Assembly: GCA_030442055.1 (NCBI GenBank)
Contig: JAUJEB010000015.1
Coordinates: 62,001 to 126,000, forward strand
DNA length: 64,000 bases
Origin: Agaribacillus aureus
GTDB taxonomy: Bacteria; Bacteroidota; Bacteroidia; Cytophagales; Cyclobacteriaceae
Reading direction: 5' to 3'
This document shows positions 1-64,000 of the stretch, piece by piece. Within the stretch, counting starts at the first letter, position 1. Every line of letters begins with the position of its first letter. The position numbers and the translations under genes are program-made. Under the pieces are notes generated by a model. It saw only the letters and a list, made by a program, of their open reading frames with translations. It made no database searches and was not told the DNA's origin.

Positions 1-705
1 GTTGAGATTGGAGGATTAGTCAAGGATGGGAAGATTTACCTTGGAACTATGTATTCAAATGTTGGTACCTGGGATTCTTTTCCTGATTCTTTGATTACCT
101 GGAAATTGGATTATCCTTCGTTTACCAATCCCGAGATGATAGTCTCCACCGCCTCTTTGGGTACCGTCGCCGGTTTTACAGGCCCGAGCAGCCTGGTCGA
201 TGAGAAAGGGGATATTTATCAACAAAATATCAGAAGCAAGCACTGGTATAATATGGGGACCCGGGAAGAAATGCCAACGGTTTTTGTCAGAATACGGGAT
301 GGGGAATATGATGATTCTTATGTGTTTAATGTTTCGGAGAAATTTGGCGGAACTGTAAGTTTAATCGGCATTCAATATGTTGGAAATGGCATTGCATACG
401 GAAAACTGCTGGATGAGGACGCGACAAATGAATGGGGCGACGCCTGGGCCAATAATTATACGTCTATTGTCAAGATTGATCTTTACAATAAAACGATTAC
501 TAAACTAAACATTCCACAGGGACCATTTATTGCCATCAGAGAGGGTATTGTAGAAAACGGCAAACTATATCTTCCGATCAGCCCTGTCGGTCAAACGGCT
601 CATATTTATGAAATCACCATCGGCGGTGGAGCCGATGATTTTGTAAAAGGCGCCGAGCTGGACGGAAACAATGTGGTGGCCAACGCCATCTTTAAAAACG
701 AATAA
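1..705 (+). CDS. DUF4374-like protein, 3' part (5' end outside window)
   Basis: The reading frame is open from the first base, so this is the C-terminal 234 residues of a longer protein. It reads as a beta-propeller-like exported protein with repeated short strands and motifs such as KIDLYNKTITKL followed by NGKLYLPIS. DUF4374 proteins of Bacteroidota are predicted periplasmic or lipoprotein propellers that sit between a TonB-dependent siderophore receptor and a PepSY membrane protein. The PepSY gene follows immediately here, which supports the call. A role in iron or siderophore handling is inferred from that context. The family call rests on recalled similarity and synteny, not on a search. 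Confidence 0.6.
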   Translation, partial: VEIGGLVKDGKIYLGTMYSNVGTWDSFPDSLITWKLDYPSFTNPEMIVSTASLGTVAGFTGPSSLVDEKGDIYQQNIRSKHWYNMGTREEMPTVFVRIRDGEYDDSYVFNVSEKFGGTVSLIGIQYVGNGIAYGKLLDEDATNEWGDAWANNYTSIVKIDLYNKTITKLNIPQGPFIAIREGIVENGKLYLPISPVGQTAHIYEITIGGGADDFVKGAELDGNNVVANAIFKNE

Positions 706-712
706 TGCTGTT

Positions 713-1996
713 GTGACAAAAGCCAAAAAACAAGGTATTACTTTAAAAAAAGCTATTGGCAAAATACACCTCTGGCTCGGACTCGGTTCCGGGCTGGTGG
801 TGTTTATATTGGGTGTGACGGGGTGTATTTTGGTTTTTGAAGAGGAGATCAGGTTACTGAACGGCACTAGCCGTATTTATAAAACCGTAGAGGATAAGGG
901 GCTCTCTACCTTACCTCCCAGCCAGATTATGAAAAAGGCAAAAGAGGCTGTTCCATCTGAAAGGTCCATGGTCTATTCCATCTTTAAAAAACAGGAAAAT
1001 GCGGCAGTCATCACCTGGCATTACACTCCGGATCCCGACAATCCCAATGTGAGAGGCCAATACCTTGCCATCACCCAGGATCCATATACCGGAGAGATCT
1101 TAACCATAGAGGATTGGAACCATGATTTTTGGGGAACCATGTTTTACCTGCATACCAACTTATTGCTTCCCCCCGGCATAGGCAGTCCAATTACCAGCTA
1201 TGCCACACTTATTTTTGTAGTATTAATGATCACCGGTTTAGTGCTTTGGTACCCAAAAAGTAAAAAGGGATTCAGGCAACGTTTCACTGTTAAATGGACG
1301 GCCAGTCCAAAACGGCTCAACTATGACTTACACAACGTCTTTGGATTTTATATGACCTGGATGGCTATCTTCATTGCCATAACAGGTATGATCTTTGGCT
1401 TGAGCTGGTTCAGAAATGCTGTTTACTATACTACCTCAGGCGGAGAAACCCTGGACTTTTATAACGGGCCACAATCCAAGCCTCCTATCGATTCCTCCAC
1501 CATAGCCATATCCCGTCAGGACAATTTGGTTGATAGTTTGGTGGCGGCCACCCTTGCCAGGGAGAAAGATCTAACCGAATATTCCGTCAACTATCCGGAA
1601 AGAGAAGATGACATTATCAATGTTTCAGTATTTACAAAGCAAGGGAAAACCTATTTTCGACACAACGAATTTGCTTATGACCGGTATTCCGGCGAATTAC
1701 TATCCAGCGAATATTGGCAGGACCACAATGCCGGTGAACGGATCCTGCACCTGAATTATGCCATTCATCTGGGCCTGATCGGTGGTTTGCCCACAAAAAT
1801 CCTTGCTTTTCTGGTCAGTTTTATTGCTGCAAGTTTGCCAATCACCGGGTTTTACATTTGGTGGGGGCGCAAGAGAAAAGTCAAAGGTGAGAGCGCTACA
1901 TCGCGAAAAGCACTGACATCTGCAAATTACAAAAATGATCCCAAAGAGGTGGTTAAACCTATTTTTTCCATGAAACAGGACCCTAACAATCCTTAA
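713..1996 (+). CDS. PepSY-associated TM helix domain protein
   Basis: This is a four-helix inner-membrane protein with PepSY domains. Hydrophobic segments lie near residues 20-40 (after KIHLWLG), 165-185, 215-245 and 360-390, and conserved histidines occur in HLWLG, FYLHTN, YDLHNVFGF and HLNYAIHLG. Such proteins accompany TonB-dependent siderophore receptors and are thought to act in iron-siderophore reduction or uptake. I prefer the GTG at 713 because it gives MTKAKKQG directly ahead of the first helix and starts just after the upstream stop codon. The ATG at 671 would overlap the DUF4374 gene by 35 bp and add an unconvincing N-terminus. It is probably co-transcribed with the upstream gene. 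Confidence 0.85.
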   Translation: MTKAKKQGITLKKAIGKIHLWLGLGSGLVVFILGVTGCILVFEEEIRLLNGTSRIYKTVEDKGLSTLPPSQIMKKAKEAVPSERSMVYSIFKKQENAAVITWHYTPDPDNPNVRGQYLAITQDPYTGEILTIEDWNHDFWGTMFYLHTNLLLPPGIGSPITSYATLIFVVLMITGLVLWYPKSKKGFRQRFTVKWTASPKRLNYDLHNVFGFYMTWMAIFIAITGMIFGLSWFRNAVYYTTSGGETLDFYNGPQSKPPIDSSTIAISRQDNLVDSLVAATLAREKDLTEYSVNYPEREDDIINVSVFTKQGKTYFRHNEFAYDRYSGELLSSEYWQDHNAGERILHLNYAIHLGLIGGLPTKILAFLVSFIAASLPITGFYIWWGRKRKVKGESATSRKALTSANYKNDPKEVVKPIFSMKQDPNNP

Positions 1997-2086
1997 TGGC
2001 ATAAGGACTATGAACTTACCCCGGGATGAATCTTATTCAAAGTTAAAGGCCTGATTAATTTGTTCTCCGCAGACTCAAAGTCATGC

Positions 2087-2695
2087 TCACCTATGCATCG
2101 CAATAATTTCGGTGGGTGAGTGATAATTGGTCAAAACCTTGGGCCTGTTTCTTTGCAGGAGTTTGCAAAAGACCATTTCCCATGCGCCTTTCACAAATTC
2201 ATTCCTTTTGGTCAAAAATACATAGGAGTTTAATGCATTCACCACATCACTTCTAAACAAAGTGGATACTTTAGGCAAACCATACAAGTAGGCCAACCCT
2301 TTCGATTGGGTGCCATAAAGGATGATCGGATTTTTTTCACGGCTGATCTGATAAGCCATTTTAAGCCATATCAGGATATTTACCATCTTTTTTTTACGGA
2401 TCCTTCTCTCCATCCAAAAGCAGCAAACTTCCGTATACAAGCTCAGATCAGATAATTCCGAATATACCTCCCGGCGATTTCCCGGGGCAATAAATAATTC
2501 AATGGTTCTTAACCGCTCGGTTGAGGTCGAAAGCATAAAACCCCCAACTAATTCTTTATTTTGATAAAATCCGTATACGCGGGATTTCTTCAGATAATCA
2601 TTGGGAATTTCCAAACCTGCCAGGGACTCATACCTGGCTTTAAATGTATCAGTTTCCTTTCCCTGCATCAATTTCATTACTGGCAATGCTATCAT
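2087..2695 (-). CDS. GNAT-like hypothetical protein
   Basis: This 202-residue soluble protein converges with the PepSY gene. The stretch RVYGFYQNKELVGGFMLS looks like the beta4 strand pattern of a GNAT acyltransferase. The later part (YGTQSKGLAYLYGLPK) could be the acceptor-side half of such a fold. No A/V-type acetyl-CoA loop (Q/R-x-x-G-x-G/A) is obvious, so activity is unproven. It appears to be monocistronic. An N-acyltransferase-like function is only a guess from the strand pattern. Confidence 0.5.
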   Translation of the reverse strand: MIALPVMKLMQGKETDTFKARYESLAGLEIPNDYLKKSRVYGFYQNKELVGGFMLSTSTERLRTIELFIAPGNRREVYSELSDLSLYTEVCCFWMERRIRKKKMVNILIWLKMAYQISREKNPIILYGTQSKGLAYLYGLPKVSTLFRSDVVNALNSYVFLTKRNEFVKGAWEMVFCKLLQRNRPKVLTNYHSPTEIIAMHR

Positions 2696-3423
2696 AGTTT
2701 AAAAAATGACTTGATTTCAAAAAATAATTCGCTTGTATAGTCAGGCTTTGCGGGAGTGTTTTTACAGCAATTTTGAGATGTGGCAATTACTTAACCGGTC
2801 GCCGGCTCAGGTAATTATTGCCCGCAACGGTCGATAAAAATAGACATCCGGATTCAGGGGAAAAGTTCATCCAGCTAAAAATGCAAACATAACCTGGCAT
2901 TAGTCTTTTTCAAAAAAAAGAACATGGACATTTTCATGGACAATGGCTTCCAAACACCAAATCACCTCGCTTTTAATGCGCAAAAGCTTACAATAAACAG
3001 CTATTTCAGTACCGGTCATGGTCTGTCCTTTCATCCTAATAAAGGGGGTATATAGTTATGAGGGGTGTATATTGATGTTAATACCGGTGGTGAAATAATT
3101 ACCACTTCATTTTCCCCGGCATTATCCCTAGCTTAAGATTCCATATTAGGCTAAAATCCGGCTCCCATGACCGGGGTCAAAACCGACTTTTTAAAACATA
3201 ATGCTTTATGCGTAAACAGTTCCCAAATACCGGCAATCAAAATGGACTATAGACCAATACCCTGCCGTAATCGGGTAAAACAGCATAAATATCTGAGGAA
3301 GCATGTAAACGCGGGATCGGTTATACCTATAATCTACAACTATGTCCTTGAGCAGTCAAAGATATGGTTACAAGGCAACGAAACATTTTTTTAATCATTA
3401 TAAACCTACTGAATATTGATAAC
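2696..3423. other. intergenic region between divergent genes
   Basis: About 730 bases separate the GNAT-like gene (minus) and the agarase (plus). The stretch should hold both promoters and any carbohydrate-responsive operator. I saw only a weak 5-bp inverted repeat (GTGGT/ACCAC, about 3087-3105) and no convincing gene. A 75-codon frame at 3167-3394 has no recognisable features. Confidence 0.4.
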
Positions 3424-6400
3424 ATGACTACGACCAAATCATTAGCTATCACGCTAGTACTACTATTACTTTGCTCACCGTTACTTTCCCAGACTGTGAC
3501 CATTAATCACACAGTCCAGCGGTATCTGGGCAATGTTTCGCAACTTGACAGGCCTACTTATTTCACCATTCACGCGGCGGGGTCTGATGCCGATCTCCTA
3601 ACCTTTCACACGGATTTTAACACTTATCCAGGCAGGGGATTTTGGGGACCGTTTTCTGTGGCTAAAAATGAAACCGGAAGCGTCGGCACCTACCCTCCCC
3701 TGGCTGGAGGAAATGGTGTGGTAAGGGGTGTTGTGCGAGGTGTTCAAACAGAGCATCCCCGCAATGCATTTGTAGACGGGATCAACACAGTGGCCGCGGG
3801 AGCCTGGGCCGCGGATTATTATATGAACCGGGTAGATAACAACAGCAGACCCGAATTTTTTGAGCCTATGAATGAGCCGTTTGTACACGCTAAAGATTTT
3901 TACAGCGGTGGGTGGGATCCCTCGGAACAAGCGCGTATAAAACTTCAAATGGCTGAGTTTTTTAATGAAATTGGCAAAAAAATCCATGCTACCCCTGAAC
4001 TGGCCAACATGAAAGTAATCGGCTACTCCGCCGCCTGGGCCTCGCTGGAGATTGACAACTTCAATCATTTTAATCAAAATCAAAAAATGTTTATGGACGT
4101 TGCCGGCGCCAACATGGATGCATTTGCTACCCACTTATACGACGGTGTCAACGTAACAGGACAAGACAACAAGCGGTCAGGGAGTAATTCAGACGCCATC
4201 CTGGATCTGATAGAAACTTACAGTTTTACAAAATGGGGATTGGTAAAGCCTCACGCCATCACGGAGTACGGCGCCATTGAGCAGGGATATGGAGATAATT
4301 ACAGCGATTTAGCCAGCATTCAATCGGTAAGATCCCAGAACCACCTGATCTTTGGTTTGCTGGAACGTGAGGATCGTATGGCTATTTCCATCCCCTTTAA
4401 CACCGGTAAAGCAACCTGGCACATTACCGCCGCCAACAACTATCAACCTTATGGAGCCGCCACCTGGAAGCCCACCAACATCGGACAACCCAACCCCACA
4501 GGATGGGTATATACGCCGAGAATTGAATTTTACAAACTCTGGAAAGAAGTGAGAGGCAAGCGGGTTGAAATACAAACAGACAATCCCGATGTTCAAATAC
4601 AGGCATTTGTTGACGGCGCCAAATTATTCGTGGCTGTAAATAATTTGGACGACAATACGAAAAATGTAAGCTTAAATTTGGTTTCCGGACTTTCGGGCCT
4701 GCAAAATGTGAGAATTAAAACCATCAAAATCTATCCTAATTCTCCCTACGTTTACAGTGACAACACGCAGACCACGGCACCCTCCAGCATCTCGCTTATT
4801 GCCGGCGAGACAGCCATATTGGAATATACTTTTAGCAATAACATTAACTTTTCCAATGCCATCAGGAGCAAGAATTACTACACAAGCAAACACCTGCAGG
4901 CCATCACCGCAAATAGCGCTATCTCATTTAATTTTAACAATGTCGACATCGGAACAGGGTATGCAAAGCTGAAGATGACGATAGGAAGGAAACACAACGT
5001 TTCCAAGACGCCGGTTGTAACCGTAAACGGGACTGCGGTACCGGTACCAACAAATATCAAAGGATACGACCAGGCCAATCGCGACGATTTTTTTGGAACT
5101 ATCGACATTCCCGTTCCAATGAATCTAATACAGGCCAACAATACAGTTACCTTTACTTTTCCCGACAACGGCGGGCACCTGGCTTCGGTTATTTTAAACG
5201 TCGAAAAATATGACACCCCGGTCGGCACTTCACAGGCGCCTTATGGTGGCACCGCCCGAGCCATTCCAGGCACCATCGAAGGTGAACACTATGATACCGG
5301 CGGCGAAGGTATTGCCTTTCACGATACCTCAGCCGGCAATAGTGGCGGCAACGTATTCAGAGGCGATGAAGCCGTAGATATAGGAAATGGGGACGGTGGT
5401 GCCGTTATTGGTTGGACCGCGGCCGGAGAATGGGTAGAATATACCGTAAATACTATCGCCGGTACCTATGACATTGAGGCGCGGGTATCCTCGCCGCACG
5501 ACAACAAAAGAATTGTAGCTAAGCTGGATGGCGTTACCTTAGGTACCTTTACATTGCCTAATACCGGCGCATGGGGCACTTATCAGACGACTACTTTAAA
5601 TAACATAGCCCTGACAGGAGGAAACGGAAAAATTTTACGCCTGGAATTTCCCGACGGTGGCTTGAACCTCAATTGGGTGAAATTCACAGCAGTGACCCCA
5701 GCCAACGAGGCGTTTAGTTTCACCACCCGTCCTACTACACTACCCAGTCAGGCATCTTATGATATAAATGTTACATACGAGGCCGCTCAAAGCAGGGACC
5801 TTGTTGTGGAATTCTGGTCTTCCACAGGCTGGGAGGCTCAAAGTGTAAAAACCGTCACCGCCGGGGCCGGTACAGAAACAGTTACCGTTAATTTAAGCAG
5901 TGCACCAGTCGCCAGTCCCGGCTATATTTTAAAAGGTAGCCTCAGACCTGTCGGAGCCGATTGGACCCAAAACATTAAAACTGACCAAATAAACAACATT
6001 ACCGTAACTGCCCCCGCAAATCAAACACCTTATGGGGGCACGGCCTGGTCGTTACCTGGCGTTGTTGAGGCGGAAAACTATGACAACGGAGGACAGGGTG
6101 TCGCTTACAATGATACCGATGCCGCCAACAATGGCGGACAATACCGAACTGATGGCGTAGATATCCAAACAACCGGAGATACGGAAGGAACCTATAATGT
6201 CGGATGGATGGCAGCGTCGGAGTGGCTCGAATATACGGTCAATGTCACCGTTGCCCAGGATTATGACTTTTTCCCCAGAGTGGCCTCTCCGGTCGGCACC
6301 GGAAAGCTAAAAATCCTGGTGGATGGTATTGACCAAACCGGCGAGCTTGCTGTTCCAAATACAGGGGGCTATCAAACGTATCAAGTAATGCATGTTCGAA

Positions 6401-6792
6401 ACATTAACCTGACCACGGGAACCCATATTGTGAGAATTGAGGTGGTCAGCGGTGACTTTAATTTGAACAGATGGGCAGCATGGGCAGCACAATTTCCAAG
6501 CGCGCGGATCGCCAAGGATCCAGTTGAAAACCCTATTGAAACGCTTAAAAACAGTAGTGTCATCAACTTTTATCCCAACCCCCTATCAGTAGAAAATCTG
6601 ACCATCGATTTGGGTAATAAAGCGTTGTCACTTATCCAGGTTTATACTTTGCAGGGCAAAAAGATTTTTGAACAGCAGACGAAAAAGAATTCACTGATTA
6701 TTGACCGTAACGTTTTCAATACCAGTGGTGTATATGTAATAAAACTAAGTAATGGTGACCATGTCATCAGAAGAAAGCTAATGGTGCATTAA
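3424..6792 (+). CDS. GH86 beta-agarase/beta-porphyranase with two CBM6 and T9SS tail
   Basis: This secreted galactan hydrolase has 1,122 residues. The start at 3424 (MTTTKSLAIT) leads straight into a signal peptide ending near LLSQ. The catalytic TIM-barrel spans roughly residues 25-400. The acid/base is probably Glu151 in EPMNEPF and the nucleophile Glu281 in AITEYG, as expected for GH86 and clan A enzymes. A beta-sandwich region follows, then a CBM6 (about 606-756), an Ig-like linker domain (about 760-865), a second CBM6 (about 870-1016) and a type A T9SS sorting domain (about 1046-1122, starting NFYPNPL). It probably cleaves agar or porphyran outside the cell. No sulfatase, SusCD or other agarolytic gene is adjacent, so it stands alone. 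GH86 is favoured over GH16 or GH50 by the MNEP and TEYG motifs. Confidence 0.88.
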   Translation: MTTTKSLAITLVLLLLCSPLLSQTVTINHTVQRYLGNVSQLDRPTYFTIHAAGSDADLLTFHTDFNTYPGRGFWGPFSVAKNETGSVGTYPPLAGGNGVVRGVVRGVQTEHPRNAFVDGINTVAAGAWAADYYMNRVDNNSRPEFFEPMNEPFVHAKDFYSGGWDPSEQARIKLQMAEFFNEIGKKIHATPELANMKVIGYSAAWASLEIDNFNHFNQNQKMFMDVAGANMDAFATHLYDGVNVTGQDNKRSGSNSDAILDLIETYSFTKWGLVKPHAITEYGAIEQGYGDNYSDLASIQSVRSQNHLIFGLLEREDRMAISIPFNTGKATWHITAANNYQPYGAATWKPTNIGQPNPTGWVYTPRIEFYKLWKEVRGKRVEIQTDNPDVQIQAFVDGAKLFVAVNNLDDNTKNVSLNLVSGLSGLQNVRIKTIKIYPNSPYVYSDNTQTTAPSSISLIAGETAILEYTFSNNINFSNAIRSKNYYTSKHLQAITANSAISFNFNNVDIGTGYAKLKMTIGRKHNVSKTPVVTVNGTAVPVPTNIKGYDQANRDDFFGTIDIPVPMNLIQANNTVTFTFPDNGGHLASVILNVEKYDTPVGTSQAPYGGTARAIPGTIEGEHYDTGGEGIAFHDTSAGNSGGNVFRGDEAVDIGNGDGGAVIGWTAAGEWVEYTVNTIAGTYDIEARVSSPHDNKRIVAKLDGVTLGTFTLPNTGAWGTYQTTTLNNIALTGGNGKILRLEFPDGGLNLNWVKFTAVTPANEAFSFTTRPTTLPSQASYDINVTYEAAQSRDLVVEFWSSTGWEAQSVKTVTAGAGTETVTVNLSSAPVASPGYILKGSLRPVGADWTQNIKTDQINNITVTAPANQTPYGGTAWSLPGVVEAENYDNGGQGVAYNDTDAANNGGQYRTDGVDIQTTGDTEGTYNVGWMAASEWLEYTVNVTVAQDYDFFPRVASPVGTGKLKILVDGIDQTGELAVPNTGGYQTYQVMHVRNINLTTGTHIVRIEVVSGDFNLNRWAAWAAQFPSARIAKDPVENPIETLKNSSVINFYPNPLSVENLTIDLGNKALSLIQVYTLQGKKIFEQQTKKNSLIIDRNVFNTSGVYVIKLSNGDHVIRRKLMVH

Positions 6793-6855
6793 GCGCTGGT
6801 ATCACTGAAAAAAGTTTATTGAAAGCAGCAAACTAAAAAGTGCAATAGATAATCA

Positions 6856-6899
6856 AGGTCTATTTTTCAGCAGGTTTGAGCTTGTTGAAAAATAGACCT
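6856..6899. terminator. bidirectional terminator
   Basis: A perfect 14-bp inverted repeat (AGGTCTATTTTTCA at 6856-6869, TGAAAAATAGACCT at 6886-6899) with a 16-base spacer sits between the convergent agarase and molybdopterin oxidoreductase genes. The T- and A-rich segments in the arms let it serve either strand. Confidence 0.8.
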
Positions 6900-6905
6900 G
6901 TTTAT

Positions 6906-9206
6906 TCAGGCCTTATGTATGGTTACTATAATAGATTTTGAGGCAGGTGTATGGCTGTGATCTGCAAAATTATCTACCGGTACAAGCACATTGGCTTCAG
7001 GAAAATAGGTAGCCACGCACTGTGGTGGAATTTCGTAAGGCACCACTAAAAATTGCTCCGCCACCCTTTCAACATTATTAAAGCAACTCTTAATGTTGAC
7101 TACGTCATTGGCCACTACTCCGGTATCGCGCATATCATCCGGATTCATCAAAATCACCCTTCTTTCGTTGTAAATGCCTCTATAGCGATCATTCAAGCCA
7201 TAAATGGTAGTATTAAACTGATCATGACTGCGAATGGTCATCATGATAAATTCACCGGCCTTCAAATCGTGGCTGGCTAATCGGTTGATAGTAAAATTTG
7301 CCTTGCCGGTGATGGTTTTAAAGACACCTTCCCTGGCGCCATTTGGCAGGTAAAACCCACCTGGATTCCTCACGCGAACATTATAATCTTCAAACCCCGG
7401 AATGACTTTCTCTATGTAATCCCGGATGTTATCATAGTTTTCTACCATCTGATCCCAATCAATGGGGCTATTGCCAATTAATGCTTTGCCTAATTCCGCA
7501 ACAATTTTGGGCTCACTTAACAAGTCTGGAGAGGCCGGCGGCTTGTTGCCCGTCGACTGATGTACGACTCCGGTAGAATTTTCAACGGTTACAAATTGGG
7601 TTACCCCATTTTGCCGGTCGCGTTCCGTTCTGCCAAGGCAAGGCAATATCAGGGCAGTTTTGCCTGTTACCAGGTGACTGCGATTTAATTTAGTTGAGAC
7701 CTGTACGGTAAGATCACAGTTTTGCAAGGCTTTGGCCGTATAGGCGGTATCGGGAGATGCTGACAAAAAGTTGCCTCCCAGGCCGATAAATACTTTTGCC
7801 CCGCCACCGGCCATAGCGCCGATAGCTTCCACGGTATCCATACCATGTTCTCTGGGAGGGTCAAAGCCAAATACTTTTTGCAGGTTGTCCAGAAATGCCT
7901 TTTTAGGTTTTTCCCAGATTCCCATAGTACGGTCACCCTGCACGTTACTGTGCCCCCGCACAGGACAGGTTCCTGCCCCGGGTTTGCCAATACTTCCTTT
8001 TATTAGTAAAAGATTAACGATCTCCCTGATATTGTCGACAGCATTTTTATGCTGCGTCAACCCCATGGCCCAGCAAAAGATAATGTTCTTTTTTTCTTTC
8101 AGAAGAGTCACGGCCTCCATTACTTTATCTTCCGGCACACCTGATTGTTTGATCAGTGAGGGCACGTCATAACTTTTAAGATCATCCAGCAAAGTTTCGA
8201 ATCCGTGGGTATTGGCCTTTATAAATTCGTGATCCAATATCTTTCCTCCACTTTTCTGATCCGCCTCAATCAACAGCTTAAGCATAGCTTTTATCAAGGC
8301 TACATCACCATTAATTTTTATTGGCAAAAATAAATCGGTAATAGCGGTTGCACTCCCCAACATATCGGTCAGATGTTGGGGATGTTTAAATTTTACCAAA
8401 CCTGTTTCTCGCAAGGGATTGATCGTGACAATCTTTGCTCCCTCTTTTTTAGCTTTTTGCAAGGCAGTGAGCATGCGAGGATGGTTAGTACCCGGGTTTT
8501 GTCCCGAAATAATGATTAAATCAGCCTTGTAAAAATCATCCAGTTTTACGGATCCTTTACCGATACCCACCGTCTCGGAAAGGGCCACGCCGCTGGACTC
8601 ATGGCACATATTGGAGCAATCCGGTAAATTGTTCGTGCCAAATTTTCTTACTAGTAACTGGTAAAGGAAGGCGGCCTCATTGCTGGTGCGTCCCGAAGTA
8701 TAAAAAACCGCCTCATCGGGCGTGTTAAGTTTGTTTAAAGAATGCGCAATTAACTGAAAAGCATCGGGCCAGGAAATCGGCTCATAGTGCTGCTGTCCGG
8801 GCTTCAGCACCATTGGATGGGTCAGTCGGCCGCTTTTTCCCAGCCAATAGTCCGATTTACTTCCCAATTGATCGATGGTGTATTTTTTAAAGAATGCGGG
8901 ATCTACCTTCCGGGTGGTGGCTTCTTCGGCAACGGCTTTGGCGCCATTTTCACAAAACTCTCCTAACCCCGAACGTTCGTGGTCGGGGTCCGGCCAGGCA
9001 CATCCGGGACAGTCATATCCGTTCATCTGGTTTACAGAGAGCATGGATTTTGTTCCTTGCTTCAGGCCTACCTCTCCAATGATATGTTTGATAGAACTGA
9101 CAATAGCCGGGAGACCGCCTGCAGTATCTTTTGGTTTGCTGGTTTTTAAACCGGTAAATTCCGTGGGTGTTTGGAAGTTCTCTGCACTTTGTTCTTCTTT
9201 ACTCAT
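6906..9206 (-). CDS. FdhF/YdeP family molybdopterin oxidoreductase
   Basis: This 766-residue protein resembles the formate dehydrogenase alpha-like YdeP/TIGR01701 family of bis-MGD enzymes. The N-terminal iron-sulfur region carries Cys66-x2-Cys69 (DCPGCAWPD) and Cys85 (GEFCENG). The cofactor-binding core includes NMCHESSGVALSETVG and a GQNPGTNHPRM stretch. The C-terminal MopB-binding domain has TIRSHDQFNTTIYG. There is no Tat signal, so the enzyme should be cytoplasmic. The physiological substrate of this family is not settled; E. coli YdeP is linked to acid resistance. fdhD lies 42 bp upstream in the same orientation, the expected maturation partner, which suggests one operon. Confidence 0.9.
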   Translation of the reverse strand: MSKEEQSAENFQTPTEFTGLKTSKPKDTAGGLPAIVSSIKHIIGEVGLKQGTKSMLSVNQMNGYDCPGCAWPDPDHERSGLGEFCENGAKAVAEEATTRKVDPAFFKKYTIDQLGSKSDYWLGKSGRLTHPMVLKPGQQHYEPISWPDAFQLIAHSLNKLNTPDEAVFYTSGRTSNEAAFLYQLLVRKFGTNNLPDCSNMCHESSGVALSETVGIGKGSVKLDDFYKADLIIISGQNPGTNHPRMLTALQKAKKEGAKIVTINPLRETGLVKFKHPQHLTDMLGSATAITDLFLPIKINGDVALIKAMLKLLIEADQKSGGKILDHEFIKANTHGFETLLDDLKSYDVPSLIKQSGVPEDKVMEAVTLLKEKKNIIFCWAMGLTQHKNAVDNIREIVNLLLIKGSIGKPGAGTCPVRGHSNVQGDRTMGIWEKPKKAFLDNLQKVFGFDPPREHGMDTVEAIGAMAGGGAKVFIGLGGNFLSASPDTAYTAKALQNCDLTVQVSTKLNRSHLVTGKTALILPCLGRTERDRQNGVTQFVTVENSTGVVHQSTGNKPPASPDLLSEPKIVAELGKALIGNSPIDWDQMVENYDNIRDYIEKVIPGFEDYNVRVRNPGGFYLPNGAREGVFKTITGKANFTINRLASHDLKAGEFIMMTIRSHDQFNTTIYGLNDRYRGIYNERRVILMNPDDMRDTGVVANDVVNIKSCFNNVERVAEQFLVVPYEIPPQCVATYFPEANVLVPVDNFADHSHTPASKSIIVTIHKA

Positions 9207-9248
9207 AAATCTGCCTGGCTTTTATCTCTTCTTTTCAGCCAGTACAAT

Positions 9249-10100
9249 TTACAATAATATTCTGTGCTTTCCAGTGTAAATATTAAAACGGTCCTTTTTC
9301 ACAAAGCCCACCAGGGTGATGTCAAAGGCCTCGGCAGTTTTTACCGCCAGACTGGATGGCGCGCCGATGGCGACCACTGTGTTAATCCCGGCTACAATTG
9401 ATTTTTGTATCAGCTCAAATCCCAGCCGGCCGCTTACTACTAATATATCATTCTCCAAAGCTGCCTGTTTTTCAAACAGCCTGACACCAATCAACTTATC
9501 CAGGGCATTATGCCTGCCGATGTCCTCCCGCAGCACTTTTAGCTTTCCACCAAGATCAAATAAAGCTGCCGCATGTAGTCCACCCGTATATCCAAAGACC
9601 AACTGCCGATGTTGCAACTTTTCGGGTAGATTATATATGACGGATTGTGGTATCTTGACGAGGGTTTCTGCGTTTTTTTTGTCTACGACGAAATCCAATG
9701 CCTCTATGGAAGCCTTTCCACAAACACCGCAACTCGAAGTAGTATAAAAATGCCTTTCGATTTTTTTCAGATCAAAGGTAACACCAGCCCGCAGTTGAAC
9801 GATCACTACATTTCCCTGTTCTTCCTCACTTTTCACTTGCAGGCAATGATATATCTTCTCGATATCGGTATAGGCGCAAATTATATTTTCGCAAAATAAA
9901 AATCCTGTTACCAGCTCGAGATCATTGCCGGGTGTCCGCATGGTCACCGCCAGACGCTTTTCCAGCATCTGCCGACCTTGATAATACTTTAACCTGATCT
10001 CCAGCGGCTCCTCCACAGCCAGCAGGTCGTCTTGTTGCACAAGATTTTCCTTGTCGACTTTCTGAATGGATTTCCGGACTACTTTTGTGGCGCTCATCAC
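9249..10100 (-). CDS. fdhD: formate dehydrogenase accessory sulfurtransferase FdhD
   Basis: FdhD takes sulfur from a cysteine desulfurase and delivers it to the molybdenum cofactor of FdhF-type enzymes. This 283-residue protein carries the family CxxC motif in SSCGVCGKAS near residues 124-127, and the C-terminal EDIGRHNALDKLIG and VSGRLGFELIQK blocks are typical. It precedes the YdeP-type oxidoreductase in the same operon, which is its likely client. Translation may begin at Met1 or Met2, which are adjacent codons. Confidence 0.95.
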   Translation of the reverse strand: MMSATKVVRKSIQKVDKENLVQQDDLLAVEEPLEIRLKYYQGRQMLEKRLAVTMRTPGNDLELVTGFLFCENIICAYTDIEKIYHCLQVKSEEEQGNVVIVQLRAGVTFDLKKIERHFYTTSSCGVCGKASIEALDFVVDKKNAETLVKIPQSVIYNLPEKLQHRQLVFGYTGGLHAAALFDLGGKLKVLREDIGRHNALDKLIGVRLFEKQAALENDILVVSGRLGFELIQKSIVAGINTVVAIGAPSSLAVKTAEAFDITLVGFVKKDRFNIYTGKHRILL

Positions 10101-10174
10101 CTATTACCTGAAAATTACAACTGACTAAACAATACTGTAAATTACCGAAAAATAAAATGCCAGTAAAGCCTGTA

Positions 10175-10240
10175 CTACTCATTGAAAACAACTCCGCACT
10201 GCTGTGCCTGAAAAAATTGCAGTCACAGCCGGCGGAGTTG
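10175..10240 (-). terminator. terminator of the S74/T9SS gene
   Basis: Nested inverted repeats form a long stem: CAACTCCGC (10189-10197) pairs with GCGGAGTTG (10232-10240), and inside it GCTGTG (10201-10206) pairs with CACAGC (10224-10229). Read on the minus strand the stem is followed by TTTTC, fitting an intrinsic terminator downstream of the gene ending at 10373. It also lies in the leader of fdhD, so a role there cannot be excluded. Confidence 0.6.
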
Positions 10241-10372
10241 AATTGTATTGATTAAAAAGAGATTACTTTCTGCTGGTTTGAATTGGCGTATCAGAAAAAA
10301 TCAACCTTTGGGTGGCCATAGCTTTAAATTACTTTTAAACTCATAAAAAATGAAATTACGGACCATAGCTGT

Positions 10373-11758
10373 TTATTTAGTCAGGATCATCCTTTTGGTA
10401 TCCGTGACCTTGCCATCAACCAGCAAACTATAAAGATAGGTCCCGGCCTCCATCTCAAATGCGCTGAGTATCACCTCTCCCTTACCCGGAGACAGATTTG
10501 GGAATGATTTTAATTGTTTACCACTTAAATCATAGATCAGCAAGCTCACGTGCTGGGCCTCGTTGGAAACTTTATATTGGATCCTTGTCTCACTGTTTGC
10601 CGGGTTAGGAATGTTTTGGAATAATTGCATCGATTCATCCAGGCCCTGGTTGCCCGACACCCCTAAGCCTTCTTTTTTCATTAATTGCTCCAGCAAAACT
10701 ATCCTGGACTCAAGCGCGGTAATTTTCGAATCGTATGCCGCCGCGTTTTCATCGCTTACCTGTAATTCTTTGACAGCTTCCACCAAAACCGGGATCAGGC
10801 CAATGTAGTTAACAGCCAAAAACCCTTCGTTATCTTCCTGGACTAACTCCGGAAACACCTTTTGTAGCTCCTGCGCATAAAAACCAAGCTGTTCTCCTTC
10901 ATTAAATGCTCTGGCCTCCAACTTTTTGGATTTCTTATACTCAAAAGATCTTCCCTTGATACTTTTAATTTTATCAAGGGCTCCCTGAATATCTTTACCA
11001 TTGGTTTTAAAACGTTTATCAGAGCTTAGCCACAATCCGGTGGCAAAGGCGCTGCCTGAAATGTAAAGGCGATAAAAGCCGGTAAGATTTCTGGAACCCA
11101 GACCAATTCTTCCTGTAGTGAAATCACCATAGATTAAAGGTATGGTAGTACTGTTGTTGGCTATGTATAGTTTATTCGATTGGGTTTCATAGTATCCAGC
11201 ACGATTGCCAATAAAGACATTGCCGGAGCTATTCTGCGCCCGATGACCGGATTGAGAACCTAAAAACACGTTATTACTTCCATTATTGGAAATACCTGCA
11301 CCTGATCCCACGTAGGTGTTGAGATTGCCGCTGACATTATAACTCCCGGCATTAAGGCCCAAACAGGTGTTATGCCATCCTGTGGTGTTAGTTGCTCCTG
11401 ACCAAACACCAACAAAAGTATTGTTAAATCCCGAGGTATTACTTTCCCCGGACGCTGATCCCAGAAACACATTATTGTCTCCTGAAGTATTATTGTATCC
11501 GGAATTATATCCAAAGAAAGAATTGAAATTACCGCTGTTTCCAGCCTTCGATCCGGACTTAGTACCTACAAAGGTATTTGTAGCTCCGGTAATCCAATTA
11601 CCTGCCCAGTAGCCTACTGAAACGTTATCACTTCCTGAAAAACCGGCGCTTCCACCGTAGTTTGTATTACGTTGCGCATTTGCGGCTGTCATAATCGCCA
11701 GCAAAAAAAATGTTATTGAAACTTTAAGTCGCATAATAAAAATATTTAAGTTGAACAT
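10373..11758 (-). CDS. S74 chaperone-domain surface protein with T9SS sorting tail
   Basis: This is a 461-residue exported protein. After a signal peptide (ending near ANAQ) comes a long series of short glycine- and asparagine-rich repeats (such as NTFVGTKSG and NVFLGSASG), resembling the left-handed beta-roll of trimeric adhesins or tail fibres. A peptidase S74 / intramolecular chaperone domain follows (SSDKRFKTNGKDIQGAL, about residues 245-355). The protein ends with a type A T9SS sorting domain (FQNIPNPANSETRIQY onward). A trimeric, surface-secreted adhesin is the likeliest product. Having a sorting tail behind an S74 domain is worth noting, because S74 domains usually end the protein and release themselves. 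Confidence 0.8.
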   Translation of the reverse strand: MFNLNIFIMRLKVSITFFLLAIMTAANAQRNTNYGGSAGFSGSDNVSVGYWAGNWITGATNTFVGTKSGSKAGNSGNFNSFFGYNSGYNNTSGDNNVFLGSASGESNTSGFNNTFVGVWSGATNTTGWHNTCLGLNAGSYNVSGNLNTYVGSGAGISNNGSNNVFLGSQSGHRAQNSSGNVFIGNRAGYYETQSNKLYIANNSTTIPLIYGDFTTGRIGLGSRNLTGFYRLYISGSAFATGLWLSSDKRFKTNGKDIQGALDKIKSIKGRSFEYKKSKKLEARAFNEGEQLGFYAQELQKVFPELVQEDNEGFLAVNYIGLIPVLVEAVKELQVSDENAAAYDSKITALESRIVLLEQLMKKEGLGVSGNQGLDESMQLFQNIPNPANSETRIQYKVSNEAQHVSLLIYDLSGKQLKSFPNLSPGKGEVILSAFEMEAGTYLYSLLVDGKVTDTKRMILTK

Positions 11759-12294
11759 TGAATTTTCAGCACCTTATGACGTCAGGGTTTTACCATTGCT
11801 TCCTTCGATAACCTATGTAGATTGAATACTTAGCCGGAAGGCTACCGGTAGTTTTTGCACCCTTCTATCAATGCCCATTAGTAATGTTCAGGAGGTATTT
11901 TGAGTGCCTGCATCAGGTAATCAATCACGAACTCCTGATACTCCGGAGATGTCGCAAAAGATCTTCGACGAGTAAAAATTTCTTTCAGACCACGGCTTAT
12001 ATCATAACCCGTGCGCGGTTTTATACTTGCTCTGCCGCTTGGTTTTTAGTACAAACCAGTCATAATTCATCGGATCGACAGGCACTTATCCAAAGGTAGC
12101 GGTTCAGGTTAACGAAGGTTAACAGGGAGGTTTCAAAGTTTAGCAGTGTGGTTACATTTCATCAAATAGCAACGATTTCTATAGAAAATGCAACCTGAGA
12201 AGTGACTAATCAAAAGTGCAATTAATGAAATATTGCACCTTTGACTCTTCCTTAAAAGAGATCTGATTATGCGAGAATTGAATCAGATAATATC
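11759..12294. other. intergenic region
   Basis: About 540 bases upstream of the S74 gene and downstream of the AGCS transporter gene. Besides the transporter terminator, a second inverted repeat GTGCAAT/ATTGCAC (12216-12222 / 12232-12238) is followed on the minus strand by TTTTGATT. No supportable gene was seen. Confidence 0.4.
12254..12290 (-). terminator. terminator of AGCS transporter gene
   Basis: A perfect 8-bp inverted repeat ATCTGATT (12261-12268) and AATCAGAT (12281-12288) lies directly after the transporter stop codon, with CTCTTTT following on the minus strand. Confidence 0.55.
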
Positions 12295-13968
12295 TTATTT
12301 ATCCTGGTCTCCGTTACCCCACTCCCGCTTGAAATCCACCCAATATTTGTCAAGGGTATCTTTCATATCTTTCCTTAACAGGAATATACCTACGAGGTTA
12401 GGAACGGTCATCAGGACAATAGCGATATTGGCCATGGTCCAGATAATAGCAGTATCGGCAAAGGATGCAAAGAAGAAGGCCCCCACATAGACCAACCTGT
12501 AATAAACAACGGACTTTGATCCGGCCAGAAAGGTCATCGCTCTGTCACCATAATACGACCAGGAGATGGCGGTAGAGAAAGCAAACAAGAGCAGTCCTAT
12601 TGATACGATGTATTGTCCAAAATCGCCCAAAAACCCTTTTTTAAAGGCAATGGTTGTCAGCTCAGCGCTGTGTACCAGGGATCGACCCGTCAAAGTGACG
12701 GCGGTGTCTTCAATACTACCATCGGTAACTTTCAAACTACCGGTAAAAGGTGTTCCGTCTTTGCTAACTTTTATACCTTCAGCTACCGATCGCTTGTGCA
12801 AAATAGTATGGCCGTCGGCAATGACACCATTGTCTACTGTCAACTCCCCGCTAAAGACAGGCACACTGCCACGATCCAACAAATGATCTGCCAGCGCTGC
12901 TTTATCTTCGGGTTTATTTTCGTCATATACCTGTTCCAGCACCTGAATTTCGGCAAACTCAAATTCAGTCTGGTGTTTTTCGCTCCACACTCCGGAGGCC
13001 AGTAGCGTCAATCCGGTAATGGTGCAGATGACAATGGTATCTATAAATGGTTCCAGTATAGCCACCATACCTTCCGACACTGGTTCATGTGCTTTGGCTG
13101 CGGCATGGGCGATAGGCGCTGAGCCCTGGCCTGCTTCATTAGAAAACAAACCTCTGTTCACACCGCGGTTGAAGGCATAGCTAAACGATCCTCCGAGAAA
13201 GCCTCCGGCAGCGGCAGAACCGCTGAAGACATCGCCAATTACAGCGGCCAGGGAAGGCAGGATATTTTCAAGGTTATAAAAAATTACCGCAAATGCGCCA
13301 ATAAAATAGATGACCGCCATGGTAGGTACCAGCTTTTCGGTAACAGCGGCGATCCTTTTAATGCCACCCACAATGACAAAAAACAGCAGAACGCCCAACA
13401 CACCTCCGGTAATCATTTGATCGATACCGAAGGTCGCAAACATAGAGCCCGCAATGTTATTGATCTGAGGCATATTGCCGGTACCAAATGAAGATAATAC
13501 AGTCGCTACGGCAAAAATTGCAGCCAACCACTTAGCATTTAACTTGTTCTTCATGTAGTACATAGGCCCTCCGGCAATGGTACCGTCTTCTGCCTTTTCC
13601 CGGTATTTGTGGGAAAGTGTTACTTCCACAAACTTGGTTGTCATACCCAGAAAAGCCGTCACCAGCATCCAAAACAATGCCGCCGGACCGCCCAGAGAAA
13701 TCGCCAGGGCTACACCACCGATATTGCCGGTACCCACCGTTCCGGACAAAGCAGTGGTCAGGGCCTGAAAGTGCGAGGTATCTCCAACATCCTCGGCTTT
13801 GTCGTATTTGCCACGGACAATGCGTAAAGCATGCTTAAAAAATCTTATTTGAGGAAAATTTAAATAGAGAGTAAAAAACAATCCTACACCCAACAACAGG
13901 AATACAAACCAACTCCCGCCACCCAAATAACCGTCAATTGTTTGTAGGATCTCATTTAGCTTTTGCAT
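12295..13968 (-). CDS. sodium:alanine symporter family (AGCS) protein
   Basis: This multi-pass inner-membrane transporter belongs to the alanine/glycine:cation symporter family. Typical blocks are [14 protein letters not shown] near residues 76-90, [24 protein letters not shown] and [26 protein letters not shown]. It should import alanine or glycine with Na+. At 557 residues it is longer than the usual 450-480. The extra length is a hydrophilic insert of roughly 90-100 residues (from [10 protein letters not shown] to about [10 protein letters not shown]) between two late transmembrane helices. The gene is monocistronic and divergent from the DASS transporter. Confidence 0.9.
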
Positions 13969-14017
13969 GGGTTATGTTTTAAGTTAATTTCGAAATATAT
14001 AAAATTGTGTAAGAATG

Positions 14018-14048
14018 CGAAAGTAATGGATCAACTTTATGCAATCAA
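14018..14048 (-). promoter_or_regulatory. possible promoter of the AGCS gene
   Basis: On the minus strand TTG (14046-14048) is followed after 20 bases by TACTTTCG (14018-14025). This is one mismatch and one base of spacing away from the Bacteroidota consensus TTG-N19-TAnnTTTG. It sits about 50 bp upstream of the AGCS start. Confidence 0.25.
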
Positions 14049-14130
14049 GGCCAGATTCACAATCTTCTTCAATAAAATATATAATTGAAGAAAAATTATA
14101 TATTTATATTTTTTCTCAACCTTCAAAGAA

Positions 14131-15585
14131 TTGGTTAAAACACTTCCCACAAAACCCATCAAATTAGTAAGCCTCCTGCTCGGCCCCGCATTGTTTTTGG
14201 TGATCAATCTTTTACCGGTTCCGGAGCTGCTAACCCCCTTGGCCTGGAAGGTGATCAGCGTGGCGGTGTGGATGATCACATGGTGGACCACCGAGACGGT
14301 ACCTTTGCCTGTTACCGCCTTAATACCCCTGTTGCTGTTTCCCTTGTTGGGTATTTTCGAGATAAAAGAAGCCGCTGCTTCCTATGCCCATCCTGTCATA
14401 TTCTTGTTCATGGGGGGATTTATGATCGCACTGGGGCTGGAGAAAAGAAACCTGCATTTAAGGATCGCCCTCAACCTGATAAAAATAACCGGTACTCACC
14501 CCAACGGTATCGTGCTAGGTTTCATGCTATCCACTGCCTTTATCAGCATGTGGATCAGCAATACAGCCACCACTGTCATGATGCTCCCCATAGCCATGTC
14601 TGTCATTGGTTTGCTAAAGGCCGAACAGGAACGTCAGGCGGCAAAATCATTCCGCAGGTTTGCGTTGAGCTTATTACTCGGCATTGCCTATGCGGCCAAT
14701 ATCGGGGGAGCCATGACCATTATCGGCACCCCTCCCAACGTGGTCTCCATTGCCTATGTCAGAGACTTACTGGACATCGATCTCACCTTTACAAGTTGGC
14801 TGATCATAGGCTTTCCGGTTGGTAGCTTATTGATCGCGGCTACCTTTTTCCTGATGACCAGGGTCATCTATCCCAGTGGCCTCAAAAGCTTTGAGGCTTC
14901 CGAAAAGCTAATTCACGACAAAATTAATACCCTGGGTAAAATTTCCAGAGAAGAAATAGCCGTTGCTGTGGTATTTGCGATTACGGCGCTGTGCTGGATA
15001 ATGCGTCAGCCGTTAAATAATCTTATCGGTACCAACGTGTTAAATGATACCATCATCGCTATGGCCGGCGGTGTAGCGATGTTTATACTTCCCGTCAATA
15101 TAAAAAAAGGGGAATATTTAGTGGATTGGGAAAGTACAAAAAACCTTCCCTGGGGGATATTGATTCTTTTTGGAGGAGGAATATGTCTTGCCCGGGGTTT
15201 GGAATCAAGCGGACTGGTGCAGTTTATTGGTGAATTAATTGCCGGACAGCGGGAAATTAATGTCTGGCTGCTGGTTTTGATATTTACCACCATTACCTTA
15301 CTGATGACCGAGATTATGAGTAATGTGGCACTGATTGTCATATTTATACCTGTTGTGATCGCTATTTGTCAGGGTTTTGGCTATGATCCGCTGCTATCGG
15401 TTATTCCCGCTACACTATCGGCCTCCTACGCTTTTATGATGCCTGTTTCGACGCCGCCAAATGCCATCGTATTTTCCTCAGGCTATATTAAAATTAGAGA
15501 AATGATGGTCATTGGCGTACTACTTAATATAATCGCCATCGCCACATTGATGCTTACGGCTTATTTTCTCCCCGGGTATTTTTAA
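14131..15585 (+). CDS. DASS/SLC13 family sodium-coupled anion symporter
   Basis: This 484-residue integral membrane protein belongs to the divalent anion:Na+ symporter family (dicarboxylate or sulfate carriers). The first Ser-Asn-Thr sodium/substrate motif appears in MWISNTATTVMMLPIA, and the symmetric C-terminal site in MPVSTPPNAIVFSSGY. It should import a C4-dicarboxylate or similar anion; the exact substrate cannot be read. The frame has no ATG near its beginning, and a TTG at 14131 preceded by CTTCAAAGAA fits best because the frame is closed at 14086. It shares its upstream region with the divergent AGCS gene. Confidence 0.9.
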   Translation: MVKTLPTKPIKLVSLLLGPALFLVINLLPVPELLTPLAWKVISVAVWMITWWTTETVPLPVTALIPLLLFPLLGIFEIKEAAASYAHPVIFLFMGGFMIALGLEKRNLHLRIALNLIKITGTHPNGIVLGFMLSTAFISMWISNTATTVMMLPIAMSVIGLLKAEQERQAAKSFRRFALSLLLGIAYAANIGGAMTIIGTPPNVVSIAYVRDLLDIDLTFTSWLIIGFPVGSLLIAATFFLMTRVIYPSGLKSFEASEKLIHDKINTLGKISREEIAVAVVFAITALCWIMRQPLNNLIGTNVLNDTIIAMAGGVAMFILPVNIKKGEYLVDWESTKNLPWGILILFGGGICLARGLESSGLVQFIGELIAGQREINVWLLVLIFTTITLLMTEIMSNVALIVIFIPVVIAICQGFGYDPLLSVIPATLSASYAFMMPVSTPPNAIVFSSGYIKIREMMVIGVLLNIIAIATLMLTAYFLPGYF

Positions 15586-15690
15586 GATCAGGCATTATTG
15601 GTTCCGACAGTATACTGAAGTTAGGGGGATTTATTTTTTTGTTTCCCTTAATTTTATTTTATTCATGCCTGGCTAATATGATATTGCACC

Positions 15691-16440
15691 ATGGACACCT
15701 ATGACCTTTCAAAAATCAGCACCCGGGCGCCGGAAAACCTTTCCAAGGCAGCGACTAAGGACGAGACTGACCTGCTCATCGACAGACTGGAGGAATTGCA
15801 AAACATGTTATATGCAGAGGGCAAGTGGAGCCTTTTAATTGTCCTTCAAGGCATGGACGCAAGTGGCAAAGACGGAGCGGTAAAGGCGGTATTTAGTGCG
15901 GTGAACCCGCAGGGTGTCAGTGTAAAATCATTTAAGAAGCCCACCGAAGAAGAGCTTTCTCATGACTTTTTATGGCGCATACACCGACATACGCCGGCCA
16001 GGGGAAAGATCCAAATATTCAACAGGTCCCATTATGAAGATGTATTGGTCACTAGAGTGCTGGGTTTAACCGACGACGCAACGGCGCAGAAGCGCTTTAA
16101 AATAATCAATGCGTTCGAAAACTTATTACAGGAGAGAGGAACCCAGGTGCTTAAATTTTATTTACATATATCAGAGGCGGAACAGCAGGAACGGTTTGAG
16201 GAGCGGCTTAATAATCCGCGCAAACATTGGAAATATAACCCCAACGATCTTAAATCTGCCGAAAACTGGCCTGAATACAGGCAATATTATAAAGAAGTTT
16301 TTGAAAACTGTGGGCCCGATATCCCCTGGAGGATCATTCCCTCGGATCAAAAATGGTATAAGGAGTATTTAATAGCAAAAACCATCGTTGAAACATTAGA
16401 AGGGTTGCATATGAAATACCCTGGGTTGCCGACAGAATAA
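15691..16440 (+). CDS. PPK2 family polyphosphate kinase/phosphotransferase
   Basis: This 249-residue protein transfers phosphate between polyphosphate and nucleotides. It shows the PPK2 Walker A motif in LQGMDASGKDGAVKAVF (about residues 52-68), the FKKPTEEELSHDFLWRIH block and the Walker B/lid region FNRSHYEDVLVTRV. The length agrees with single-domain PPK2 enzymes. Whether it prefers AMP, ADP or GDP cannot be decided from sequence alone. It is the first gene of a likely three-gene operon with a YheT-type hydrolase 24 bp downstream and an SRAP-like gene after that. Confidence 0.93.
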   Translation: MDTYDLSKISTRAPENLSKAATKDETDLLIDRLEELQNMLYAEGKWSLLIVLQGMDASGKDGAVKAVFSAVNPQGVSVKSFKKPTEEELSHDFLWRIHRHTPARGKIQIFNRSHYEDVLVTRVLGLTDDATAQKRFKIINAFENLLQERGTQVLKFYLHISEAEQQERFEERLNNPRKHWKYNPNDLKSAENWPEYRQYYKEVFENCGPDIPWRIIPSDQKWYKEYLIAKTIVETLEGLHMKYPGLPTE

Positions 16441-16464
16441 AGTTAAAAGATCATTAAGTAAAAC

Positions 16465-17436
16465 ATGCCAGTTGTTGATCCTACCAGTTATCACCAGCCA
16501 CCGCGGTTATTGATTAATGGGCACTTTGAGACCATATACCCGGCTTTATTGCGCACGGTTAACGGTGTAAATTATCAGCGCGAGCGTATTTTTACCGCAG
16601 ATGACGATTTCCTGGACCTTGACTGGTCGAAGGTCAATGGGAAACAGCTGGTTATTATCTCTCACGGATTGGAGGGGGACACCGGAAGGGCTTATATGAA
16701 GGGCATGGTAAGAGCATTCAACAACCAGGGGTTTGATGCCCTGGCGTGGAATTACCGTGGCTGCAGTGGAGAAATAAATAAACAACGACGGTTTTATCAC
16801 AGCGGCGCCACCGACGACCTCGATGTGGTTATCAACCATGTGATAAATCAATATACCTATGATAAACTCTATTTGATCGGCTTTAGCCTGGGAGGAAATC
16901 TGACGCTTAAGTACCTGGGAGAAAAAAACCTGACACTTTCCCAGAAAATAGAAAAATCAGTGGTCTTTTCAGTACCGCTAAATCTGCATACAAGTTGTCT
17001 TAAAATATCCGAACCTGCGAATTTCCTGTATGCCAGGAGATTTCTAAAGAGTTTAGTCGGAAAAATCAAATCCAAAGCCAGGGTAAGGAGCGATCTGTCG
17101 ACGACCGGCATCGGCAAAATCAGAACATTGATGGAATTTGACGACCGCTACACCGCACCCATGCATGGTTTCGGGGATGCTAAAGATTATTACTCAAAAT
17201 GTAGTGCTATTAACTTTGTTGATGCTATCCGCATTCCGACACTCATCGTCAATGCAAAAAACGATCCGTTTCTGCCGGCTGAATGTTATCCGGCGGAAAA
17301 ATTAAAATCCCATCCACACGTATATTTTGAAATGCCGGATAAAGGTGGCCATGTAGGATTCGCGGTATTTGGAGAGCCCTACTACTGGTCGGAGCGGCGG
17401 GCGGTTGAATTTATAATGGAGAAAAATATCAATTAA
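16465..17436 (+). CDS. YheT family alpha/beta hydrolase
   Basis: This 323-residue alpha/beta hydrolase has the nucleophile elbow GFSLGGN (Ser near residue 140), an oxyanion-side SHGLEGDTGRAY motif near residue 66 and a C-terminal GGHVGF histidine. The N-terminal pattern PRLLINGHFETIYPALLR is characteristic of the YheT group, which includes esterases of poorly known substrate. It is cytoplasmic, lies in the PPK2 operon and is tightly spaced to both neighbours. Confidence 0.9.
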   Translation: MPVVDPTSYHQPPRLLINGHFETIYPALLRTVNGVNYQRERIFTADDDFLDLDWSKVNGKQLVIISHGLEGDTGRAYMKGMVRAFNNQGFDALAWNYRGCSGEINKQRRFYHSGATDDLDVVINHVINQYTYDKLYLIGFSLGGNLTLKYLGEKNLTLSQKIEKSVVFSVPLNLHTSCLKISEPANFLYARRFLKSLVGKIKSKARVRSDLSTTGIGKIRTLMEFDDRYTAPMHGFGDAKDYYSKCSAINFVDAIRIPTLIVNAKNDPFLPAECYPAEKLKSHPHVYFEMPDKGGHVGFAVFGEPYYWSERRAVEFIMEKNIN

Positions 17437-17474
17437 AAGATTAAAAAAATAAAATAATATATCTACTTTGAAGT

Positions 17475-18173
17475 ATGTCTTCAAGATATTCCATTTGCCT
17501 CAGCAAGGAGGCTATTGAAAAAAGGTTTGCCATTCAATCGGCCACTGATTACCGGCCTCGCTATAATGCCGCACCGTCGCAATTATTGCCTGTTATTTCA
17601 AATACTGCTTCGGACAGCATCTCTTACTTTTATTGGGGGCAAACACCGGAGTGGTCCAACAACAAGGCCATTGGCGAGAAGCTGACCCATGCCAACCTGG
17701 AATTAATAGCGCAAAAAGCGTCCTTGCGGCGGGCGGTAGAAACCAGAAGATGCCTGATCCCGGCCGATGGCTTCTACCTCTGGAAAAGCATCGGCAAGAA
17801 AAGTAAAATCCCATATCGGGTGATCATGAATTCAGGTGAAGCCTTTAGTTTTGCCGGGATCTGGGAAGAATATGAAGATGAAAACGAGCATTCCATCACC
17901 ACTTTTAAAATTATTACCACCACCGCTAATCCGGTAGTTGGAGAAATTCAGGATGCCATGCCTGTTTTATTGACACAAGAAAAGGAAAAAGCGTGGCTAA
18001 ACAATCAGGCCGGCCTGGATGAATTGCTGGCAATGCTGGTTACCTACCCCGGCGAGAAAATGACAAAATTTACCATCTCCCCAAGGATAAATACCATCGA
18101 TATCGACGACCCGTCTTTGATCCAGGCAGCACCTGCAGCTGACCAATATGGAAATTACAGCCTGTTTGATTAA
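17475..18173 (+). CDS. SRAP (YedK/HMCES) family protein lacking catalytic residues
   Basis: This 232-residue protein has the SRAP fold signature (RYNAAPSQLLPV, FYWGQTPEW, RRCLIPADGFYLW, FKIITTTANP). In active SRAP proteins Cys2 forms a covalent crosslink with abasic sites in single-stranded DNA. Compared with E. coli YedK, Cys2 is Ser (the protein begins MSSR instead of MCGR), Asn75 aligns with His, Glu105 with Leu (ADGFYLW against ADGWFEW) and His160 with Gln (QDAMP against HDRRP). It is therefore expected to be unable to form the crosslink, and may be a DNA-binding pseudoenzyme. The start at 17475 is the only reasonable one. It follows the YheT gene by 38 bp and overlaps the convergent lipoprotein gene by 4 bp. 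Confidence 0.85.
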   Translation: MSSRYSICLSKEAIEKRFAIQSATDYRPRYNAAPSQLLPVISNTASDSISYFYWGQTPEWSNNKAIGEKLTHANLELIAQKASLRRAVETRRCLIPADGFYLWKSIGKKSKIPYRVIMNSGEAFSFAGIWEEYEDENEHSITTFKIITTTANPVVGEIQDAMPVLLTQEKEKAWLNNQAGLDELLAMLVTYPGEKMTKFTISPRINTIDIDDPSLIQAAPAADQYGNYSLFD

Positions 18174-18625
18174 TTAGACTTCCCCATTTGCTTCCACTTG
18201 GGAATCTTAATTAGTTGTGCTACTTCATTTTCCAGTTTTTTTAACGTTTGCGGCGCTCCGTCATAGTCCATAACCCGCTTCCTTCTACCATTGTGTGAAA
18301 AATAAATATAGGTAGTAGGCAGATCTTTGGCATCGCTTACATATCGATCCTGGAAATTAAAAAATTTATAGTCGTTAAAAATATTGATTAACCTTTGTAG
18401 CTCTTTTTTGGACAACTTGATCTTAAACTCTCCCAATTTATCAACATTCTCCCTCCCATTAAAATATACTACCCCACTTTCATAAATGTCAATAGTATAG
18501 ACAGGACATGCATCAACACATTTAGTTTTCTGCATCGAAATAACTACACTTGTATCTACTTCTTCCTTCGTCGCTCTGCAGGAAACAAGAAACATTATAC
18601 AAATAAGCATCAGTATATTCCGCAT
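18170..18625 (-). CDS. DUF6438-like lipoprotein
   Basis: This 151-residue protein has a lipoprotein signal ending in FLVSC (Cys near residue 16). The mature part reads CVDACPVYTIDIYESGVVYFNG, then a YVSDAKDLPTTYIYFS block and VMDYDGAPQTLKKLE, as in DUF6438 proteins of Bacteroidota. It is probably anchored in the outer or inner membrane facing the periplasm. Function is unknown. Its stop codon overlaps the SRAP gene stop by 4 bp in convergent orientation. Confidence 0.7.
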   Translation of the reverse strand: MRNILMLICIMFLVSCRATKEEVDTSVVISMQKTKCVDACPVYTIDIYESGVVYFNGRENVDKLGEFKIKLSKKELQRLINIFNDYKFFNFQDRYVSDAKDLPTTYIYFSHNGRRKRVMDYDGAPQTLKKLENEVAQLIKIPKWKQMGKSN

Positions 18626-19215
18626 AAGAATAAATTAATTATACCCCAATAAGTCTTAAATAATTATTAAAATAGTAGAAGTATGTCAATAAAAAGCGGT
18701 TTAAATTTAAGATGCAAAAATGTTAATTTCAGTTTGAAAACCCTCTCCTTACGGAATTCTGATGTCTTTAAATCAAGCCCTTATAGCATTTGTCTGCAAG
18801 ACTTTCTCCATTTAACCATCTACTAATATAATAAATCTGTTTGAAAAGCTGTATTCAATTGATTTATTATTTAACAAAATCCTTGAAAACCAACGATTTT
18901 AAGCCTATTTATATCCCGCAACACACGGGAAAGATCGCCCAGCCTCCACCGGTCGTCAAAGAAAAACGCACCGATGACAGGCAAAAATGCAGCCCTGAAT
19001 ATTACCGATTTTACGAGAAGCAGGATACCCGAAATAAGACCGGCAAGTATTCAATTCACCGTGCAACGATCTATAAAACGCCAACTGTAACCAACGACTT
19101 TTTAACGCGTTGATAACAGCGCCAACATGAAAAAATAATGTGGGTTTTTAGCTATTCCCGGGAATATTTTTTTATATTTAGAGGATATATTTTTTTTGAA
19201 CTAACCCCGAATTAC
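18626..19215. other. intergenic region
   Basis: About 590 bases between a minus-strand lipoprotein and a small plus-strand lipoprotein. A TTG-initiated 90-codon frame at 18841-19113 is present, but it has no signal, motif or clear start context. No RNA gene was recognised. Confidence 0.3.
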
Positions 19216-19386
19216 ATGAAATCGCTACTATCTATAGCTATTGTTTGCCTATTATTTTTTGTCGGATGTTTCGCTTGTGCCCCCCATTACGATTCTGCTC
19301 AGTGGGCGAAAAATGTAAAACCTAAAAAGCAAAACTTCGGCTGCCTTGAGTACCAAAAACCCAAGAAAAAGAAAGGACGTCGATAG
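19216..19386 (+). CDS. small basic lipoprotein, hypothetical
   Basis: This 56-residue protein starts MKSLLSIAIVCLLFFVGC, a lipoprotein-type signal with possible lipobox cysteines at 18 and 21. The short mature part is lysine-rich and ends KPKKKKGRR. Bacteroidota commonly encode such tiny lipoproteins of unknown role. The next upstream in-frame start would give an N-terminus unlike a signal peptide, so 19216 is chosen. It is followed by a strong inverted repeat. Confidence 0.6.
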   Translation: MKSLLSIAIVCLLFFVGCFACAPHYDSAQWAKNVKPKKQNFGCLEYQKPKKKKGRR

Positions 19387-19401
19387 ATGGGGAGAAATTA
19401 A

Positions 19402-19484
19402 AATAAAAATGAAAATGTCAATGAAAATGAGAAATCTCTGATCATTCCCGTATTCTCATTTTAATTTTCATTGATATTTTTATT
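19402..19484. terminator. convergent terminator with 32-base arms
   Basis: Two AT-rich arms (19402-19433 and 19453-19484) are nearly complementary over 32 bases, including GAAAATGAGAA against TTCTCATTTT. The right arm contains the last codons and stop of the GT39 gene. It lies between the small lipoprotein gene and the convergent glycosyltransferase operon. Confidence 0.6.
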
Positions 19485-21107
19485 GCTGTCCGGTATCAGC
19501 CTGGATACGTAATAAATATCTCCGCTTTTTTCCCTGCGGTAATCGAAGGTTGCTATAAGTTCATACCTAAGCTGTGTGGGACAGGCTTCAAAGAGTTGTT
19601 CCGGCGGTTGTTTTGTAAATAAGATAAAAGGAGTGGCCTGGGGCGGTTGGCATTTGTCTGTAACAGGCCATTGTTTCACAGGACGGCCAATTTCCCAAAC
19701 CCTTTCCATCCTGATCTCATTCTGATCATTTAAATAATATAGATCCGCCCCTTTCATATCCGGCAGGTTTCTGACGGATGTTAACGATTGGTGGTTTGGG
19801 TTTTTGTATATCAATGGCGATGCAAGCGGGTATAAAAGGAAGTATACAGTGGCATTAAGTGCTACAATTGTCAGCACAAGCAAAAGGATACTTTTCGTTT
19901 TGTGGTAATAACCTATCCCCCATGCCAATGTCCAATAGAGTAGCAGACAGAACACAAAATAAGTAGTTGACATCAATCCGTGACGGTAAAATTGAAAATA
20001 GCAGGCTATGGGGACGGAGAATGCAATTGCCAAAAAAATGATGGTATTGGTCAGCAGTATTCTTCTATCCCAGGCGGTTTCGCTTTTTTTCTTATAAACA
20101 TCTATAAGATAACTCAAATAATTTCCTACCAAAAAAGAGAATGGGATAAAAGCCGGCAGTAAATACCTCACTTTTTTTTCAGGAACTACTGACAGCAACA
20201 ATATGGCGGCTAATAGCCAAAACAGGAAAAAATTGTAATTTGTCAATTGATTAATTCTTGGCCTGGCATAAGGCCATACCAACACAACAACACCCATTAC
20301 CAGCCAAATACCGGAATGCGCGGGGAAATTCCAATAATACCAGAATGGTCTCACATTCCTGTTTATCCAGGATCCGGACTCCGTTTGTGCTACCGCTGTG
20401 GCTACGTCAGGCATGTTCAGGAACACATACAGCGGCCAGGCTCCACCAACAATCAAGGTTGTGACGAAAGTAAGCAGCATTCCCTTCCATCGGCGCCTGG
20501 CGTCACCGCTATCAAAGCAAATAAAGCTGGCTATAAGAAAGGGTAGCAGGACTGTATAAAACGACACCGGTCCTTTGCTTAAAAACGACAATCCCATGGC
20601 CAACCCGGCGCCTAGAAACCACCCGTAATTTTGTTTTGTACCATGCCAGCCTTTGTGCAGCCACCAGATGCCCAAGAGCATAAAGCTGTGGCAAAAGATA
20701 TCCCAGGTCCCTTGTCTTCCCAGGAAAATGACATAAAAGCAGCTTGCCAAAACCAGTGCGTTTAAAAATGGCGACAGCGTATTTTTTGCGAACTTCCTGG
20801 AAAACCCAAACATGAAAAATACCATACAACTGGCAGCGAGGCCGGCGGGAAAACGCAGCACCGCCAGCGAATCAACATTGCCTGAAACCTTCATCATCAC
20901 AGCAGAAAGCCAGGTGGGTAAAGGCGGCTTGGTTACTCTTGGCAAGTCGTTCATGGTGGGAAGCAGCCAATTACCTTGTTGCACCATTTCCCGGGCTGTG
21001 ACAAAATTCCGGGCTTCCATTATATTCACCTGCAACAGCGATTTATGGAAAAAAAACAGGCATAAACAAAGCAGCAGGAGAAGCATGATTTGATGGCTTT
21101 GTTTCAT
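19461..21107 (-). CDS. GT39/ArnT-like membrane glycosyltransferase
   Basis: This 548-residue protein has about 10-12 hydrophobic segments and the N-terminal acidic catalytic loop pattern EARNFVTAREMVQQGNWL with a following TKPPLPTWL, as in dolichyl-phosphate-mannose mannosyltransferases and ArnT. It should move a sugar from a polyprenyl-phosphate donor to a lipid or protein acceptor on the periplasmic side. It is the last gene of an operon with a GT2 that would make the polyprenyl-linked sugar and a LAB_N membrane protein. The acceptor is unknown; lipid A is the leading guess from the operon. Confidence 0.85.
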   Translation of the reverse strand: MKQSHQIMLLLLLCLCLFFFHKSLLQVNIMEARNFVTAREMVQQGNWLLPTMNDLPRVTKPPLPTWLSAVMMKVSGNVDSLAVLRFPAGLAASCMVFFMFGFSRKFAKNTLSPFLNALVLASCFYVIFLGRQGTWDIFCHSFMLLGIWWLHKGWHGTKQNYGWFLGAGLAMGLSFLSKGPVSFYTVLLPFLIASFICFDSGDARRRWKGMLLTFVTTLIVGGAWPLYVFLNMPDVATAVAQTESGSWINRNVRPFWYYWNFPAHSGIWLVMGVVVLVWPYARPRINQLTNYNFFLFWLLAAILLLSVVPEKKVRYLLPAFIPFSFLVGNYLSYLIDVYKKKSETAWDRRILLTNTIIFLAIAFSVPIACYFQFYRHGLMSTTYFVFCLLLYWTLAWGIGYYHKTKSILLLVLTIVALNATVYFLLYPLASPLIYKNPNHQSLTSVRNLPDMKGADLYYLNDQNEIRMERVWEIGRPVKQWPVTDKCQPPQATPFILFTKQPPEQLFEACPTQLRYELIATFDYRREKSGDIYYVSRLIPDSNKNINEN

Positions 21108-21117
21108 ATGATCTTAC

Positions 21118-21762
21118 CTATGCCCGGTATTTGACGGCGCTGTCTTTCACCTTAAAATGAATAAAAATATTTCTGGTATAAATGGCGCTTCCAAATACTT
21201 GTCCCAGCAGCAGCACAGGATCAAGCCGGTAAACGGCGTAGGAGATAATCATTAAGGATCCGGCAAGGCTGATAATCCAAAAACCAATGGGCAATACAGA
21301 TTTTGCCTCTTTTTCCGAATACAGCCACTGGTAAATGAATCGGAAGGTAAACACTACCTGCCCAGCACTTCCCCAGATCAACACGTTAAGGGGGATCTCC
21401 TCCTTGTTGATAATATAAATGATGTTATGCGAAAAATCAGATAACAGCCAAAAAACAGCGATGAACGGGAAGGCTAATGATATTACCCGAAAATACGATG
21501 GGATAAATTTCCAGGCATTTTTGAATTGAAGATTTCTGATATATATAAAATAGGCAATAAACTGTCCCAATATAATGGCCAGGTCATCTCTCAGGATTCC
21601 ATAACAAAGCAAAATGAAAGAGGCAATCAGGCTTAGTTGCCAAAAGATAGTGGGAGAAAGTACGCGACCGGCCTTTTCAGATCGGATCCACTGGATCAAC
21701 AACCTGGCAGAAAACAGTACCTGCGCTGTAAAACCAATGCCATATATCAGGTAGTCACTCAT
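21118..21762 (-). CDS. lipid-A-disaccharide synthase N-terminal-like (LAB_N) membrane protein
   Basis: This 214-residue integral membrane protein carries two LAB_N units. The first is around YGIGFTAQVLFSARLLIQW and the second around WGSAGQVVFTFRFIYQWL; each continues into an SEK...SPTIFW or SVLPIGFW type segment. LAB_N was named from a membrane region in some LpxB proteins, and stand-alone copies occur beside GT2 and GT39 genes. It may help flip or hand over a lipid-linked sugar; this is an inference. It overlaps the GT2 gene by 4 bp. Confidence 0.85.
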   Translation of the reverse strand: MSDYLIYGIGFTAQVLFSARLLIQWIRSEKAGRVLSPTIFWQLSLIASFILLCYGILRDDLAIILGQFIAYFIYIRNLQFKNAWKFIPSYFRVISLAFPFIAVFWLLSDFSHNIIYIINKEEIPLNVLIWGSAGQVVFTFRFIYQWLYSEKEAKSVLPIGFWIISLAGSLMIISYAVYRLDPVLLLGQVFGSAIYTRNIFIHFKVKDSAVKYRA

Positions 21763-22484
21763 CTGTCTTTTCTGATCACTGAATAACTAATAAGCCGTTT
21801 TTTTATCCATCTGACACCAAAAGTATCAACCAACGGACCCCAAAGGCGATTGGACAAATGGTATTTTCCCTTTCCTGCTATCCTGGGAAAATGTCGCACA
21901 GGTACCTGTTTAACTTTCCCGCCGTACATTTTTACCAACGCCGGCCAAAAACGATGCATTCCATTATAAAATGGAATATCAAATATCGCCGCCCGCTGCG
22001 CTACCTTTAGTGGACAGGTGGTGTCTAAAATTTCATCGTTGATCATGCTCCTTCTGATCTTATTGGCACATTTGGAAGATATTTTTTTAAGCCAGGTGTC
22101 TTTTCTTTGCGTGCGAATTCCCGTAACCATTTCATATTCATTGGCATAGTCCAGCAACAATAAAAAATCATCTGGATGTGTTTGCAAATCCGCATCTATG
22201 TAGCCGATTAAATCAGTATCGGCATGATCAATTCCCGCCTTCAGCGCCGTACTAAGACCATAATTTTGATTCAATTCAATGTAATCAAAATGAGGGTGAT
22301 CGCGACAGGCATTTTCGATGTAATGCTGGCTATTATCTGAGGAGCCATCATTCACAAATAAAAAATTCACCCCGCAGGGTGATTTGACCCTGAAATCACT
22401 TAGTAATTTTACAACCCTCTCAATATTCTCCTCCTCGTTATAGACCGGAACGATAACCGTAAGTTCATTTTCCCCCATAGGCAA
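21759..22484 (-). CDS. GT2 family glycosyltransferase (DPM1/ArnC-like)
   Basis: This 241-residue protein has the GT-A fold start ELTVIVPVYNEEENIERV, the LFVNDGSSDNS nucleotide-sugar segment and the DTDLIGYIDADLQTHPDD metal-binding DxD region. It has no C-terminal membrane pair, so it is likely peripheral at the cytoplasmic face. It would attach a sugar to polyprenyl phosphate. It is the first gene of the three-gene operon, followed with a 4-bp overlap by the LAB_N protein and then the GT39 enzyme, so a donor-flip-transfer sequence is plausible. Confidence 0.9.
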   Translation of the reverse strand: MPMGENELTVIVPVYNEEENIERVVKLLSDFRVKSPCGVNFLFVNDGSSDNSQHYIENACRDHPHFDYIELNQNYGLSTALKAGIDHADTDLIGYIDADLQTHPDDFLLLLDYANEYEMVTGIRTQRKDTWLKKISSKCANKIRRSMINDEILDTTCPLKVAQRAAIFDIPFYNGMHRFWPALVKMYGGKVKQVPVRHFPRIAGKGKYHLSNRLWGPLVDTFGVRWIKKRLISYSVIRKDR

Positions 22485-22598
22485 TTAGTGAGGAAACAAA
22501 TAGCTCTAAAGGTACTTATTTGTTCAGATTCAATAAAATTTATTAGTCAGGCCGGTAAAATTACAATTTTAAAGCATATTTCAAACTATCTAAGCACT

Positions 22599-23138
22599 TT
22601 ATCTGACACCAACTTCCAGGTAAACCTTTACTTCGTCTCCCAATACCCAACTTGATTTGCCAACCTTATAGTCCCGACGGTTGAGCATCAGCTGGCCTTT
22701 TAATTTACCGGTTCCAGTCACTTTCTCATAGGTAAATGGTATCACAACCTCTTTGGTAGTATTTTTAATGGTCAATTTTCCCTTGACTTCGTAATTATCT
22801 CCTGTCTTGGTTACAGAAACTGATTTAAAGGTTATTAACGGGTATTTTTCAACGTCAAAATAATCGTCTGATCTCAGGTGTTTATCCCTGGATTTATTGT
22901 TTGTGTTTACTGAATTCGCGGGAAGTTTAACATTAAAACTACTTGAAGCAGGAAGCGCTTCATCAAATATAATTTCCCCCTCCAATCCGCTAAATGAACC
23001 ATTTACCTTGAGCCCAAAATTTTTAATATCAAAAGATATTTCTGTCATTTCCTTTATCACAGAAAGCTTTTCCTGCGCCTGCACTCCGGTCACACCTGCT
23101 AAGATCAAAAAAGTCAATACTGCTCTATATGATATCAT
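22599..23138 (-). CDS. YceI family protein
   Basis: This 179-residue exported protein has a signal peptide ending near VQAQ and a lipocalin-like YceI barrel, with FDIKNFGLKVNGSFSGLEGEI early and HLRSDDYFDVEKYPLITF in the middle, both typical. YceI proteins bind isoprenoid or other hydrophobic ligands in the periplasm; no specific ligand can be read here. It is separated from the EF-G-like gene by a strong terminator, so it probably has its own promoter or relies on read-through. Confidence 0.92.
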   Translation of the reverse strand: MISYRAVLTFLILAGVTGVQAQEKLSVIKEMTEISFDIKNFGLKVNGSFSGLEGEIIFDEALPASSSFNVKLPANSVNTNNKSRDKHLRSDDYFDVEKYPLITFKSVSVTKTGDNYEVKGKLTIKNTTKEVVIPFTYEKVTGTGKLKGQLMLNRRDYKVGKSSWVLGDEVKVYLEVGVR

Positions 23139-23149
23139 TGAATGTAATT

Positions 23150-23220
23150 ATATAAAAAAACAAAATCCTCAAACCAGGTCAACGGGCTCATCAAAGGAAT
23201 GTTGCCCGGGTTTGAGGACT
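23150..23220 (-). terminator. terminator of EF-G2-like gene
   Basis: TCCTCAAACC (23166-23175) pairs with GGTTTGAGGA (23209-23218), with further pairing inside. On the minus strand a TTTTG then T-rich run follows, a good intrinsic terminator downstream of the gene ending at 23285. Confidence 0.8.
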
Positions 23221-23284
23221 TTACAATTGTCATACTTTATTCTTATGCACATGTTGCTTTGTAAAGCAACCTATCAATTAAAGA

Positions 23285-25420
23285 TCATGAATGCACCAAT
23301 TCATCTTCTTTGGTATAGTTCTCTGATAGCTTTTTCTGAATTTCATGCGGTACCGGCGAATATTCGGCAAATTTGCTCTTAAAACTTGCCCGTCCCTGGG
23401 TCATTGACCGCAAGGCGGTTACGTAACGGTCCAGTTCGGCCAGTGGTGTTTTTGCCCTGATAATCTGGTACTTACCTTTGGAGTCCATACCAGTTATAAT
23501 GGACCTTCTCGATTGAAGATCGGTCATAACGTCTCCCATCAATTCCTCAGGTACAAATATTTCCATATCATAAATAGGCTCCAGCAGTTTGGGGTCTGCC
23601 TGGATAAAGGCATTTTTAAATGCCATGCTGCCCGCTATCTTAAAACTAATATCGTTTGAGTCAACGGAATGCATTTTACCATCGTGAACCATAACCCTGA
23701 CGTCCCGGACATACGAACCGGTAACAGGCCCCTCTTCCATCTTTTCCATAACACCTTTCAAAATGGCCGGCAGGTAGCGTTGATCAATCACACCACCAAC
23801 AATGCAATTGTAATAAACCAGGTTTCCACCCCAGGGCAGATCTATGACTTCTTTTCCTCTTACGTTGAACTCCGTTGGTTCTGGCATGCCTTCATAATAG
23901 GGCTCAATTTTCATAAATACTTCCCCGAATTGCCCTGCACCACCGGATTGTTTCTTATGGCGATAAGAAGTCGCCGCCGCTTTCTGGATGGTTTCCCGGT
24001 ACGGGATTTTTGGTGAAACAAACTCGGTATCTAGATGGTAAATATTGTCCAGTTGCCATTTAATAGTAGCCAGGTGCAATTCACCCTGACAGCTGATAAT
24101 AAGCTGTTTTAACTCCTTGGAAAAATCGATTTCTACTGTTGGATCTTCCTGGTGAATCTTATGCAACACCTCTCCTAATTTTTCGTGATCGCTTTTGCTT
24201 TTGGCCACAATCGCCGTTCTCAGCCTTGCGTCGGGGAAATTAATAGGTCTGATTTCAATATCGGCATCCTTGACATGCAGTGTGTGATTGGTTTCAGTAG
24301 ATTTCAGCTTAAGCGTGGCGCCTATATCTCCGGCTGTCAGCTTTTCGACAGGATTACGGTTTTTTCCATCCATGATAAATAGCTGATGGATATGTTCGGA
24401 ATTACCGGACTGGTGATCCAGCAGTTCCATACCCTGCTTAACCTCCCCGGAAACTACCTTAAAAAAGGATACTTTCCCCATGTTAGGAACAATTAAAGTT
24501 TTAAAAACAAATAATGCCGTAGGGCCGTCTGCCTGGCAGATGATGTCTTTTCCTTCGATCGTTTTTTCGGGCAACATTTCCTTGGCTGCCGGCGCCACAT
24601 TGTCAATGAATCCCATCATTCTGCCGCTTCCCATGTCATTTTTTGCCGAGAGACAGAACACGGGGAACAGCTCGTGATTCATCATGCCTATTTTAATTCC
24701 CTTCCGCATTTCATCCTCATCCAATGTTCCTTTCTCAAAATAAAGTTCCATCAGGGCTTCATCATTCTCCGCCGCTCTTTCTACCAGTTCATTGTGTAAC
24801 TTGGTAGCATGAGCCATCTGATCCTCGGGGATAGGTAATTTTTCTGGTTTACCCCCCTCTGCGGGAAATTTATACATCGTCATTTTCAGTAAATCTATGA
24901 TGCAATTAAAGCCCTCTCCCTGGTTAAGAGGATATTGCATCGGCGTTACCGATTTACCAAAATGCTCGTAAAGCGAGTCCAGCGTCGCGTCAAAATCCGA
25001 TTTTGGATGGTCCAGTTGATTGATGCCAAAAATCACAGGTTTCTGGAATTGTTCCATATAATCCCAGATGAGTTCTGTGCCAACCTCAACCCCGTATTGT
25101 GCATTGATCAACATGACTCCCGTATCCGCTACTCTCAGGGAAGATATTATTTCACCTATGAAATCATCTGATCCCGGAGTATCCATTATATTTATTTTGT
25201 AATCACGCCATTCGGTATGCAAAGTGGTTGCATACACGGAATTGCCCCGCTCCTGCTCTATTTCGTGATAATCCGAAACAGTGTTTTTATCTTCTACCGT
25301 TCCTCTCCGGTTAATTAATCCGGCTTCAAATAACATCGTCTCTGCCAACGTAGTCTTACCGGATTTCGCACTCCCCAGGAGCACGATATTCTTAATGTGT
25401 TTATCATCATAGATTCTCAT
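23285..25420 (-). CDS. EF-G2-type elongation factor G paralog
   Basis: This 711-residue protein has the full EF-G domain order: G domain (about 1-280), domain II, domain III, domain IV (about 465-600) and domain V. The P-loop is GSAKSGKT (16-23). The G3 motif is DTPGSDDF (80-87), so the catalytic histidine of normal EF-G (DTPGHVDF) is Ser84. Switch I reads RGNSV where ordinary EF-G has RGITI. These features match my recollection of Bacteroides EF-G2, which is reported to translocate ribosomes without GTP hydrolysis and to help survival under starvation. This is therefore a specialised factor, not the housekeeping fusA, which normally lies in the str operon. It appears to be monocistronic. Confidence 0.88.
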   Translation of the reverse strand: MRIYDDKHIKNIVLLGSAKSGKTTLAETMLFEAGLINRRGTVEDKNTVSDYHEIEQERGNSVYATTLHTEWRDYKINIMDTPGSDDFIGEIISSLRVADTGVMLINAQYGVEVGTELIWDYMEQFQKPVIFGINQLDHPKSDFDATLDSLYEHFGKSVTPMQYPLNQGEGFNCIIDLLKMTMYKFPAEGGKPEKLPIPEDQMAHATKLHNELVERAAENDEALMELYFEKGTLDEDEMRKGIKIGMMNHELFPVFCLSAKNDMGSGRMMGFIDNVAPAAKEMLPEKTIEGKDIICQADGPTALFVFKTLIVPNMGKVSFFKVVSGEVKQGMELLDHQSGNSEHIHQLFIMDGKNRNPVEKLTAGDIGATLKLKSTETNHTLHVKDADIEIRPINFPDARLRTAIVAKSKSDHEKLGEVLHKIHQEDPTVEIDFSKELKQLIISCQGELHLATIKWQLDNIYHLDTEFVSPKIPYRETIQKAAATSYRHKKQSGGAGQFGEVFMKIEPYYEGMPEPTEFNVRGKEVIDLPWGGNLVYYNCIVGGVIDQRYLPAILKGVMEKMEEGPVTGSYVRDVRVMVHDGKMHSVDSNDISFKIAGSMAFKNAFIQADPKLLEPIYDMEIFVPEELMGDVMTDLQSRRSIITGMDSKGKYQIIRAKTPLAELDRYVTALRSMTQGRASFKSKFAEYSPVPHEIQKKLSENYTKEDELVHS

Positions 25421-26067
25421 AAGCTATAGGATTTTTGAGGTTGGACGAAAGTTTTAGTAGTCAGTCATTTAATATACTGATTAAACTAGAAAATTCCAAT
25501 GATTTCACCCTTTAACCACTGTTGTCGAATTTTTAGGATACAGGAAGTCTTTGCGCATCGATTACACCGGGATTTTTCCCTAGCATAAATTACCTCACAG
25601 GCCAAAATTCAGGTATAATTGATACCCCGGGCATCGGTTACAAGGTTTGTGGGCTAAAAGTCGTGATGATCAGAAATAACGGCTTGAGAAATAGGATATT
25701 TTTTGAAAAAAATGTAACTTAAAACTTATAAAGACCAGTACTGCAAATGGAAATAAAATTGGAATCATACCTTTCCAAAGGAGAATAGAACGCCGGTTCT
25801 AACAGCTCAATTGACCGGTAGATTCTGTTTTAATTATAATCTGATATGACTTGGTGGGAGTATACAGTATAGATATTTTGTTGTTTATTCAACTTCCTTT
25901 TCATCAAACATTTGGGTTGAGGTAACTGCGGTAAAATTATTTTTCGGGAAATATATTCTTTGCTATAATTCTGGGAAACGATAGGTTGGAAGACTCTGTG
26001 TTGTTATCGGAGGCTTTCAACCTTTCTTCTTTAACAATGTGTCCGACGCTTCGAAGTTGTGTAATTG
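25421..26067. other. intergenic region
   Basis: About 650 bases upstream of the EF-G2-like gene and downstream of the serine hydrolase. No gene, RNA or strong hairpin was recognised. It probably carries the EF-G2 promoter and leader. Confidence 0.3.
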
Positions 26068-27192
26068 TTATTTAATAATACTTTCGAAAACAGCTGGCAG
26101 AATTTCTCCGAAAAATTCGTCAAATGCTTGCCGGTTTTCTTCAGCTCCTACCCTGTGAATGCGATTCATGGCAACTATTATCTCAAATTTTGGTATGATG
26201 AGCAAAACCTGCCCCCCATAGCCATCTCCATAATGAATTAACTCACCCTGAAAATCATCGGTCCACCACATATTTCCAAACGATATCCCAGGTTGGCTTA
26301 TCTCCTGTGTCGCACCAGGCATATAACTTCCCTGCAATGTATCCAGATCGACCGGAAGATCCAGCGATGCCCGGACCCACTGCTCAGCAACTACCTGTTG
26401 GTTGTTCCACCTTCCATTTTGAAGATAGAGTAGTCCTATCTTCGCCATATCCCTGGCCGTCAATTCCAATCCTGCTCCGCCGTTTTCCACATCATTCCCG
26501 TCAGCCTGCCATTTGAAGCCATTAACCCTCAACGGCCCAAACAAGTTCTCTTCGGCAAATTTGTCCAGGGATTGTTGCGTCGATCTCTCGATGACATAAG
26601 ATAATAAGTGACTGCCCGGGCTGTTGTATGAAAAGTAGGTAGCCGGTTCATGTAGGATATTTCTACCAAATATAAAGGGTAGCGGATTGTGAAAATTATC
26701 TTCAAATGCCTTAAGGTCACGCTGTTCAACCCAATCCATACCGGATATCATATTTACCAGATGATACAGCTGAATGTCGCGCCAGGCAGGATTGATGTCT
26801 GGGGTCAATATCTCTGGGAAGTGGTCTGAAAGCAGTGTATTGGTTTGCCCTATAAATGATTTTTCAATAGCAACACCCAACAACGCCGAGGTAACTCTTT
26901 TTGTAACAGACCGGGTATGCAATAATGTGTTTCTCCGTGCACCGTTATGGTACTGCTCGTGAATGATTTTGCCGTTTCTTATGAGCAGAAAAGCGTAGAC
27001 GTTATCAAAATTTTCTATTCTGGACGCCAGGTTATCAAGGACCGCTTCGTCCATCTGCTGGGAAGACGGGGTAGCCACCTCCCAAAAGGTATCCTCAGCA
27101 ATTTCAGGCAACATCTCTTCCTCATCACAACCAAAAACTATTATGGCTGAGTACAAAATTACAGCAGTTACAATTGTCGTATATTTCTTCAT
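26068..27192 (-). CDS. class C beta-lactamase-like serine hydrolase, lipoprotein
   Basis: This 374-residue exported protein has a lipoprotein signal ending in IIVFGC (Cys22). It has the serine beta-lactamase/esterase fold: the S-x-x-K motif is SVTK in HTRSVTKRVTSALLG (about residues 94-97), the tyrosine motif is YNSPGSHLLSYV and the third motif region is GDGYGGQVLLIIPK. Such proteins act as D-Ala-D-Ala peptidases or esterases in the periplasm rather than true beta-lactamases. The substrate is unknown. It lies 200 bp downstream of the PQQ protein gene in the same orientation. Confidence 0.88.
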   Translation of the reverse strand: MKKYTTIVTAVILYSAIIVFGCDEEEMLPEIAEDTFWEVATPSSQQMDEAVLDNLASRIENFDNVYAFLLIRNGKIIHEQYHNGARRNTLLHTRSVTKRVTSALLGVAIEKSFIGQTNTLLSDHFPEILTPDINPAWRDIQLYHLVNMISGMDWVEQRDLKAFEDNFHNPLPFIFGRNILHEPATYFSYNSPGSHLLSYVIERSTQQSLDKFAEENLFGPLRVNGFKWQADGNDVENGGAGLELTARDMAKIGLLYLQNGRWNNQQVVAEQWVRASLDLPVDLDTLQGSYMPGATQEISQPGISFGNMWWTDDFQGELIHYGDGYGGQVLLIIPKFEIIVAMNRIHRVGAEENRQAFDEFFGEILPAVFESIIK

Positions 27193-27392
27193 ATTATGCT
27201 GTTTTTCAGTCTATTACTGATACCTCAAGGTACCATAAATCCCGGTGCAGCCCCATCGAAACTATCTGCCGGCGGGAGCGGCAATGGAAACCAAGCATGG
27301 GGTATTTATCGTCATAGTATTTATTTAAAAGCAACACAAATTATTTCAGAAAAGTTGGGCATAGTATACCTTTCTTTTATTTCCAAACAAAG

Positions 27393-29255
27393 TTAATCCG
27401 TCGAAAAGGCCAGCAGCACATTTCCAGGCATTTGACCGAATAACCCATATCCGCTATTGAAGAGTACTATGCCATTGGCCACTACGGGGGCCGGGCCGTC
27501 AATGGCACCGCCCTGTCCGGGAACGCCGTTTACCGTTTCAAAGGATTGATCGGTATCAAACTCCCAGAGCACTTTTCCATTTTTTGCATTATAGGCCCTG
27601 GCGTAGCCATCCAGGCCTCCGGCAAAAACAACGCCGTCGATCATTGTGGGAGCAGCGGAGTTGGAATTATAGCACCCTGATTTCCATCGGCAAATTGCCG
27701 GATCCGAAGTATACTTCCAAACAACATTTCCGGTCATCACATCGAGGGCAAACAGCCCCGGACTAGCAGAAAAAGTCTCATCGCCACCGAATTCCAGCCA
27801 GTCTGAATTAGGTGCATAGGCCAGGTGACCATCGGTTGCCATACCCCAGTGAATCCCCCCAAGGGCCCCACCTCGCCCGATCCGTTTCCACCAAATGAGT
27901 TGACCGGTATCGGGATCAAGGCAATGTACTACCGCCGATTTTTGGCCGGCAATCAACACATCCCGTCCATCTGCCCTGGTTGTCAAAACAGGCGCCATGC
28001 CAAAATCGACATCCGGTCCCACAGGATCCGGACAATTAGCAGCGTCAGGGCAACCTTCCGTGTAGACATCTTTTGGTGTAGCCTGATAGTTCCATACGAG
28101 TTTCCCTGTTTTCATATCCAATGCCTGCAAGGCATCAGAATTGGTAGTGGGCGGATAGGAATTATTCTCTCCTGTGCCGATATACAGCAAGCCGCGCTTT
28201 ACATCTATGGTCGGACTACTCCAAACCGGCGAGCCGGACGGCCCGAAAATTTTGGCACCGGCATCATTCACGCCACGTTCCGTGGCTTTTTCGTCGATAA
28301 CCCTGTGCCTCCAAACCTCTTCACCTGATACCGCATCAACCGCAACCACCTGCCCCGAACCTTTACAGCACTCATAAGTATCCTGTCCGGCAGTCAGCAC
28401 CTCCATCGACGTTAAAGGAATATAAACCAGGCTGTCATAATATGCGGCCGTCCCTGTAACTGCATTGTTTGGTTCGTCTTTAACCGTTTTTTTCCAGATT
28501 GATTTCCCACTGGCAGCGCTTAAAGCATAAGTATTTCCACCAAAATCCGCAAAATACACCCGCAACTCATTACCGATATCTTCACTCACCGCTATACCTC
28601 CCCTGACATTAGCATCTGCTTCAAAGACCCACTGCACGCATCCGGTGTGAATATCGAGGCAATACACCTCTCCGAATTGACTGCCAAAAACAATGTAATC
28701 ATCCACGACAGCAGGCCTGGTCCTGGTCACTGTTCCGCCATTAAATCCAAAAGCCCATTTCAGCTTTAAATAGGGAACCTGTTCGGCAGAAAGTTTGGCG
28801 ATATTTTCCGCGATAAATCCGGTTGCCTCAAGATTTCCTCCCCAGCCAAAAGACCTGATTTTAGTTGGCTCAATGTCCCTGTCATCACAGTAATTCAGAG
28901 GTTTGGTTCCTACAACATATTTGCGATTGGTGATGTACTGTGCCAGGGCAATTTTTTGCGTAGAGCTCAGCAGCTTCCCCTGTACCTGCATCTTGCCCGT
29001 CTCCAGCGAAGTGACAATACTTCTGGGCGTCATGCCTCCCAAATGAACCAACCCGGGTGCCCGGCTCTGACCATTATCCATGTGACAAACGGCACAACTG
29101 TTCATAAAAAGCGCCTGCGCGTCTTTTCTTGAAATTTGTTCACCTGTAAGGGGATTACTTGTATTTAATGACTGATTGTCGCATGATAACAAGCATATCA
29201 CCAACGATAATACCAAAAGAGTCGCGGAGACTTGTGTAATGCCGATTGAGTACAT
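27393..29255 (-). CDS. cytochrome c / PQQ-type beta-propeller lipoprotein
   Basis: This 620-residue protein has a lipoprotein-type N-terminus (VICLLSC), then a cytochrome c domain with the haem motif CAVCH near residues 54-58. An eight-bladed PQQ-like beta-propeller follows (repeats such as GCVQWVFEADANVRGG and GKLVWNYQATPKDVYT, about residues 160-620). The arrangement resembles polyvinyl-alcohol or alcohol dehydrogenases with an N-terminal haem domain, except that propeller plus haem is anchored as a lipoprotein. It probably oxidises an alcohol or sugar in the periplasm. Binding of PQQ itself is not proven by the visible motifs. Confidence 0.82.
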   Translation of the reverse strand: MYSIGITQVSATLLVLSLVICLLSCDNQSLNTSNPLTGEQISRKDAQALFMNSCAVCHMDNGQSRAPGLVHLGGMTPRSIVTSLETGKMQVQGKLLSSTQKIALAQYITNRKYVVGTKPLNYCDDRDIEPTKIRSFGWGGNLEATGFIAENIAKLSAEQVPYLKLKWAFGFNGGTVTRTRPAVVDDYIVFGSQFGEVYCLDIHTGCVQWVFEADANVRGGIAVSEDIGNELRVYFADFGGNTYALSAASGKSIWKKTVKDEPNNAVTGTAAYYDSLVYIPLTSMEVLTAGQDTYECCKGSGQVVAVDAVSGEEVWRHRVIDEKATERGVNDAGAKIFGPSGSPVWSSPTIDVKRGLLYIGTGENNSYPPTTNSDALQALDMKTGKLVWNYQATPKDVYTEGCPDAANCPDPVGPDVDFGMAPVLTTRADGRDVLIAGQKSAVVHCLDPDTGQLIWWKRIGRGGALGGIHWGMATDGHLAYAPNSDWLEFGGDETFSASPGLFALDVMTGNVVWKYTSDPAICRWKSGCYNSNSAAPTMIDGVVFAGGLDGYARAYNAKNGKVLWEFDTDQSFETVNGVPGQGGAIDGPAPVVANGIVLFNSGYGLFGQMPGNVLLAFSTD

Positions 29256-29911
29256 AAATCTATGCTTTCAGCGTAAAAATTTAATTTTACATTTCGCCAT
29301 TTTTCTGCGAGTCCAGACTATAGCCAGCAATACTTTACCAGCTACAGTGAGCCGGTTCGATCTTCAAAACTTGTAACTACCCGCTTTTCCTAACAAATTA
29401 CCATGAAATGAGGTGGATTACAAACTTCCGAGGAATGATTCCTTTCCACGTGCTAAAGATTACTACTATAGCCAACCCCTGCCCTTTAAGACCACGGTAT
29501 AACATTTATTAAAAAAACCAGGGCTACCCGTTCGCATATCTTTTGGTAGATATTCTACCCGTTAGAGGTTTACAAAGAGATACTGTTATACATGAGGTGA
29601 TCAATGCCGGTGAAAAAAACAATTTAATGACCTGGTAAAGAAGCAGGTTTGAAAGCTAAAAATCTTAATCTCACTCGTGCCGATGGGTAAAAAATAGGGG
29701 TTACCAAAAATGATAACATAACAGGATCACCGAAATTAGCCTTCTTTCCACCATTCCGGAATATCCATTAAAGAATCCGGTAATATTTATATTTTTTGTT
29801 ACATGAGTCAAACTTAGTGGGTTGAGGAATTTTAATTTCACCGTAATCCTTGTTTTTTGCGGCTTAATTAGTATTCCCACAATACCTATAGATCACAAAT
29901 GAATATTAGTT
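29256..29911. other. intergenic region between divergent genes
   Basis: About 650 bases between the PQQ protein (minus) and the OmpA-type gene (plus). It should contain both promoters. I saw no supportable gene and no strong inverted repeat. Confidence 0.3.
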
Positions 29912-32900
29912 ATGTCGAAAGAAACTATGCGTATGCGCAATTATTTATTGATACTAATCATAAATCTGTTAATTGTGCCTTCACTATGGGCACAGGACAG
30001 CCATGATTTGCCAGTAGACTCCTTGCTGGTTAAGGCACGTGATTATTACAATAAATTCAAAAATGAAGAAGCGGTAAAGGTATATCAGCAAATACTTGAA
30101 GGGGATTCGGAAAATGCCAGGGCTATATTAGGTATTGCAGAAAGCTATTTTGCACTGAATGATTACGTGTTAGCCGAAAAATGGTACAGGGAAGCTTTGA
30201 AAAATAACATTGAGCTACAGCCTGATAACTTTTATGAATACAACCTTTCCCTTGTATCCAATAAAAAGTATCATGAAGCCGACGCCTTGCTATCCGCTTA
30301 TAATGAGGTAGGAAACTATCCGATGACCCAGCAGGTCATGCAGGCCCTGAAGAATATCCACCAGTATTTAAAGGATTCGAGTAGTGTACGGCTTACTAAT
30401 TTGTCTATCAATTCCGAAGAAGCTGATTTTTACCCCAATTATTACGAGGAGGGCATTGTTTTTATTTCATCTCGCGTAAGAGAAAACAACTTTCAACCCC
30501 TGAACTTGTATTTCAGCAAAGAACAGGGAGATACATTTAGTGAACCCGATCATCTGATGAATGATGTCAATCGCAAATTTCATGTGGGGCACAAGGTGTA
30601 TTTTAAGGAAAACAGTAAAATATTATATGTATTAAGTAAAGGGAAAAATGAAGGCAAAAGCGGTTTTTTTCCCATGGAGCTTTACCAGGCGCAAAGCACG
30701 TTAAAAGACTACAAATGGAAAAAGCCCAAACCTGTACCCGTAAATAGTAAAGGGTTTGCCAACTTTCAACCTACGGTCAGCCAGGACGGTCGTACCATCT
30801 TTTTTATCTCCGACCGACCCGGTGGATTTGGAGGTACCGATATTTATGTAACCAGGTATGAAAATGAAACCTGGTCAGAACCAAAAAATCTGGGAGACAA
30901 GGTAAATACCAAGGGCAATGAGCTTTATCCTTTCCTTTATAATAATGAAGTACTTTATTTTAGTTCAGATGGGCTCGATGGTTTGGGAGGGTTGGATATT
31001 TATCAAATTTCAGCCAACAAAACGGATGACAACGTGCCTGAAAACCTTGGATATCCTATCAATTCAACCTACGACGACTTCGCCTTAATTACGAAGGACG
31101 GCAATATAGGCTTATTTTCTTCCAATCGACTTGGAGGTGCAGGTAGTGACGACCTGTACCGTTACGAAAAGATCAATCCGCCCACTGAAGAAATGTTGGC
31201 TACCATTGTTCCGCAGCCAGTCTCACAACCTCCTGTAAAAACATCGTCGGTGAACCTTTACACGCTTAACTATGAAAGGACACTGACCACCAATGAACAA
31301 ACCAACCTGGAAATAAATTTACCGACCGGAACAGCCTATGCAATAGCCAGTTTTGAAAACGGGATTTCCTGTATTTCGGCCGGGATGTCCAGGAAGGACA
31401 TGAAACGTTCGCCACCTATATTGTGCGAAATGCTGAATGATGAGGATCAGATACACGTCATAGGCTTTGCCATCGATAAGTTGACAAAAGAGCCATTGCG
31501 TTCAGCCTCCTTCGAAATCCTGAAAAAAGATGACCTAAGCGCTACTGTCTTTGAAGCCAATCACAGTGTGGTTGCCTTCACCGGTCAAAAAGGAGCATCT
31601 TATATCGTAAAGGTAAAAGAATACGGCTATAAGCCCTACGAATTTGTTATTACGGCTAATCCCAATATCGATAGCCGGGTATATAGAACTGGTTTTGAAT
31701 TGGATAAAAATATTGTCAAACTCGATTACCTGGCACAGGTTGTCAACGCTGAATCCGGTCAATCGGTGAGTAAGGCACAAATCGTCCTGTCTAAACCTAA
31801 AGGCAATGACCAGGAATTTGTAAGCGATGAGGAGGGAAATTTCGAATTTCAGCTTGGTCAGGATGATCAGTTTCTGGTGATGGTAACCACTGAAAACAGT
31901 TCGGGAATATTTTCCGGTGCTGCTTCGCCAACAGCCACAAAGCAATATATGACACACCTGGTTGAAGTAAACGACTTCGCGGAAGATGGGCGCGATAAAG
32001 TGCTGGTGGCAGGATTTATTTCAGACAGTGAATCAGGGCGGTCTCTGGACCATTGCGACATCCGGGTACTTGAAAAGAACAGCAGAAATAGGGTAGATTT
32101 CAACCATCAGCACGGTGTGTTGAACTTCAGGGCCGACAGGAATAAGCAATACATTGCCATTATAAATCATTACGGCTATCGGTTGGAAGAATTCGAAATT
32201 GATACACACACACCTAGCGGCGAAAGGCTGGTTAAAGTCGATTTAACACTGCACAAAAATGAAGGGCAACTACCCTATCAGGTCCATATCTATGATGATG
32301 CCACACTTTCCGACATTGAGGGAGCAGAATTGATATTGTCTTCCTTCAAAAATCCCGATAAAAGCTATCGATCAGACGCCCGGGGATTCGTAGACTTCGA
32401 CGTAGACCCAGACGACCCATATGTGCTAATGGTGACCAAGGATAACAAGTCAGCCTTGTATTCAGGAACAGCCTCAGAAAGTGAAAGCAAGCCGGTGATG
32501 ACCCACCAAATCGCATTGGTAAATACCGATACCGACGATCAAAAAGTTATGATAGCCGGCATCATTGCTGATAATAATACGGATAAGCCTTTGGACAAGG
32601 CCGCTATTAATGTCGTAGAAAAATCCAGTCAGGAGAAAGTTGACTTTCAATATGAAAAAGGTATCGTGTCATTTGAGGGAGACAAAGGAAAAGATTATCA
32701 GGTAACCGTGGATCACGAAGGCTATGAGTCAGCAGTCGTTGATATTGATGCCAGGGATGATGAATCTTCACCATTGGTCAAGTTTAATGGGGTCATGGTG
32801 AAATCAGTCAGCGAGCTAAGTTATACGGGCCAGGTGGTAGACGAACAGACCGCAGCTCCTGTTGAAAATGCCAGGGTAAAAATCAGTGCCTTTAATTCAG

Positions 32901-33934
32901 AAGATGTAGTCATTACATCCGACAAGGACGGAAAATTTAATTTTAATTTAAAACCCGACGACACCTATTTGATCATTGCCAACACAGATGACAAATCGGG
33001 CATGTTGCTCGGCAATGCAACCAAAGAGGAATCATCTCATTATACCACCCACAAAATCAGTTTAAGCGGCACATCGGGCGAAGATAGTAAGATCACCGTC
33101 GTAGCCATGGTTGGAGATGCGCTGACCGGGAAAATGCTGAGTGATTTTGACGCGGTTATTACTAACAAGGCAACCGGGCAGCCTGTTGAAACCAAGACAG
33201 AGGATGGCGTGATCCTGTTCAGCTATAAAATTGGTGATCAATCCAATTTCACCGCCAGCGTCCAAAAAGATGGCTACCAGGACTTTGAAAAAGAACTTTC
33301 ATGGGATATATCTGAGAAGGGGTTGATTGTAAGGACGGACATTAAACTACAGCCGGATATCCTGCCAGTTGGAGGCGAAAAATTTGGTATGGAAAGGCAA
33401 GTACTTGTGCTTAAAAATGCCAGTAATAATAACCAGCTTTGGGAGATCACCAATAGCGAGATCGCCAATGTAAGCGGTCATCCGAATTACGGGCCGGTCG
33501 ATGACCTAGTAAAAAGGCAGTCGATACCACTGAACGTAGAGACACTGAACAAAGTCTTAAATGACGACAAAGCCACTTTCGTTGCCATACACAATGTTTT
33601 TTACGAATTCGACAAAAACAGTATCAGCGAAACCGGAAAAGCCCAGCTAAAATCCCTGGCGGACATACTGAAAACTTACCAACGTCTGAAACTTGAGATC
33701 CGGTCGTACACAGACAGTCAGGGTAGTCAGGCTTATAACAAAGGGTTGTCTGCCAGGAGATCTACCGCAGTGAAAAAACACCTGGTTAAACACGGTGTCA
33801 ATCCATCAAAAATTACCACTAAAAATTTCGGAGAAGATGGGTTGGTTAACAGCTGTGATAATAATGCTGAATGCAATGAAGCAGCCCACAGCAAAAACAG
33901 GAGGACAGAATTTCTGCTGATTTCAGGTAAATAA
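29912..33934 (+). CDS. OmpA family protein with TPR, PD40 propeller and regulatory-like domains
   Basis: This 1,340-residue envelope protein starts with a signal peptide ending near LWAQ. TPRs follow (about 30-155), then a PD40/WD40-like propeller (about 160-410, with ISDRPGGFGGTDIY and FSSNRLGGAGSDDLY). Several carboxypeptidase-regulatory-like repeats come next (about 500-1150; near-repeats VDFDVDPDDPYVLMVTK and FNFNLKPDDTYLIIANT). A C-terminal OmpA peptidoglycan-binding domain ends the protein (about 1215-1340, FYEFDKNSISETGKAQL). The order resembles T9SS-associated PorE-like proteins that tie the machinery to peptidoglycan, but this one is about twice as long. Met1 or Met6 (MRMRNYLL) could be the start. 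Confidence 0.85.
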   Translation: MSKETMRMRNYLLILIINLLIVPSLWAQDSHDLPVDSLLVKARDYYNKFKNEEAVKVYQQILEGDSENARAILGIAESYFALNDYVLAEKWYREALKNNIELQPDNFYEYNLSLVSNKKYHEADALLSAYNEVGNYPMTQQVMQALKNIHQYLKDSSSVRLTNLSINSEEADFYPNYYEEGIVFISSRVRENNFQPLNLYFSKEQGDTFSEPDHLMNDVNRKFHVGHKVYFKENSKILYVLSKGKNEGKSGFFPMELYQAQSTLKDYKWKKPKPVPVNSKGFANFQPTVSQDGRTIFFISDRPGGFGGTDIYVTRYENETWSEPKNLGDKVNTKGNELYPFLYNNEVLYFSSDGLDGLGGLDIYQISANKTDDNVPENLGYPINSTYDDFALITKDGNIGLFSSNRLGGAGSDDLYRYEKINPPTEEMLATIVPQPVSQPPVKTSSVNLYTLNYERTLTTNEQTNLEINLPTGTAYAIASFENGISCISAGMSRKDMKRSPPILCEMLNDEDQIHVIGFAIDKLTKEPLRSASFEILKKDDLSATVFEANHSVVAFTGQKGASYIVKVKEYGYKPYEFVITANPNIDSRVYRTGFELDKNIVKLDYLAQVVNAESGQSVSKAQIVLSKPKGNDQEFVSDEEGNFEFQLGQDDQFLVMVTTENSSGIFSGAASPTATKQYMTHLVEVNDFAEDGRDKVLVAGFISDSESGRSLDHCDIRVLEKNSRNRVDFNHQHGVLNFRADRNKQYIAIINHYGYRLEEFEIDTHTPSGERLVKVDLTLHKNEGQLPYQVHIYDDATLSDIEGAELILSSFKNPDKSYRSDARGFVDFDVDPDDPYVLMVTKDNKSALYSGTASESESKPVMTHQIALVNTDTDDQKVMIAGIIADNNTDKPLDKAAINVVEKSSQEKVDFQYEKGIVSFEGDKGKDYQVTVDHEGYESAVVDIDARDDESSPLVKFNGVMVKSVSELSYTGQVVDEQTAAPVENARVKISAFNSEDVVITSDKDGKFNFNLKPDDTYLIIANTDDKSGMLLGNATKEESSHYTTHKISLSGTSGEDSKITVVAMVGDALTGKMLSDFDAVITNKATGQPVETKTEDGVILFSYKIGDQSNFTASVQKDGYQDFEKELSWDISEKGLIVRTDIKLQPDILPVGGEKFGMERQVLVLKNASNNNQLWEITNSEIANVSGHPNYGPVDDLVKRQSIPLNVETLNKVLNDDKATFVAIHNVFYEFDKNSISETGKAQLKSLADILKTYQRLKLEIRSYTDSQGSQAYNKGLSARRSTAVKKHLVKHGVNPSKITTKNFGEDGLVNSCDNNAECNEAAHSKNRRTEFLLISGK

Positions 33935-34004
33935 AATACAATCGCCAACATTTGTGCCACCGTTGCAACAGTCAGATATAGCTAAAGATCACAAAAGATA
34001 TGGC

Positions 34005-34382
34005 TTAAGTGATCCCATAATGTTGATAAACCGGCTTAAAAAACGTGGGATATAAATAAATATCCGATTCCGTGAATTTCAAATTTTTACCCAGGGATAA
34101 AACCCCCGTCTCCAGATGGTAAACAGTTCCGGCTTTGGCAAATGGAAACGGCTTTATTATTTGGACTGCAACTACCGGATGGTCAGGGAAATATGGATGA
34201 ATGTAAAGCAATCCGGGGATAAATTTTCTATTGTAAGGTTTGAATATCATCGTCTTCTTGCCGGCATCAGCATAATTATACCGGCAAAATTGCAAATAGG
34301 GAGCTTCTTCATTCTTGCGATACAGCCAGGTGAAATTCCTGGGCACATATCCCCCTTTTAACAGGCTTTCAAATGTTCTCAC
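34005..34382 (-). CDS. hypothetical protein
   Basis: This 125-residue soluble protein is rich in aromatic residues and prolines and is convergent with the OmpA-type gene. No signal peptide or membrane segment is visible. Motifs such as MIFKPYNRKFIPGLLYIHP do not match a family I recognise. The composition and intact frame support a real gene, and it is probably monocistronic. Confidence 0.5.
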   Translation of the reverse strand: MRTFESLLKGGYVPRNFTWLYRKNEEAPYLQFCRYNYADAGKKTMIFKPYNRKFIPGLLYIHPYFPDHPVVAVQIIKPFPFAKAGTVYHLETGVLSLGKNLKFTESDIYLYPTFFKPVYQHYGIT

Positions 34383-34589
34383 GGTCAGCGTATAGTATTT
34401 ACTAACGAATTTAGTAAAAAACTAATTAAATTAGCATATTTGCTAAAAAATTTTCCGGGCACTTGGCTTTACCAGGCCTTCAGGTTCAACTCAATGGCCG
34501 ATTTTATATTTTAATTTATTGTCATTAACCGTTACTTTTGCCACTTTTTCCCGTTAAGCCGGGTAATATTATCGGAAAATACCTAGCCT

Positions 34590-35162
34590 TTGAAAGAAGC
34601 ACTAAAAAAATATATTAATAAAATTCATGCGATCCCCGATGAATTGATGGAACCATTCCTGGAATTATGGCATTTAAAATCCGCCTCAAAAAAGGAAATT
34701 GTCACCAGGGTCAACAGTACCGACAAATACCTGTATTTTATTGTCAAAGGCGTACAAAAGGCTTATTACATCACCGATGGCAATGAATACATTATTGCGT
34801 TTTCACACCCATATACCTTCACCTGCATTCCGGAATCTTTTCTCACGCAAAAACCATCTAATTATTGCTGGCAATGTGTCAGCGACAGTGAGTTTTTAAG
34901 GATCTCATATACTGATTTTTTTACATTTGTAGAAAAGCATCCGGCATTTGAGACAATGCTCAGAAAAAAGCTTATTGGTACTTTAGGAGGGCTTGTCAGT
35001 CGTTATCACAGGTTACTGGCTTATCCTATGGAAGAACGTTTCAAGGATCTTATAAAAAACAGTCCGCAGTTAATAAACCTGATACCTCAAAAAGATATAG
35101 CCAATTACCTTAAAATTGATCCTACGAATTTTTCCAAACTCATTAACTCTATTAAAATATAA
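34590..35162 (+). CDS. Crp/Fnr family transcriptional regulator
   Basis: This 190-residue protein has an N-terminal cyclic-nucleotide-binding beta-roll (about 15-130: YLYFIVKGVQKAYYITDGNEYIIAF) and a short C-terminal HTH (IPQKDIANYLKIDPTNFSKLI). This form is common in Bacteroidota, where the ligand is usually unknown. The start appears to be TTG at 34590; the only in-frame ATG downstream would delete part of the sensor domain. It is followed by a terminator and then a methyltransferase gene, which may be its target. Confidence 0.87.
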   Translation: MKEALKKYINKIHAIPDELMEPFLELWHLKSASKKEIVTRVNSTDKYLYFIVKGVQKAYYITDGNEYIIAFSHPYTFTCIPESFLTQKPSNYCWQCVSDSEFLRISYTDFFTFVEKHPAFETMLRKKLIGTLGGLVSRYHRLLAYPMEERFKDLIKNSPQLINLIPQKDIANYLKIDPTNFSKLINSIKI

Positions 35163-35190
35163 TCTTGGTATAAACCAAGATTTCCTTTTT
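35161..35190 (+). terminator. terminator after Crp-family gene
   Basis: A perfect 9-bp inverted repeat, AATCTTGGT (35161-35169) and ACCAAGATT (35174-35182), with an ATAA loop overlaps the regulator stop codon and is followed by CCTTTTTT. Confidence 0.8.
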
Positions 35191-35228
35191 TCCTGGCACT
35201 GAAATTTGTTCCATAAAATTTCAAGACA

Positions 35229-35825
35229 ATGGAACATCAGAAAAATCGTCATCAATACTTATTTAAACATCTTGTAATTCAGGCTGTCATCATGGTTGTG
35301 TATGGCCATTGCTATCACCTGTATGTGGCAAAGTTTCGCCAAGTCCTTTTCGATCGCTTAAACGATCTAAAGAAAATGATCAATAATCAAAAGATAACAC
35401 CTCCTCAACTATATAAAACGTTTATCGGGCTGATGTTTCTCATTTTTGTATTCGCAGAGAAAAAAGTGATCCATTTCCCTTATAACTTGTCAGGACTCCT
35501 TTTTCTCATCACCGGTTCCTACATGGCGCTGAGCACCAAAAAGATGTTCAAGCGAACCAACACACCGATCCCCCCCACGGCGATGCCTGAAAAGTTGCAC
35601 ACAAAAGGTATATTTAAATACACGCGAAATCCCATGTATCTGGGCATTGTCATGGCATTATTAGGTGTCGCACTGCTAACCGGCATGTTGATAAATATGT
35701 TGTTTCCCGTGCTGTACCTGGTTATTTTAGACCGGTTTTACATTGTTCAGGAAGAAAAAAATTTAGCCGATGTTTTTGGCCTGGAATATTTTAAATATAA
35801 AAGCAGTGTCCGGAGGTGGTTATAA
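35229..35825 (+). CDS. isoprenylcysteine carboxylmethyltransferase-like membrane protein
   Basis: This is a small multi-pass membrane methyltransferase of the ICMT/PEMT group. The C-terminal SAM-binding signature is visible as GIFKYTRNPMYLG, then EEKNLADVFGLEYFKYK and a final RRW. An internal start at 35376 (MINNQKITPP) would give 149 residues, the usual family size. The 49 residues before it look unlike the family and could be non-coding, so I regard 35376 as about equally likely. The substrate is unknown. It is 66 bp downstream of the Crp-type regulator. Confidence 0.8.
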   Translation: MEHQKNRHQYLFKHLVIQAVIMVVYGHCYHLYVAKFRQVLFDRLNDLKKMINNQKITPPQLYKTFIGLMFLIFVFAEKKVIHFPYNLSGLLFLITGSYMALSTKKMFKRTNTPIPPTAMPEKLHTKGIFKYTRNPMYLGIVMALLGVALLTGMLINMLFPVLYLVILDRFYIVQEEKNLADVFGLEYFKYKSSVRRWL

Positions 35826-35872
35826 AACTGATAACCAGTACAAAATATAGAACCGTTCGTGAACGCATCCAA

Positions 35873-35907
35873 AATTACAATTACAATTACAATTACAATT
35901 ACAATTA
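35873..35907 (+). repeat. AATTAC microsatellite
   Basis: Five exact copies of AATTAC plus a partial unit lie about 50 bp downstream of the methyltransferase gene. A six-base unit can expand or contract by slippage, but no gene is seen that it would switch. Confidence 0.85.
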
Positions 35908-35998
35908 AAAGTCAACGTATTTCCTGGAGAACATTTGCCTTGATTGTACAAATACCGTTTGTGATCATTGAAGCAGGAACAATTTCCGGCGCTGATCA

Positions 35999-36484
35999 CT
36001 ATTTGTTATCCAATTCAAAAAAAACCTCTATCTTATTAAAGATCAATTCCTGATCCTTGCCATGATTTAAACAATTAAACAATTCGGCATTCAACGAACA
36101 ATCAACAGCCTTTCCGTTCCTTATTTTCAACAATTGTGGAAACCGGGAATAATGTTGAAAACTATAAAAAGCCTTTGATATAAATCGGGACTCATAATTG
36201 GATTCAATGCTTTTTCCGTTTAAAAACAGCGGTTCAACTTCCTTGGGAAGTCTAGGTAAAATTTGGGTTTGAATATAATCAAATCCTTTTTTCCGGTTAT
36301 TGTAACAGAAAAAGTTCTTTCCTTCAATTGTCTTTAAATATTGCTGGTATTCTCTGTTAAACTGCCTGTCTTGTAACCAACCAAATGGTGCCAGTATTAT
36401 GGCAAAAGGAAGAACAATAATGCCGATCACCAACGTAGACAGCACCAATAGCATCAATGTCAATATTTCCTTCAATCTACTCAT
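35999..36484 (-). CDS. hypothetical membrane-anchored protein
   Basis: This 161-residue protein has one strong N-terminal membrane segment (residues about 6-35, LMLLVLSTLVIGIIVLPFA). A soluble, cytoplasmic or periplasmic part with FFCYNNRKKGFDYIQTQI and AVDCSLNAELFNCL follows. I chose the start at 36484 (MSRLKEIL); an upstream Met at 36511 would add nine residues. No family was recognised. Confidence 0.5.
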   Translation of the reverse strand: MSRLKEILTLMLLVLSTLVIGIIVLPFAIILAPFGWLQDRQFNREYQQYLKTIEGKNFFCYNNRKKGFDYIQTQILPRLPKEVEPLFLNGKSIESNYESRFISKAFYSFQHYSRFPQLLKIRNGKAVDCSLNAELFNCLNHGKDQELIFNKIEVFFELDNK

Positions 36485-36511
36485 TTTCAGTTGTTTGCTA
36501 ATAAAAAACAA

Positions 36512-37574
36512 AGAAATCTATTTTCCATTTTCAACTATTAATTTGTAAAACTAATACCCATATGTCGTAAAATCAATATATTCCAGGCCTGCCCCTGACT
36601 AAAATCTTATTCCCACCGGCGATTGTTATAATACTATTTGTTTTAAATATTTTATAATGTTCTAACAATATAACAACATAAAACATATAAACGATTGTCA
36701 CACATTGTTCAGATACAACCCCACAGATCAATTTGACCCGTGGATAAATTGTCGTTTTCATCCCAGCGGTAGTGGCAAGCACCTATGGAGTGTGGTTTAT
36801 CAGTAACTGATCGTTATCAAATAGATCCACATCACAACACCGTTAGCGGTTGTCAAGACTGCCTTTCTTCCACTTTGCAGAGGGATTGGCTGATTCATCA
36901 AATACTAATTTAAACCACTGATTATCAACCACAATACGCTTAATTTTTACTTTTTTTCCACCATGTAATTCCTACTAAGCCAAGGTGTAATTTCTACCTT
37001 ATTTTCATGTAACCCCTACCTTTTTTTGGGCATATTCTGTTACTTTCCATGTATTTGCTACCCTTTTTCGATGTAAATTCTACCCTATTTTATGTAAAAC
37101 CTACGAATTCTTCACTTAGCCTCTTGACAATTGCTTTTGCAACCACTACCTTAAAAATTATATAAACCCAATAGGATATTTCATGCACTTGACAATGAGC
37201 CCTTGCCCAACCTTCATACCAGCTTTGTCGGTTTGAAGTAATCTTCGAGGGGCAAAGGGTTCAGTTGTTTTACAAGCCTTGAACAAGGTGCGTAAATGCG
37301 GAGAAATATGGGGTGGGAAACTAAAGCAACGATGCTACTAGTCTCTACCATTTGACGCCAGCTAAAACCCAAATTTTGCTGTAACGGTCTTTTGAAATGG
37401 CTAAAGTCAATCAATAGGCATTTTGGTAAAAACCTTTGGGAGAGAATGTTAATACAAAATAGGGATAATAAGAGAATGACTACTCAACCATCATTAAATG
37501 CATTGCAAAATGTAGTGAGCCAGCTTTCGTATGTCGCATTAGAAGATTTTTTTCAATAGATATTCATTAGTATC
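36512..37574. other. degenerate non-coding region
   Basis: About 1.06 kb with no convincing gene. It contains the phased 22-bp repeats described separately. Short frames inside (for example on the minus strand at 37214-37414) are interrupted and show no family signature. It may be the relic of a mobile element. Confidence 0.4.
36963..37106 (+). repeat. phased ~22-bp imperfect direct repeats (ATGTAAnnnCTACC)
   Basis: Six recognisable copies of ATGTAA-N3-CTACC start at 36963, 36985, 37007, 37049, 37071 and 37092. The spacing is 21-22 bp, or twice that where one copy has decayed. Two helical turns per unit means all copies face the same side of the DNA. Multiple terminal repeats of this kind mark the ends of IS21-family elements, where the transposase binds; an operator array is the other option. 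Confidence 0.6.
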
Positions 37575-38711
37575 ATGAGAAATAAAATCTTCATCCTGGT
37601 AACAGGGTCGCTCCTTTTTAGTACGACAGTTATTCTCATATTGTATGCATTTTCAGACAAGCCGATCCGACAATACGACTTTATACGCTTTTATCCACCC
37701 CAGCCGATCACCTTATTGTCTTCCATTGATATTCAGTACAATTCCTATTATATCGCCGGCGGAACAGCCAATCATTTATTTCTAGGCAATTTCACGGCTC
37801 CCTTGCATCTTTTAGTTACCAACAAGACACTTACCGACACTCAACATGTACAACTGAAAATTAAAGAATTAGAAAAATATAAACTTCGATCACTTATGGT
37901 GACCGTAGACTCCCCTTATTTCTATTGCACCGATGGTGCGGCTCCGGCGATTTTTAAGGGCACTATAGATAAATTCGAAGCTAATAAACTTAAGGATGAC
38001 AAGGCCTATTTCGAAACTTTTATTCCACTCAGTCAATCCTCCTTTGCCTTGACGATGATCAGCAGCGCTTCCAAAGAAAACATCTTAGCCAGGCAAACCA
38101 CCTACCCACCCTATTTGCAGCAATTCAATACCATTCTGGAAAAACAGGTTGATGGTATATTCTGTACAGAAGGTATGCTGCATTATTCCCGCGAGCTGGC
38201 GGGCCTTGTTTATCTATATCACTACCGTAACCAATACATTTATATGGATAGCAGCCTAAATGTAAAATACAAAAGTAATACCATCGACCCCATCAGCCAG
38301 GCCCAAATCAAGGTCGGAGAAATCAAATCAAGCAATTCGGTAAGAATTACGGGAACCCCATTAACAGTCAATCGCCAAAGCTGCGTCACCGGTCGTTGGT
38401 TATTTATTGACGCCAACCTGTTGGCTAAAAATGACCCTCCGGATATACTTGATCACTCGTCGGTGATAGACTTGTATGACCTGAAGGAAGGAACTTATCA
38501 ATTCAGCTTCCACCTACCTGAACAACAAGGCGCAAAAATTGGAAAATTCAGGGTATTCGGCGACAAGCTGTTTGCGTTATACGATCGATTTTTATTCATG
38601 TATCAGATCAATACGAAATACCTTGACAACCCTCAGGAACTAAGAAAAGGAAACCTTGTCAGTATCGGGGGCAACAACCAACTGTCGAAACTATACCACG
38701 AGCAATTATAA
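37575..38711 (+). CDS. hypothetical exported or membrane-anchored protein
   Basis: This 378-residue protein has an N-terminal membrane segment (about 5-26, ILVTGSLLFSTTVILIL). The remainder is strand-rich and probably a propeller-like extracytoplasmic domain; repeats of the form YNSYYIAGG, VDSPYFYCTDG and NQYIYMDSSLNVKYKS recall blades. In Bacteroidota such proteins are often encoded beside small exported DUF6520-type peptides and redox-membrane genes, and a peptide of that type follows here by 96 bp. The function is unknown. Confidence 0.6.
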   Translation: MRNKIFILVTGSLLFSTTVILILYAFSDKPIRQYDFIRFYPPQPITLLSSIDIQYNSYYIAGGTANHLFLGNFTAPLHLLVTNKTLTDTQHVQLKIKELEKYKLRSLMVTVDSPYFYCTDGAAPAIFKGTIDKFEANKLKDDKAYFETFIPLSQSSFALTMISSASKENILARQTTYPPYLQQFNTILEKQVDGIFCTEGMLHYSRELAGLVYLYHYRNQYIYMDSSLNVKYKSNTIDPISQAQIKVGEIKSSNSVRITGTPLTVNRQSCVTGRWLFIDANLLAKNDPPDILDHSSVIDLYDLKEGTYQFSFHLPEQQGAKIGKFRVFGDKLFALYDRFLFMYQINTKYLDNPQELRKGNLVSIGGNNQLSKLYHEQL

Positions 38712-38807
38712 CTACCAATGCAGTCACAAAAGCTTAACTATTCAAAAAAGTAAAAGGAATGTAAACAAGCTTAAATCACAAATCCATAAATTAAACCATT
38801 TATTATT

Positions 38808-39107
38808 ATGAAAAATTTAAGAATTGTCTTAGTAAGTTCAGCCTTGGTATTGGCTATTGGTGCTTCTTATGCTCATAACAGCAAATACCAACGTGCGACA
38901 AGCAAAGCAACTACTGTAGCAAAATATGGTAGTTTCCTCAGCGGCTGCCAATTAGGTACCCTAAATGAATTTGAATGGCAATGTTCGACTACTCCACATA
39001 CCACCATTCGTTGTACCGTTACGCTGGGGCTTGAAACAAAAGTTGCCTGGGAGATCATAAATATCGGAGGCTTATGTGCCATACCTATTTACCGGACCGG
39101 GCCTTAA
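38808..39107 (+). CDS. small exported cysteine-rich protein, DUF6520-like
   Basis: This 99-residue protein has a clear signal peptide (MKNLRIVLVSSALVLAIGASYA). The mature part has four cysteines in the order SGCQLG, EWQCST, TIRCTV and GGLCAIPIYR, matching the spacing I recall for DUF6520 peptides of Bacteroidota. Such peptides are of unknown role and often lie in tandem with exported propeller-like proteins. ATG at 38808 is preceded by an A/T-rich leader typical of the phylum. Confidence 0.65.
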   Translation: MKNLRIVLVSSALVLAIGASYAHNSKYQRATSKATTVAKYGSFLSGCQLGTLNEFEWQCSTTPHTTIRCTVTLGLETKVAWEIINIGGLCAIPIYRTGP

Positions 39108-39138
39108 GATTCAGACAGCTTATAAAGCTATTCTCTTT

Positions 39139-39229
39139 AAATTGTGGCAAGAATATTTAATTAAATACCACAATTTCACAATCCGGGACCCCCCGGATAT
39201 CCTGTCCGCAGTTTTTCCGGGGTCTTGGT
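39139..39229. terminator. convergent hairpin cluster
   Basis: AAATTGTGG (39139-39147) pairs with CCACAATTT (39168-39176). ATCCGGG (39181-39187) pairs with CCCGGAT (39192-39198). The GACCCC segment starting at 39187 can instead pair with the TCCGGGGTC that follows a TTTTT run, so the structures compete. The cluster lies between the DUF6520-like gene and the convergent SusD gene. Confidence 0.45.
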
Positions 39230-39267
39230 TTGAATATTTACTTACGGAAAGTTGACCTTTCAGCCAA

Positions 39268-40692
39268 TCAATAACCTGGATTTTGAGGTAAAAGGTTAGG
39301 ATTAACCTCCAATTCACTCTGAGGAAGAGGATATAGAATATCTTCAGCCTGCCACTTGGCCTTCGCAGCACCCATAATCGCATCGGCTCGTCCGGTTCGT
39401 TTTAGATCCAGCCAGCGATGCCCCCATTCGGTAAATAGTTCTACCTGTCTTTCCTGTTCGATATCCCTCAATACAGATACTTTATCTCCACTAATTATGT
39501 CAGGCAATCCGGCCCGGTTACGGATAACGTTCAGATCGGCAATCGCTCCGCTGATATTGTCCATTTGAGCCCTGGCCTCGGCCCGGATCAGGTATTGTTC
39601 AGCCAGTCGCAGCACCATTGAATATTCGGTTACCTCTTCCTGTGATCGCACCTTGTACTTAAAGGGATAATACCAGGTATCGGACTCATTAGTAAAACTA
39701 TTGATCCAGTTAACCCGTCTTTGGTCACCCACTTCAAAGGCATCTAAAAGCCGGGAGGATAAAGCAACACCACCCACTGATGATTGCGGAGGAGTAGTTA
39801 ATATAAACGCCAGCCCCTCGTTAGTATTTTGAAATGACCCGGCAGGCCTCAGTTGCCATATAGCTTCATCACTATTAGCAAGAAACACATTGGTAAGATC
39901 GGTTGAGAGGCTATAGGTACCATCAAGTAATTGAGAAGCTTCAAATTCCGCATTGGACCAATCTTCAGTAAACAGGTAAGCCCTGGAAAGCATAGCAGTT
40001 GCTACCGCCTTGTTGGGCCGAACCTTCTCAACAGAGGGATAGTCCTCTCCCAAAAGCGCTCTGGCATCTTTCAAATCAATAATAATTTGCTCATATACCT
40101 GGTTAACCGACATTTTTGACGCTTTTGTATTCTCCTGATAAACTGTAGTTGTAGCTACCGGAACATCCCCGTATAAATTCACTAAGTAGAAATGACAAAA
40201 GGCACGGAGAAACTTGGCTTCCCCCTCTAATTGAAGGGATAATTCCTCAGAGACCTGTGTGGAATTTTTCAGTCCCTCCAAAACACTGTTGGCATTGAAA
40301 ATGATTTTATAAGCCTGACCCCACAATCCAATAGTATTGGAATTATTGGCCGGTTCCAGTGAATTAATATAAAAATCCAATGCCTCGGGATCACTGCCAA
40401 AATAAGTCAGTTCATCTGCCGACAATCCAGCAAAGTAGGTAACGGACCTGGTGCCACCACTTGCCAAACCAGCATTAAACGCGATCATTTCACTATATAT
40501 ACCATTGATCGCCGCTATAGCTGTATTATCACTACTAAAGACAGTTTCACCAATGAGATCTGTTCTTGGTGGATCAATATCAACAAATTCCTGGCATGAA
40601 AAAAGCAAGACTATAAATGGAATAAACCTGAATACCATAGGACATCGCATTGAGCTTATTTGTAACACTAGTTTGTTTATTGTTTCCTTCAT
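39268..40692 (-). CDS. RagB/SusD family nutrient-binding outer membrane lipoprotein
   Basis: This 474-residue surface lipoprotein forms the lid of a SusC-type channel. The N-terminus has a hydrophobic stretch ending IVLLFSC followed by QEFVDIDPP. TPR-like helices and the family blocks AINGIYSEM, FLRAFCHFYLVNLYGDVPVAT and DLNVIRNRAGLPDI are present, and the C-terminus reads EWGHRWLDLKRTG ... LYPLPQSELEVNPNL. The ligand cannot be read. It starts 11 bp after the SusC gene ends, and both lie downstream of cassette A (HTH, region-2 sigma, FecR). Confidence 0.93.
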   Translation of the reverse strand: MKETINKLVLQISSMRCPMVFRFIPFIVLLFSCQEFVDIDPPRTDLIGETVFSSDNTAIAAINGIYSEMIAFNAGLASGGTRSVTYFAGLSADELTYFGSDPEALDFYINSLEPANNSNTIGLWGQAYKIIFNANSVLEGLKNSTQVSEELSLQLEGEAKFLRAFCHFYLVNLYGDVPVATTTVYQENTKASKMSVNQVYEQIIIDLKDARALLGEDYPSVEKVRPNKAVATAMLSRAYLFTEDWSNAEFEASQLLDGTYSLSTDLTNVFLANSDEAIWQLRPAGSFQNTNEGLAFILTTPPQSSVGGVALSSRLLDAFEVGDQRRVNWINSFTNESDTWYYPFKYKVRSQEEVTEYSMVLRLAEQYLIRAEARAQMDNISGAIADLNVIRNRAGLPDIISGDKVSVLRDIEQERQVELFTEWGHRWLDLKRTGRADAIMGAAKAKWQAEDILYPLPQSELEVNPNLLPQNPGY

Positions 40693-40703
40693 GATACTGA
40701 TCG

Positions 40704-43700
40704 TTAAAATGATAGTTTGATACCGCCTGTGACAATCCGTAACGGTGGAAGGACATTGGCATTGGCTGTCTCCGGATCAAAACCATAATAGTCAGTAAAC
40801 GTCAACAGGTTTTGTCCCTGAATATTTACCTGGATGTTTTGCATCTTCAACCTCTCGATCCATTCTTTAGGCAAATCATAGGACAAGCTTAGATTTCTTA
40901 AACGAATGAAAGACGCATCTACTAAATTAAGGTTACTACTCCTGAGACTACTATAGGCCGTCTGTGTATCACCGGATATACCAAATCGTTGAATATCTGT
41001 GTTGTCACCTGGCGCCTGCCATCTATCCATGACGATGGTCGGCTGGTTCACCTGTGAACCTGGCACAAAGAAACTGGTAAGGTAGCTGTTGCCAATTTGA
41101 TTGACGAACTGGAACAGAAAATCCAGTTTTAACCCTTTAAAGCTAATGCTGTTATGGATGCCACCAAAATATCGTTGGGTAATTTCCCCGATATGTCTGA
41201 AGTCATCTGGAAAAGTAGGTTTATTATTTGCATTTCCATCCTGATTGATATCTTCAAATGTATAAACACCTGTTTGAGGATCCAAGCCGGTATTAACATT
41301 GCCAAATATGGTAAAAACAGACCTGCCCACTTCCAGCATATTGTAAAACGAAGTAGTCTCAATATTTGGAAATGCAATCAATTCGTTACGAGGTATGGTA
41401 ATGTTGACGCCTGTAGTCCATTTGAAGTCTTCGGTCCAGGCATTTGCGACATTTAATTCAAATTCCCAACCCCTGTTTTCAACGGTAGCCAGAAAATTTC
41501 CCTGCACTTCTGAAAAACCTGTAACAAGGGATAATGGTATACCTATCAATTGATTTGAAGAGCGATTGCTATACCTGGTGGCTTTGAAAAGAATCCGGTC
41601 GGCTATCAATCCAAGGGCTATCCCCACTTCCAGTTTTTTATTGGTCTCCCAGCCAAAATCGGTATTAAACAACCTGGCAGGAACTAAGCCGGGATTTCCC
41701 TGGTAAGAAAGCATAGTTTCCTGATAAAAGTCGAGGTATTCGTAATCCCCGATTTGGTCATTGCCCGTAATACCATAGCTGGCATGCAATTTTCCAAAAC
41801 TGAGGAAGGGTAGCTGTTTTTGTATAAAGTTTTCATTGGAAAAGATCCATGCGGCTCCCACAGCACCGAAGCCGGCAAATTGTTTATTTGGACCAAAGCG
41901 ACTGGAAGCCTCTCCCCTGCCTGTAAGGTTAACCAGGTACTTTCCTCGCCAGTCGTATTTTAGCTGAGTAAAAAAAGCGTTATAGCGGTATTGGGAATAG
42001 TCGAATCCCGCAATAGAAGATAAAGAAGCCGACGCCGGATTAGACAACAAGGCATCACTTACAAAACCGGTCGCAGTGGAATTTTCCCCCTTGCGGATTG
42101 TTTCCTGGAAAGTGGCTCCTACTGAGACCTTAAGGTCGCCGTTAAACACCTCTTTTTGATAAGTAATCAGAGGCTCCGCAATCCAGGTCCGGGCTCTGCT
42201 ATTGGCAAAGTTAGCGGTTCCCGAGGTTTTGCCTAAGGCCGGATTAATGGAGCTTAGGGGCTGAATCAGACTTTCTTCCATGGTTAAGAGCGTATACCCA
42301 AAATTACTCTTGATTTCCAGGCCTGGAAACAGGGTATAGCTTATCCCGGTATTGGCAATAAGATTATTGGTGACGGCTTCAGGCCTAACCTGCAATTGCG
42401 CAAATGGATTATCCCACGTGCCATTGGCCCAATTTAATTTCCCATCCTGATCATATATAGCCGGAGCATTGGGTACCAACTCCGTTGCCAGCGACATCAA
42501 ATCCAGTTGCGGCTGAACATTTTTGCCAGTGGTGAAAGTGGTAGAAAGGGATAATTTAAATTTGTTGTTGTTTGACTTATGGTTTAAGTAAAAATGCCCT
42601 GAGCCTCTCTGATAGTCGAAATCGCCGGGGTAAACCAGGGTTTCTTTATAGTAGCCACCACTAAACAGAAACTGAGTGCCGGCACTCCCTCCGGAAACAG
42701 ATGCCCGTGCATTGGTAATATGGGCCGTACCTCCGATTAATTTTCGCTGCCAATCAGTATAGCGGGTGGTATCCCATGCAAACAAATCCGGAAAGAGTGG
42801 TTTAAGTTCTTCCGGAAGATCATGGACATTGAACCCTTCATTGGCAATCGCCTCTTTTCGCATTTCCAGGTATTGACTGGTGCTTAATAAATCCATCCTG
42901 CTTGATACTTGTCCTATACCTTTAGAAAAATCAAGATCGACCTTGGTTTTTCCCTGTTCTCCCTTTTTGGTTGTTATCAATACGACGCCATTCGCGCCAC
43001 GGGAACCATAAATGGCAATAGCATCAGCATTTTTCAGGACTTCAATACTTTCAATATCGGAAGGATTGATGCTGTTCAGCGGGTTGATTTCACCACTTGC
43101 CTTGCTCATGATGCGCGGGCTGATAGACCTGGTGTAAAAAGGTACGCCATCCACCAGGTAGAGTGGATCATTTCCTAAAAGTTTTAAGCTATTTTGCCCT
43201 CGCACCTTGATCCTGAAACCGCTGCCAGGCACACCTGACGTTTGTTGGATATATACGCCGGTCATCCTTCCAGGCAAAGTTTGTATAGGGTTTGCCACCG
43301 GCTGCATTTCAATTTCCTTAGCGGTAACTCTCGAAATATTCCAGGTATTTTCATGATCTTCATCCGGCCAGTAATCCGTGTTTACTACGATCTCTTCCAG
43401 ACTGGTACGGTCCTCGCGTAAGATAACGTTGATCGACTTGCGGTTGCCCACCGAGGTTTTGTATACCGAATAACCCATGAAACTGATCAACAACGTGTCT
43501 TTGTCTTTGGCCTCCAGCTCAAAGCGACCATCCTCGTCGGAAATGGTACCATCGCTGGTTCCTTTAATCACTATGTTTGCTCCTGCCAACGGACTTCCAC
43601 CTTCGGCGGTAACCAGACCGGTAACTATTCTGGCAGGTATGGATGCCGCTCCTTTCAATGGTGTGATTTTCTCATTGGCAGGTCCCGGAACTTTGATCGC

Positions 43701-44051
43701 AATGCCATTGCCTATTTGCTCAAACACCACACCGGTTTCATCAGTAAGAAATTCCAGGATCTTGGCAATGCTTTGGCCTGTCACATTCAAATTGATCTTC
43801 CGCCCTTCGGTATAAGTAATCACCGTATTTTCATAGGTAAACCTGAACGGTGTTTTACCTTCGATTTCTTTTAGCACTTGCTGAAAAGTGACACTAGCCA
43901 GGTCGCAGGAAATTGTTACATCGCCAATATTTTGAGATTGCGCATTACCTCCAGGTGAAAACAGTGTGCAAAGAAGCAGACTGACAATGATAATACGGTT
44001 AAAATGGGATGTATACGGGACAATAGGTACTTTTAGTAGAGGTATTGCCAT
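40704..44051 (-). CDS. SusC/RagA family TonB-linked outer membrane protein with STN domain
   Basis: This 1,115-residue TonB-dependent transporter has a signal peptide ending near GGNAQ, then an STN signalling domain (about residues 50-125: FRFTYENTVITYTEGRK). Next come a carboxypeptidase-regulatory-like domain (about 143-230: VTGLVTAEGGSPLAGANIVI), a plug domain (about 235-370: QTLPGRMTGVYIQQTSG) and a beta-barrel to the C-terminal aromatic strand IVTGGIKLSF. The STN domain is the contact point for FecR-type anti-sigma proteins, and a FecR gene is the next gene upstream (453 bp). It therefore probably serves as both importer and sensor. Confidence 0.93.
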   Translation of the reverse strand: MAIPLLKVPIVPYTSHFNRIIIVSLLLCTLFSPGGNAQSQNIGDVTISCDLASVTFQQVLKEIEGKTPFRFTYENTVITYTEGRKINLNVTGQSIAKILEFLTDETGVVFEQIGNGIAIKVPGPANEKITPLKGAASIPARIVTGLVTAEGGSPLAGANIVIKGTSDGTISDEDGRFELEAKDKDTLLISFMGYSVYKTSVGNRKSINVILREDRTSLEEIVVNTDYWPDEDHENTWNISRVTAKEIEMQPVANPIQTLPGRMTGVYIQQTSGVPGSGFRIKVRGQNSLKLLGNDPLYLVDGVPFYTRSISPRIMSKASGEINPLNSINPSDIESIEVLKNADAIAIYGSRGANGVVLITTKKGEQGKTKVDLDFSKGIGQVSSRMDLLSTSQYLEMRKEAIANEGFNVHDLPEELKPLFPDLFAWDTTRYTDWQRKLIGGTAHITNARASVSGGSAGTQFLFSGGYYKETLVYPGDFDYQRGSGHFYLNHKSNNNKFKLSLSTTFTTGKNVQPQLDLMSLATELVPNAPAIYDQDGKLNWANGTWDNPFAQLQVRPEAVTNNLIANTGISYTLFPGLEIKSNFGYTLLTMEESLIQPLSSINPALGKTSGTANFANSRARTWIAEPLITYQKEVFNGDLKVSVGATFQETIRKGENSTATGFVSDALLSNPASASLSSIAGFDYSQYRYNAFFTQLKYDWRGKYLVNLTGRGEASSRFGPNKQFAGFGAVGAAWIFSNENFIQKQLPFLSFGKLHASYGITGNDQIGDYEYLDFYQETMLSYQGNPGLVPARLFNTDFGWETNKKLEVGIALGLIADRILFKATRYSNRSSNQLIGIPLSLVTGFSEVQGNFLATVENRGWEFELNVANAWTEDFKWTTGVNITIPRNELIAFPNIETTSFYNMLEVGRSVFTIFGNVNTGLDPQTGVYTFEDINQDGNANNKPTFPDDFRHIGEITQRYFGGIHNSISFKGLKLDFLFQFVNQIGNSYLTSFFVPGSQVNQPTIVMDRWQAPGDNTDIQRFGISGDTQTAYSSLRSSNLNLVDASFIRLRNLSLSYDLPKEWIERLKMQNIQVNIQGQNLLTFTDYYGFDPETANANVLPPLRIVTGGIKLSF

Positions 44052-44504
44052 GTTTAATAAGTTTAGATTCTTTAATTAGATCACTTAAACGGCTCTAACA
44101 TTGCTACAACACTTGGATCAAGCCGCTTATACCTAAAACACTTATATTAAAGTATAAAGTGAATATAAATATAGTGAAAAGAAACGTGACAAACTTATAA
44201 ACTAACGTTTTGTTAACACCATCTGTCATTCATTCGTTGTTTTCACGGCAGATTTAAAGAACAGTACGTTGAGTAGTAGCATTGAAGCCCTTGCTTATTA
44301 TTATTTGGAAAATTTATCAGATTAAAACCGCCTTCTTACAGATCATTTAAAATATACTTATGGTTGAAAATCATCTTTGAGATTTACTGTTTCGAACTGT
44401 TTACTTCTCCTGACAACTGTTAAATTTCCCAGGGTTTTTCATCATTTTTCAGGTGGCATGGAGTGTGGCATAAGGCCTGAAAGGCAATCTTTCCGGTCTA
44501 TGCT
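44052..44504. other. intergenic region upstream of SusC
   Basis: About 450 AT-rich bases between the FecR gene and the SusC gene. It holds the probable SusC promoter and possibly the target of the cassette regulators. A weak GAAAG/CTTTC hairpin lies directly after the FecR stop. Confidence 0.4.
44190..44219 (-). promoter_or_regulatory. probable SusC promoter
   Basis: On the minus strand TAAGTTTG (44190-44197) matches the Bacteroidota -7 consensus TAnnTTTG exactly. A GTG (44217-44219) lies 19 bases upstream where TTG is expected. It would give a leader of about 130 bases before the SusC start. Confidence 0.4.
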
Positions 44505-45548
44505 TTAACATCCGGCGCCACCAACTTTGACACCTTCGCTGTTAATTTCAAATTCTATGTTAATAGCTGATTGTAAGGTTTTCATTACTTGCTCTATGGG
44601 TTCATTTTTAAACTCACCATAAATAAGACAATTGCCAAGCTGCTTATTCTCCAGGGTAACTTTCAGCCCGTACCATCTTTCCAAAGTCACCGCCACCTGA
44701 GATAGCGGTACTTTGTCGAACTTCAATACCCCCTCTCTCCAGGCAATAAGTTCATTGGTATTCCGGGAATCTACCCTGATAGCCTTATTGTAGGTATCAT
44801 AGACGGCCACATTGTTGGGCATTAACGTATGAGGTTCAGAAACCATATCGTTGGCTTTGGCTACGGATACTTTACCGGAGACAACCGCCACCTGGATTTC
44901 TTTATCGCGACCATAGGCATTAATATTAAAAGATGTACCCAATACTGTGGTTACCAAACCGCCTGACCGCACTACAAAAGGTTTGGTCTCATCCCGAGCC
45001 ACCTCAAAAAAGGCTTCTCCTTCCAGCACAATCTCCCTGGTATCTCCGTCAAAGGCTTTGGGAAAGGTGAGCTTACTTACCGAGTTCAAATGCACCAACG
45101 AACCGTCCGGAAGCAAGATTGTTGATTTTTCCTTCGGCACTGTTTCAATTATTTCGATGTTGGCGCTCTCATACCCACCGAACACCTGAAAACGATACAT
45201 CAAAAAGGCGGCCGTCACTACCAGGAAAAATGTAATCATTGCTGCCGCCCTGTAATAGACGCTGTTATTTTTCCGGCTTACATTTGTTGTGGATATTTTG
45301 CCTTCAATTTGCGCGTTAACCAGGGCCTGCCTGACTACTTTGCGTTTATGATCATCTGGAAATGTCTTTACAGGTTTTTTTCCCGCATACTCCTTTTTCC
45401 ATGCCTGGTCTATCAACTGACGCATTTCCAATGACTGATCCGGATCCACCACCCCGTCAAGATATTCGTTAAACTCCTCTTTACTGGCAGAACCATCCAG
45501 ATATTTTTTATATAGCTGCTGAATGTTCACTTTTTTTTCCAAACTCAT
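44505..45548 (-). CDS. FecR family anti-sigma/transmembrane regulator (cassette A)
   Basis: This 347-residue protein has an N-terminal cytoplasmic anti-sigma segment (YKKYLDGSASKEEFNEYL), a single membrane helix (about 103-122, YYRAAAMITFFLVVTAAFLM), the periplasmic FecR domain (ILLPDGSLVHLNSVSKLTFP, GEAFFEVARDETKPFVV) and a C-terminal DUF4974 domain (DKVPLSQVAVTLERWYG). It ends in GGAGC, with a terminal cysteine paralleled in the cassette B protein. It should bind the STN domain of the SusC protein and control a sigma factor. The adjacent sigma gene lacks region 4, which is unusual for a FecR partner. Confidence 0.92.
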   Translation of the reverse strand: MSLEKKVNIQQLYKKYLDGSASKEEFNEYLDGVVDPDQSLEMRQLIDQAWKKEYAGKKPVKTFPDDHKRKVVRQALVNAQIEGKISTTNVSRKNNSVYYRAAAMITFFLVVTAAFLMYRFQVFGGYESANIEIIETVPKEKSTILLPDGSLVHLNSVSKLTFPKAFDGDTREIVLEGEAFFEVARDETKPFVVRSGGLVTTVLGTSFNINAYGRDKEIQVAVVSGKVSVAKANDMVSEPHTLMPNNVAVYDTYNKAIRVDSRNTNELIAWREGVLKFDKVPLSQVAVTLERWYGLKVTLENKQLGNCLIYGEFKNEPIEQVMKTLQSAINIEFEINSEGVKVGGAGC

Positions 45549-45647
45549 GATTTTTGCGATTTAAATTGGTTAAAGGAATTAGTGGATCCTTTGGTGGTCA
45601 GGAAGGATCTCTGGATACTGGTTGCCCGGGCCAATGCCAGGCCTTCA

Positions 45648-46076
45648 TCAAGGGACAGTAAATTGATAGATTAATAGTATTTGCAACAAAAACCAGGCAA
45701 TGTGCCTATACCGCTTACGGTGAGTTCTTCCGTTGACTTTCAGCTCATGGCCTTGTTCAACTGCTTTTTTTGCCTGATGCCACAGTTCTGCCCTGGTCCG
45801 CCTTTCGCCTCCTACATTGCTCAGGTAATTATAAATCACCTCTGCAATGAGGCCGCTAACATAGTCTCTGGACGAAACACCAGGATCGATGCTTTCACGA
45901 AAACGCCATATCCTGTTAAAAACTGCCTGTACAATGTCTTGCGCCACTTCTTCATACTTCACATGAAGAACAGCGAAATGATGCAATGCATCATGATGCC
46001 TGCGCACTAACTCATTAAAAGCGACCCTGTCGCCTCTGATTATTTCCTGGAGTAGTGTGTCTTCGTAGTTTCCCAA
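45648..46076 (-). CDS. sigma-70 region 2-only protein (cassette A)
   Basis: This 142-residue protein starts like an ECF sigma factor (LLQEIIRGDRVAFNELVRRH, then AQDIVQAVFNRIWRFRESID). After the region 2/linker it continues only to ELWHQAKKAVEQ and a basic tail, ending WFLLQILLIYQFTVP. There is no region 4 HTH, and the 99 bases before the FecR gene do not encode one in any frame. A paralog with the same architecture and similar C-terminus exists at 52616-53065, so truncation looks selected, not accidental. It could supply core-RNA polymerase binding while a separate HTH protein binds DNA. Confidence 0.75.
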   Translation of the reverse strand: MGNYEDTLLQEIIRGDRVAFNELVRRHHDALHHFAVLHVKYEEVAQDIVQAVFNRIWRFRESIDPGVSSRDYVSGLIAEVIYNYLSNVGGERRTRAELWHQAKKAVEQGHELKVNGRTHRKRYRHIAWFLLQILLIYQFTVP

Positions 46077-46325
46077 AACTTTTAAAGTAAAGTTGACTTT
46101 AAATCATTTCCCAGTACCATCATGGCACGCCCTACATGATATTCTAATTTAATAAAATATATTGGTTTCGAGAATTGAATGCTGGTTAATGATATCAAAA
46201 TATAGTTATTTTTTTTTGTTCAAACAACCACTTTAATCAAATTTCTCGAACCGTAACCGCTTAATTAATAAATCCTTAAGCTTTGTATTATCACCTGCTT
46301 GAGGCAAAAACAAATCTTGCTGCTT

Positions 46326-46583
46326 TTATATATCTGTGTAAATTTTATTTTTAATGGCATAAGTAACAATCCCAAGGCTGCTTTTTGATCCTGTTTTTAC
46401 GAGCAATTTTTGTCGGTGATTTACTACCGTTCTGTTGGTTAGGTTAAGTTTTTTGGCAATTTCTTCGGTCGTGAGCTCCTCACATATCATGCGAATAATA
46501 TTTAACTCAAGTTCTGTGAATTTTACACCCTCCGGTCTTTTGCGACGGCGAGAACCGTCTGTGGTATCAATTTCGTCTTCCAT
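46326..46583 (-). CDS. stand-alone LuxR/GerE-type HTH protein (cassette A)
   Basis: This 85-residue protein is a polar 18-residue N-terminus plus one GerE HTH (KFTELELNIIRMICEELTT, then EEIAKKLNLTNRTVVNHRQK). There is no receiver or sensor domain. It is encoded 249 bp upstream of the region-2-only sigma gene in the same orientation. The paralog at 53302-53559 has the same size and position relative to its own sigma-like gene. It may be the DNA-binding partner of that protein, or an ordinary regulator of the cassette. Confidence 0.82.
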   Translation of the reverse strand: MEDEIDTTDGSRRRKRPEGVKFTELELNIIRMICEELTTEEIAKKLNLTNRTVVNHRQKLLVKTGSKSSLGIVTYAIKNKIYTDI

Positions 46584-46997
46584 TTTTGTTAGTCTATATT
46601 AATTTTGGTTGATTATGAATCTGGCTTATGGATGCCATTAATTAAATGCGTCAGGTTTTGTAGCTGGTGAACCGACGTCCTGGGCAAATTTATAGGGTAA
46701 AAACGAATTTTACAAATCTACCTGTTAATAGGCTGATCCGGATATTAGGTAGTGTGTTTTTATTTACTTTGTCTATTTAAATTTGCCTTCGGAGTCGTAT
46801 GAATTTGGGACAACCTTTATGGTTGGCCAGGTTTGAGCCTTTTCGATTTGCTATTGGGTGATCAGTTCAGAAAACGCAGAAAACAGATTTCCTAAAAGCG
46901 ATAGGAAGTATAGGATTCAATGATTCTGAAATTTACTATGCTGATTTAGGTCACGGCCGGCGGGAAAAGAGACATTGGGTAACGGACCGGGTGCTTT
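46584..46997. other. intergenic region
   Basis: About 410 bases upstream of the cassette A HTH gene. It should carry the cassette promoter. No matching TTG-N19-TAnnTTTG site was evident and no gene was seen. Confidence 0.3.
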
Positions 46998-47372
46998 TCA
47001 AAAAAAAACCTTGAGCCAACGTAGCCAGCGCCTTTTCTTTCTACCCGCTATCAAATCCGGGTCCTGTTTACTATGGGTGATTTTTTTTATGACCTGTGCC
47101 AATTCCTGCTGCTGTTCTTTGTTGATCTTAATCAACTCTTCCAAAAGATTTTTCTTTTTATCCAGGTGATTCAAATCGCTGATATCAAAATTTTGCTGGG
47201 TGAAATCATTCGTCAGGATAACGTAATCCCATGCCTCAGACAACAACCGCAATATCTCCGGATCGGTCCCGGATTGTTTTAGGTAGCGATTAAACAAAGT
47301 CATCTCCTCTTTATTGATGGTTTGGTCAATAAATTTGACAAATAGCGCCGTGATTTCCTCTTTGCTATTCAT
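46998..47372 (-). CDS. FecR N-terminus-like short protein, possibly truncated
   Basis: This 124-residue protein (start MNSKEEITALFVKFIDQ; a further upstream Met at 47408 is possible) resembles the first 120 residues of the protein at 48694-49209: LFVKFIDQTINKEEM against LFNKLIDQAISEGEL, and LLSEAWDYV against LLAEMWDYV. It ends RRWLRWLKVFF exactly where the paralog enters its membrane helix (LWGWLKKIFAMG). The stop lies at a run of nine T on the coding strand, so slippage or loss of the tail is plausible. It may be a soluble anti-sigma-like fragment. Confidence 0.6.
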   Translation of the reverse strand: MNSKEEITALFVKFIDQTINKEEMTLFNRYLKQSGTDPEILRLLSEAWDYVILTNDFTQQNFDISDLNHLDKKKNLLEELIKINKEQQQELAQVIKKITHSKQDPDLIAGRKKRRWLRWLKVFF

Positions 47373-47484
47373 GATCTTTGTCCGCTTTTCAGGTTTTCTG
47401 TTTTCCAAATTGCCTGTTGTTTTGCCTCTTTATTATAATATCCTCGTGACGAGTAAAAGTCCCAGTTGGAACGGATATTGGAGG

Positions 47485-48050
47485 GTGAGTGTGGAGGGTG
47501 AGTGTGAAGTGTGAGTGTGAAGTGTGAGCGAGGACAGGTTAGGTAGGTAGTCTTAGTCGCTTTTTGTTCATTATTAAAAAGGGATAACTAATCCTTCCCC
47601 GGAGAAGGTGGCTCCGCGGGTATGTATCAATTAAGACAAATGAAGTGGCCGGAAGGGGTAATTCTTGAGTGTGAGTGTGAGTGTGGGTGTGAGTGTGAAG
47701 TGTGAGCGAGGACAGGTTAGGTAGGTAGTCTTAGTCGCTTTTTGTTCCTTATTAAAAAGGAGATAACCAATCCTTCCCCGGGGAAGGTGGCCCGCGGATA
47801 TGGGTCGATTAAGACCAATGAAGTGGCCGGAAGGGGTAATTCTTGAGTGTGAGTGTGAGTGTGGGTGTGAGTGTGAAGTGTGAGCGAGGACAGGTTAGGT
47901 AGGTAGTCTTAGTCGCTTTTTGTTCCTTGTTAAAAAGGGATAACTAATCCTTCCCCGGGGAAGGTGGCCCCGCAGGTATGGGGCGATTAAGACCAATGAA
48001 GTGGCCGGAAGGGGTGATTCTTGAGTGTGAGGTGGGTGTGAGTGTGAAAT
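47485..48050. repeat. three-copy ~178-bp tandem repeat with GTGAGT-rich joints
   Basis: Three long copies are anchored by the motif GTGAGCGAG at 47524, 47702 and 47880, exactly 178 bp apart. Each contains AGGTAGGTAGTCTTAGTCGC, an A-rich run, a CCTTCCCCGGGGAAGG palindrome (47772-47787 and 47949-47964; one mismatch in the first copy) and GAAGTGGCCGGAAGGGG. GTGTGAGTGTGAG microsatellites join them. It fills the gap between the truncated FecR-like gene and the ECF sigma gene. No gene runs through it. Confidence 0.9.
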
Positions 48051-48071
48051 GTCTGTGTGGGCAGGTAGGGG

Positions 48072-48692
48072 TTAGGAGAATAGGAAAAATGCGATGAGGG
48101 GGCCGGTGATGTCGCCTAGTACCCGTAGTTTCTCCTTAATGGTTATGAGGGCCAGTCGCAGGTGGTTTTGAACGGTTTTTACAGATATACCCAATGCCGC
48201 AGCTATTTCCTTGTTGTCTTTTCCGTCACGGCGTGATAAGAGGTACACAGATTGTTGCTGGGGTGGTAGGCTTTGAACCACCTGGTGCGCAATGCGTTGA
48301 TATTCTGCAAACCTGACCGTCTCTTCTGTTGTATAGCTGGACCTTTTGCTATTTTTTAATACTTCCTGCTTCAATCGTTCTTCCCGACCGATTTTTTCAA
48401 ATTGTTTTAAAACCAGGTTTTTGGCAATCTTAAATAAATAATAATTAAAATTCAGATCGGAATCCAGGTCTTTTCTTTTAAGCCAGACTTTCAGAAAAGC
48501 CTCCTGGAGAATCTCATCGGCTACCTCCCTTGATTTTAGCAGCTTTAATGCGTAAGCCCGTAGTTTTTTTTGATAGCGGTCAAACATGAGCTTAAAAGCA
48601 ATTTCATCTCCACCTTGTATCATACGTACAAGGGTCTCGTCGCTCAGCTCCGCAGCGGGTAAGGGCGCGTTATCGTCGTTTGTAATACCCAT
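48072..48692 (-). CDS. ECF RNA polymerase sigma-70 factor
   Basis: This 206-residue protein is a complete ECF sigma factor, with region 2 (RMIQGGDEIAFKLMFDRY, ADEILQEAFLKVWLKRKDLD, YYLFKIAKNLVLKQFEK) and region 4 (HQVVQSLPPQQQSVYLLSR, IAAALGISVKTVQNHLRLA). A short hydrophobic C-terminus (GPLIAFFLFS) follows, a feature of many Bacteroidota ECF sigmas. Its start lies one base after the stop of the FecR-N-like gene, so the two are translated as a pair with the anti-sigma-like gene first. The usual order is sigma then FecR. Confidence 0.93.
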   Translation of the reverse strand: MGITNDDNAPLPAAELSDETLVRMIQGGDEIAFKLMFDRYQKKLRAYALKLLKSREVADEILQEAFLKVWLKRKDLDSDLNFNYYLFKIAKNLVLKQFEKIGREERLKQEVLKNSKRSSYTTEETVRFAEYQRIAHQVVQSLPPQQQSVYLLSRRDGKDNKEIAAALGISVKTVQNHLRLALITIKEKLRVLGDITGPLIAFFLFS

Positions 48693-48693
48693 C

Positions 48694-49209
48694 CTAAAGC
48701 CAGATATTATAAGTGGACAAAGCGCCTTTACCGCCTGGCACTGCAGCCTGGGGGGTCAATGGATCATAGATAGGACACTCATCAACCCTTCCTTCAGCGC
48801 CTCTCTCTACAGTCACTGAAGTCGTAGCAAGGGTGATGAGGCCCATCGCAAAAATCTTCTTCAGCCATCCCCATAAGCGTTGTTTGCCGGCTGGTGGTGG
48901 CTGTTGCCTGGTATCATCAATTTTTTCCTGCTCCGCGGCCACCCTGTCTTTATGCTCGTTGATGGCCTGGCGAAGTTGGTTAAACGCCTGGTTCTTTTTC
49001 AGTATTTGGTCCACGTTTTCCAGCAGGTCATCACTGTCCTGCTCCGGAAGTAGCCCTACATAATCCCACATCTCTGCCAACAGCTGTTGCATTTCCGGCG
49101 ACTCATCAGCCTGAAGCATATGAGTCGATAACCGCGCCAGCTCCCCTTCACTAATAGCCTGGTCAATCAACTTGTTAAACAGCGTGGTAATATCATTTGT
49201 TGAATCCAT
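48694..49209 (-). CDS. FecR N-terminus-like membrane protein (putative anti-sigma)
   Basis: This 171-residue protein (start MDSTNDITTLFNKLIDQ; an upstream Met would add eight residues) has a helical cytoplasmic part like FecR/anti-sigma N-termini, a coiled-coil-like stretch (QLRQAINEHKDRVAAEQEK), one membrane helix (about 122-140, IFAMGLITLATTS) and a short periplasmic tail of about 30 residues. It lacks the FecR periplasmic domain. It is translationally coupled to the downstream ECF sigma factor and is its likely anti-sigma regulator. Confidence 0.7.
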   Translation of the reverse strand: MDSTNDITTLFNKLIDQAISEGELARLSTHMLQADESPEMQQLLAEMWDYVGLLPEQDSDDLLENVDQILKKNQAFNQLRQAINEHKDRVAAEQEKIDDTRQQPPPAGKQRLWGWLKKIFAMGLITLATTSVTVERGAEGRVDECPIYDPLTPQAAVPGGKGALSTYNIWL

Positions 49210-49542
49210 GGTTGCTTCAAATAAACCCTTCAAATTATCCTAATTGCTTTGCGTTGCTCCTGTTTATGATAATAGGCTTCGCACGGCCAAAACTCCCAGC
49301 CTGATAAAAATATTTATACAAACCTTTCGCTAATGGGCTAAAATAATAAAAAAAGTGCAACAATCACCTAAAATAAAAATGCAGTCGATATCGTCGAATT
49401 TAGTCAATAAATGCTAGGTAATTACATAAAAAGAAAATAGTTTTAACTGTGGAAAGCGCTTATTGGGAAACGATGAATCTAAGCGGACCAAAGTGTAATA
49501 GTGTCGGTAGGAAGAAAGTTATTGTATTCAAAAAACCAACGT
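49210..49542. other. intergenic region between divergent units
   Basis: About 330 AT-rich bases between the anti-sigma-like gene (minus) and the small lipoprotein (plus). It should hold both promoters; no strong motif or gene was seen. Confidence 0.3.
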
Positions 49543-49713
49543 ATGATTATGAAAAAAGTACTTCGTATTTTATTGATGGTAACATCGATTTTTGCATGCA
49601 CCATGTGCGCGGATGATCCAATTGAGGATATCAATGTGGAGCCGGTGGATCCCAAGGAAGATACCGGAAATACCGAACGTGAGGATATCATGGACTCAGG
49701 GATCTCCAAGTGA
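49543..49713 (+). CDS. small lipoprotein, hypothetical
   Basis: This 56-residue protein begins MIMKKVLRILLMVTSIFACTMC, a lipoprotein signal with candidate lipobox cysteines. The mature peptide is very acidic (DDPIEDINVEPVDPKED). Starting at 49549 (MKKVLR) is equally possible. It lies 118 bp upstream of the TPR membrane protein in the same orientation and may be co-transcribed. Role unknown. Confidence 0.55.
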   Translation: MIMKKVLRILLMVTSIFACTMCADDPIEDINVEPVDPKEDTGNTEREDIMDSGISK

Positions 49714-49831
49714 GGGTAACATTCCTTATTCATGATCCCGGGATAACCTCCCGGAATTTGCCCGGCTTTGCAGCAGACGCCTGGCAACGATCCGTTTAAA
49801 ATTCCTTTTTTACCTAAATTAAAAATACACT

Positions 49832-51301
49832 ATGAATACTTTTAAAAGGCTCTCCGGCCTATGCCTATATATCAATCCCCGGCTAATGGGGCTACTCCAC
49901 CGCATTCTCGGTGCGGCGTTAATACTGATTATTTCAGGCAATGTCTCCGCTGATCCCGCATTGACAGAAAATTTACCTGTCAGAGAACAGGTGCAAAGAT
50001 TAAAGACCTACATCCATAAAATCAGCAAAAGTGAAGTGGATTCCACCATTTTATATGCCGAGCAGCTCAGGCAAATCGCCATGAAGTCGGGAGACAAAAC
50101 TTCCGAAATTGAAGCACTTCAATACCTGGCCAGGGCTTACAGAACTAAAGATCAGTTAGGGGAAAGTATACGGCATTATTATGCCCTCGAAAATGCCTGC
50201 CAAAACGCGAAGGACATCAAGGGATTGGGTACAGCTTATTTTAACATGGGAAAAATCTTTGCCAGAGCCCGTCAGTACGATGAAGGTATCCATTACATGG
50301 CACTGGCTGTTACCAATTACAGGGCTTCCGGGCAACCCTATAAGGTGAGCGGTGCTTTATATGAGATGTCTTACTATTATATCGAAAAACAAAGTCTTCC
50401 GAAGGCCGCCGACTTATTGAGAGAAGCGATGGCTGTATGTCCCAGTGACAGTGTGAGACGGTTCTCTATGATTTACAATCAAATGGGCTGGATCGTTAAA
50501 GACCAGGGGGATTTGGCAGGTGCACGCCAATGGTACCGGAACGCGCTGTCAGTACTGGAAGACCGCGATCGGTCGCCGAAGAAAGAAGCTATTGCCTGTA
50601 ACAATATCGGGGAGAGTTATTTCCTGGAGGGACGTTATGATTCCGCAGCGTGGTATCTGGAACGGGCCCTTGCCCTCAAAAAAAGATTACACAACGTAGA
50701 ATCTTCCTTGGAAACTTTGACATTACTCGGCAAACTGGCCTACCGTCGGAGCGACATTCCCCTTGCCCTGAGATGGTTGTCGCGGGGCCTGGACATGGTT
50801 GATCCGACACGCCTAAGCGGCAAGGTCGGGGAAACCTTAACCCTGGTTACGACCATCGCTCATGATCCTAAACACGGTGAGCTGGTCTCCCGCGATATGT
50901 TAAAGCGTTGTATGGACATTCAACGTCAACAATTTAAGGCGCTGGAAGATTTGAAGGAGGTATTTTATGAGCTGGCTTCCAAAAAAGACCTGCAAGTCGG
51001 CCAAAGCCGGTATGCCCACCAGCAGGAAGCCAACCACCTGTTAGCATCACTGGCTACCAACGAATACAAATATACCGGCACCCTTGCCCTCTTCGTATTA
51101 CTACTTTTGGCTGTATTTTTATGGGGCCGAAAACTGAAACAAGCTGACCGCGACCGCCTGCAGGACAAAAACAAATTCGTCAAGGAACTGATGAAAGAAT
51201 ATGACTACAAAATCATCCAATTACAGATTATTAAAGCGGAATACGATGAGATAATCAACAAATTGCAAGGAGACCAGAGCGCAGGTAAAGAAGTGTTATG
51301 A
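49832..51301 (+). CDS. TPR protein with C-terminal membrane helix and coiled coil
   Basis: This 489-residue protein has an N-terminal signal or anchor (about 20-40, LLHRILGAALILIISGNVSA). It is followed by about six to eight TPRs in a periplasmic region (for example LGTAYFNMGKIFARARQYDEG and ACNNIGESYFLEGRYDSAAWY). A membrane helix lies near 412-428 (TGTLALFVLLLLAVFLW) and a cytoplasmic coiled coil ends the protein. The build resembles Bacteroidota TPR sensors that normally carry a LuxR HTH or kinase at the C-terminus; here that output domain is missing. It is convergent with the cassette B FecR gene. A sensing role paired with the separate HTH proteins is speculative. Confidence 0.8.
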   Translation: MNTFKRLSGLCLYINPRLMGLLHRILGAALILIISGNVSADPALTENLPVREQVQRLKTYIHKISKSEVDSTILYAEQLRQIAMKSGDKTSEIEALQYLARAYRTKDQLGESIRHYYALENACQNAKDIKGLGTAYFNMGKIFARARQYDEGIHYMALAVTNYRASGQPYKVSGALYEMSYYYIEKQSLPKAADLLREAMAVCPSDSVRRFSMIYNQMGWIVKDQGDLAGARQWYRNALSVLEDRDRSPKKEAIACNNIGESYFLEGRYDSAAWYLERALALKKRLHNVESSLETLTLLGKLAYRRSDIPLALRWLSRGLDMVDPTRLSGKVGETLTLVTTIAHDPKHGELVSRDMLKRCMDIQRQQFKALEDLKEVFYELASKKDLQVGQSRYAHQQEANHLLASLATNEYKYTGTLALFVLLLLAVFLWGRKLKQADRDRLQDKNKFVKELMKEYDYKIIQLQIIKAEYDEIINKLQGDQSAGKEVL

Positions 51302-51430
51302 CAAGGAGTATGGGTACTCTTTGTCTTAACACTTACCCCCGGGATCCTCCCCTTTTACGGTCATAAATTGACAGGAAGTTTTCTGCCCTGCCAGAAGCAT
51401 ACACCCCCAGCCGCAGCAACCACCTCAATC

Positions 51431-51480
51431 CACACTCACACTCACACTCACTCTCACTCTCACTCTCACACTTCACACTC
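51431..51480. repeat. CACTCA-type microsatellite
   Basis: A run of CACTCA/CTCACA units between the TPR gene and the cassette B FecR gene. It is the reverse complement of the GTGAGT-rich joints of the tandem repeat at 47485-48050, so the same simple sequence flanks the region in opposite orientation. Confidence 0.85.
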
Positions 51481-51481
51481 A

Positions 51482-52519
51482 TCACTCCCCTACACATCCT
51501 TCTCCATTCACCCTTACTCCACCTTCCGTTATCTCATAGGTAATATTAACGGCATGTTCCAACATCTTCAGCACATTCTCCAGGCTTTCATAGCGGAACT
51601 GGCCGGTTATCTTGCAGTTTCCGATTGCTTCATTGTCCAGGATAATTTTAGTACCATACCACCTTGACAGGGTTTTAGCTACCTCGGAAAAAGGGGTTAC
51701 TTTGAACAACAAGGTCCGGTCCCTCCAGGCCACCTGATCGGTAAACGTTACTGGCTTCAGGTTGGCTACCTTATTATTAATCCTGTAAAGCATATTGGCA
51801 GTGACAATGGTTGGTTTGCTGGTGCGGTCATTAATCCGGGCCACTGATACCTGACCTTTTTGTACCGCCACTTCGGCCATACCATCCTCCGGATAAGCCT
51901 TGACATTAAAAGCTGTCCCTGAAGCGGTGGTAATCAGGTTACCTGACCTCACCACAAAGGGTTGTTTCGCAGCTGGGATCACTTCAAAGAAGCCTTCCCC
52001 TTCCAGGGTCACCTCGCGTGTCCTGCCTTTAAACTGCGCGGGATAAACCAGTTTGCTGGCTGCATTCAGCATGACCATCGAGCCGTCGGAGAGTGTAATG
52101 GTAGCCTGCTGTCCGGGAATGGTGCGCTTTTCCAAACTCGAGACGGCCGCTGGCTCTCCAACATGGTCACCATTGAACCAATAGATCGATAAGGCGGCAA
52201 TCATCACTAACACTACCGAGGCTGCCACCAGGTAAGGTCGGACGCGTTTTTTTTTCGGTGTGGTGATAAATGGTAAAGGAGAAGATCTGCGAGGGTGGCT
52301 GACAATGTGTTCGTAAGCCTTATCGATTTCTGAGGCGGACAATCTTTTGATATTTTTTTTTCTGAATTGACCGTCCCATTCCCGGGCTATCAGCTCCAGA
52401 ATTTTATCAGCAGTTGCCGGGTCTTTGACCTGACTCAAATAAGCACTAAACTCTTCCCTGGTGGCAGTGCCTGCCAGGAATTTTTGGTATAACTGTGAAA
52501 GGGGGACTTTTGGGTTCAA
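51482..52519 (-). CDS. FecR family anti-sigma/transmembrane regulator (cassette B)
   Basis: This 345-residue protein has the same layout as the cassette A FecR: N-terminal segment (YQKFLAGTATREEFSAYL), membrane helix (about 92-112, YLVAASVVLVMIAALSIYWF), FecR domain (ITLSDGSMVMLNAASKLVYP, GEGFFEVIPAAKQPFVV) and DUF4974 domain (KVTPFSEVAKTLSRWYG). It ends VNGEGCVGE, again with a cysteine in a glycine-rich tail. No SusC/SusD pair follows; the convergent neighbour is the TPR membrane protein. Confidence 0.92.
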   Translation of the reverse strand: MNPKVPLSQLYQKFLAGTATREEFSAYLSQVKDPATADKILELIAREWDGQFRKKNIKRLSASEIDKAYEHIVSHPRRSSPLPFITTPKKKRVRPYLVAASVVLVMIAALSIYWFNGDHVGEPAAVSSLEKRTIPGQQATITLSDGSMVMLNAASKLVYPAQFKGRTREVTLEGEGFFEVIPAAKQPFVVRSGNLITTASGTAFNVKAYPEDGMAEVAVQKGQVSVARINDRTSKPTIVTANMLYRINNKVANLKPVTFTDQVAWRDRTLLFKVTPFSEVAKTLSRWYGTKIILDNEAIGNCKITGQFRYESLENVLKMLEHAVNITYEITEGGVRVNGEGCVGE

Positions 52520-52615
52520 AACGCTGGTTAATTTAGGTGATTGATAGTTAATGATTATAAAGATGTTTTCGACCTGTCAATCCATAAGAACCTGGCCGAA
52601 AACAAGCAAGCTGTG

Positions 52616-53065
52616 TTATGGGATTGTTAAAAGGTAGACCAGTTGTTTTTTCAGCCTTAGCCGGGCTATGGCACCGTAGATACCGAGGTAATAGCCTTTG
52701 TTGAAACTTTCATTACCGGCGTCATCCATCGCCTTTTGTGCCTGTTTCCAAAGCTCTTCCTCTGTAGGACCATCGCCGTTGACGCTTTGCAGGAATTCAT
52801 ATATAAAATGGGCGATTAATTGGCCGATATAAGTGTGAAACGGCAGGCTTTGATTAATTTCCGCACCAAAAATCCAAATCCTGTCAAACGTTGCCTGTAC
52901 CATTTTATGGGCTGCCTGCTCCATTTTGACGTGCTGCAGGGTAAAACGAAACAGTGTATGGTAATAGGCGTGCATCAAAGCCTTAAGCCCTGCCGGATCG
53001 CCTGCAATTATTTTATCGCGTATATTATCTTCGGAATATGGCAAAATCGCTGTGTTAATTTTCAA
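52616..53065 (-). CDS. sigma-70 region 2-only protein (cassette B)
   Basis: This 149-residue paralog of the cassette A protein shares I-x-x-GD, HVK-x-E-x-A, VQA-x-F-x-RIW and ELW-x-QA-x-KA, with a C-terminus LVYLLTIP against LIYQFTVP. Region 2 is more eroded (NKIIAGDPAGLKAL is not as canonical), and there is no region 4. The spacing to the FecR gene (96 bp) and to the HTH gene (236 bp) nearly equals that in cassette A (99 and 249 bp). Conservation of both the C-terminus and the gene order argues for a functional short form. Confidence 0.7.
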   Translation of the reverse strand: MKINTAILPYSEDNIRDKIIAGDPAGLKALMHAYYHTLFRFTLQHVKMEQAAHKMVQATFDRIWIFGAEINQSLPFHTYIGQLIAHFIYEFLQSVNGDGPTEEELWKQAQKAMDDAGNESFNKGYYLGIYGAIARLRLKKQLVYLLTIP

Positions 53066-53301
53066 AAAAATTTAAGCCATCACCCGTTACAAATACCTGA
53101 TCAGATGTGTAACATCCACGTTAGTCGTCTAAAGAATAGCTGGTGATTAATTCGAAAATGTGGTAATTTTTTTGAAAATATACAAGCAAAACATCAAATA
53201 ATTCGAACTAGCAGCGTCGTAAGCAGCAACAGTGTGAGCACCATTAACGAGGAAAACAAACTTGCCACAATTACCATAACCTAATACCCCACACGCCACG
53301 C

Positions 53302-53559
53302 TCAAAACTCCGTCACAATGCCATGCTCAATGGCATACCGCACAATTCCCAGCACCCCCCTGGAGCCGGTCTTCGCGAGTAGTTTTTGCCGGTGCCGGTC
53401 TACTGTTCTTTTGTGGATGTTCAGTTCGCGAGCGATATCTTCGGTAGTTTTTTCAGCACAAAGCAAGTGAATGATCTTAAGCTCAGTAGGAGTAAATTTT
53501 ACCTGGTTGGCTGGCTGATGCTGGTTGGGTTGGCCAGATTTGTTGTTTTCGTTTTCCAT
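53302..53559 (-). CDS. stand-alone LuxR/GerE-type HTH protein (cassette B)
   Basis: This 85-residue protein has a 19-residue polar, Gln/Asn-rich N-terminus and one GerE HTH (VKFTPTELKIIHLLCAEKTT, then EDIARELNIHKRTVDRHRQK). It is the same length as the cassette A protein and closely similar in the HTH (both continue RQKLL-x-KTGS and end near Y-A-I). It has no sensor domain and is the first gene of cassette B. Confidence 0.82.
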   Translation of the reverse strand: MENENNKSGQPNQHQPANQVKFTPTELKIIHLLCAEKTTEDIARELNIHKRTVDRHRQKLLAKTGSRGVLGIVRYAIEHGIVTEF

Positions 53560-54493
53560 GATAGCATGTATTTAATAAGCAATAAGCAGGAATCAGGGCC
53601 TGCCATTCAGACATGGCTTTTAGAAAAGCAAGTTAATGGTGATATTGGGTAGGCATCAAATCCTATCCATAGCTGATACGACAGGACCATGTATTGATCC
53701 CGTAGGTGTGGTTCAGTTCAAGCTGGTTATCACTTTTTTTGCTATACGGTAAGCCAAAAAAGTCTTTCATTAAAAAACGGATCAGGTAGGTATAATGTTT
53801 AAGATTTAGGTGAATTAGGGTAGCTTTTACGTGTAAACCGGTATTTGTTGGTGCGTAGGCTTTTGACAGATAAAAATTTTAGCAAGGGCATGGCAGTATG
53901 GAAGTTTATTGCAGCCCGACAACAATTGGCTCTTAAAAATGAAGGGGGCAAGGAAAGTGAAAGTGTATAGTAGGAGCTATAAGCGTATGAATAAACCTAA
54001 ATAAAACAACCATTTTTTCTGATGTGGATAAAGGCGAACCGGTACAATCTTTGAGACCAATAAAGTGCACAAAAAAAGTTATCAAATGCACATTTAACAA
54101 CAAAAAGTGTCAATTTTCGGGTGATAAAGACACAAAATGATGGCCTTTAAGCCTAAAAGGGTCATTTTTTTTGACTATTGATTTTTTTTATATGCAGTGA
54201 TTACCTGTTTGGCTTCGGAAAGACACCATCCTGTTATGGTAGCAACAAGGGTAAGTAATATTTCATGTAGGAAATCCAATGCCTAATGTTAACAAAAATT
54301 ACTGTAATATCACACGGCTTATTGGAAAAAAATGATAATTGTTGCGAGCTAATTTTAGGCAACTGTCCATTGATATAGTGCTTAATACCACTTTTACAAG
54401 GAGCCACTTTTTGAATTCTCCCCTGATTAAAAGATACTTTCAAGCCACTCTAATCATTGTTTTCGCAAGGTCTCATCCAAAAGGGAGATAATC
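53560..54493. other. intergenic region, possible small RNA
   Basis: About 930 bases upstream of the cassette B HTH gene and downstream of the exported protein at 54494. No gene is supportable. It contains a plus-strand terminator-like hairpin at 54134-54172 without any plus-strand coding region ahead of it. Confidence 0.4.
54134..54172 (+). terminator. orphan plus-strand terminator-like hairpin
   Basis: AAATGA-N3-CCTTT is followed by AAAGG and TCATTT with a run of T to 54172, giving a bulged stem and U-tail. The two neighbouring genes are both on the minus strand, so the transcript it would end is not a known gene. Confidence 0.5.
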
Positions 54494-55132
54494 TCACATA
54501 ACTGCCAACGATAAGAATGCCTCTTTTTTCGTGATTGGCATGCCCTCATCTGATAAAGCTTTGACCCTGTGGTAAAAAATAAGGAAAATCGTTCTCGAAT
54601 GGCATTCCGATTTAATAGTCTTTAGAAGACAGGCCATGTTATTTATCGTTGCTTTATCAGTCACATCATGAATATAAATCAGAGGCCCTTTTTGCGTTCC
54701 CCGCAGGGAGATTTTTATGTCACTGCTGTATTTTAGAGCATATCTTTTTTTGAATTCATCCGCAATAAGGTGTGCCTCATCGACATCATCTGCCGAAGGG
54801 ACCCAGGATTGGCCATCAAGCATATACAACAAAAGTTCTCGCAGTGGTTGATATTGGATGTCGGTGGAATCCATCTGATCAATTTGGTGGGCCACCCGAT
54901 TAACCACTTCGGTCCTTTGTGCCTGGGTTTTGGACCGGCGGTATGCTTTGGCATATTTTTTATCCACCGCCTTCAAACGCGCTTCCATACCCTTCGAAAA
55001 TTTTTTATTTTCCTTCAATTTCGCTAATTGTTTTTGATTCATGGCGCAATCAAATTTCCCGTAATCATGCTCTTGCGCATAAGAAATTTGACAGAAAAAA
55101 AAGACAACTACAACGACCCGTAAAATTTTCAT
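54494..55132 (-). CDS. hypothetical exported protein
   Basis: This 212-residue protein has a signal peptide ending near ISYAQ and a soluble helix-rich region (KKYAKAYRRSKTQAQRTEVVNRV), then a more ordered C-terminal half (RGTQKGPLIYIHDVTDKA). No family was recognised. It is the most downstream gene of the minus-strand TIR island, 58 bp after the ATPase gene, and may belong to its transcript. Confidence 0.55.
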   Translation of the reverse strand: MKILRVVVVVFFFCQISYAQEHDYGKFDCAMNQKQLAKLKENKKFSKGMEARLKAVDKKYAKAYRRSKTQAQRTEVVNRVAHQIDQMDSTDIQYQPLRELLLYMLDGQSWVPSADDVDEAHLIADEFKKRYALKYSSDIKISLRGTQKGPLIYIHDVTDKATINNMACLLKTIKSECHSRTIFLIFYHRVKALSDEGMPITKKEAFLSLAVM

Positions 55133-55190
55133 GTTTGATATATTTTGATTTTCCTGTCTCTGGCAAAGAAAACCACTTTTTTAGATCTTT

Positions 55191-57323
55191 TCAGTACGCA
55201 ACTTCATCAGCGGTGTCGTTTTGAAGATATAATTGCCAGCGATCATCTTTGTTTTCACCACCATTGGCTGCTAGCAACTTAATAATCATTAGAAAGTTTT
55301 CATATTGCTTCCCTAATTCAGGATTTTTATTTGGATTTTCCAGATTGTGCAAGGCGATGGTCAGGGGGGTAAACAAGGCGTAATTACCTGCCTGATACTT
55401 TGGGTCGATGTATGGGTTGACATTGATATTTGGCTGGGCCAACAACTGTCGGACTAACTCCACATATCCACCCGAAGCGGCAAGATATAAAGGGGTCTCC
55501 CCGATAATATCGATTTGATTGACGTCTACATCGTCCTTCAACAAAATTTCCCGGACTTTTTCCATATCACCAGTGCTGACCGCATTTAAGAGTGCCTTAC
55601 CATTGATAACCTCCATCTGGCCGGCCTTGGCAGCTTTGGTATACCATTCAAATGCCATAGCCACATCCCGGTTGATACCAAGACCGGCATTATATAACTT
55701 TCCGAGGTTATACATGGCATCAGCGTTACCAGCCTCAGCGGCTTTCGTGTACCAATCCAAGGCTTTAAGATAATCCGAATAGACGCCCTCACTAGTGTCA
55801 TATAACATGCCAATATTGTTCATAGCCGCAGTGTTACCGGCCTCAGCGGCTTTGGTATACCATTCCAATGATTTTTGAAAGTCTTGCTTAACGCCCAGGC
55901 CATGCTCATAAAGTTGTCCGAGGCCATTCATCCCTGCAGCATTATTTCTATTTGCAGCTTTGGAGAACCACTCAAACGCCCGCTCAAAGTCGGGGGCAGT
56001 ACCCAGGCTATCCCGGTAGAGTTGGGCTAATCTATTCATAGCATCGACGTTTCCAGTCTTGGCGGAGGTCTGAAACAATACAAAGGCCTCATCGTATTCA
56101 CCCAACTCAAATTTTAATTGGCCCAGTTTTAATTGATCATTGCCGAACTTAGTAAAACGACTGTCAAGCAAAATAGTACCGGAGATCAACAACACCAGTA
56201 CTAATATCGAATAAAACCAAACCGGTTTCCTTTTTCGAAAAGCAGTTATCTGATTTAAAAAACGGCTAAAATAATTCGTGGACACCGGAACGTCTACACG
56301 CTGAGACTCTTCTAACTTGTCTGTTAGCACTTTCTTCAGCTCTTGGTGGCGTTCCTTAATATCTTGGGCCGATTCCATTGAACTTGCCATTTCCCAATCC
56401 AGCCTGGTAGTTAATAAACGGGTTAAAACGTCATAGGCATACCCGATGCTGGTGGGGTCTTTTGTGCCTTCTTCCAGGACCGGGAGCCGCTCCCCAAAAC
56501 TCCAATAAGGAATATAGGGGATACGCAAAACATCCAATATGTCTTTAGGTTTGGCTTTTCTATAAAGCCAATCATTGTAAAATATCTCAAATTTTTCAGC
56601 AATAATTTTTCGCCATTTATAGGCAGATTCATATTCCGTTCGGCTTTCGTCGCGGGATGGGACAGGAACAGCTACCAGCCGGTTTCGTTGAAAGGGCAAT
56701 TTTTGATGGGCGCCGATGGCGGCAGAAATTATCTGGTGGCAACCCTCAATGCTCGCCTCGTTGGTCGTAAAAAAGAAAACCAACACATCGGGCAGGTGGA
56801 TGGTACAGATACCGCCAATGTCAGTAATGCCTGTGCGACTATCTATCAATACAAAATCATAGGTGCTTCTCCACTGATTTCGAACAGCTTCCAGGTAATT
56901 CCCAAAATCTGTTGAATCAAATAAATCGTTCCAGTCTAAGGCCTGCAATTTGCTAATATAATCTTCGGTATTCTTGCCGGCGGAAAGTATGGAAAGCCGG
57001 TCTTTTTTACCATTGATACTAACATCCAACAGGCAGTCTCGCCAGGTAAATGAGGGCGCTCCCCCATTCGTTCCGGAATAGTGGGATTTATAGTGATAGA
57101 TCAGATCGACGATTCCTGATTTCTCATCGATGGCATCCAGTAAATAAGACGATTTTCCGTTGTCCAGATATTTATCAATACCTGGCGCTTCAAGATCAAA
57201 ATCGACCACCAGTACCTTATATCCCGCTTTGGCCATTAAAGCGGCTACATTGGCAAGCGCCATAGACCGGCCTACCCCTCCCTTATAGGAATAAAAGGTG
57301 TATATTAACCCCGGCCTTTTCAT
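55191..57323 (-). CDS. KGGVGR P-loop ATPase fused to membrane helix, Sel1 and ankyrin repeats
   Basis: This 710-residue protein has a MinD/ParA-like domain (about 1-300) with a deviant Walker A, YSYKGGVGRS (11-20), and VLVVDFDLEAPG (37-48). A membrane helix follows at about 368-386. Sel1 repeats (about 396-580, such as AMNNIGMLYDTSEGVYSDY) and C-terminal ankyrin repeats (about 590-660, GETPLYLAASGGYVELVRQL) make up the rest. ATPases with the KGGVGR variant are found next to TIR and similar effectors in predicted conflict systems. Its start overlaps the TIR gene by 4 bp, so they are co-translated. It may be a membrane-anchored switch or scaffold for the TIR proteins; this is an inference. Confidence 0.8.
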   Translation of the reverse strand: MKRPGLIYTFYSYKGGVGRSMALANVAALMAKAGYKVLVVDFDLEAPGIDKYLDNGKSSYLLDAIDEKSGIVDLIYHYKSHYSGTNGGAPSFTWRDCLLDVSINGKKDRLSILSAGKNTEDYISKLQALDWNDLFDSTDFGNYLEAVRNQWRSTYDFVLIDSRTGITDIGGICTIHLPDVLVFFFTTNEASIEGCHQIISAAIGAHQKLPFQRNRLVAVPVPSRDESRTEYESAYKWRKIIAEKFEIFYNDWLYRKAKPKDILDVLRIPYIPYWSFGERLPVLEEGTKDPTSIGYAYDVLTRLLTTRLDWEMASSMESAQDIKERHQELKKVLTDKLEESQRVDVPVSTNYFSRFLNQITAFRKRKPVWFYSILVLVLLISGTILLDSRFTKFGNDQLKLGQLKFELGEYDEAFVLFQTSAKTGNVDAMNRLAQLYRDSLGTAPDFERAFEWFSKAANRNNAAGMNGLGQLYEHGLGVKQDFQKSLEWYTKAAEAGNTAAMNNIGMLYDTSEGVYSDYLKALDWYTKAAEAGNADAMYNLGKLYNAGLGINRDVAMAFEWYTKAAKAGQMEVINGKALLNAVSTGDMEKVREILLKDDVDVNQIDIIGETPLYLAASGGYVELVRQLLAQPNINVNPYIDPKYQAGNYALFTPLTIALHNLENPNKNPELGKQYENFLMIIKLLAANGGENKDDRWQLYLQNDTADEVAY

Positions 57324-57913
57324 GTGAAGTTTTGCAATTTAACTTTCGGTTGGACCTTTGATGATTCCGGTAACGGCGCAAGTTTAAAATCTGAAAATTG
57401 GGGAGGATTTCGAATACTCTTTGCCAGTAGTTTGCTAAACACTTTAACTTCATCTTCAAGTTGCAACGCTTTTGGTCCTTTCCAAAAGTATTCTTCGTTC
57501 GAGAATAACGCAACGTAATCTTTCCATTCCCTGCTCTTGGCCTTTTCCGGAAAGTTATCACCATCGAATACCTTTACAGGAAACAGTACTTTTGATCCAA
57601 TAACCTCTTGTGCCCTTAATTCAAAACTTTGCCATTCAGCGCAACACCACTTGGAATTAAAATAAGGGGGATTCCAGATAGCCACCATCACCTTGGCAGT
57701 CTTTAACCCGTTTTTAAGTTCATCACGCCAAATTTGGCCGGTCTCTATAGCTTCATCAAAAAATATTTTAGGTTCATAGCCAAGCTCCAGATGTAGCCAA
57801 TAGGCGATTCTCGATTTAAATGTTCTGATCCATCTTAGTCCATATTCCTTTTCTTCAGGTATATTGACCCGCCTATAGCTAAAAAATAGATCGTAAACAT
57901 AGTTATCCATCAT
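57320..57913 (-). CDS. TIR domain protein
   Basis: This 197-residue protein is almost entirely one TIR domain. It begins YDLFFSYRR (8-15), has a GLRWIRTFKSRIAYWL helix, and carries the SKWCCAEW segment in which Glu93 corresponds to the catalytic glutamate of NAD-cleaving TIR domains. The C-terminal 45 residues are polar and unassigned. TIR domains in bacteria often act as NADases or signal generators in phage defence. It overlaps the KGGVGR ATPase gene by 4 bp. Confidence 0.85.
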   Translation of the reverse strand: MMDNYVYDLFFSYRRVNIPEEKEYGLRWIRTFKSRIAYWLHLELGYEPKIFFDEAIETGQIWRDELKNGLKTAKVMVAIWNPPYFNSKWCCAEWQSFELRAQEVIGSKVLFPVKVFDGDNFPEKAKSREWKDYVALFSNEEYFWKGPKALQLEDEVKVFSKLLAKSIRNPPQFSDFKLAPLPESSKVQPKVKLQNFT

Positions 57914-58028
57914 TCGGGATATTTAATTTCCTATAGCTTTTAACCTGGCATTTGTCTAAAAAATGATTTTAATTAATAAAATAAGGCAAATATTTTTAAA
58001 TCGAAAGTGTTTTCAACGTTAAACTTGC

Positions 58029-59357
58029 TTAACTGCTCAACCTTTCTAAGGCTTTTTTTGCCTGCTCATTACCAAGATCTGCGGCTTTTTGGTACCATTC
58101 CATAGCTTTGTCATAGTCTTTATCAACCGCTTTACCATATTCGTAAAAATTGCCAATGTTATGCATAGCCCAATCATCTCCTCCTTCAGCTGCTTTTTGG
58201 TACCATTCCAAAGCCAGGTTGAGATCTTTTTTTACACCCTGCCCGTTTTCATAAAGCAGCCCAATCCCATTTGTACCAGCAGCATTTCCGGCATCTGCGG
58301 CTTTTTGGTACCATTTCATAGCTTTATCATAGTCTTTATCGACCGCATAACCATGTTGGTAATAATAGCCAATATTATGCATAGCCCAACCGTCCCCACG
58401 ATTAGCCGCTTTTTGATACCAGTTTAAGGCCTTTTGGTAGTTTTGGTCCACACCATGACCATATTCGTACAGAACACCAATACCAGTCATGCCAGCGATA
58501 TTTCCAGCCTCTACGGCTTTTTGAAACCATTCCATGGCTTTGTGATAGTCTTTATTGACCGCATAACCGTTCTGGTAATAATAGCCAATATTATACATAG
58601 CCCAATCGTTTGCGCCTTCAGCCGCTTTTTGATACCAGGTTAAGGCCTTTTGATAGTCTTGAGGCACTCCATAACCACGGCTGTACATCACCCCAATATA
58701 GGTCATAGCACGGCTATGTCCAGTCTTAGCCGCTTCCATAAACAATTCCAATGCCTCATTGTACTCTTCAGCCTCATACTTTCTCCGTCCCTTTTCGTAA
58801 ATGTTTTTCACATCGACCAGGTGCTTCTGCTTAATTTTAGGGGCTGATTTTTCTTTTTCCCCAATTTTGCTTTTTTCCTGTGCTTTGGTCAATTGCCTTT
58901 CCAATCCCTTAACCAAACGATCCATATCACGATGAAAATCCGGATTGGGGCGGACAGGCTGGCCATGGCGATAGATCAGTTTTTTGAGTGTTGCCGGCAA
59001 CTCGGTTTCCGAAGGCATCCCGGCACCTTGTACCAGCAAGGGAATGATTGGAATATTGCGTTTTAAGGCCGATTCAATTTCAATCCTCACATAGTCATTT
59101 TGGACCTGTAAACGAACTTTGCCTTGCTCATTCTTGATTTGGGTCCAATTTTTCCCGATCACCGCCAGCAATATCTGACATTGCCCCACCTGCCGGTCAA
59201 TGTATTCCTTAAAATCCACTCCCAAAGGAATGGAATCCACATCGGTAAAGATGGCTTCAGGGCCAAAATGTTGGCTCAGCCGGTCGTGAATGCGACCCGT
59301 GACGTCCGCGCTATCCTCCCGCCGGTAGGAAATGAATATATGGTTGGACCGATCCAT
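58029..59357 (-). CDS. TIR-Sel1 repeat protein
   Basis: This 442-residue protein has an N-terminal TIR domain (about 5-155: HIFISYRREDSADVTGRIHD, FTDVDSIPLGVDF, and DYVRIEIESAL, with the catalytic-type glutamate near 93-95). A basic linker follows, then about seven Sel1 repeats of 36 residues (about 195-440). The repeats alternate between an NIGYYYQ-type and a GIGVLYE-type unit, so the array has a 72-residue super-period. Sel1 repeats bind other proteins, and the neighbouring ATPase carries the same repeat type. It should be a sensor-effector protein of the TIR island. Confidence 0.88.
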   Translation of the reverse strand: MDRSNHIFISYRREDSADVTGRIHDRLSQHFGPEAIFTDVDSIPLGVDFKEYIDRQVGQCQILLAVIGKNWTQIKNEQGKVRLQVQNDYVRIEIESALKRNIPIIPLLVQGAGMPSETELPATLKKLIYRHGQPVRPNPDFHRDMDRLVKGLERQLTKAQEKSKIGEKEKSAPKIKQKHLVDVKNIYEKGRRKYEAEEYNEALELFMEAAKTGHSRAMTYIGVMYSRGYGVPQDYQKALTWYQKAAEGANDWAMYNIGYYYQNGYAVNKDYHKAMEWFQKAVEAGNIAGMTGIGVLYEYGHGVDQNYQKALNWYQKAANRGDGWAMHNIGYYYQHGYAVDKDYDKAMKWYQKAADAGNAAGTNGIGLLYENGQGVKKDLNLALEWYQKAAEGGDDWAMHNIGNFYEYGKAVDKDYDKAMEWYQKAADLGNEQAKKALERLSS

Positions 59358-59428
59358 CGCTAAACTGGCTATAATTGAACCTTTAATTTAATAAATTTTC
59401 TGAAAATTTGGTTAGATAATTTCCATCA

Positions 59429-60085
59429 TCACGATCCATTGATGATTTTCTTCAATTCTTCAGCGTAGTCGATTAAAACCTGGTTTACTTCAGTCATAGA
59501 GCTAATCAACTGATCATAATCGGGGTACTCCTCCTGGATGGCTTGAGGGGTCTTCCCTATGTTCTCTGTTTTATCTATTTCTTCCTGGTACCATTTTCTG
59601 AATTTTGCCTGGTACTCGGTAAGATGAGGCCTTAAACCTTTGTTGAGTATATCTGACAAAAGTCCTATTAAAGACGCTGATGACGTGTTTTTCCACAACA
59701 ATTCTCCCGAGATCTTTTTGAGTTCTTCCCGGGTAGTTTGAAATAAGGCATACCAGGAATTATAAATTTCAACAATGACATCCCTTTGTTGGTCTATTTT
59801 TATGGCCGCCTTTCTGGTAATCAGCTCAATATAAATTTTATGCGCAATTTCAACATGCTGATAGTTGCGCGTAATTTGATATTCGATGGCCGCCCCTCCT
59901 AGCTCATAGGTAAGCTTTACAGGGATGATATCTTCTGTCACGTGGCCTTTCCTGTATTTTTTTATCAACCATCGGACCAATAGATAACCCGCCGCAATAA
60001 TGACGATGATCCAGGTGTTCAAGACAAAAGAAAAGGTCCATTGGTCTTCATCAAAAAGAACTTCTATAATCTTTATGTCATTCAT
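59429..60085 (-). CDS. one-helix membrane protein of the TIR island, hypothetical
   Basis: This 218-residue protein (start MNDIKIIEVLFDEDQW; an upstream Met at 60121 is possible) has one membrane helix (about 20-40, TWIIVIIAAGYLLVRWLI). A cytoplasmic helical region follows with the striking block YQITRNYQHVEIAHKIYIELITRKAAIK and a C-terminal coiled-coil-like part. I recall similar unnamed proteins next to effector genes in other Bacteroidota, but cannot name a family. It lies 71 bp upstream of the TIR-Sel1 gene in the same orientation. Confidence 0.6.
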   Translation of the reverse strand: MNDIKIIEVLFDEDQWTFSFVLNTWIIVIIAAGYLLVRWLIKKYRKGHVTEDIIPVKLTYELGGAAIEYQITRNYQHVEIAHKIYIELITRKAAIKIDQQRDVIVEIYNSWYALFQTTREELKKISGELLWKNTSSASLIGLLSDILNKGLRPHLTEYQAKFRKWYQEEIDKTENIGKTPQAIQEEYPDYDQLISSMTEVNQVLIDYAEELKKIINGS

Positions 60086-60362
60086 ATCAATGATTTCATT
60101 TTGCGGGTTTTGCCATAACAATATAATAATCTATTCCCTTTTTAACCAAAAGTACCAGATTGAACATAAGCAATAACTTTTCGCCACATTTCAATCTACC
60201 ATCTTTGAAATCAGCCACTGGTAAAATGAATAAGCCCCAGCGCATTCTGTTTTGTCCTCTACCCCGTTAACTGTCAGCTGCATATCAATATAAAATTGAT
60301 GCGGGTAGTTTCTGGCCGCTATTGCCCTACTTTTTTACAAATCAAATAAACAATCCCGGATT

Positions 60363-62372
60363 TTAAATCCCCTTTGCTCTTTCCGGCAGCACCTCGTTAA
60401 AAAGTCTTGCCATCCATTGCTCCAGCTTTTCTTTCGAAATAGATGGCTGTAAGGCCCTTAAAATCCATTTAATATTGAGGCTATAAACATGTCTTTGGCC
60501 ATCTCTCTGAATTAACATGACCGTAAGACGCCGATTGATAATGCCTATATGGCGGGCCTTGGTGTTGGACCAGGCATTTTCAAAAGCGCGAGTGCAGCGC
60601 TGCTTTGAAGTAAATGGTAAATCCTTTTCGTTCCCAAAACGTCTGAACAATTCACCGACAAATTCCACTTTTGTACGGGATCCACCGATTTTTGCCAGGC
60701 AATATAAAACAATCAGCGTATCTTCCGGGAATTGCTGCAAAAACCCTTTGATCATATTGTGATGCCGGGCTTCAATGGCATGTTCAGCTGCATGGGACAG
60801 GGCATCCTGAAGATTCTTACCCAGGTCTTCCCAATGAGGTGCTGGTTTTTGATGACGCAATGTGAATTTTATCCGTGGCCGATTTTTAAAATCTTGAAGC
60901 AAAGCCGCAGTACGATTTTGATCGCGGGTGATGGCATCCGGAGCAAGAAATTCCATTTTTTCATCGGTCATGGCGGATAAAAATTGTTCTTCGTTATAAC
61001 CATCTTCCAAAAAATAATTAATCTTTTGACTTAACAGGAAAGCATGCTCTGCCTCTCGCGCCAGCCATTGATAGTTTCCAGCGATCGCACCTGGCTTGGT
61101 GGGGTCTTTGGGCACAATGATAATTGTTCTATCAGCCTGCCAGATTAAGGTTTGTATGGTTTCATAAATATTGGCATCCGGGTGTAAATTTTCGACAGTC
61201 AGAATTTCAATCTCATTGGTGTAATGTTCGGCAAAGTAGTGTTCAAATTGCTTTTTCAAGTGTTCCGATGCGGAAACACCATGGTTATAGGAAATAAAAA
61301 TACGCCCTTTTATGCTTGGGATCTTATTGTGATTCAGGTTGAGTAGAAATATGGCGAACTCCACGATGCATTCCATCCATACGCTTTCAGGCCTTAAATT
61401 TTTTAACTTATCCAATTCGTTATTATGGTAATATTTTCTGGCATGACGTAACAGTTCAATATCTCCATAATTATCTACAAGTTCTTTAGCAGCACCCGCT
61501 CCGTTTAGCTTATCATAATTTTTGTAACTCTCTTCAATTTTGTCCAGATAATCCTTACTTCTGGATTCCAGTCCAAGGTGTTTATACAGTTCGTTGAGAA
61601 AATAAAGGGTTGTGAGCCGGAAGTATTGGGCCAGGTAGATGTCAGTTTCACTTTGTTCATACAGATGGCAACGCACTTTTTGAGCCTGGTCAAATCCATT
61701 ATGCTTGTTGGATTTCCAACTGCTCCATTCATTGTGATGTGGGATCACTTTCCTTAGCTTGCTTTGAATTGATTTACCGATAAAGTCTTCAGCCAATTTG
61801 GCCCATTCAAAAGCCTCAGGTAGACTGGCCTGGCGGCAGATGGCCCTGAAAATTTGGGCCACGTCTTCGAAATAGCGTTGCATTACTATCCCAAATGTAC
61901 CTGTAAGACTTTCAAGCAAGTACTGGTCCGCAGGAAACATGCCGCGGTATTGATCACCATTTTTGTTTATTCTGTTATGGTATAATACGACTTCCGCTTC
62001 CGTTGTTTCACCATGCAGTTCAACCTGATAGCTAATGCCGGTATAAAGCACAGGGACGGGTCCAAAATGATGAACCGCCACACCTAATTTAGGGAAACGG
62101 TCTGGTTTGCTTCTGATGAGACTAACCAGGTATTTGTCTAGATAAAAATTTCCAGCAATCTGGTCTTCGCTAAATTTAACCAGTTCATTCCAGTTGGTCC
62201 TTAACGCATTAGATAAGAAATCGGGGTGAAATGGGGCGAGTAAGAGGCTTCTCTTTGTCGAAGGTTTAGGGTCTAGTGCATAGGTTAGTAGTGACTTAAG
62301 CGTTCCACTTTTTTGTGGAATAAGTATTTTGCGGCGATAATACTCCGCGGGGTAGTCTAATGACAATGACAT
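60363..62372 (-). CDS. large protein with central TIR/SEFIR-like domain
   Basis: This protein has about 669 residues from MSLSLDYPAEYY (an upstream Met at 62414 would add 14). The first 350 residues are an unassigned, probably ligand- or partner-binding region. A TIR-like domain follows (about 357-500): KGRIFISYNHGVSASEHLKK, then RTIIIVPKD, then WLAREAEHAFLL with a glutamate at the TIR catalytic position. The last 110 residues (TLIVLYCLAKIGGSRTKVEF and beyond) look like a winged-helix type domain. No family name was recalled for the whole. It is the first gene of the island, 277 bp before the membrane protein. Confidence 0.65.
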   Translation of the reverse strand: MSLSLDYPAEYYRRKILIPQKSGTLKSLLTYALDPKPSTKRSLLLAPFHPDFLSNALRTNWNELVKFSEDQIAGNFYLDKYLVSLIRSKPDRFPKLGVAVHHFGPVPVLYTGISYQVELHGETTEAEVVLYHNRINKNGDQYRGMFPADQYLLESLTGTFGIVMQRYFEDVAQIFRAICRQASLPEAFEWAKLAEDFIGKSIQSKLRKVIPHHNEWSSWKSNKHNGFDQAQKVRCHLYEQSETDIYLAQYFRLTTLYFLNELYKHLGLESRSKDYLDKIEESYKNYDKLNGAGAAKELVDNYGDIELLRHARKYYHNNELDKLKNLRPESVWMECIVEFAIFLLNLNHNKIPSIKGRIFISYNHGVSASEHLKKQFEHYFAEHYTNEIEILTVENLHPDANIYETIQTLIWQADRTIIIVPKDPTKPGAIAGNYQWLAREAEHAFLLSQKINYFLEDGYNEEQFLSAMTDEKMEFLAPDAITRDQNRTAALLQDFKNRPRIKFTLRHQKPAPHWEDLGKNLQDALSHAAEHAIEARHHNMIKGFLQQFPEDTLIVLYCLAKIGGSRTKVEFVGELFRRFGNEKDLPFTSKQRCTRAFENAWSNTKARHIGIINRRLTVMLIQRDGQRHVYSLNIKWILRALQPSISKEKLEQWMARLFNEVLPERAKGI

Positions 62373-62414
62373 AAGCGCAACCTTTTTTAGGTCTAACAAA
62401 ATTTTTAAAAACAC

Positions 62415-63748
62415 TTTTTTTAGTGTATAATTGGTAGAGCGGGTCTTTTTTCCCTAATAGCTGGACCAATTTTTTATATACTTAAAAGATATCAATTTTC
62501 TTTAACTTTTGTTGATTATTGCTGTTATGACATTATTATTAAATTGTTAATAGCCGAAGGATTTAATCTGACAAAGAATCTTTCATTTATAGCATATCAC
62601 CTAACTTGCGGAAGTTTTGTCATGAGTTTCAAGCGGAAAATAAGACTTAGATGTGGCAGACCTGTGTTCAGATGATGTTGGATATACTTGTTCGAAATAA
62701 TCGAAATTCAGCATCATTTTCCCTTACTTGAGAGCGCTGGTTTTAAGGCTTATGTTTTTCACTCCCTGGTTATCTTCAGCCACTTTTCCCCGGAGTTCCA
62801 CATCCAATAGATTTATCTTATTTCTTCTACGTAAGACTGGCTTAATATTTTGAGTAATCCTTTCCTATCTAAAACAGAACTTTAAAGGTTAGACAAAATT
62901 AACCGGCCATTAAAATTATGATATGTATGAAAAATATGCCAGGTGAATTTCCTCATTTCATTTACCGAGACCACTATTGTGACAATTTCCAGACATCTAT
63001 CAAAACAATTTATAATATCCCCTAGCTCTCCCCATATGGCGTCATCCGGGCACTGCCGCAGCCCTGAGTGCCAGCTATGGAACTGGTTTAGATTTTCAAC
63101 TTTAGTTATCCAAAACCAAGTTGCAAACTTGCCACATTTTTAAGCTTCAGTGACAAACTAAAGCTAGTGGGGGCAGCTATCTCTTGGTGATGAACCATCT
63201 GGCCTAACCTAACCTACCAACCACGTCATCGCGAACAATGCGTTGGCCGGTGGTGGGTGGGTTGTGAGGCGATCCCCTGGCGTAAGACTACTGATCCTTG
63301 CTATCCCACCATGCCCCTGGTACGTATAATCACAGAACAGCATTACGAGCCAGGGGATTGCTTCTTCACTCGCACACTCGCTCATCGCAATGACGCAAAG
63401 GGGATGGATAGAGGTGTGGTAAATAATCATATGAAGCCAAACACAGTCCTACTCGGTCCATAGTTCACTTTAAACTGTGGATAGATCAACCAAAATCGCT
63501 ATAAGTATATAATTTCCTCCAATTAGATGATTGAAACAAGCTTAATTTTTTAAAACGAGCATACTCATTAAGGTGATTCATAATTAGGATATATATTCCC
63601 AATATTTGAATCTAAAATCTGCTTAAATACTATTCAAAAGTGCATATTCTTGTCTAAAACCATCAGGTGATATATATAAAGAGAATCAACACTTTTATAT
63701 TGAGTTTTTTTTGTTAACTTAGCTAGCAATTCAGCCAAAGACCACAAA
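62415..63748. other. non-coding region with interspersed repeat
   Basis: About 1.3 kb between the start of the TIR island and the last gene. Apart from the palindromic repeat at 63224-63395 I saw no gene or RNA. The stretch should contain the island promoter near 62420-62600, which is AT-rich. Confidence 0.35.
63224..63395. repeat. palindromic interspersed repeat (REP/MITE-like)
   Basis: The ends CGTCATCGCGA (63224-63234) and TCGCAATGACG (63385-63395) are inverted copies, and inside them GCGATCCCCTGGC (63269-63281) pairs with GCCAGGGGATTGC (63349-63361). The CGTCATTGCGA...GCAATCCCCTGGC pattern is a well-known kind of dispersed palindromic repeat in Bacteroidota and other genomes. A short frame inside it is not a gene. 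Confidence 0.75.
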
Positions 63749-64000
63749 ATGCTGGAAATTAGGGATAGATTGAACAAAATTGCATCAAATTTAACTTTAC
63801 AGGAAAAAGGACTGTTCAATCTTGAAAACATCCGATTTCGGAATGGCCTTGCTGATCCAAATAAAAGTTTTTTTCTCGTTAGCCAAGAGAATGCGATATC
63901 TCGACGAATTGACCCTAATTATAGAAATTTATTTACCATCCTTTTAGCGACTCTCCTGATAATAATACCAATTATTCTTGAAATAATAGTATTATTTGTT
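63749..64000 (+). CDS. membrane protein, 5' part (cut by window end)
   Basis: The frame opens at 63749 (MLEIRDRLNKIASNLTLQ) and runs without a stop to the last base, 84 codons. It has a polar N-terminal half and a membrane helix starting at about residue 62 (FTILLATLLIIIPIILEIIV). No family can be assigned from this fragment. Confidence 0.6.
   Translation, partial: MLEIRDRLNKIASNLTLQEKGLFNLENIRFRNGLADPNKSFFLVSQENAISRRIDPNYRNLFTILLATLLIIIPIILEIIVLFV

Follow-up and report, generated by a model that had tools for sequence, protein, structure and literature searches.

In this work, we have analysed a group of six genes, A to F, lying within a 64,000-nucleotide stretch of an Agaribacillus aureus contig (the window). 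We found no sign of one conserved six-gene system; the island appears to have been put together locally from modules that recur elsewhere. The TIR gene D and the KGGVGR ATPase gene E recur elsewhere as a tightly coupled pair, the family of the small protein B recurs beside TIR genes in four phyla, and both E and B exchange domains among their relatives. We rejected a single six-gene system because A and F lack usable relatives in the material searched and because B and D-E occur apart. We propose, tentatively and at a little under an even chance, that these are TIR-based defence modules of the abortive-infection type. TIR proteins would work by way of a B protein positioned at the membrane, next to an ATPase-TIR pair that would face the envelope, and cell death is the presumed outcome.

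The island (positions 54494-62372) consists of six open reading frames, all on the minus strand, as the first-pass annotation of this DNA had described. Gene A (60363..62372) encodes 669 aa, of which the N-terminal ~370 aa matched no family and are followed by a weak TIR-like domain (residues ~372-459) and a further tail without a family match. Gene B (59429..60085, 218 aa) encodes a single TM helix (residues 19-37) and then a helical domain predicted to lie on the cytosolic side; its start is most likely the ATG at 60085 rather than an upstream TTG, since the resulting length fits that of its relatives. Gene C (58029..59357, 442 aa) encodes a TIR domain (residues 7-121) followed by Sel1 repeats, gene D (57320..57913, 197 aa) a TIR protein with a WCxxE motif, and gene E (55191..57323, 710 aa) a ParA/MinD-like KGGVGR ATPase domain (residues 7-201), a TM helix (368-386), Sel1 repeats and ankyrin repeats, the last of which the first-pass annotation had not listed. 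Gene F (54494..55132, 212 aa) begins with a hydrophobic segment that is signal-like when judged by eye, and the rest matched no family. D and E overlap by 4 bp, and the gaps are 277 bp between A and B, 71 bp between B and C, 115 bp between C and D and 58 bp between E and F. FecR-, sigma- and LuxR-type-looking genes lie downstream of the island, the LuxR-type one having been family-scanned. GC is 0.37-0.44 in the island and 0.47-0.48 in parts of the left flank, a weak signal. Promoter and terminator counts were those of shuffled sequences, and no tRNA was found in the window.

Three TIR or TIR-like proteins had been counted in the island, and the family scans agree. C and D pass Pfam TIR_2 (47.2 and 47.4 bits, cut-off 28), and A scores 13.9 bits (E 0.079), below that cut-off, so that 'TIR-like' is the right wording for A. 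C has a strong Sel1 match (205.6 bits), and neither a TM helix nor a signal was found in it. Other models cover C in part: PADLOC SAVED-TIR over the TIR part only (E 0.0011), PADLOC ThsB1 (best E 6.9e-6) and NCBIfam ThcB4 (33.1 against 220 bits). D reaches 52.8 bits with NCBIfam FxsC_Nterm, under the curated cut-off of 130, and none of A, C and D has a Pfam ThsB_TIR (PF08937) match with an E of 1 or less. Within the material searched, which for F was the family databases and, by BLAST, the fetched loci, A and F are near-orphans. A matched nothing in NCBIfam, PADLOC, PDB sequences or the plasmid search, and across 15 genomes or records, which mostly hold relatives of its neighbours, no match to it was better than E 0.11; its single-sequence AlphaFold model (pLDDT 34.7) was unusable. 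Among 195 other genomes of the family A had a single match, in G124 (E 3e-4), which we judged to be due to chance: the 1084-aa open reading frame looks like a SusC-type outer-membrane protein beside a SusD-like one, both labels being our reading of the frames without a family scan.

The description of E as a P-loop ATPase on a membrane helix is borne out by its score with NCBIfam AAA_KGGVGR (NF047398; 163.7 bits, curated cut-off 90) and by its one hydrophobic helix, residues 368-386. At all six D-E loci, found in Bacteroidota and Rhizobiaceae, the two genes are joined end to end, with gaps of -11 to +2 bp. D is a TIR protein by Pfam at four of them (the window, L045, L051 and L059) and by BLAST to the window D at L052 and L058; the C and E columns of its WCxxE motif are invariant in all six paired D proteins, window included, and by phmmer both line up with the WCLDE of RPP1, a plant TIR protein. 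The P-loop lysine is replaced by Arg in 21 of 21 E-type rows of the alignment, which may mean that these proteins do not hydrolyse ATP. Both the window E and the E of L052 have a TM helix with a positive N side, and the Sel1 and ankyrin part of the former, which follows this helix, is probably periplasmic. L052, the nearest relative of the window E in the tree, carries after its TM helix a GH25 lysozyme-fold domain (109.5 bits) in place of the Sel1 and ankyrin repeats. GH25 enzymes have the catalytic motif Asp-x-Glu; because Asn-x-Asp is aligned where it is expected, this domain may sense instead of cutting. Among the other D-E pairs the C-terminal part varies between pentapeptide, TPR, TIR, sulfatase-modifying-enzyme fold and lysozyme fold. 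The Sel1 repeats of C and E had been read as pointing to mutual assembly. They are present in both proteins, but such assembly is doubtful, as the E part is probably periplasmic and C has no helix or signal, and the lysozyme-fold domain at this position in L052 weakens it further. The comparison of E set aside 27 of the 33 KGGVGR places other than that of the window, and a search of the genome contigs with E gave one locus, matched through its Sel1 part. In the tree, the row labels 'HTH', 'MqsA', 'HEPN' and 'EAD' are record annotation or our own reading, and those of M28A/B/C for L053 and L067 and of EAD10 in L061 are backed by family scans. L054:7701-8258, tried as DUF4062, had no Pfam match at 0.001, and its row label is therefore unproven.

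We propose that D, a putative NAD-cleaving TIR enzyme, is held by E, which would act as a ParA/MinD-like switch ATPase whose C-terminal half crosses the membrane and watches the envelope. When driven by ATP to pair, E would bring D molecules together and so turn NAD cleavage on, and the swapped C-terminal parts of E would be the counterpart of the variable sensor parts in NLR-type proteins. F may partner E in the periplasm. The D-E pair suggests that in immune sensing a STAND ATPase can be replaced by a ParA/MinD-like protein.

B is a membrane protein without a usable family, as the first-pass annotation had it: no meaningful family match was obtained in Pfam, NCBIfam, PADLOC, PHROGs or PDB sequences, the best match among the last being Crov588 (E 0.0039), with no stretch passing alone. 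Its family was found at 21 places, window included, in four phyla, and the 20 outside the window were found without reference to TIR. This count leaves out two records nearly identical to the place in S. longwoodensis (H27, H28), a second R. phaseoli record (H11), L090 and weak plasmid matches (Tn3-type genes, Listeria; E 0.03 or worse). Profile A2, whose seeds include the window B, aligns 18 places, the three later ones being counted without re-alignment; in it the charged residues E87, R91, R119 and R152 and also S110 are near-invariant, and the window B fits this pattern. The profile gave weak matches only against PDB, including designed coiled coils and occludin (best E 0.053), and against Pfam scattered matches in one or two members, none of them macro or SLOG; the single-sequence AlphaFold model of B has a pLDDT of 46.0. 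B occurs in three forms, one anchored in the membrane, one soluble and one joined to a patatin phospholipase. The fusion occurs at three rhizobial loci, recognised by Pfam in L076 and by 47-48% identity to L076 along the protein in L058 and L059. At five of the 21 places (Calothrix twice, Photobacterium, Ruegeria and Vibrio) there is neither a TM helix nor a fused enzyme, and a role as membrane effector therefore cannot hold for every B. A charge of +3 or +4 follows the TM helix in six of the eight Bacteroidota copies tested, and in the other two (L085, L087) the scan showed no bias in charge behind the helix.

At 20 of the 21 places B has a TIR gene no more than 2.2 kb away, the exception being Ruegeria, where no TIR was seen nearby. 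At least 13 of the 21 loci have a TIR over the ThsB_TIR cut-off, a lower bound as the scan covered part of the TIRs; those of L072 and L073 pass ThsB_TIR, yet score higher as TIR_2. As a background, 132 TIR_2 matches in 344 Mb mean that a random point has a chance of about 0.4% of falling within 5 kb of a match, a figure several-fold too low for some B carriers because TIR genes are denser there (4 matches in 2.3 Mb in G356, 5 in 2.6 Mb in G364). B comes after the TIR gene in many relatives and, in the window, ahead of the clear TIR gene C. An overlap of the B and TIR reading frames is annotated in L071 and results with our ORF starts in L069, L085 and L096, the Aureispira record's own B start lying 42 bp later than the ORF start used for the overlap.

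We propose that in the B-C module, perhaps together with A, the TIR protein C acts via B, whose conserved helical domain would face the cytosol on its membrane anchor, either receiving a TIR-made nucleotide or docking on the TIR protein, and would then signal to the membrane; in the rhizobial relatives the same domain is carried on a patatin-type phospholipase. Docking could be the whole of its role. B would then be a protein-protein adaptor or regulator of TIR proteins and not a receptor for a TIR-made nucleotide, resembling the effector-associated domains that dock or hold, with the membrane and patatin forms placing or coupling the TIR complex. We regard this as possible, though on the unlikely side: the soluble stand-alone B adjoins large TIR fusions in Photobacterium and Calothrix without an output domain of its own, and overlapping frames such as those just described are typical of complexes, whereas the near-invariant charged residues and S110 would equally suit a phosphate-binding pocket, and the swapping of TM and phospholipase outputs is a habit of ligand-gated effectors in CBASS and Thoeris. 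A more ambitious joint reading, to which we give roughly the same limited credence, is that B represents a hitherto undescribed kind of receiver for TIR-made signals, defining a new Thoeris-like class of immunity, and that D-E is a split NLR. The helical domain would here turn a TIR-derived nucleotide into membrane attack through its TM anchor or fused patatin, and D-E would combine a ParA-like switch bearing an envelope-facing sensor with a TIR enzyme acting in trans.

Could the six genes nevertheless form one machine, in which A senses, B and E make up the membrane parts and F is a periplasmic subunit? The first-pass annotation had taken them for a single multi-component system, and they do share a strand and, except between A and B (277 bp), short gaps; moreover, B and D-E stand at one locus in three of the six D-E loci, namely the window, Sinorhizobium and Rhizobium. 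We consider this improbable: A has no credible relative in the 15 genomes or records searched with it, no B was found at the other three D-E loci, and no KGGVGR gene was found in the stretches (about 4.6 to 25 kb) surrounding the other 18 B places. The separation in relatives that the annotation had named as telling against its reading is thus seen for B and D-E, while the other outcome it had named, a full match to a known system, was not found.

The idea of a TIR-based, membrane-linked conflict island is supported by the setting of the relatives of B and D-E, which sit among TIR, SIR2-HerA, type III-B CRISPR, SLOG and caspase-looking genes. A system for envelope stress or social signalling, using a TIR-made second messenger without cell death, would suit the probably periplasmic part of E, the signal-like start of F and the FecR-, sigma- and LuxR-type-looking genes next downstream; in addition, no phage record matched the ATPase part of E at 1e-5, and viral contigs gave no match to the patterns derived from A or B. 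We think such a role hardly likelier than the single machine, because the patchy distribution of B (7 of 395 and 4 of 375 genomes, its own genome counted in both) and the defence neighbours fit conflict genes, not housekeeping.

What would the modules we favour, TIR-based and of the abortive-infection type, add? TIR enzymes are a common root of plant, animal and bacterial immunity, and to our knowledge only a few receivers of TIR-made signals are known. The unclassified family of B beside TIR genes suggests a new partner in bacterial immune signalling. Standing next to TIR genes, ThsB-type ones included, in four phyla, the B domain is a testable candidate for a receiver or an obligatory partner, a candidacy to which the swap between anchor and phospholipase adds, and profile A2 offers a handle for naming 'hypothetical' genes in defence islands.

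The island departs from Thoeris, CBASS, PDC-M28 and FxsC in features compared for each. Pfam, NCBIfam and PADLOC scans of the six proteins gave no full match to a named system, and no SIR2, SLOG, Macro or nucleotide-cyclase family passes, in agreement with the first-pass annotation, which had seen no cyclic-nucleotide synthase or SLOG/Macro sensor. Literature searches found nothing on KGGVGR, on PDC-M28, on FxsC with TIR, or joining TIR domain, Sel1, anti-phage and MinD; broader searches found, among the matches listed, no title on a pair of the TIR-B type. The likeness to Thoeris (types I, II and IV), which joins a ThsB TIR to a ThsA effector, lies in the TIR gene beside a membrane or enzyme partner and in the partners of B at other loci, which are often ThsB-type TIRs. 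The type II effector of Thoeris is a TM-macro protein (PMC12847820). However, no SIR2-SLOG, TM-macro or caspase partner occurs among the six proteins, the window TIRs lack a Pfam ThsB_TIR match, and B lacks a macro or SLOG match. With PDC-M28, a PADLOC candidate whose parts look like a HEPN-like protein (A), a KGGVGR protein (B) and a P-loop protein (C), E shares the KGGVGR ATPase, and a small partner gene lies directly upstream in both. The match of E to PDC-M28B reaches 101.9 bits and is confined to residues 8-249, where a full member scores 608 bits. The partner of E is a TIR and not M28A, and M28A and M28C, both present in L053 and L067, are unmatched among the six; in the tree the HEPN-type rows and one unlabelled row form their own branch (98/97), separate from the window E. 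A likeness to FxsC / SAV_2336-type actinobacterial clusters lies in the sub-cut-off FxsC_Nterm match in D, and predicted-inactive MinD/ParA-like domains are reported in FxsC/SAV_2336-type and MoxR-vWA ternary conflict systems (PMC7159879). The island differs from these, as none of its six genes is of the MoxR, vWA, AP-ATPase or peptide-maturase kind. CBASS effectors include TM and patatin outputs; the island has TIR genes in place of a CD-NTase cyclase, and its likeness to CBASS resides in the B family, which has these same two kinds of output.

The island at 54494-62372 of the window (G000:C7:62001-126000 of the 9.39-Mb genome) is a block of six genes, lettered A to F as they are transcribed, all on the minus strand. 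Pfam confirmed TIR_2 domains in C and D, with a weak match only in A, and found Sel1 repeats in C and E and ankyrin repeats in E. The N-terminus of E is a KGGVGR-variant ATPase (NCBIfam, 163.7 bits, cut-off 90) whose top PADLOC match is PDC-M28B, a part of the candidate system PDC-M28 (101.9 bits, residues 8-249), and D, whose gene overlaps that of E by 4 bp, resembles FxsC below the NCBIfam cut-off (52.8 against 130 bits). A helix scan placed single membrane helices in B (19-37) and E (368-386), and F begins with a signal-like segment. With the same-strand genes, the families and the helices all found again, the first-pass annotation of a TIR-based six-gene island with a KGGVGR ATPase stands. 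FecR-like, sigma-like and LuxR-HTH ORFs adjoin the island downstream (51482-53559), the family scan covering the LuxR-type HTH among them. The sole TIR_2 match of this genome outside the island (G000:C32:576820-577152; L047:9056-10177) adjoins an ORF resembling a response regulator, and the B domain is absent from the stretch fetched around it.

Our searches show that B belongs to a family present at 21 places, the window included, none chosen by its neighbours. A tblastn search of plasmids found a full-length relative in Aureispira (37.6% identity, E 3e-40) and weaker matches; a four-sequence profile also matched two patatin-like proteins of rhizobia at their N-termini (E about 1e-10). The total was completed by a second query and by genome searches, which found B in 7 of 395 and 4 of 375 genomes, the window's genome being counted in both. 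The profile A2, built from 18 of the 21 places, recovers the B places from a set of 882 ORFs, some of them repeats from overlapping loci, with E values no worse than 9.3e-40, and A81, E87, R91, S110, F115, R119, L147, R152 and P153 are invariant or nearly so in those 18 sequences. No meaningful match to B was obtained in Pfam, PADLOC, PDB or PHROGs (the last searched with window B only), nor to window B in NCBIfam.

In 20 of these 21 places, whose descent is not fully independent, B has a TIR gene no more than 2.2 kb away (Pfam or Pfam-model search; the window, both L070 copies, L058, L059, L069, L071-L073, L075, L076, L084-L088, L096-L098, and L089 from the genome search, where a stop interrupts the match); the sole exception is Ruegeria (L074), where no TIR was seen near B. 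In 99 Bacteroidota genomes there are 132 TIR_2 matches in 344 Mb, which gives a random point a chance of about 0.4% of having one within 5 kb. Since B carriers can be denser (G364 has 5 in 2.6 Mb) and the count covers TIR_2 without ThsB_TIR, the true background may be several-fold higher, yet it would remain well short of 20 of 21.

The attachment of the B domain varies. A membrane anchor is present in all eight Bacteroidota copies scanned (window, L069, L084-L089) and in two Streptomyces copies, the scan having left out L096, L097 and L098. In six of the eight, a charge of +3 or +4 follows the helix, which should put the domain on the cytosolic side; in L085 and L087 the scan set the helix further upstream and showed no net charge. 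Five places have B without a membrane helix (two Calothrix, Photobacterium, Ruegeria and Vibrio), and in three B is fused to a patatin-like protein (L076, 35.8 bits in Pfam; L058 and L059, 47-48% identical to L076 along the protein). Gene company also recurs. Two genomes share the order ThsB-type TIR, Nmad2, B near a gene resembling the helical part of a 5-hmdU DNA kinase (by Pfam at L097, by reading at L086), a hint that a TIR defence may be connected with hypermodified bases in DNA; the shared stretches are L086:5893-9881, with two extra ORFs in between, and L097:1031-3830. At L096, SIR2 and HerA are followed by two small ORFs, of which one is HTH-like, and then by two ThsB-type TIRs and B. 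Pairs of TIR and Nmad2-looking genes recur beside B-patatin on rhizobial plasmids (L058:2346-5902, L076:2069-7787), the L076 annotation also listing uracil-DNA glycosylase and pyrophosphohydrolase genes. A region of an unannotated Rhizobium plasmid record (L059:1721-17343) is very dense in TIR, with TIR proteins carrying C-terminal repeats (by eye), a D-E pair, SLOG cluster 2, TIR and B-patatin. Proteins of 658-670 aa with no Pfam match lie upstream of the TIR-B gene sets at L085:10352-12328 and L087:10279-12291, and L087 also has a caspase-looking ORF.

The second recurring module is the D-E pair. We inspected the genes adjoining 22 KGGVGR loci, five from the family search (window included), six of 33 others from the phylum search and 11 of 12 plasmid records. 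A TIR protein is encoded directly upstream in six (window, L045, L051, L052, L058, L059), with gaps of -11 to +2 bp; the other partners are HEPN-like (five), MqsA- or HTH-like (five) and other or nothing clear (six), and L053 and L067, with HEPN-like partners, were confirmed as full PDC-M28 sets. All six D proteins have the C and E of a TIR WCxxE motif, aligned by phmmer to the WCLDE of RPP1, a plant TIR protein. In the KGGxGR loop common to the E proteins, arginine takes the place of the lysine of canonical P-loops. A tree of 21 ATPase domains groups window E with L052, from the same class, and with L058, which lies on a plasmid of Sinorhizobium (support 83/80). Five rows of the HEPN type branch apart, together with one row that has no label (98/97), and the six TIR-paired rows do not form a single clade. 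On a Rhizobium plasmid (L068:8986-13683) the KGGVGR gene looks broken by an IS21-type element.

The C-terminal parts of the E proteins are swapped among these loci: Sel1 and ankyrin in the window, a GH25 lysozyme fold behind the helix in L052 (8053-10101), pentapeptide in L045, TPR just under the cut-off in L051, TIR in L058 and FGE-sulfatase in L059. The N side of the helix carries +4 in window E and L052, against +1 and 0 on the other side, so that what follows the helix would lie outside the cytosol. In L045 a helix occupies a comparable position (+1 against -1), the scan found none in L058 and L059, and the single high-scoring stretch of L051 falls within the ATPase part. A periplasmic location fits the L052 domain because the GH25 fold acts on peptidoglycan; Asn-x-Asp aligns there to the catalytic Asp-x-Glu of the best PDB match, so the activity of this copy may be low or absent, and we infer that it may sense the wall. 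The annotation had also proposed mutual assembly through Sel1 repeats. These do occur in both C and E, but no helix or signal was found in C by the scan, and if window E shares the L052 topology the two sets would lie on opposite sides of the membrane.

Do the six genes form one system, as first suggested? They do lie together, but A and F are near-orphans within the data searched, and the remaining genes belong to travelling modules. Among 196 family genomes A matched in its own and in one other, the latter match being judged chance, and its best E was 0.11 across 15 genomes or records, most with relatives of its neighbours; no family matched F in searches including Pfam, NCBIfam and PADLOC. 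B and D-E co-occur in three of the six D-E loci (window, Sinorhizobium and Rhizobium beringeri), and at the other 18 B places the surrounding stretches lack a KGGVGR gene.

TIR proteins are enzymes that cleave NAD, either starving the cell or producing a signal that acts on a partner (PMC12847820). B, a constant domain with varied attachment that is nearly always near a TIR and often coupled to one, has the pattern expected of a partner that TIRs work through. We tentatively suggest that the TIR proteins act through B, whether this is reached by a nucleotide that they make or docked on directly; the soluble forms speak for docking or regulation, and the exchange of one membrane-attacking output for another favours B as signal receiver. 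D-E, in turn, could be a split NLR, in which E would sense at the membrane or beyond and would pair via its ParA-like domain, switching D on.

Kaur and co-workers (PMC7159879) report that conflict systems of bacteria contain MinD/ParA-like domains, which they predict to be inactive, so the ATPase is not new to such settings; what we add for D-E is the tight TIR pairing and the swapped, partly membrane-crossing C-terminal half. A pair of the TIR-B type is named in no paper among the matches listed, in a library without most subscription journals. With regard to Thoeris, a TIR exceeds the cut-off of its ThsB_TIR family in at least 13 of the 21 B loci (L058, L069, L071-L073, L075, L076, L084-L087, L096, L097), TIR_2 scoring higher in L072 and L073 and level in L071, whereas the window's own TIR proteins have no ThsB_TIR match. 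Taken together, these genes are best classed as a variant of TIR-based defence in bacteria, B being its undescribed partner domain.
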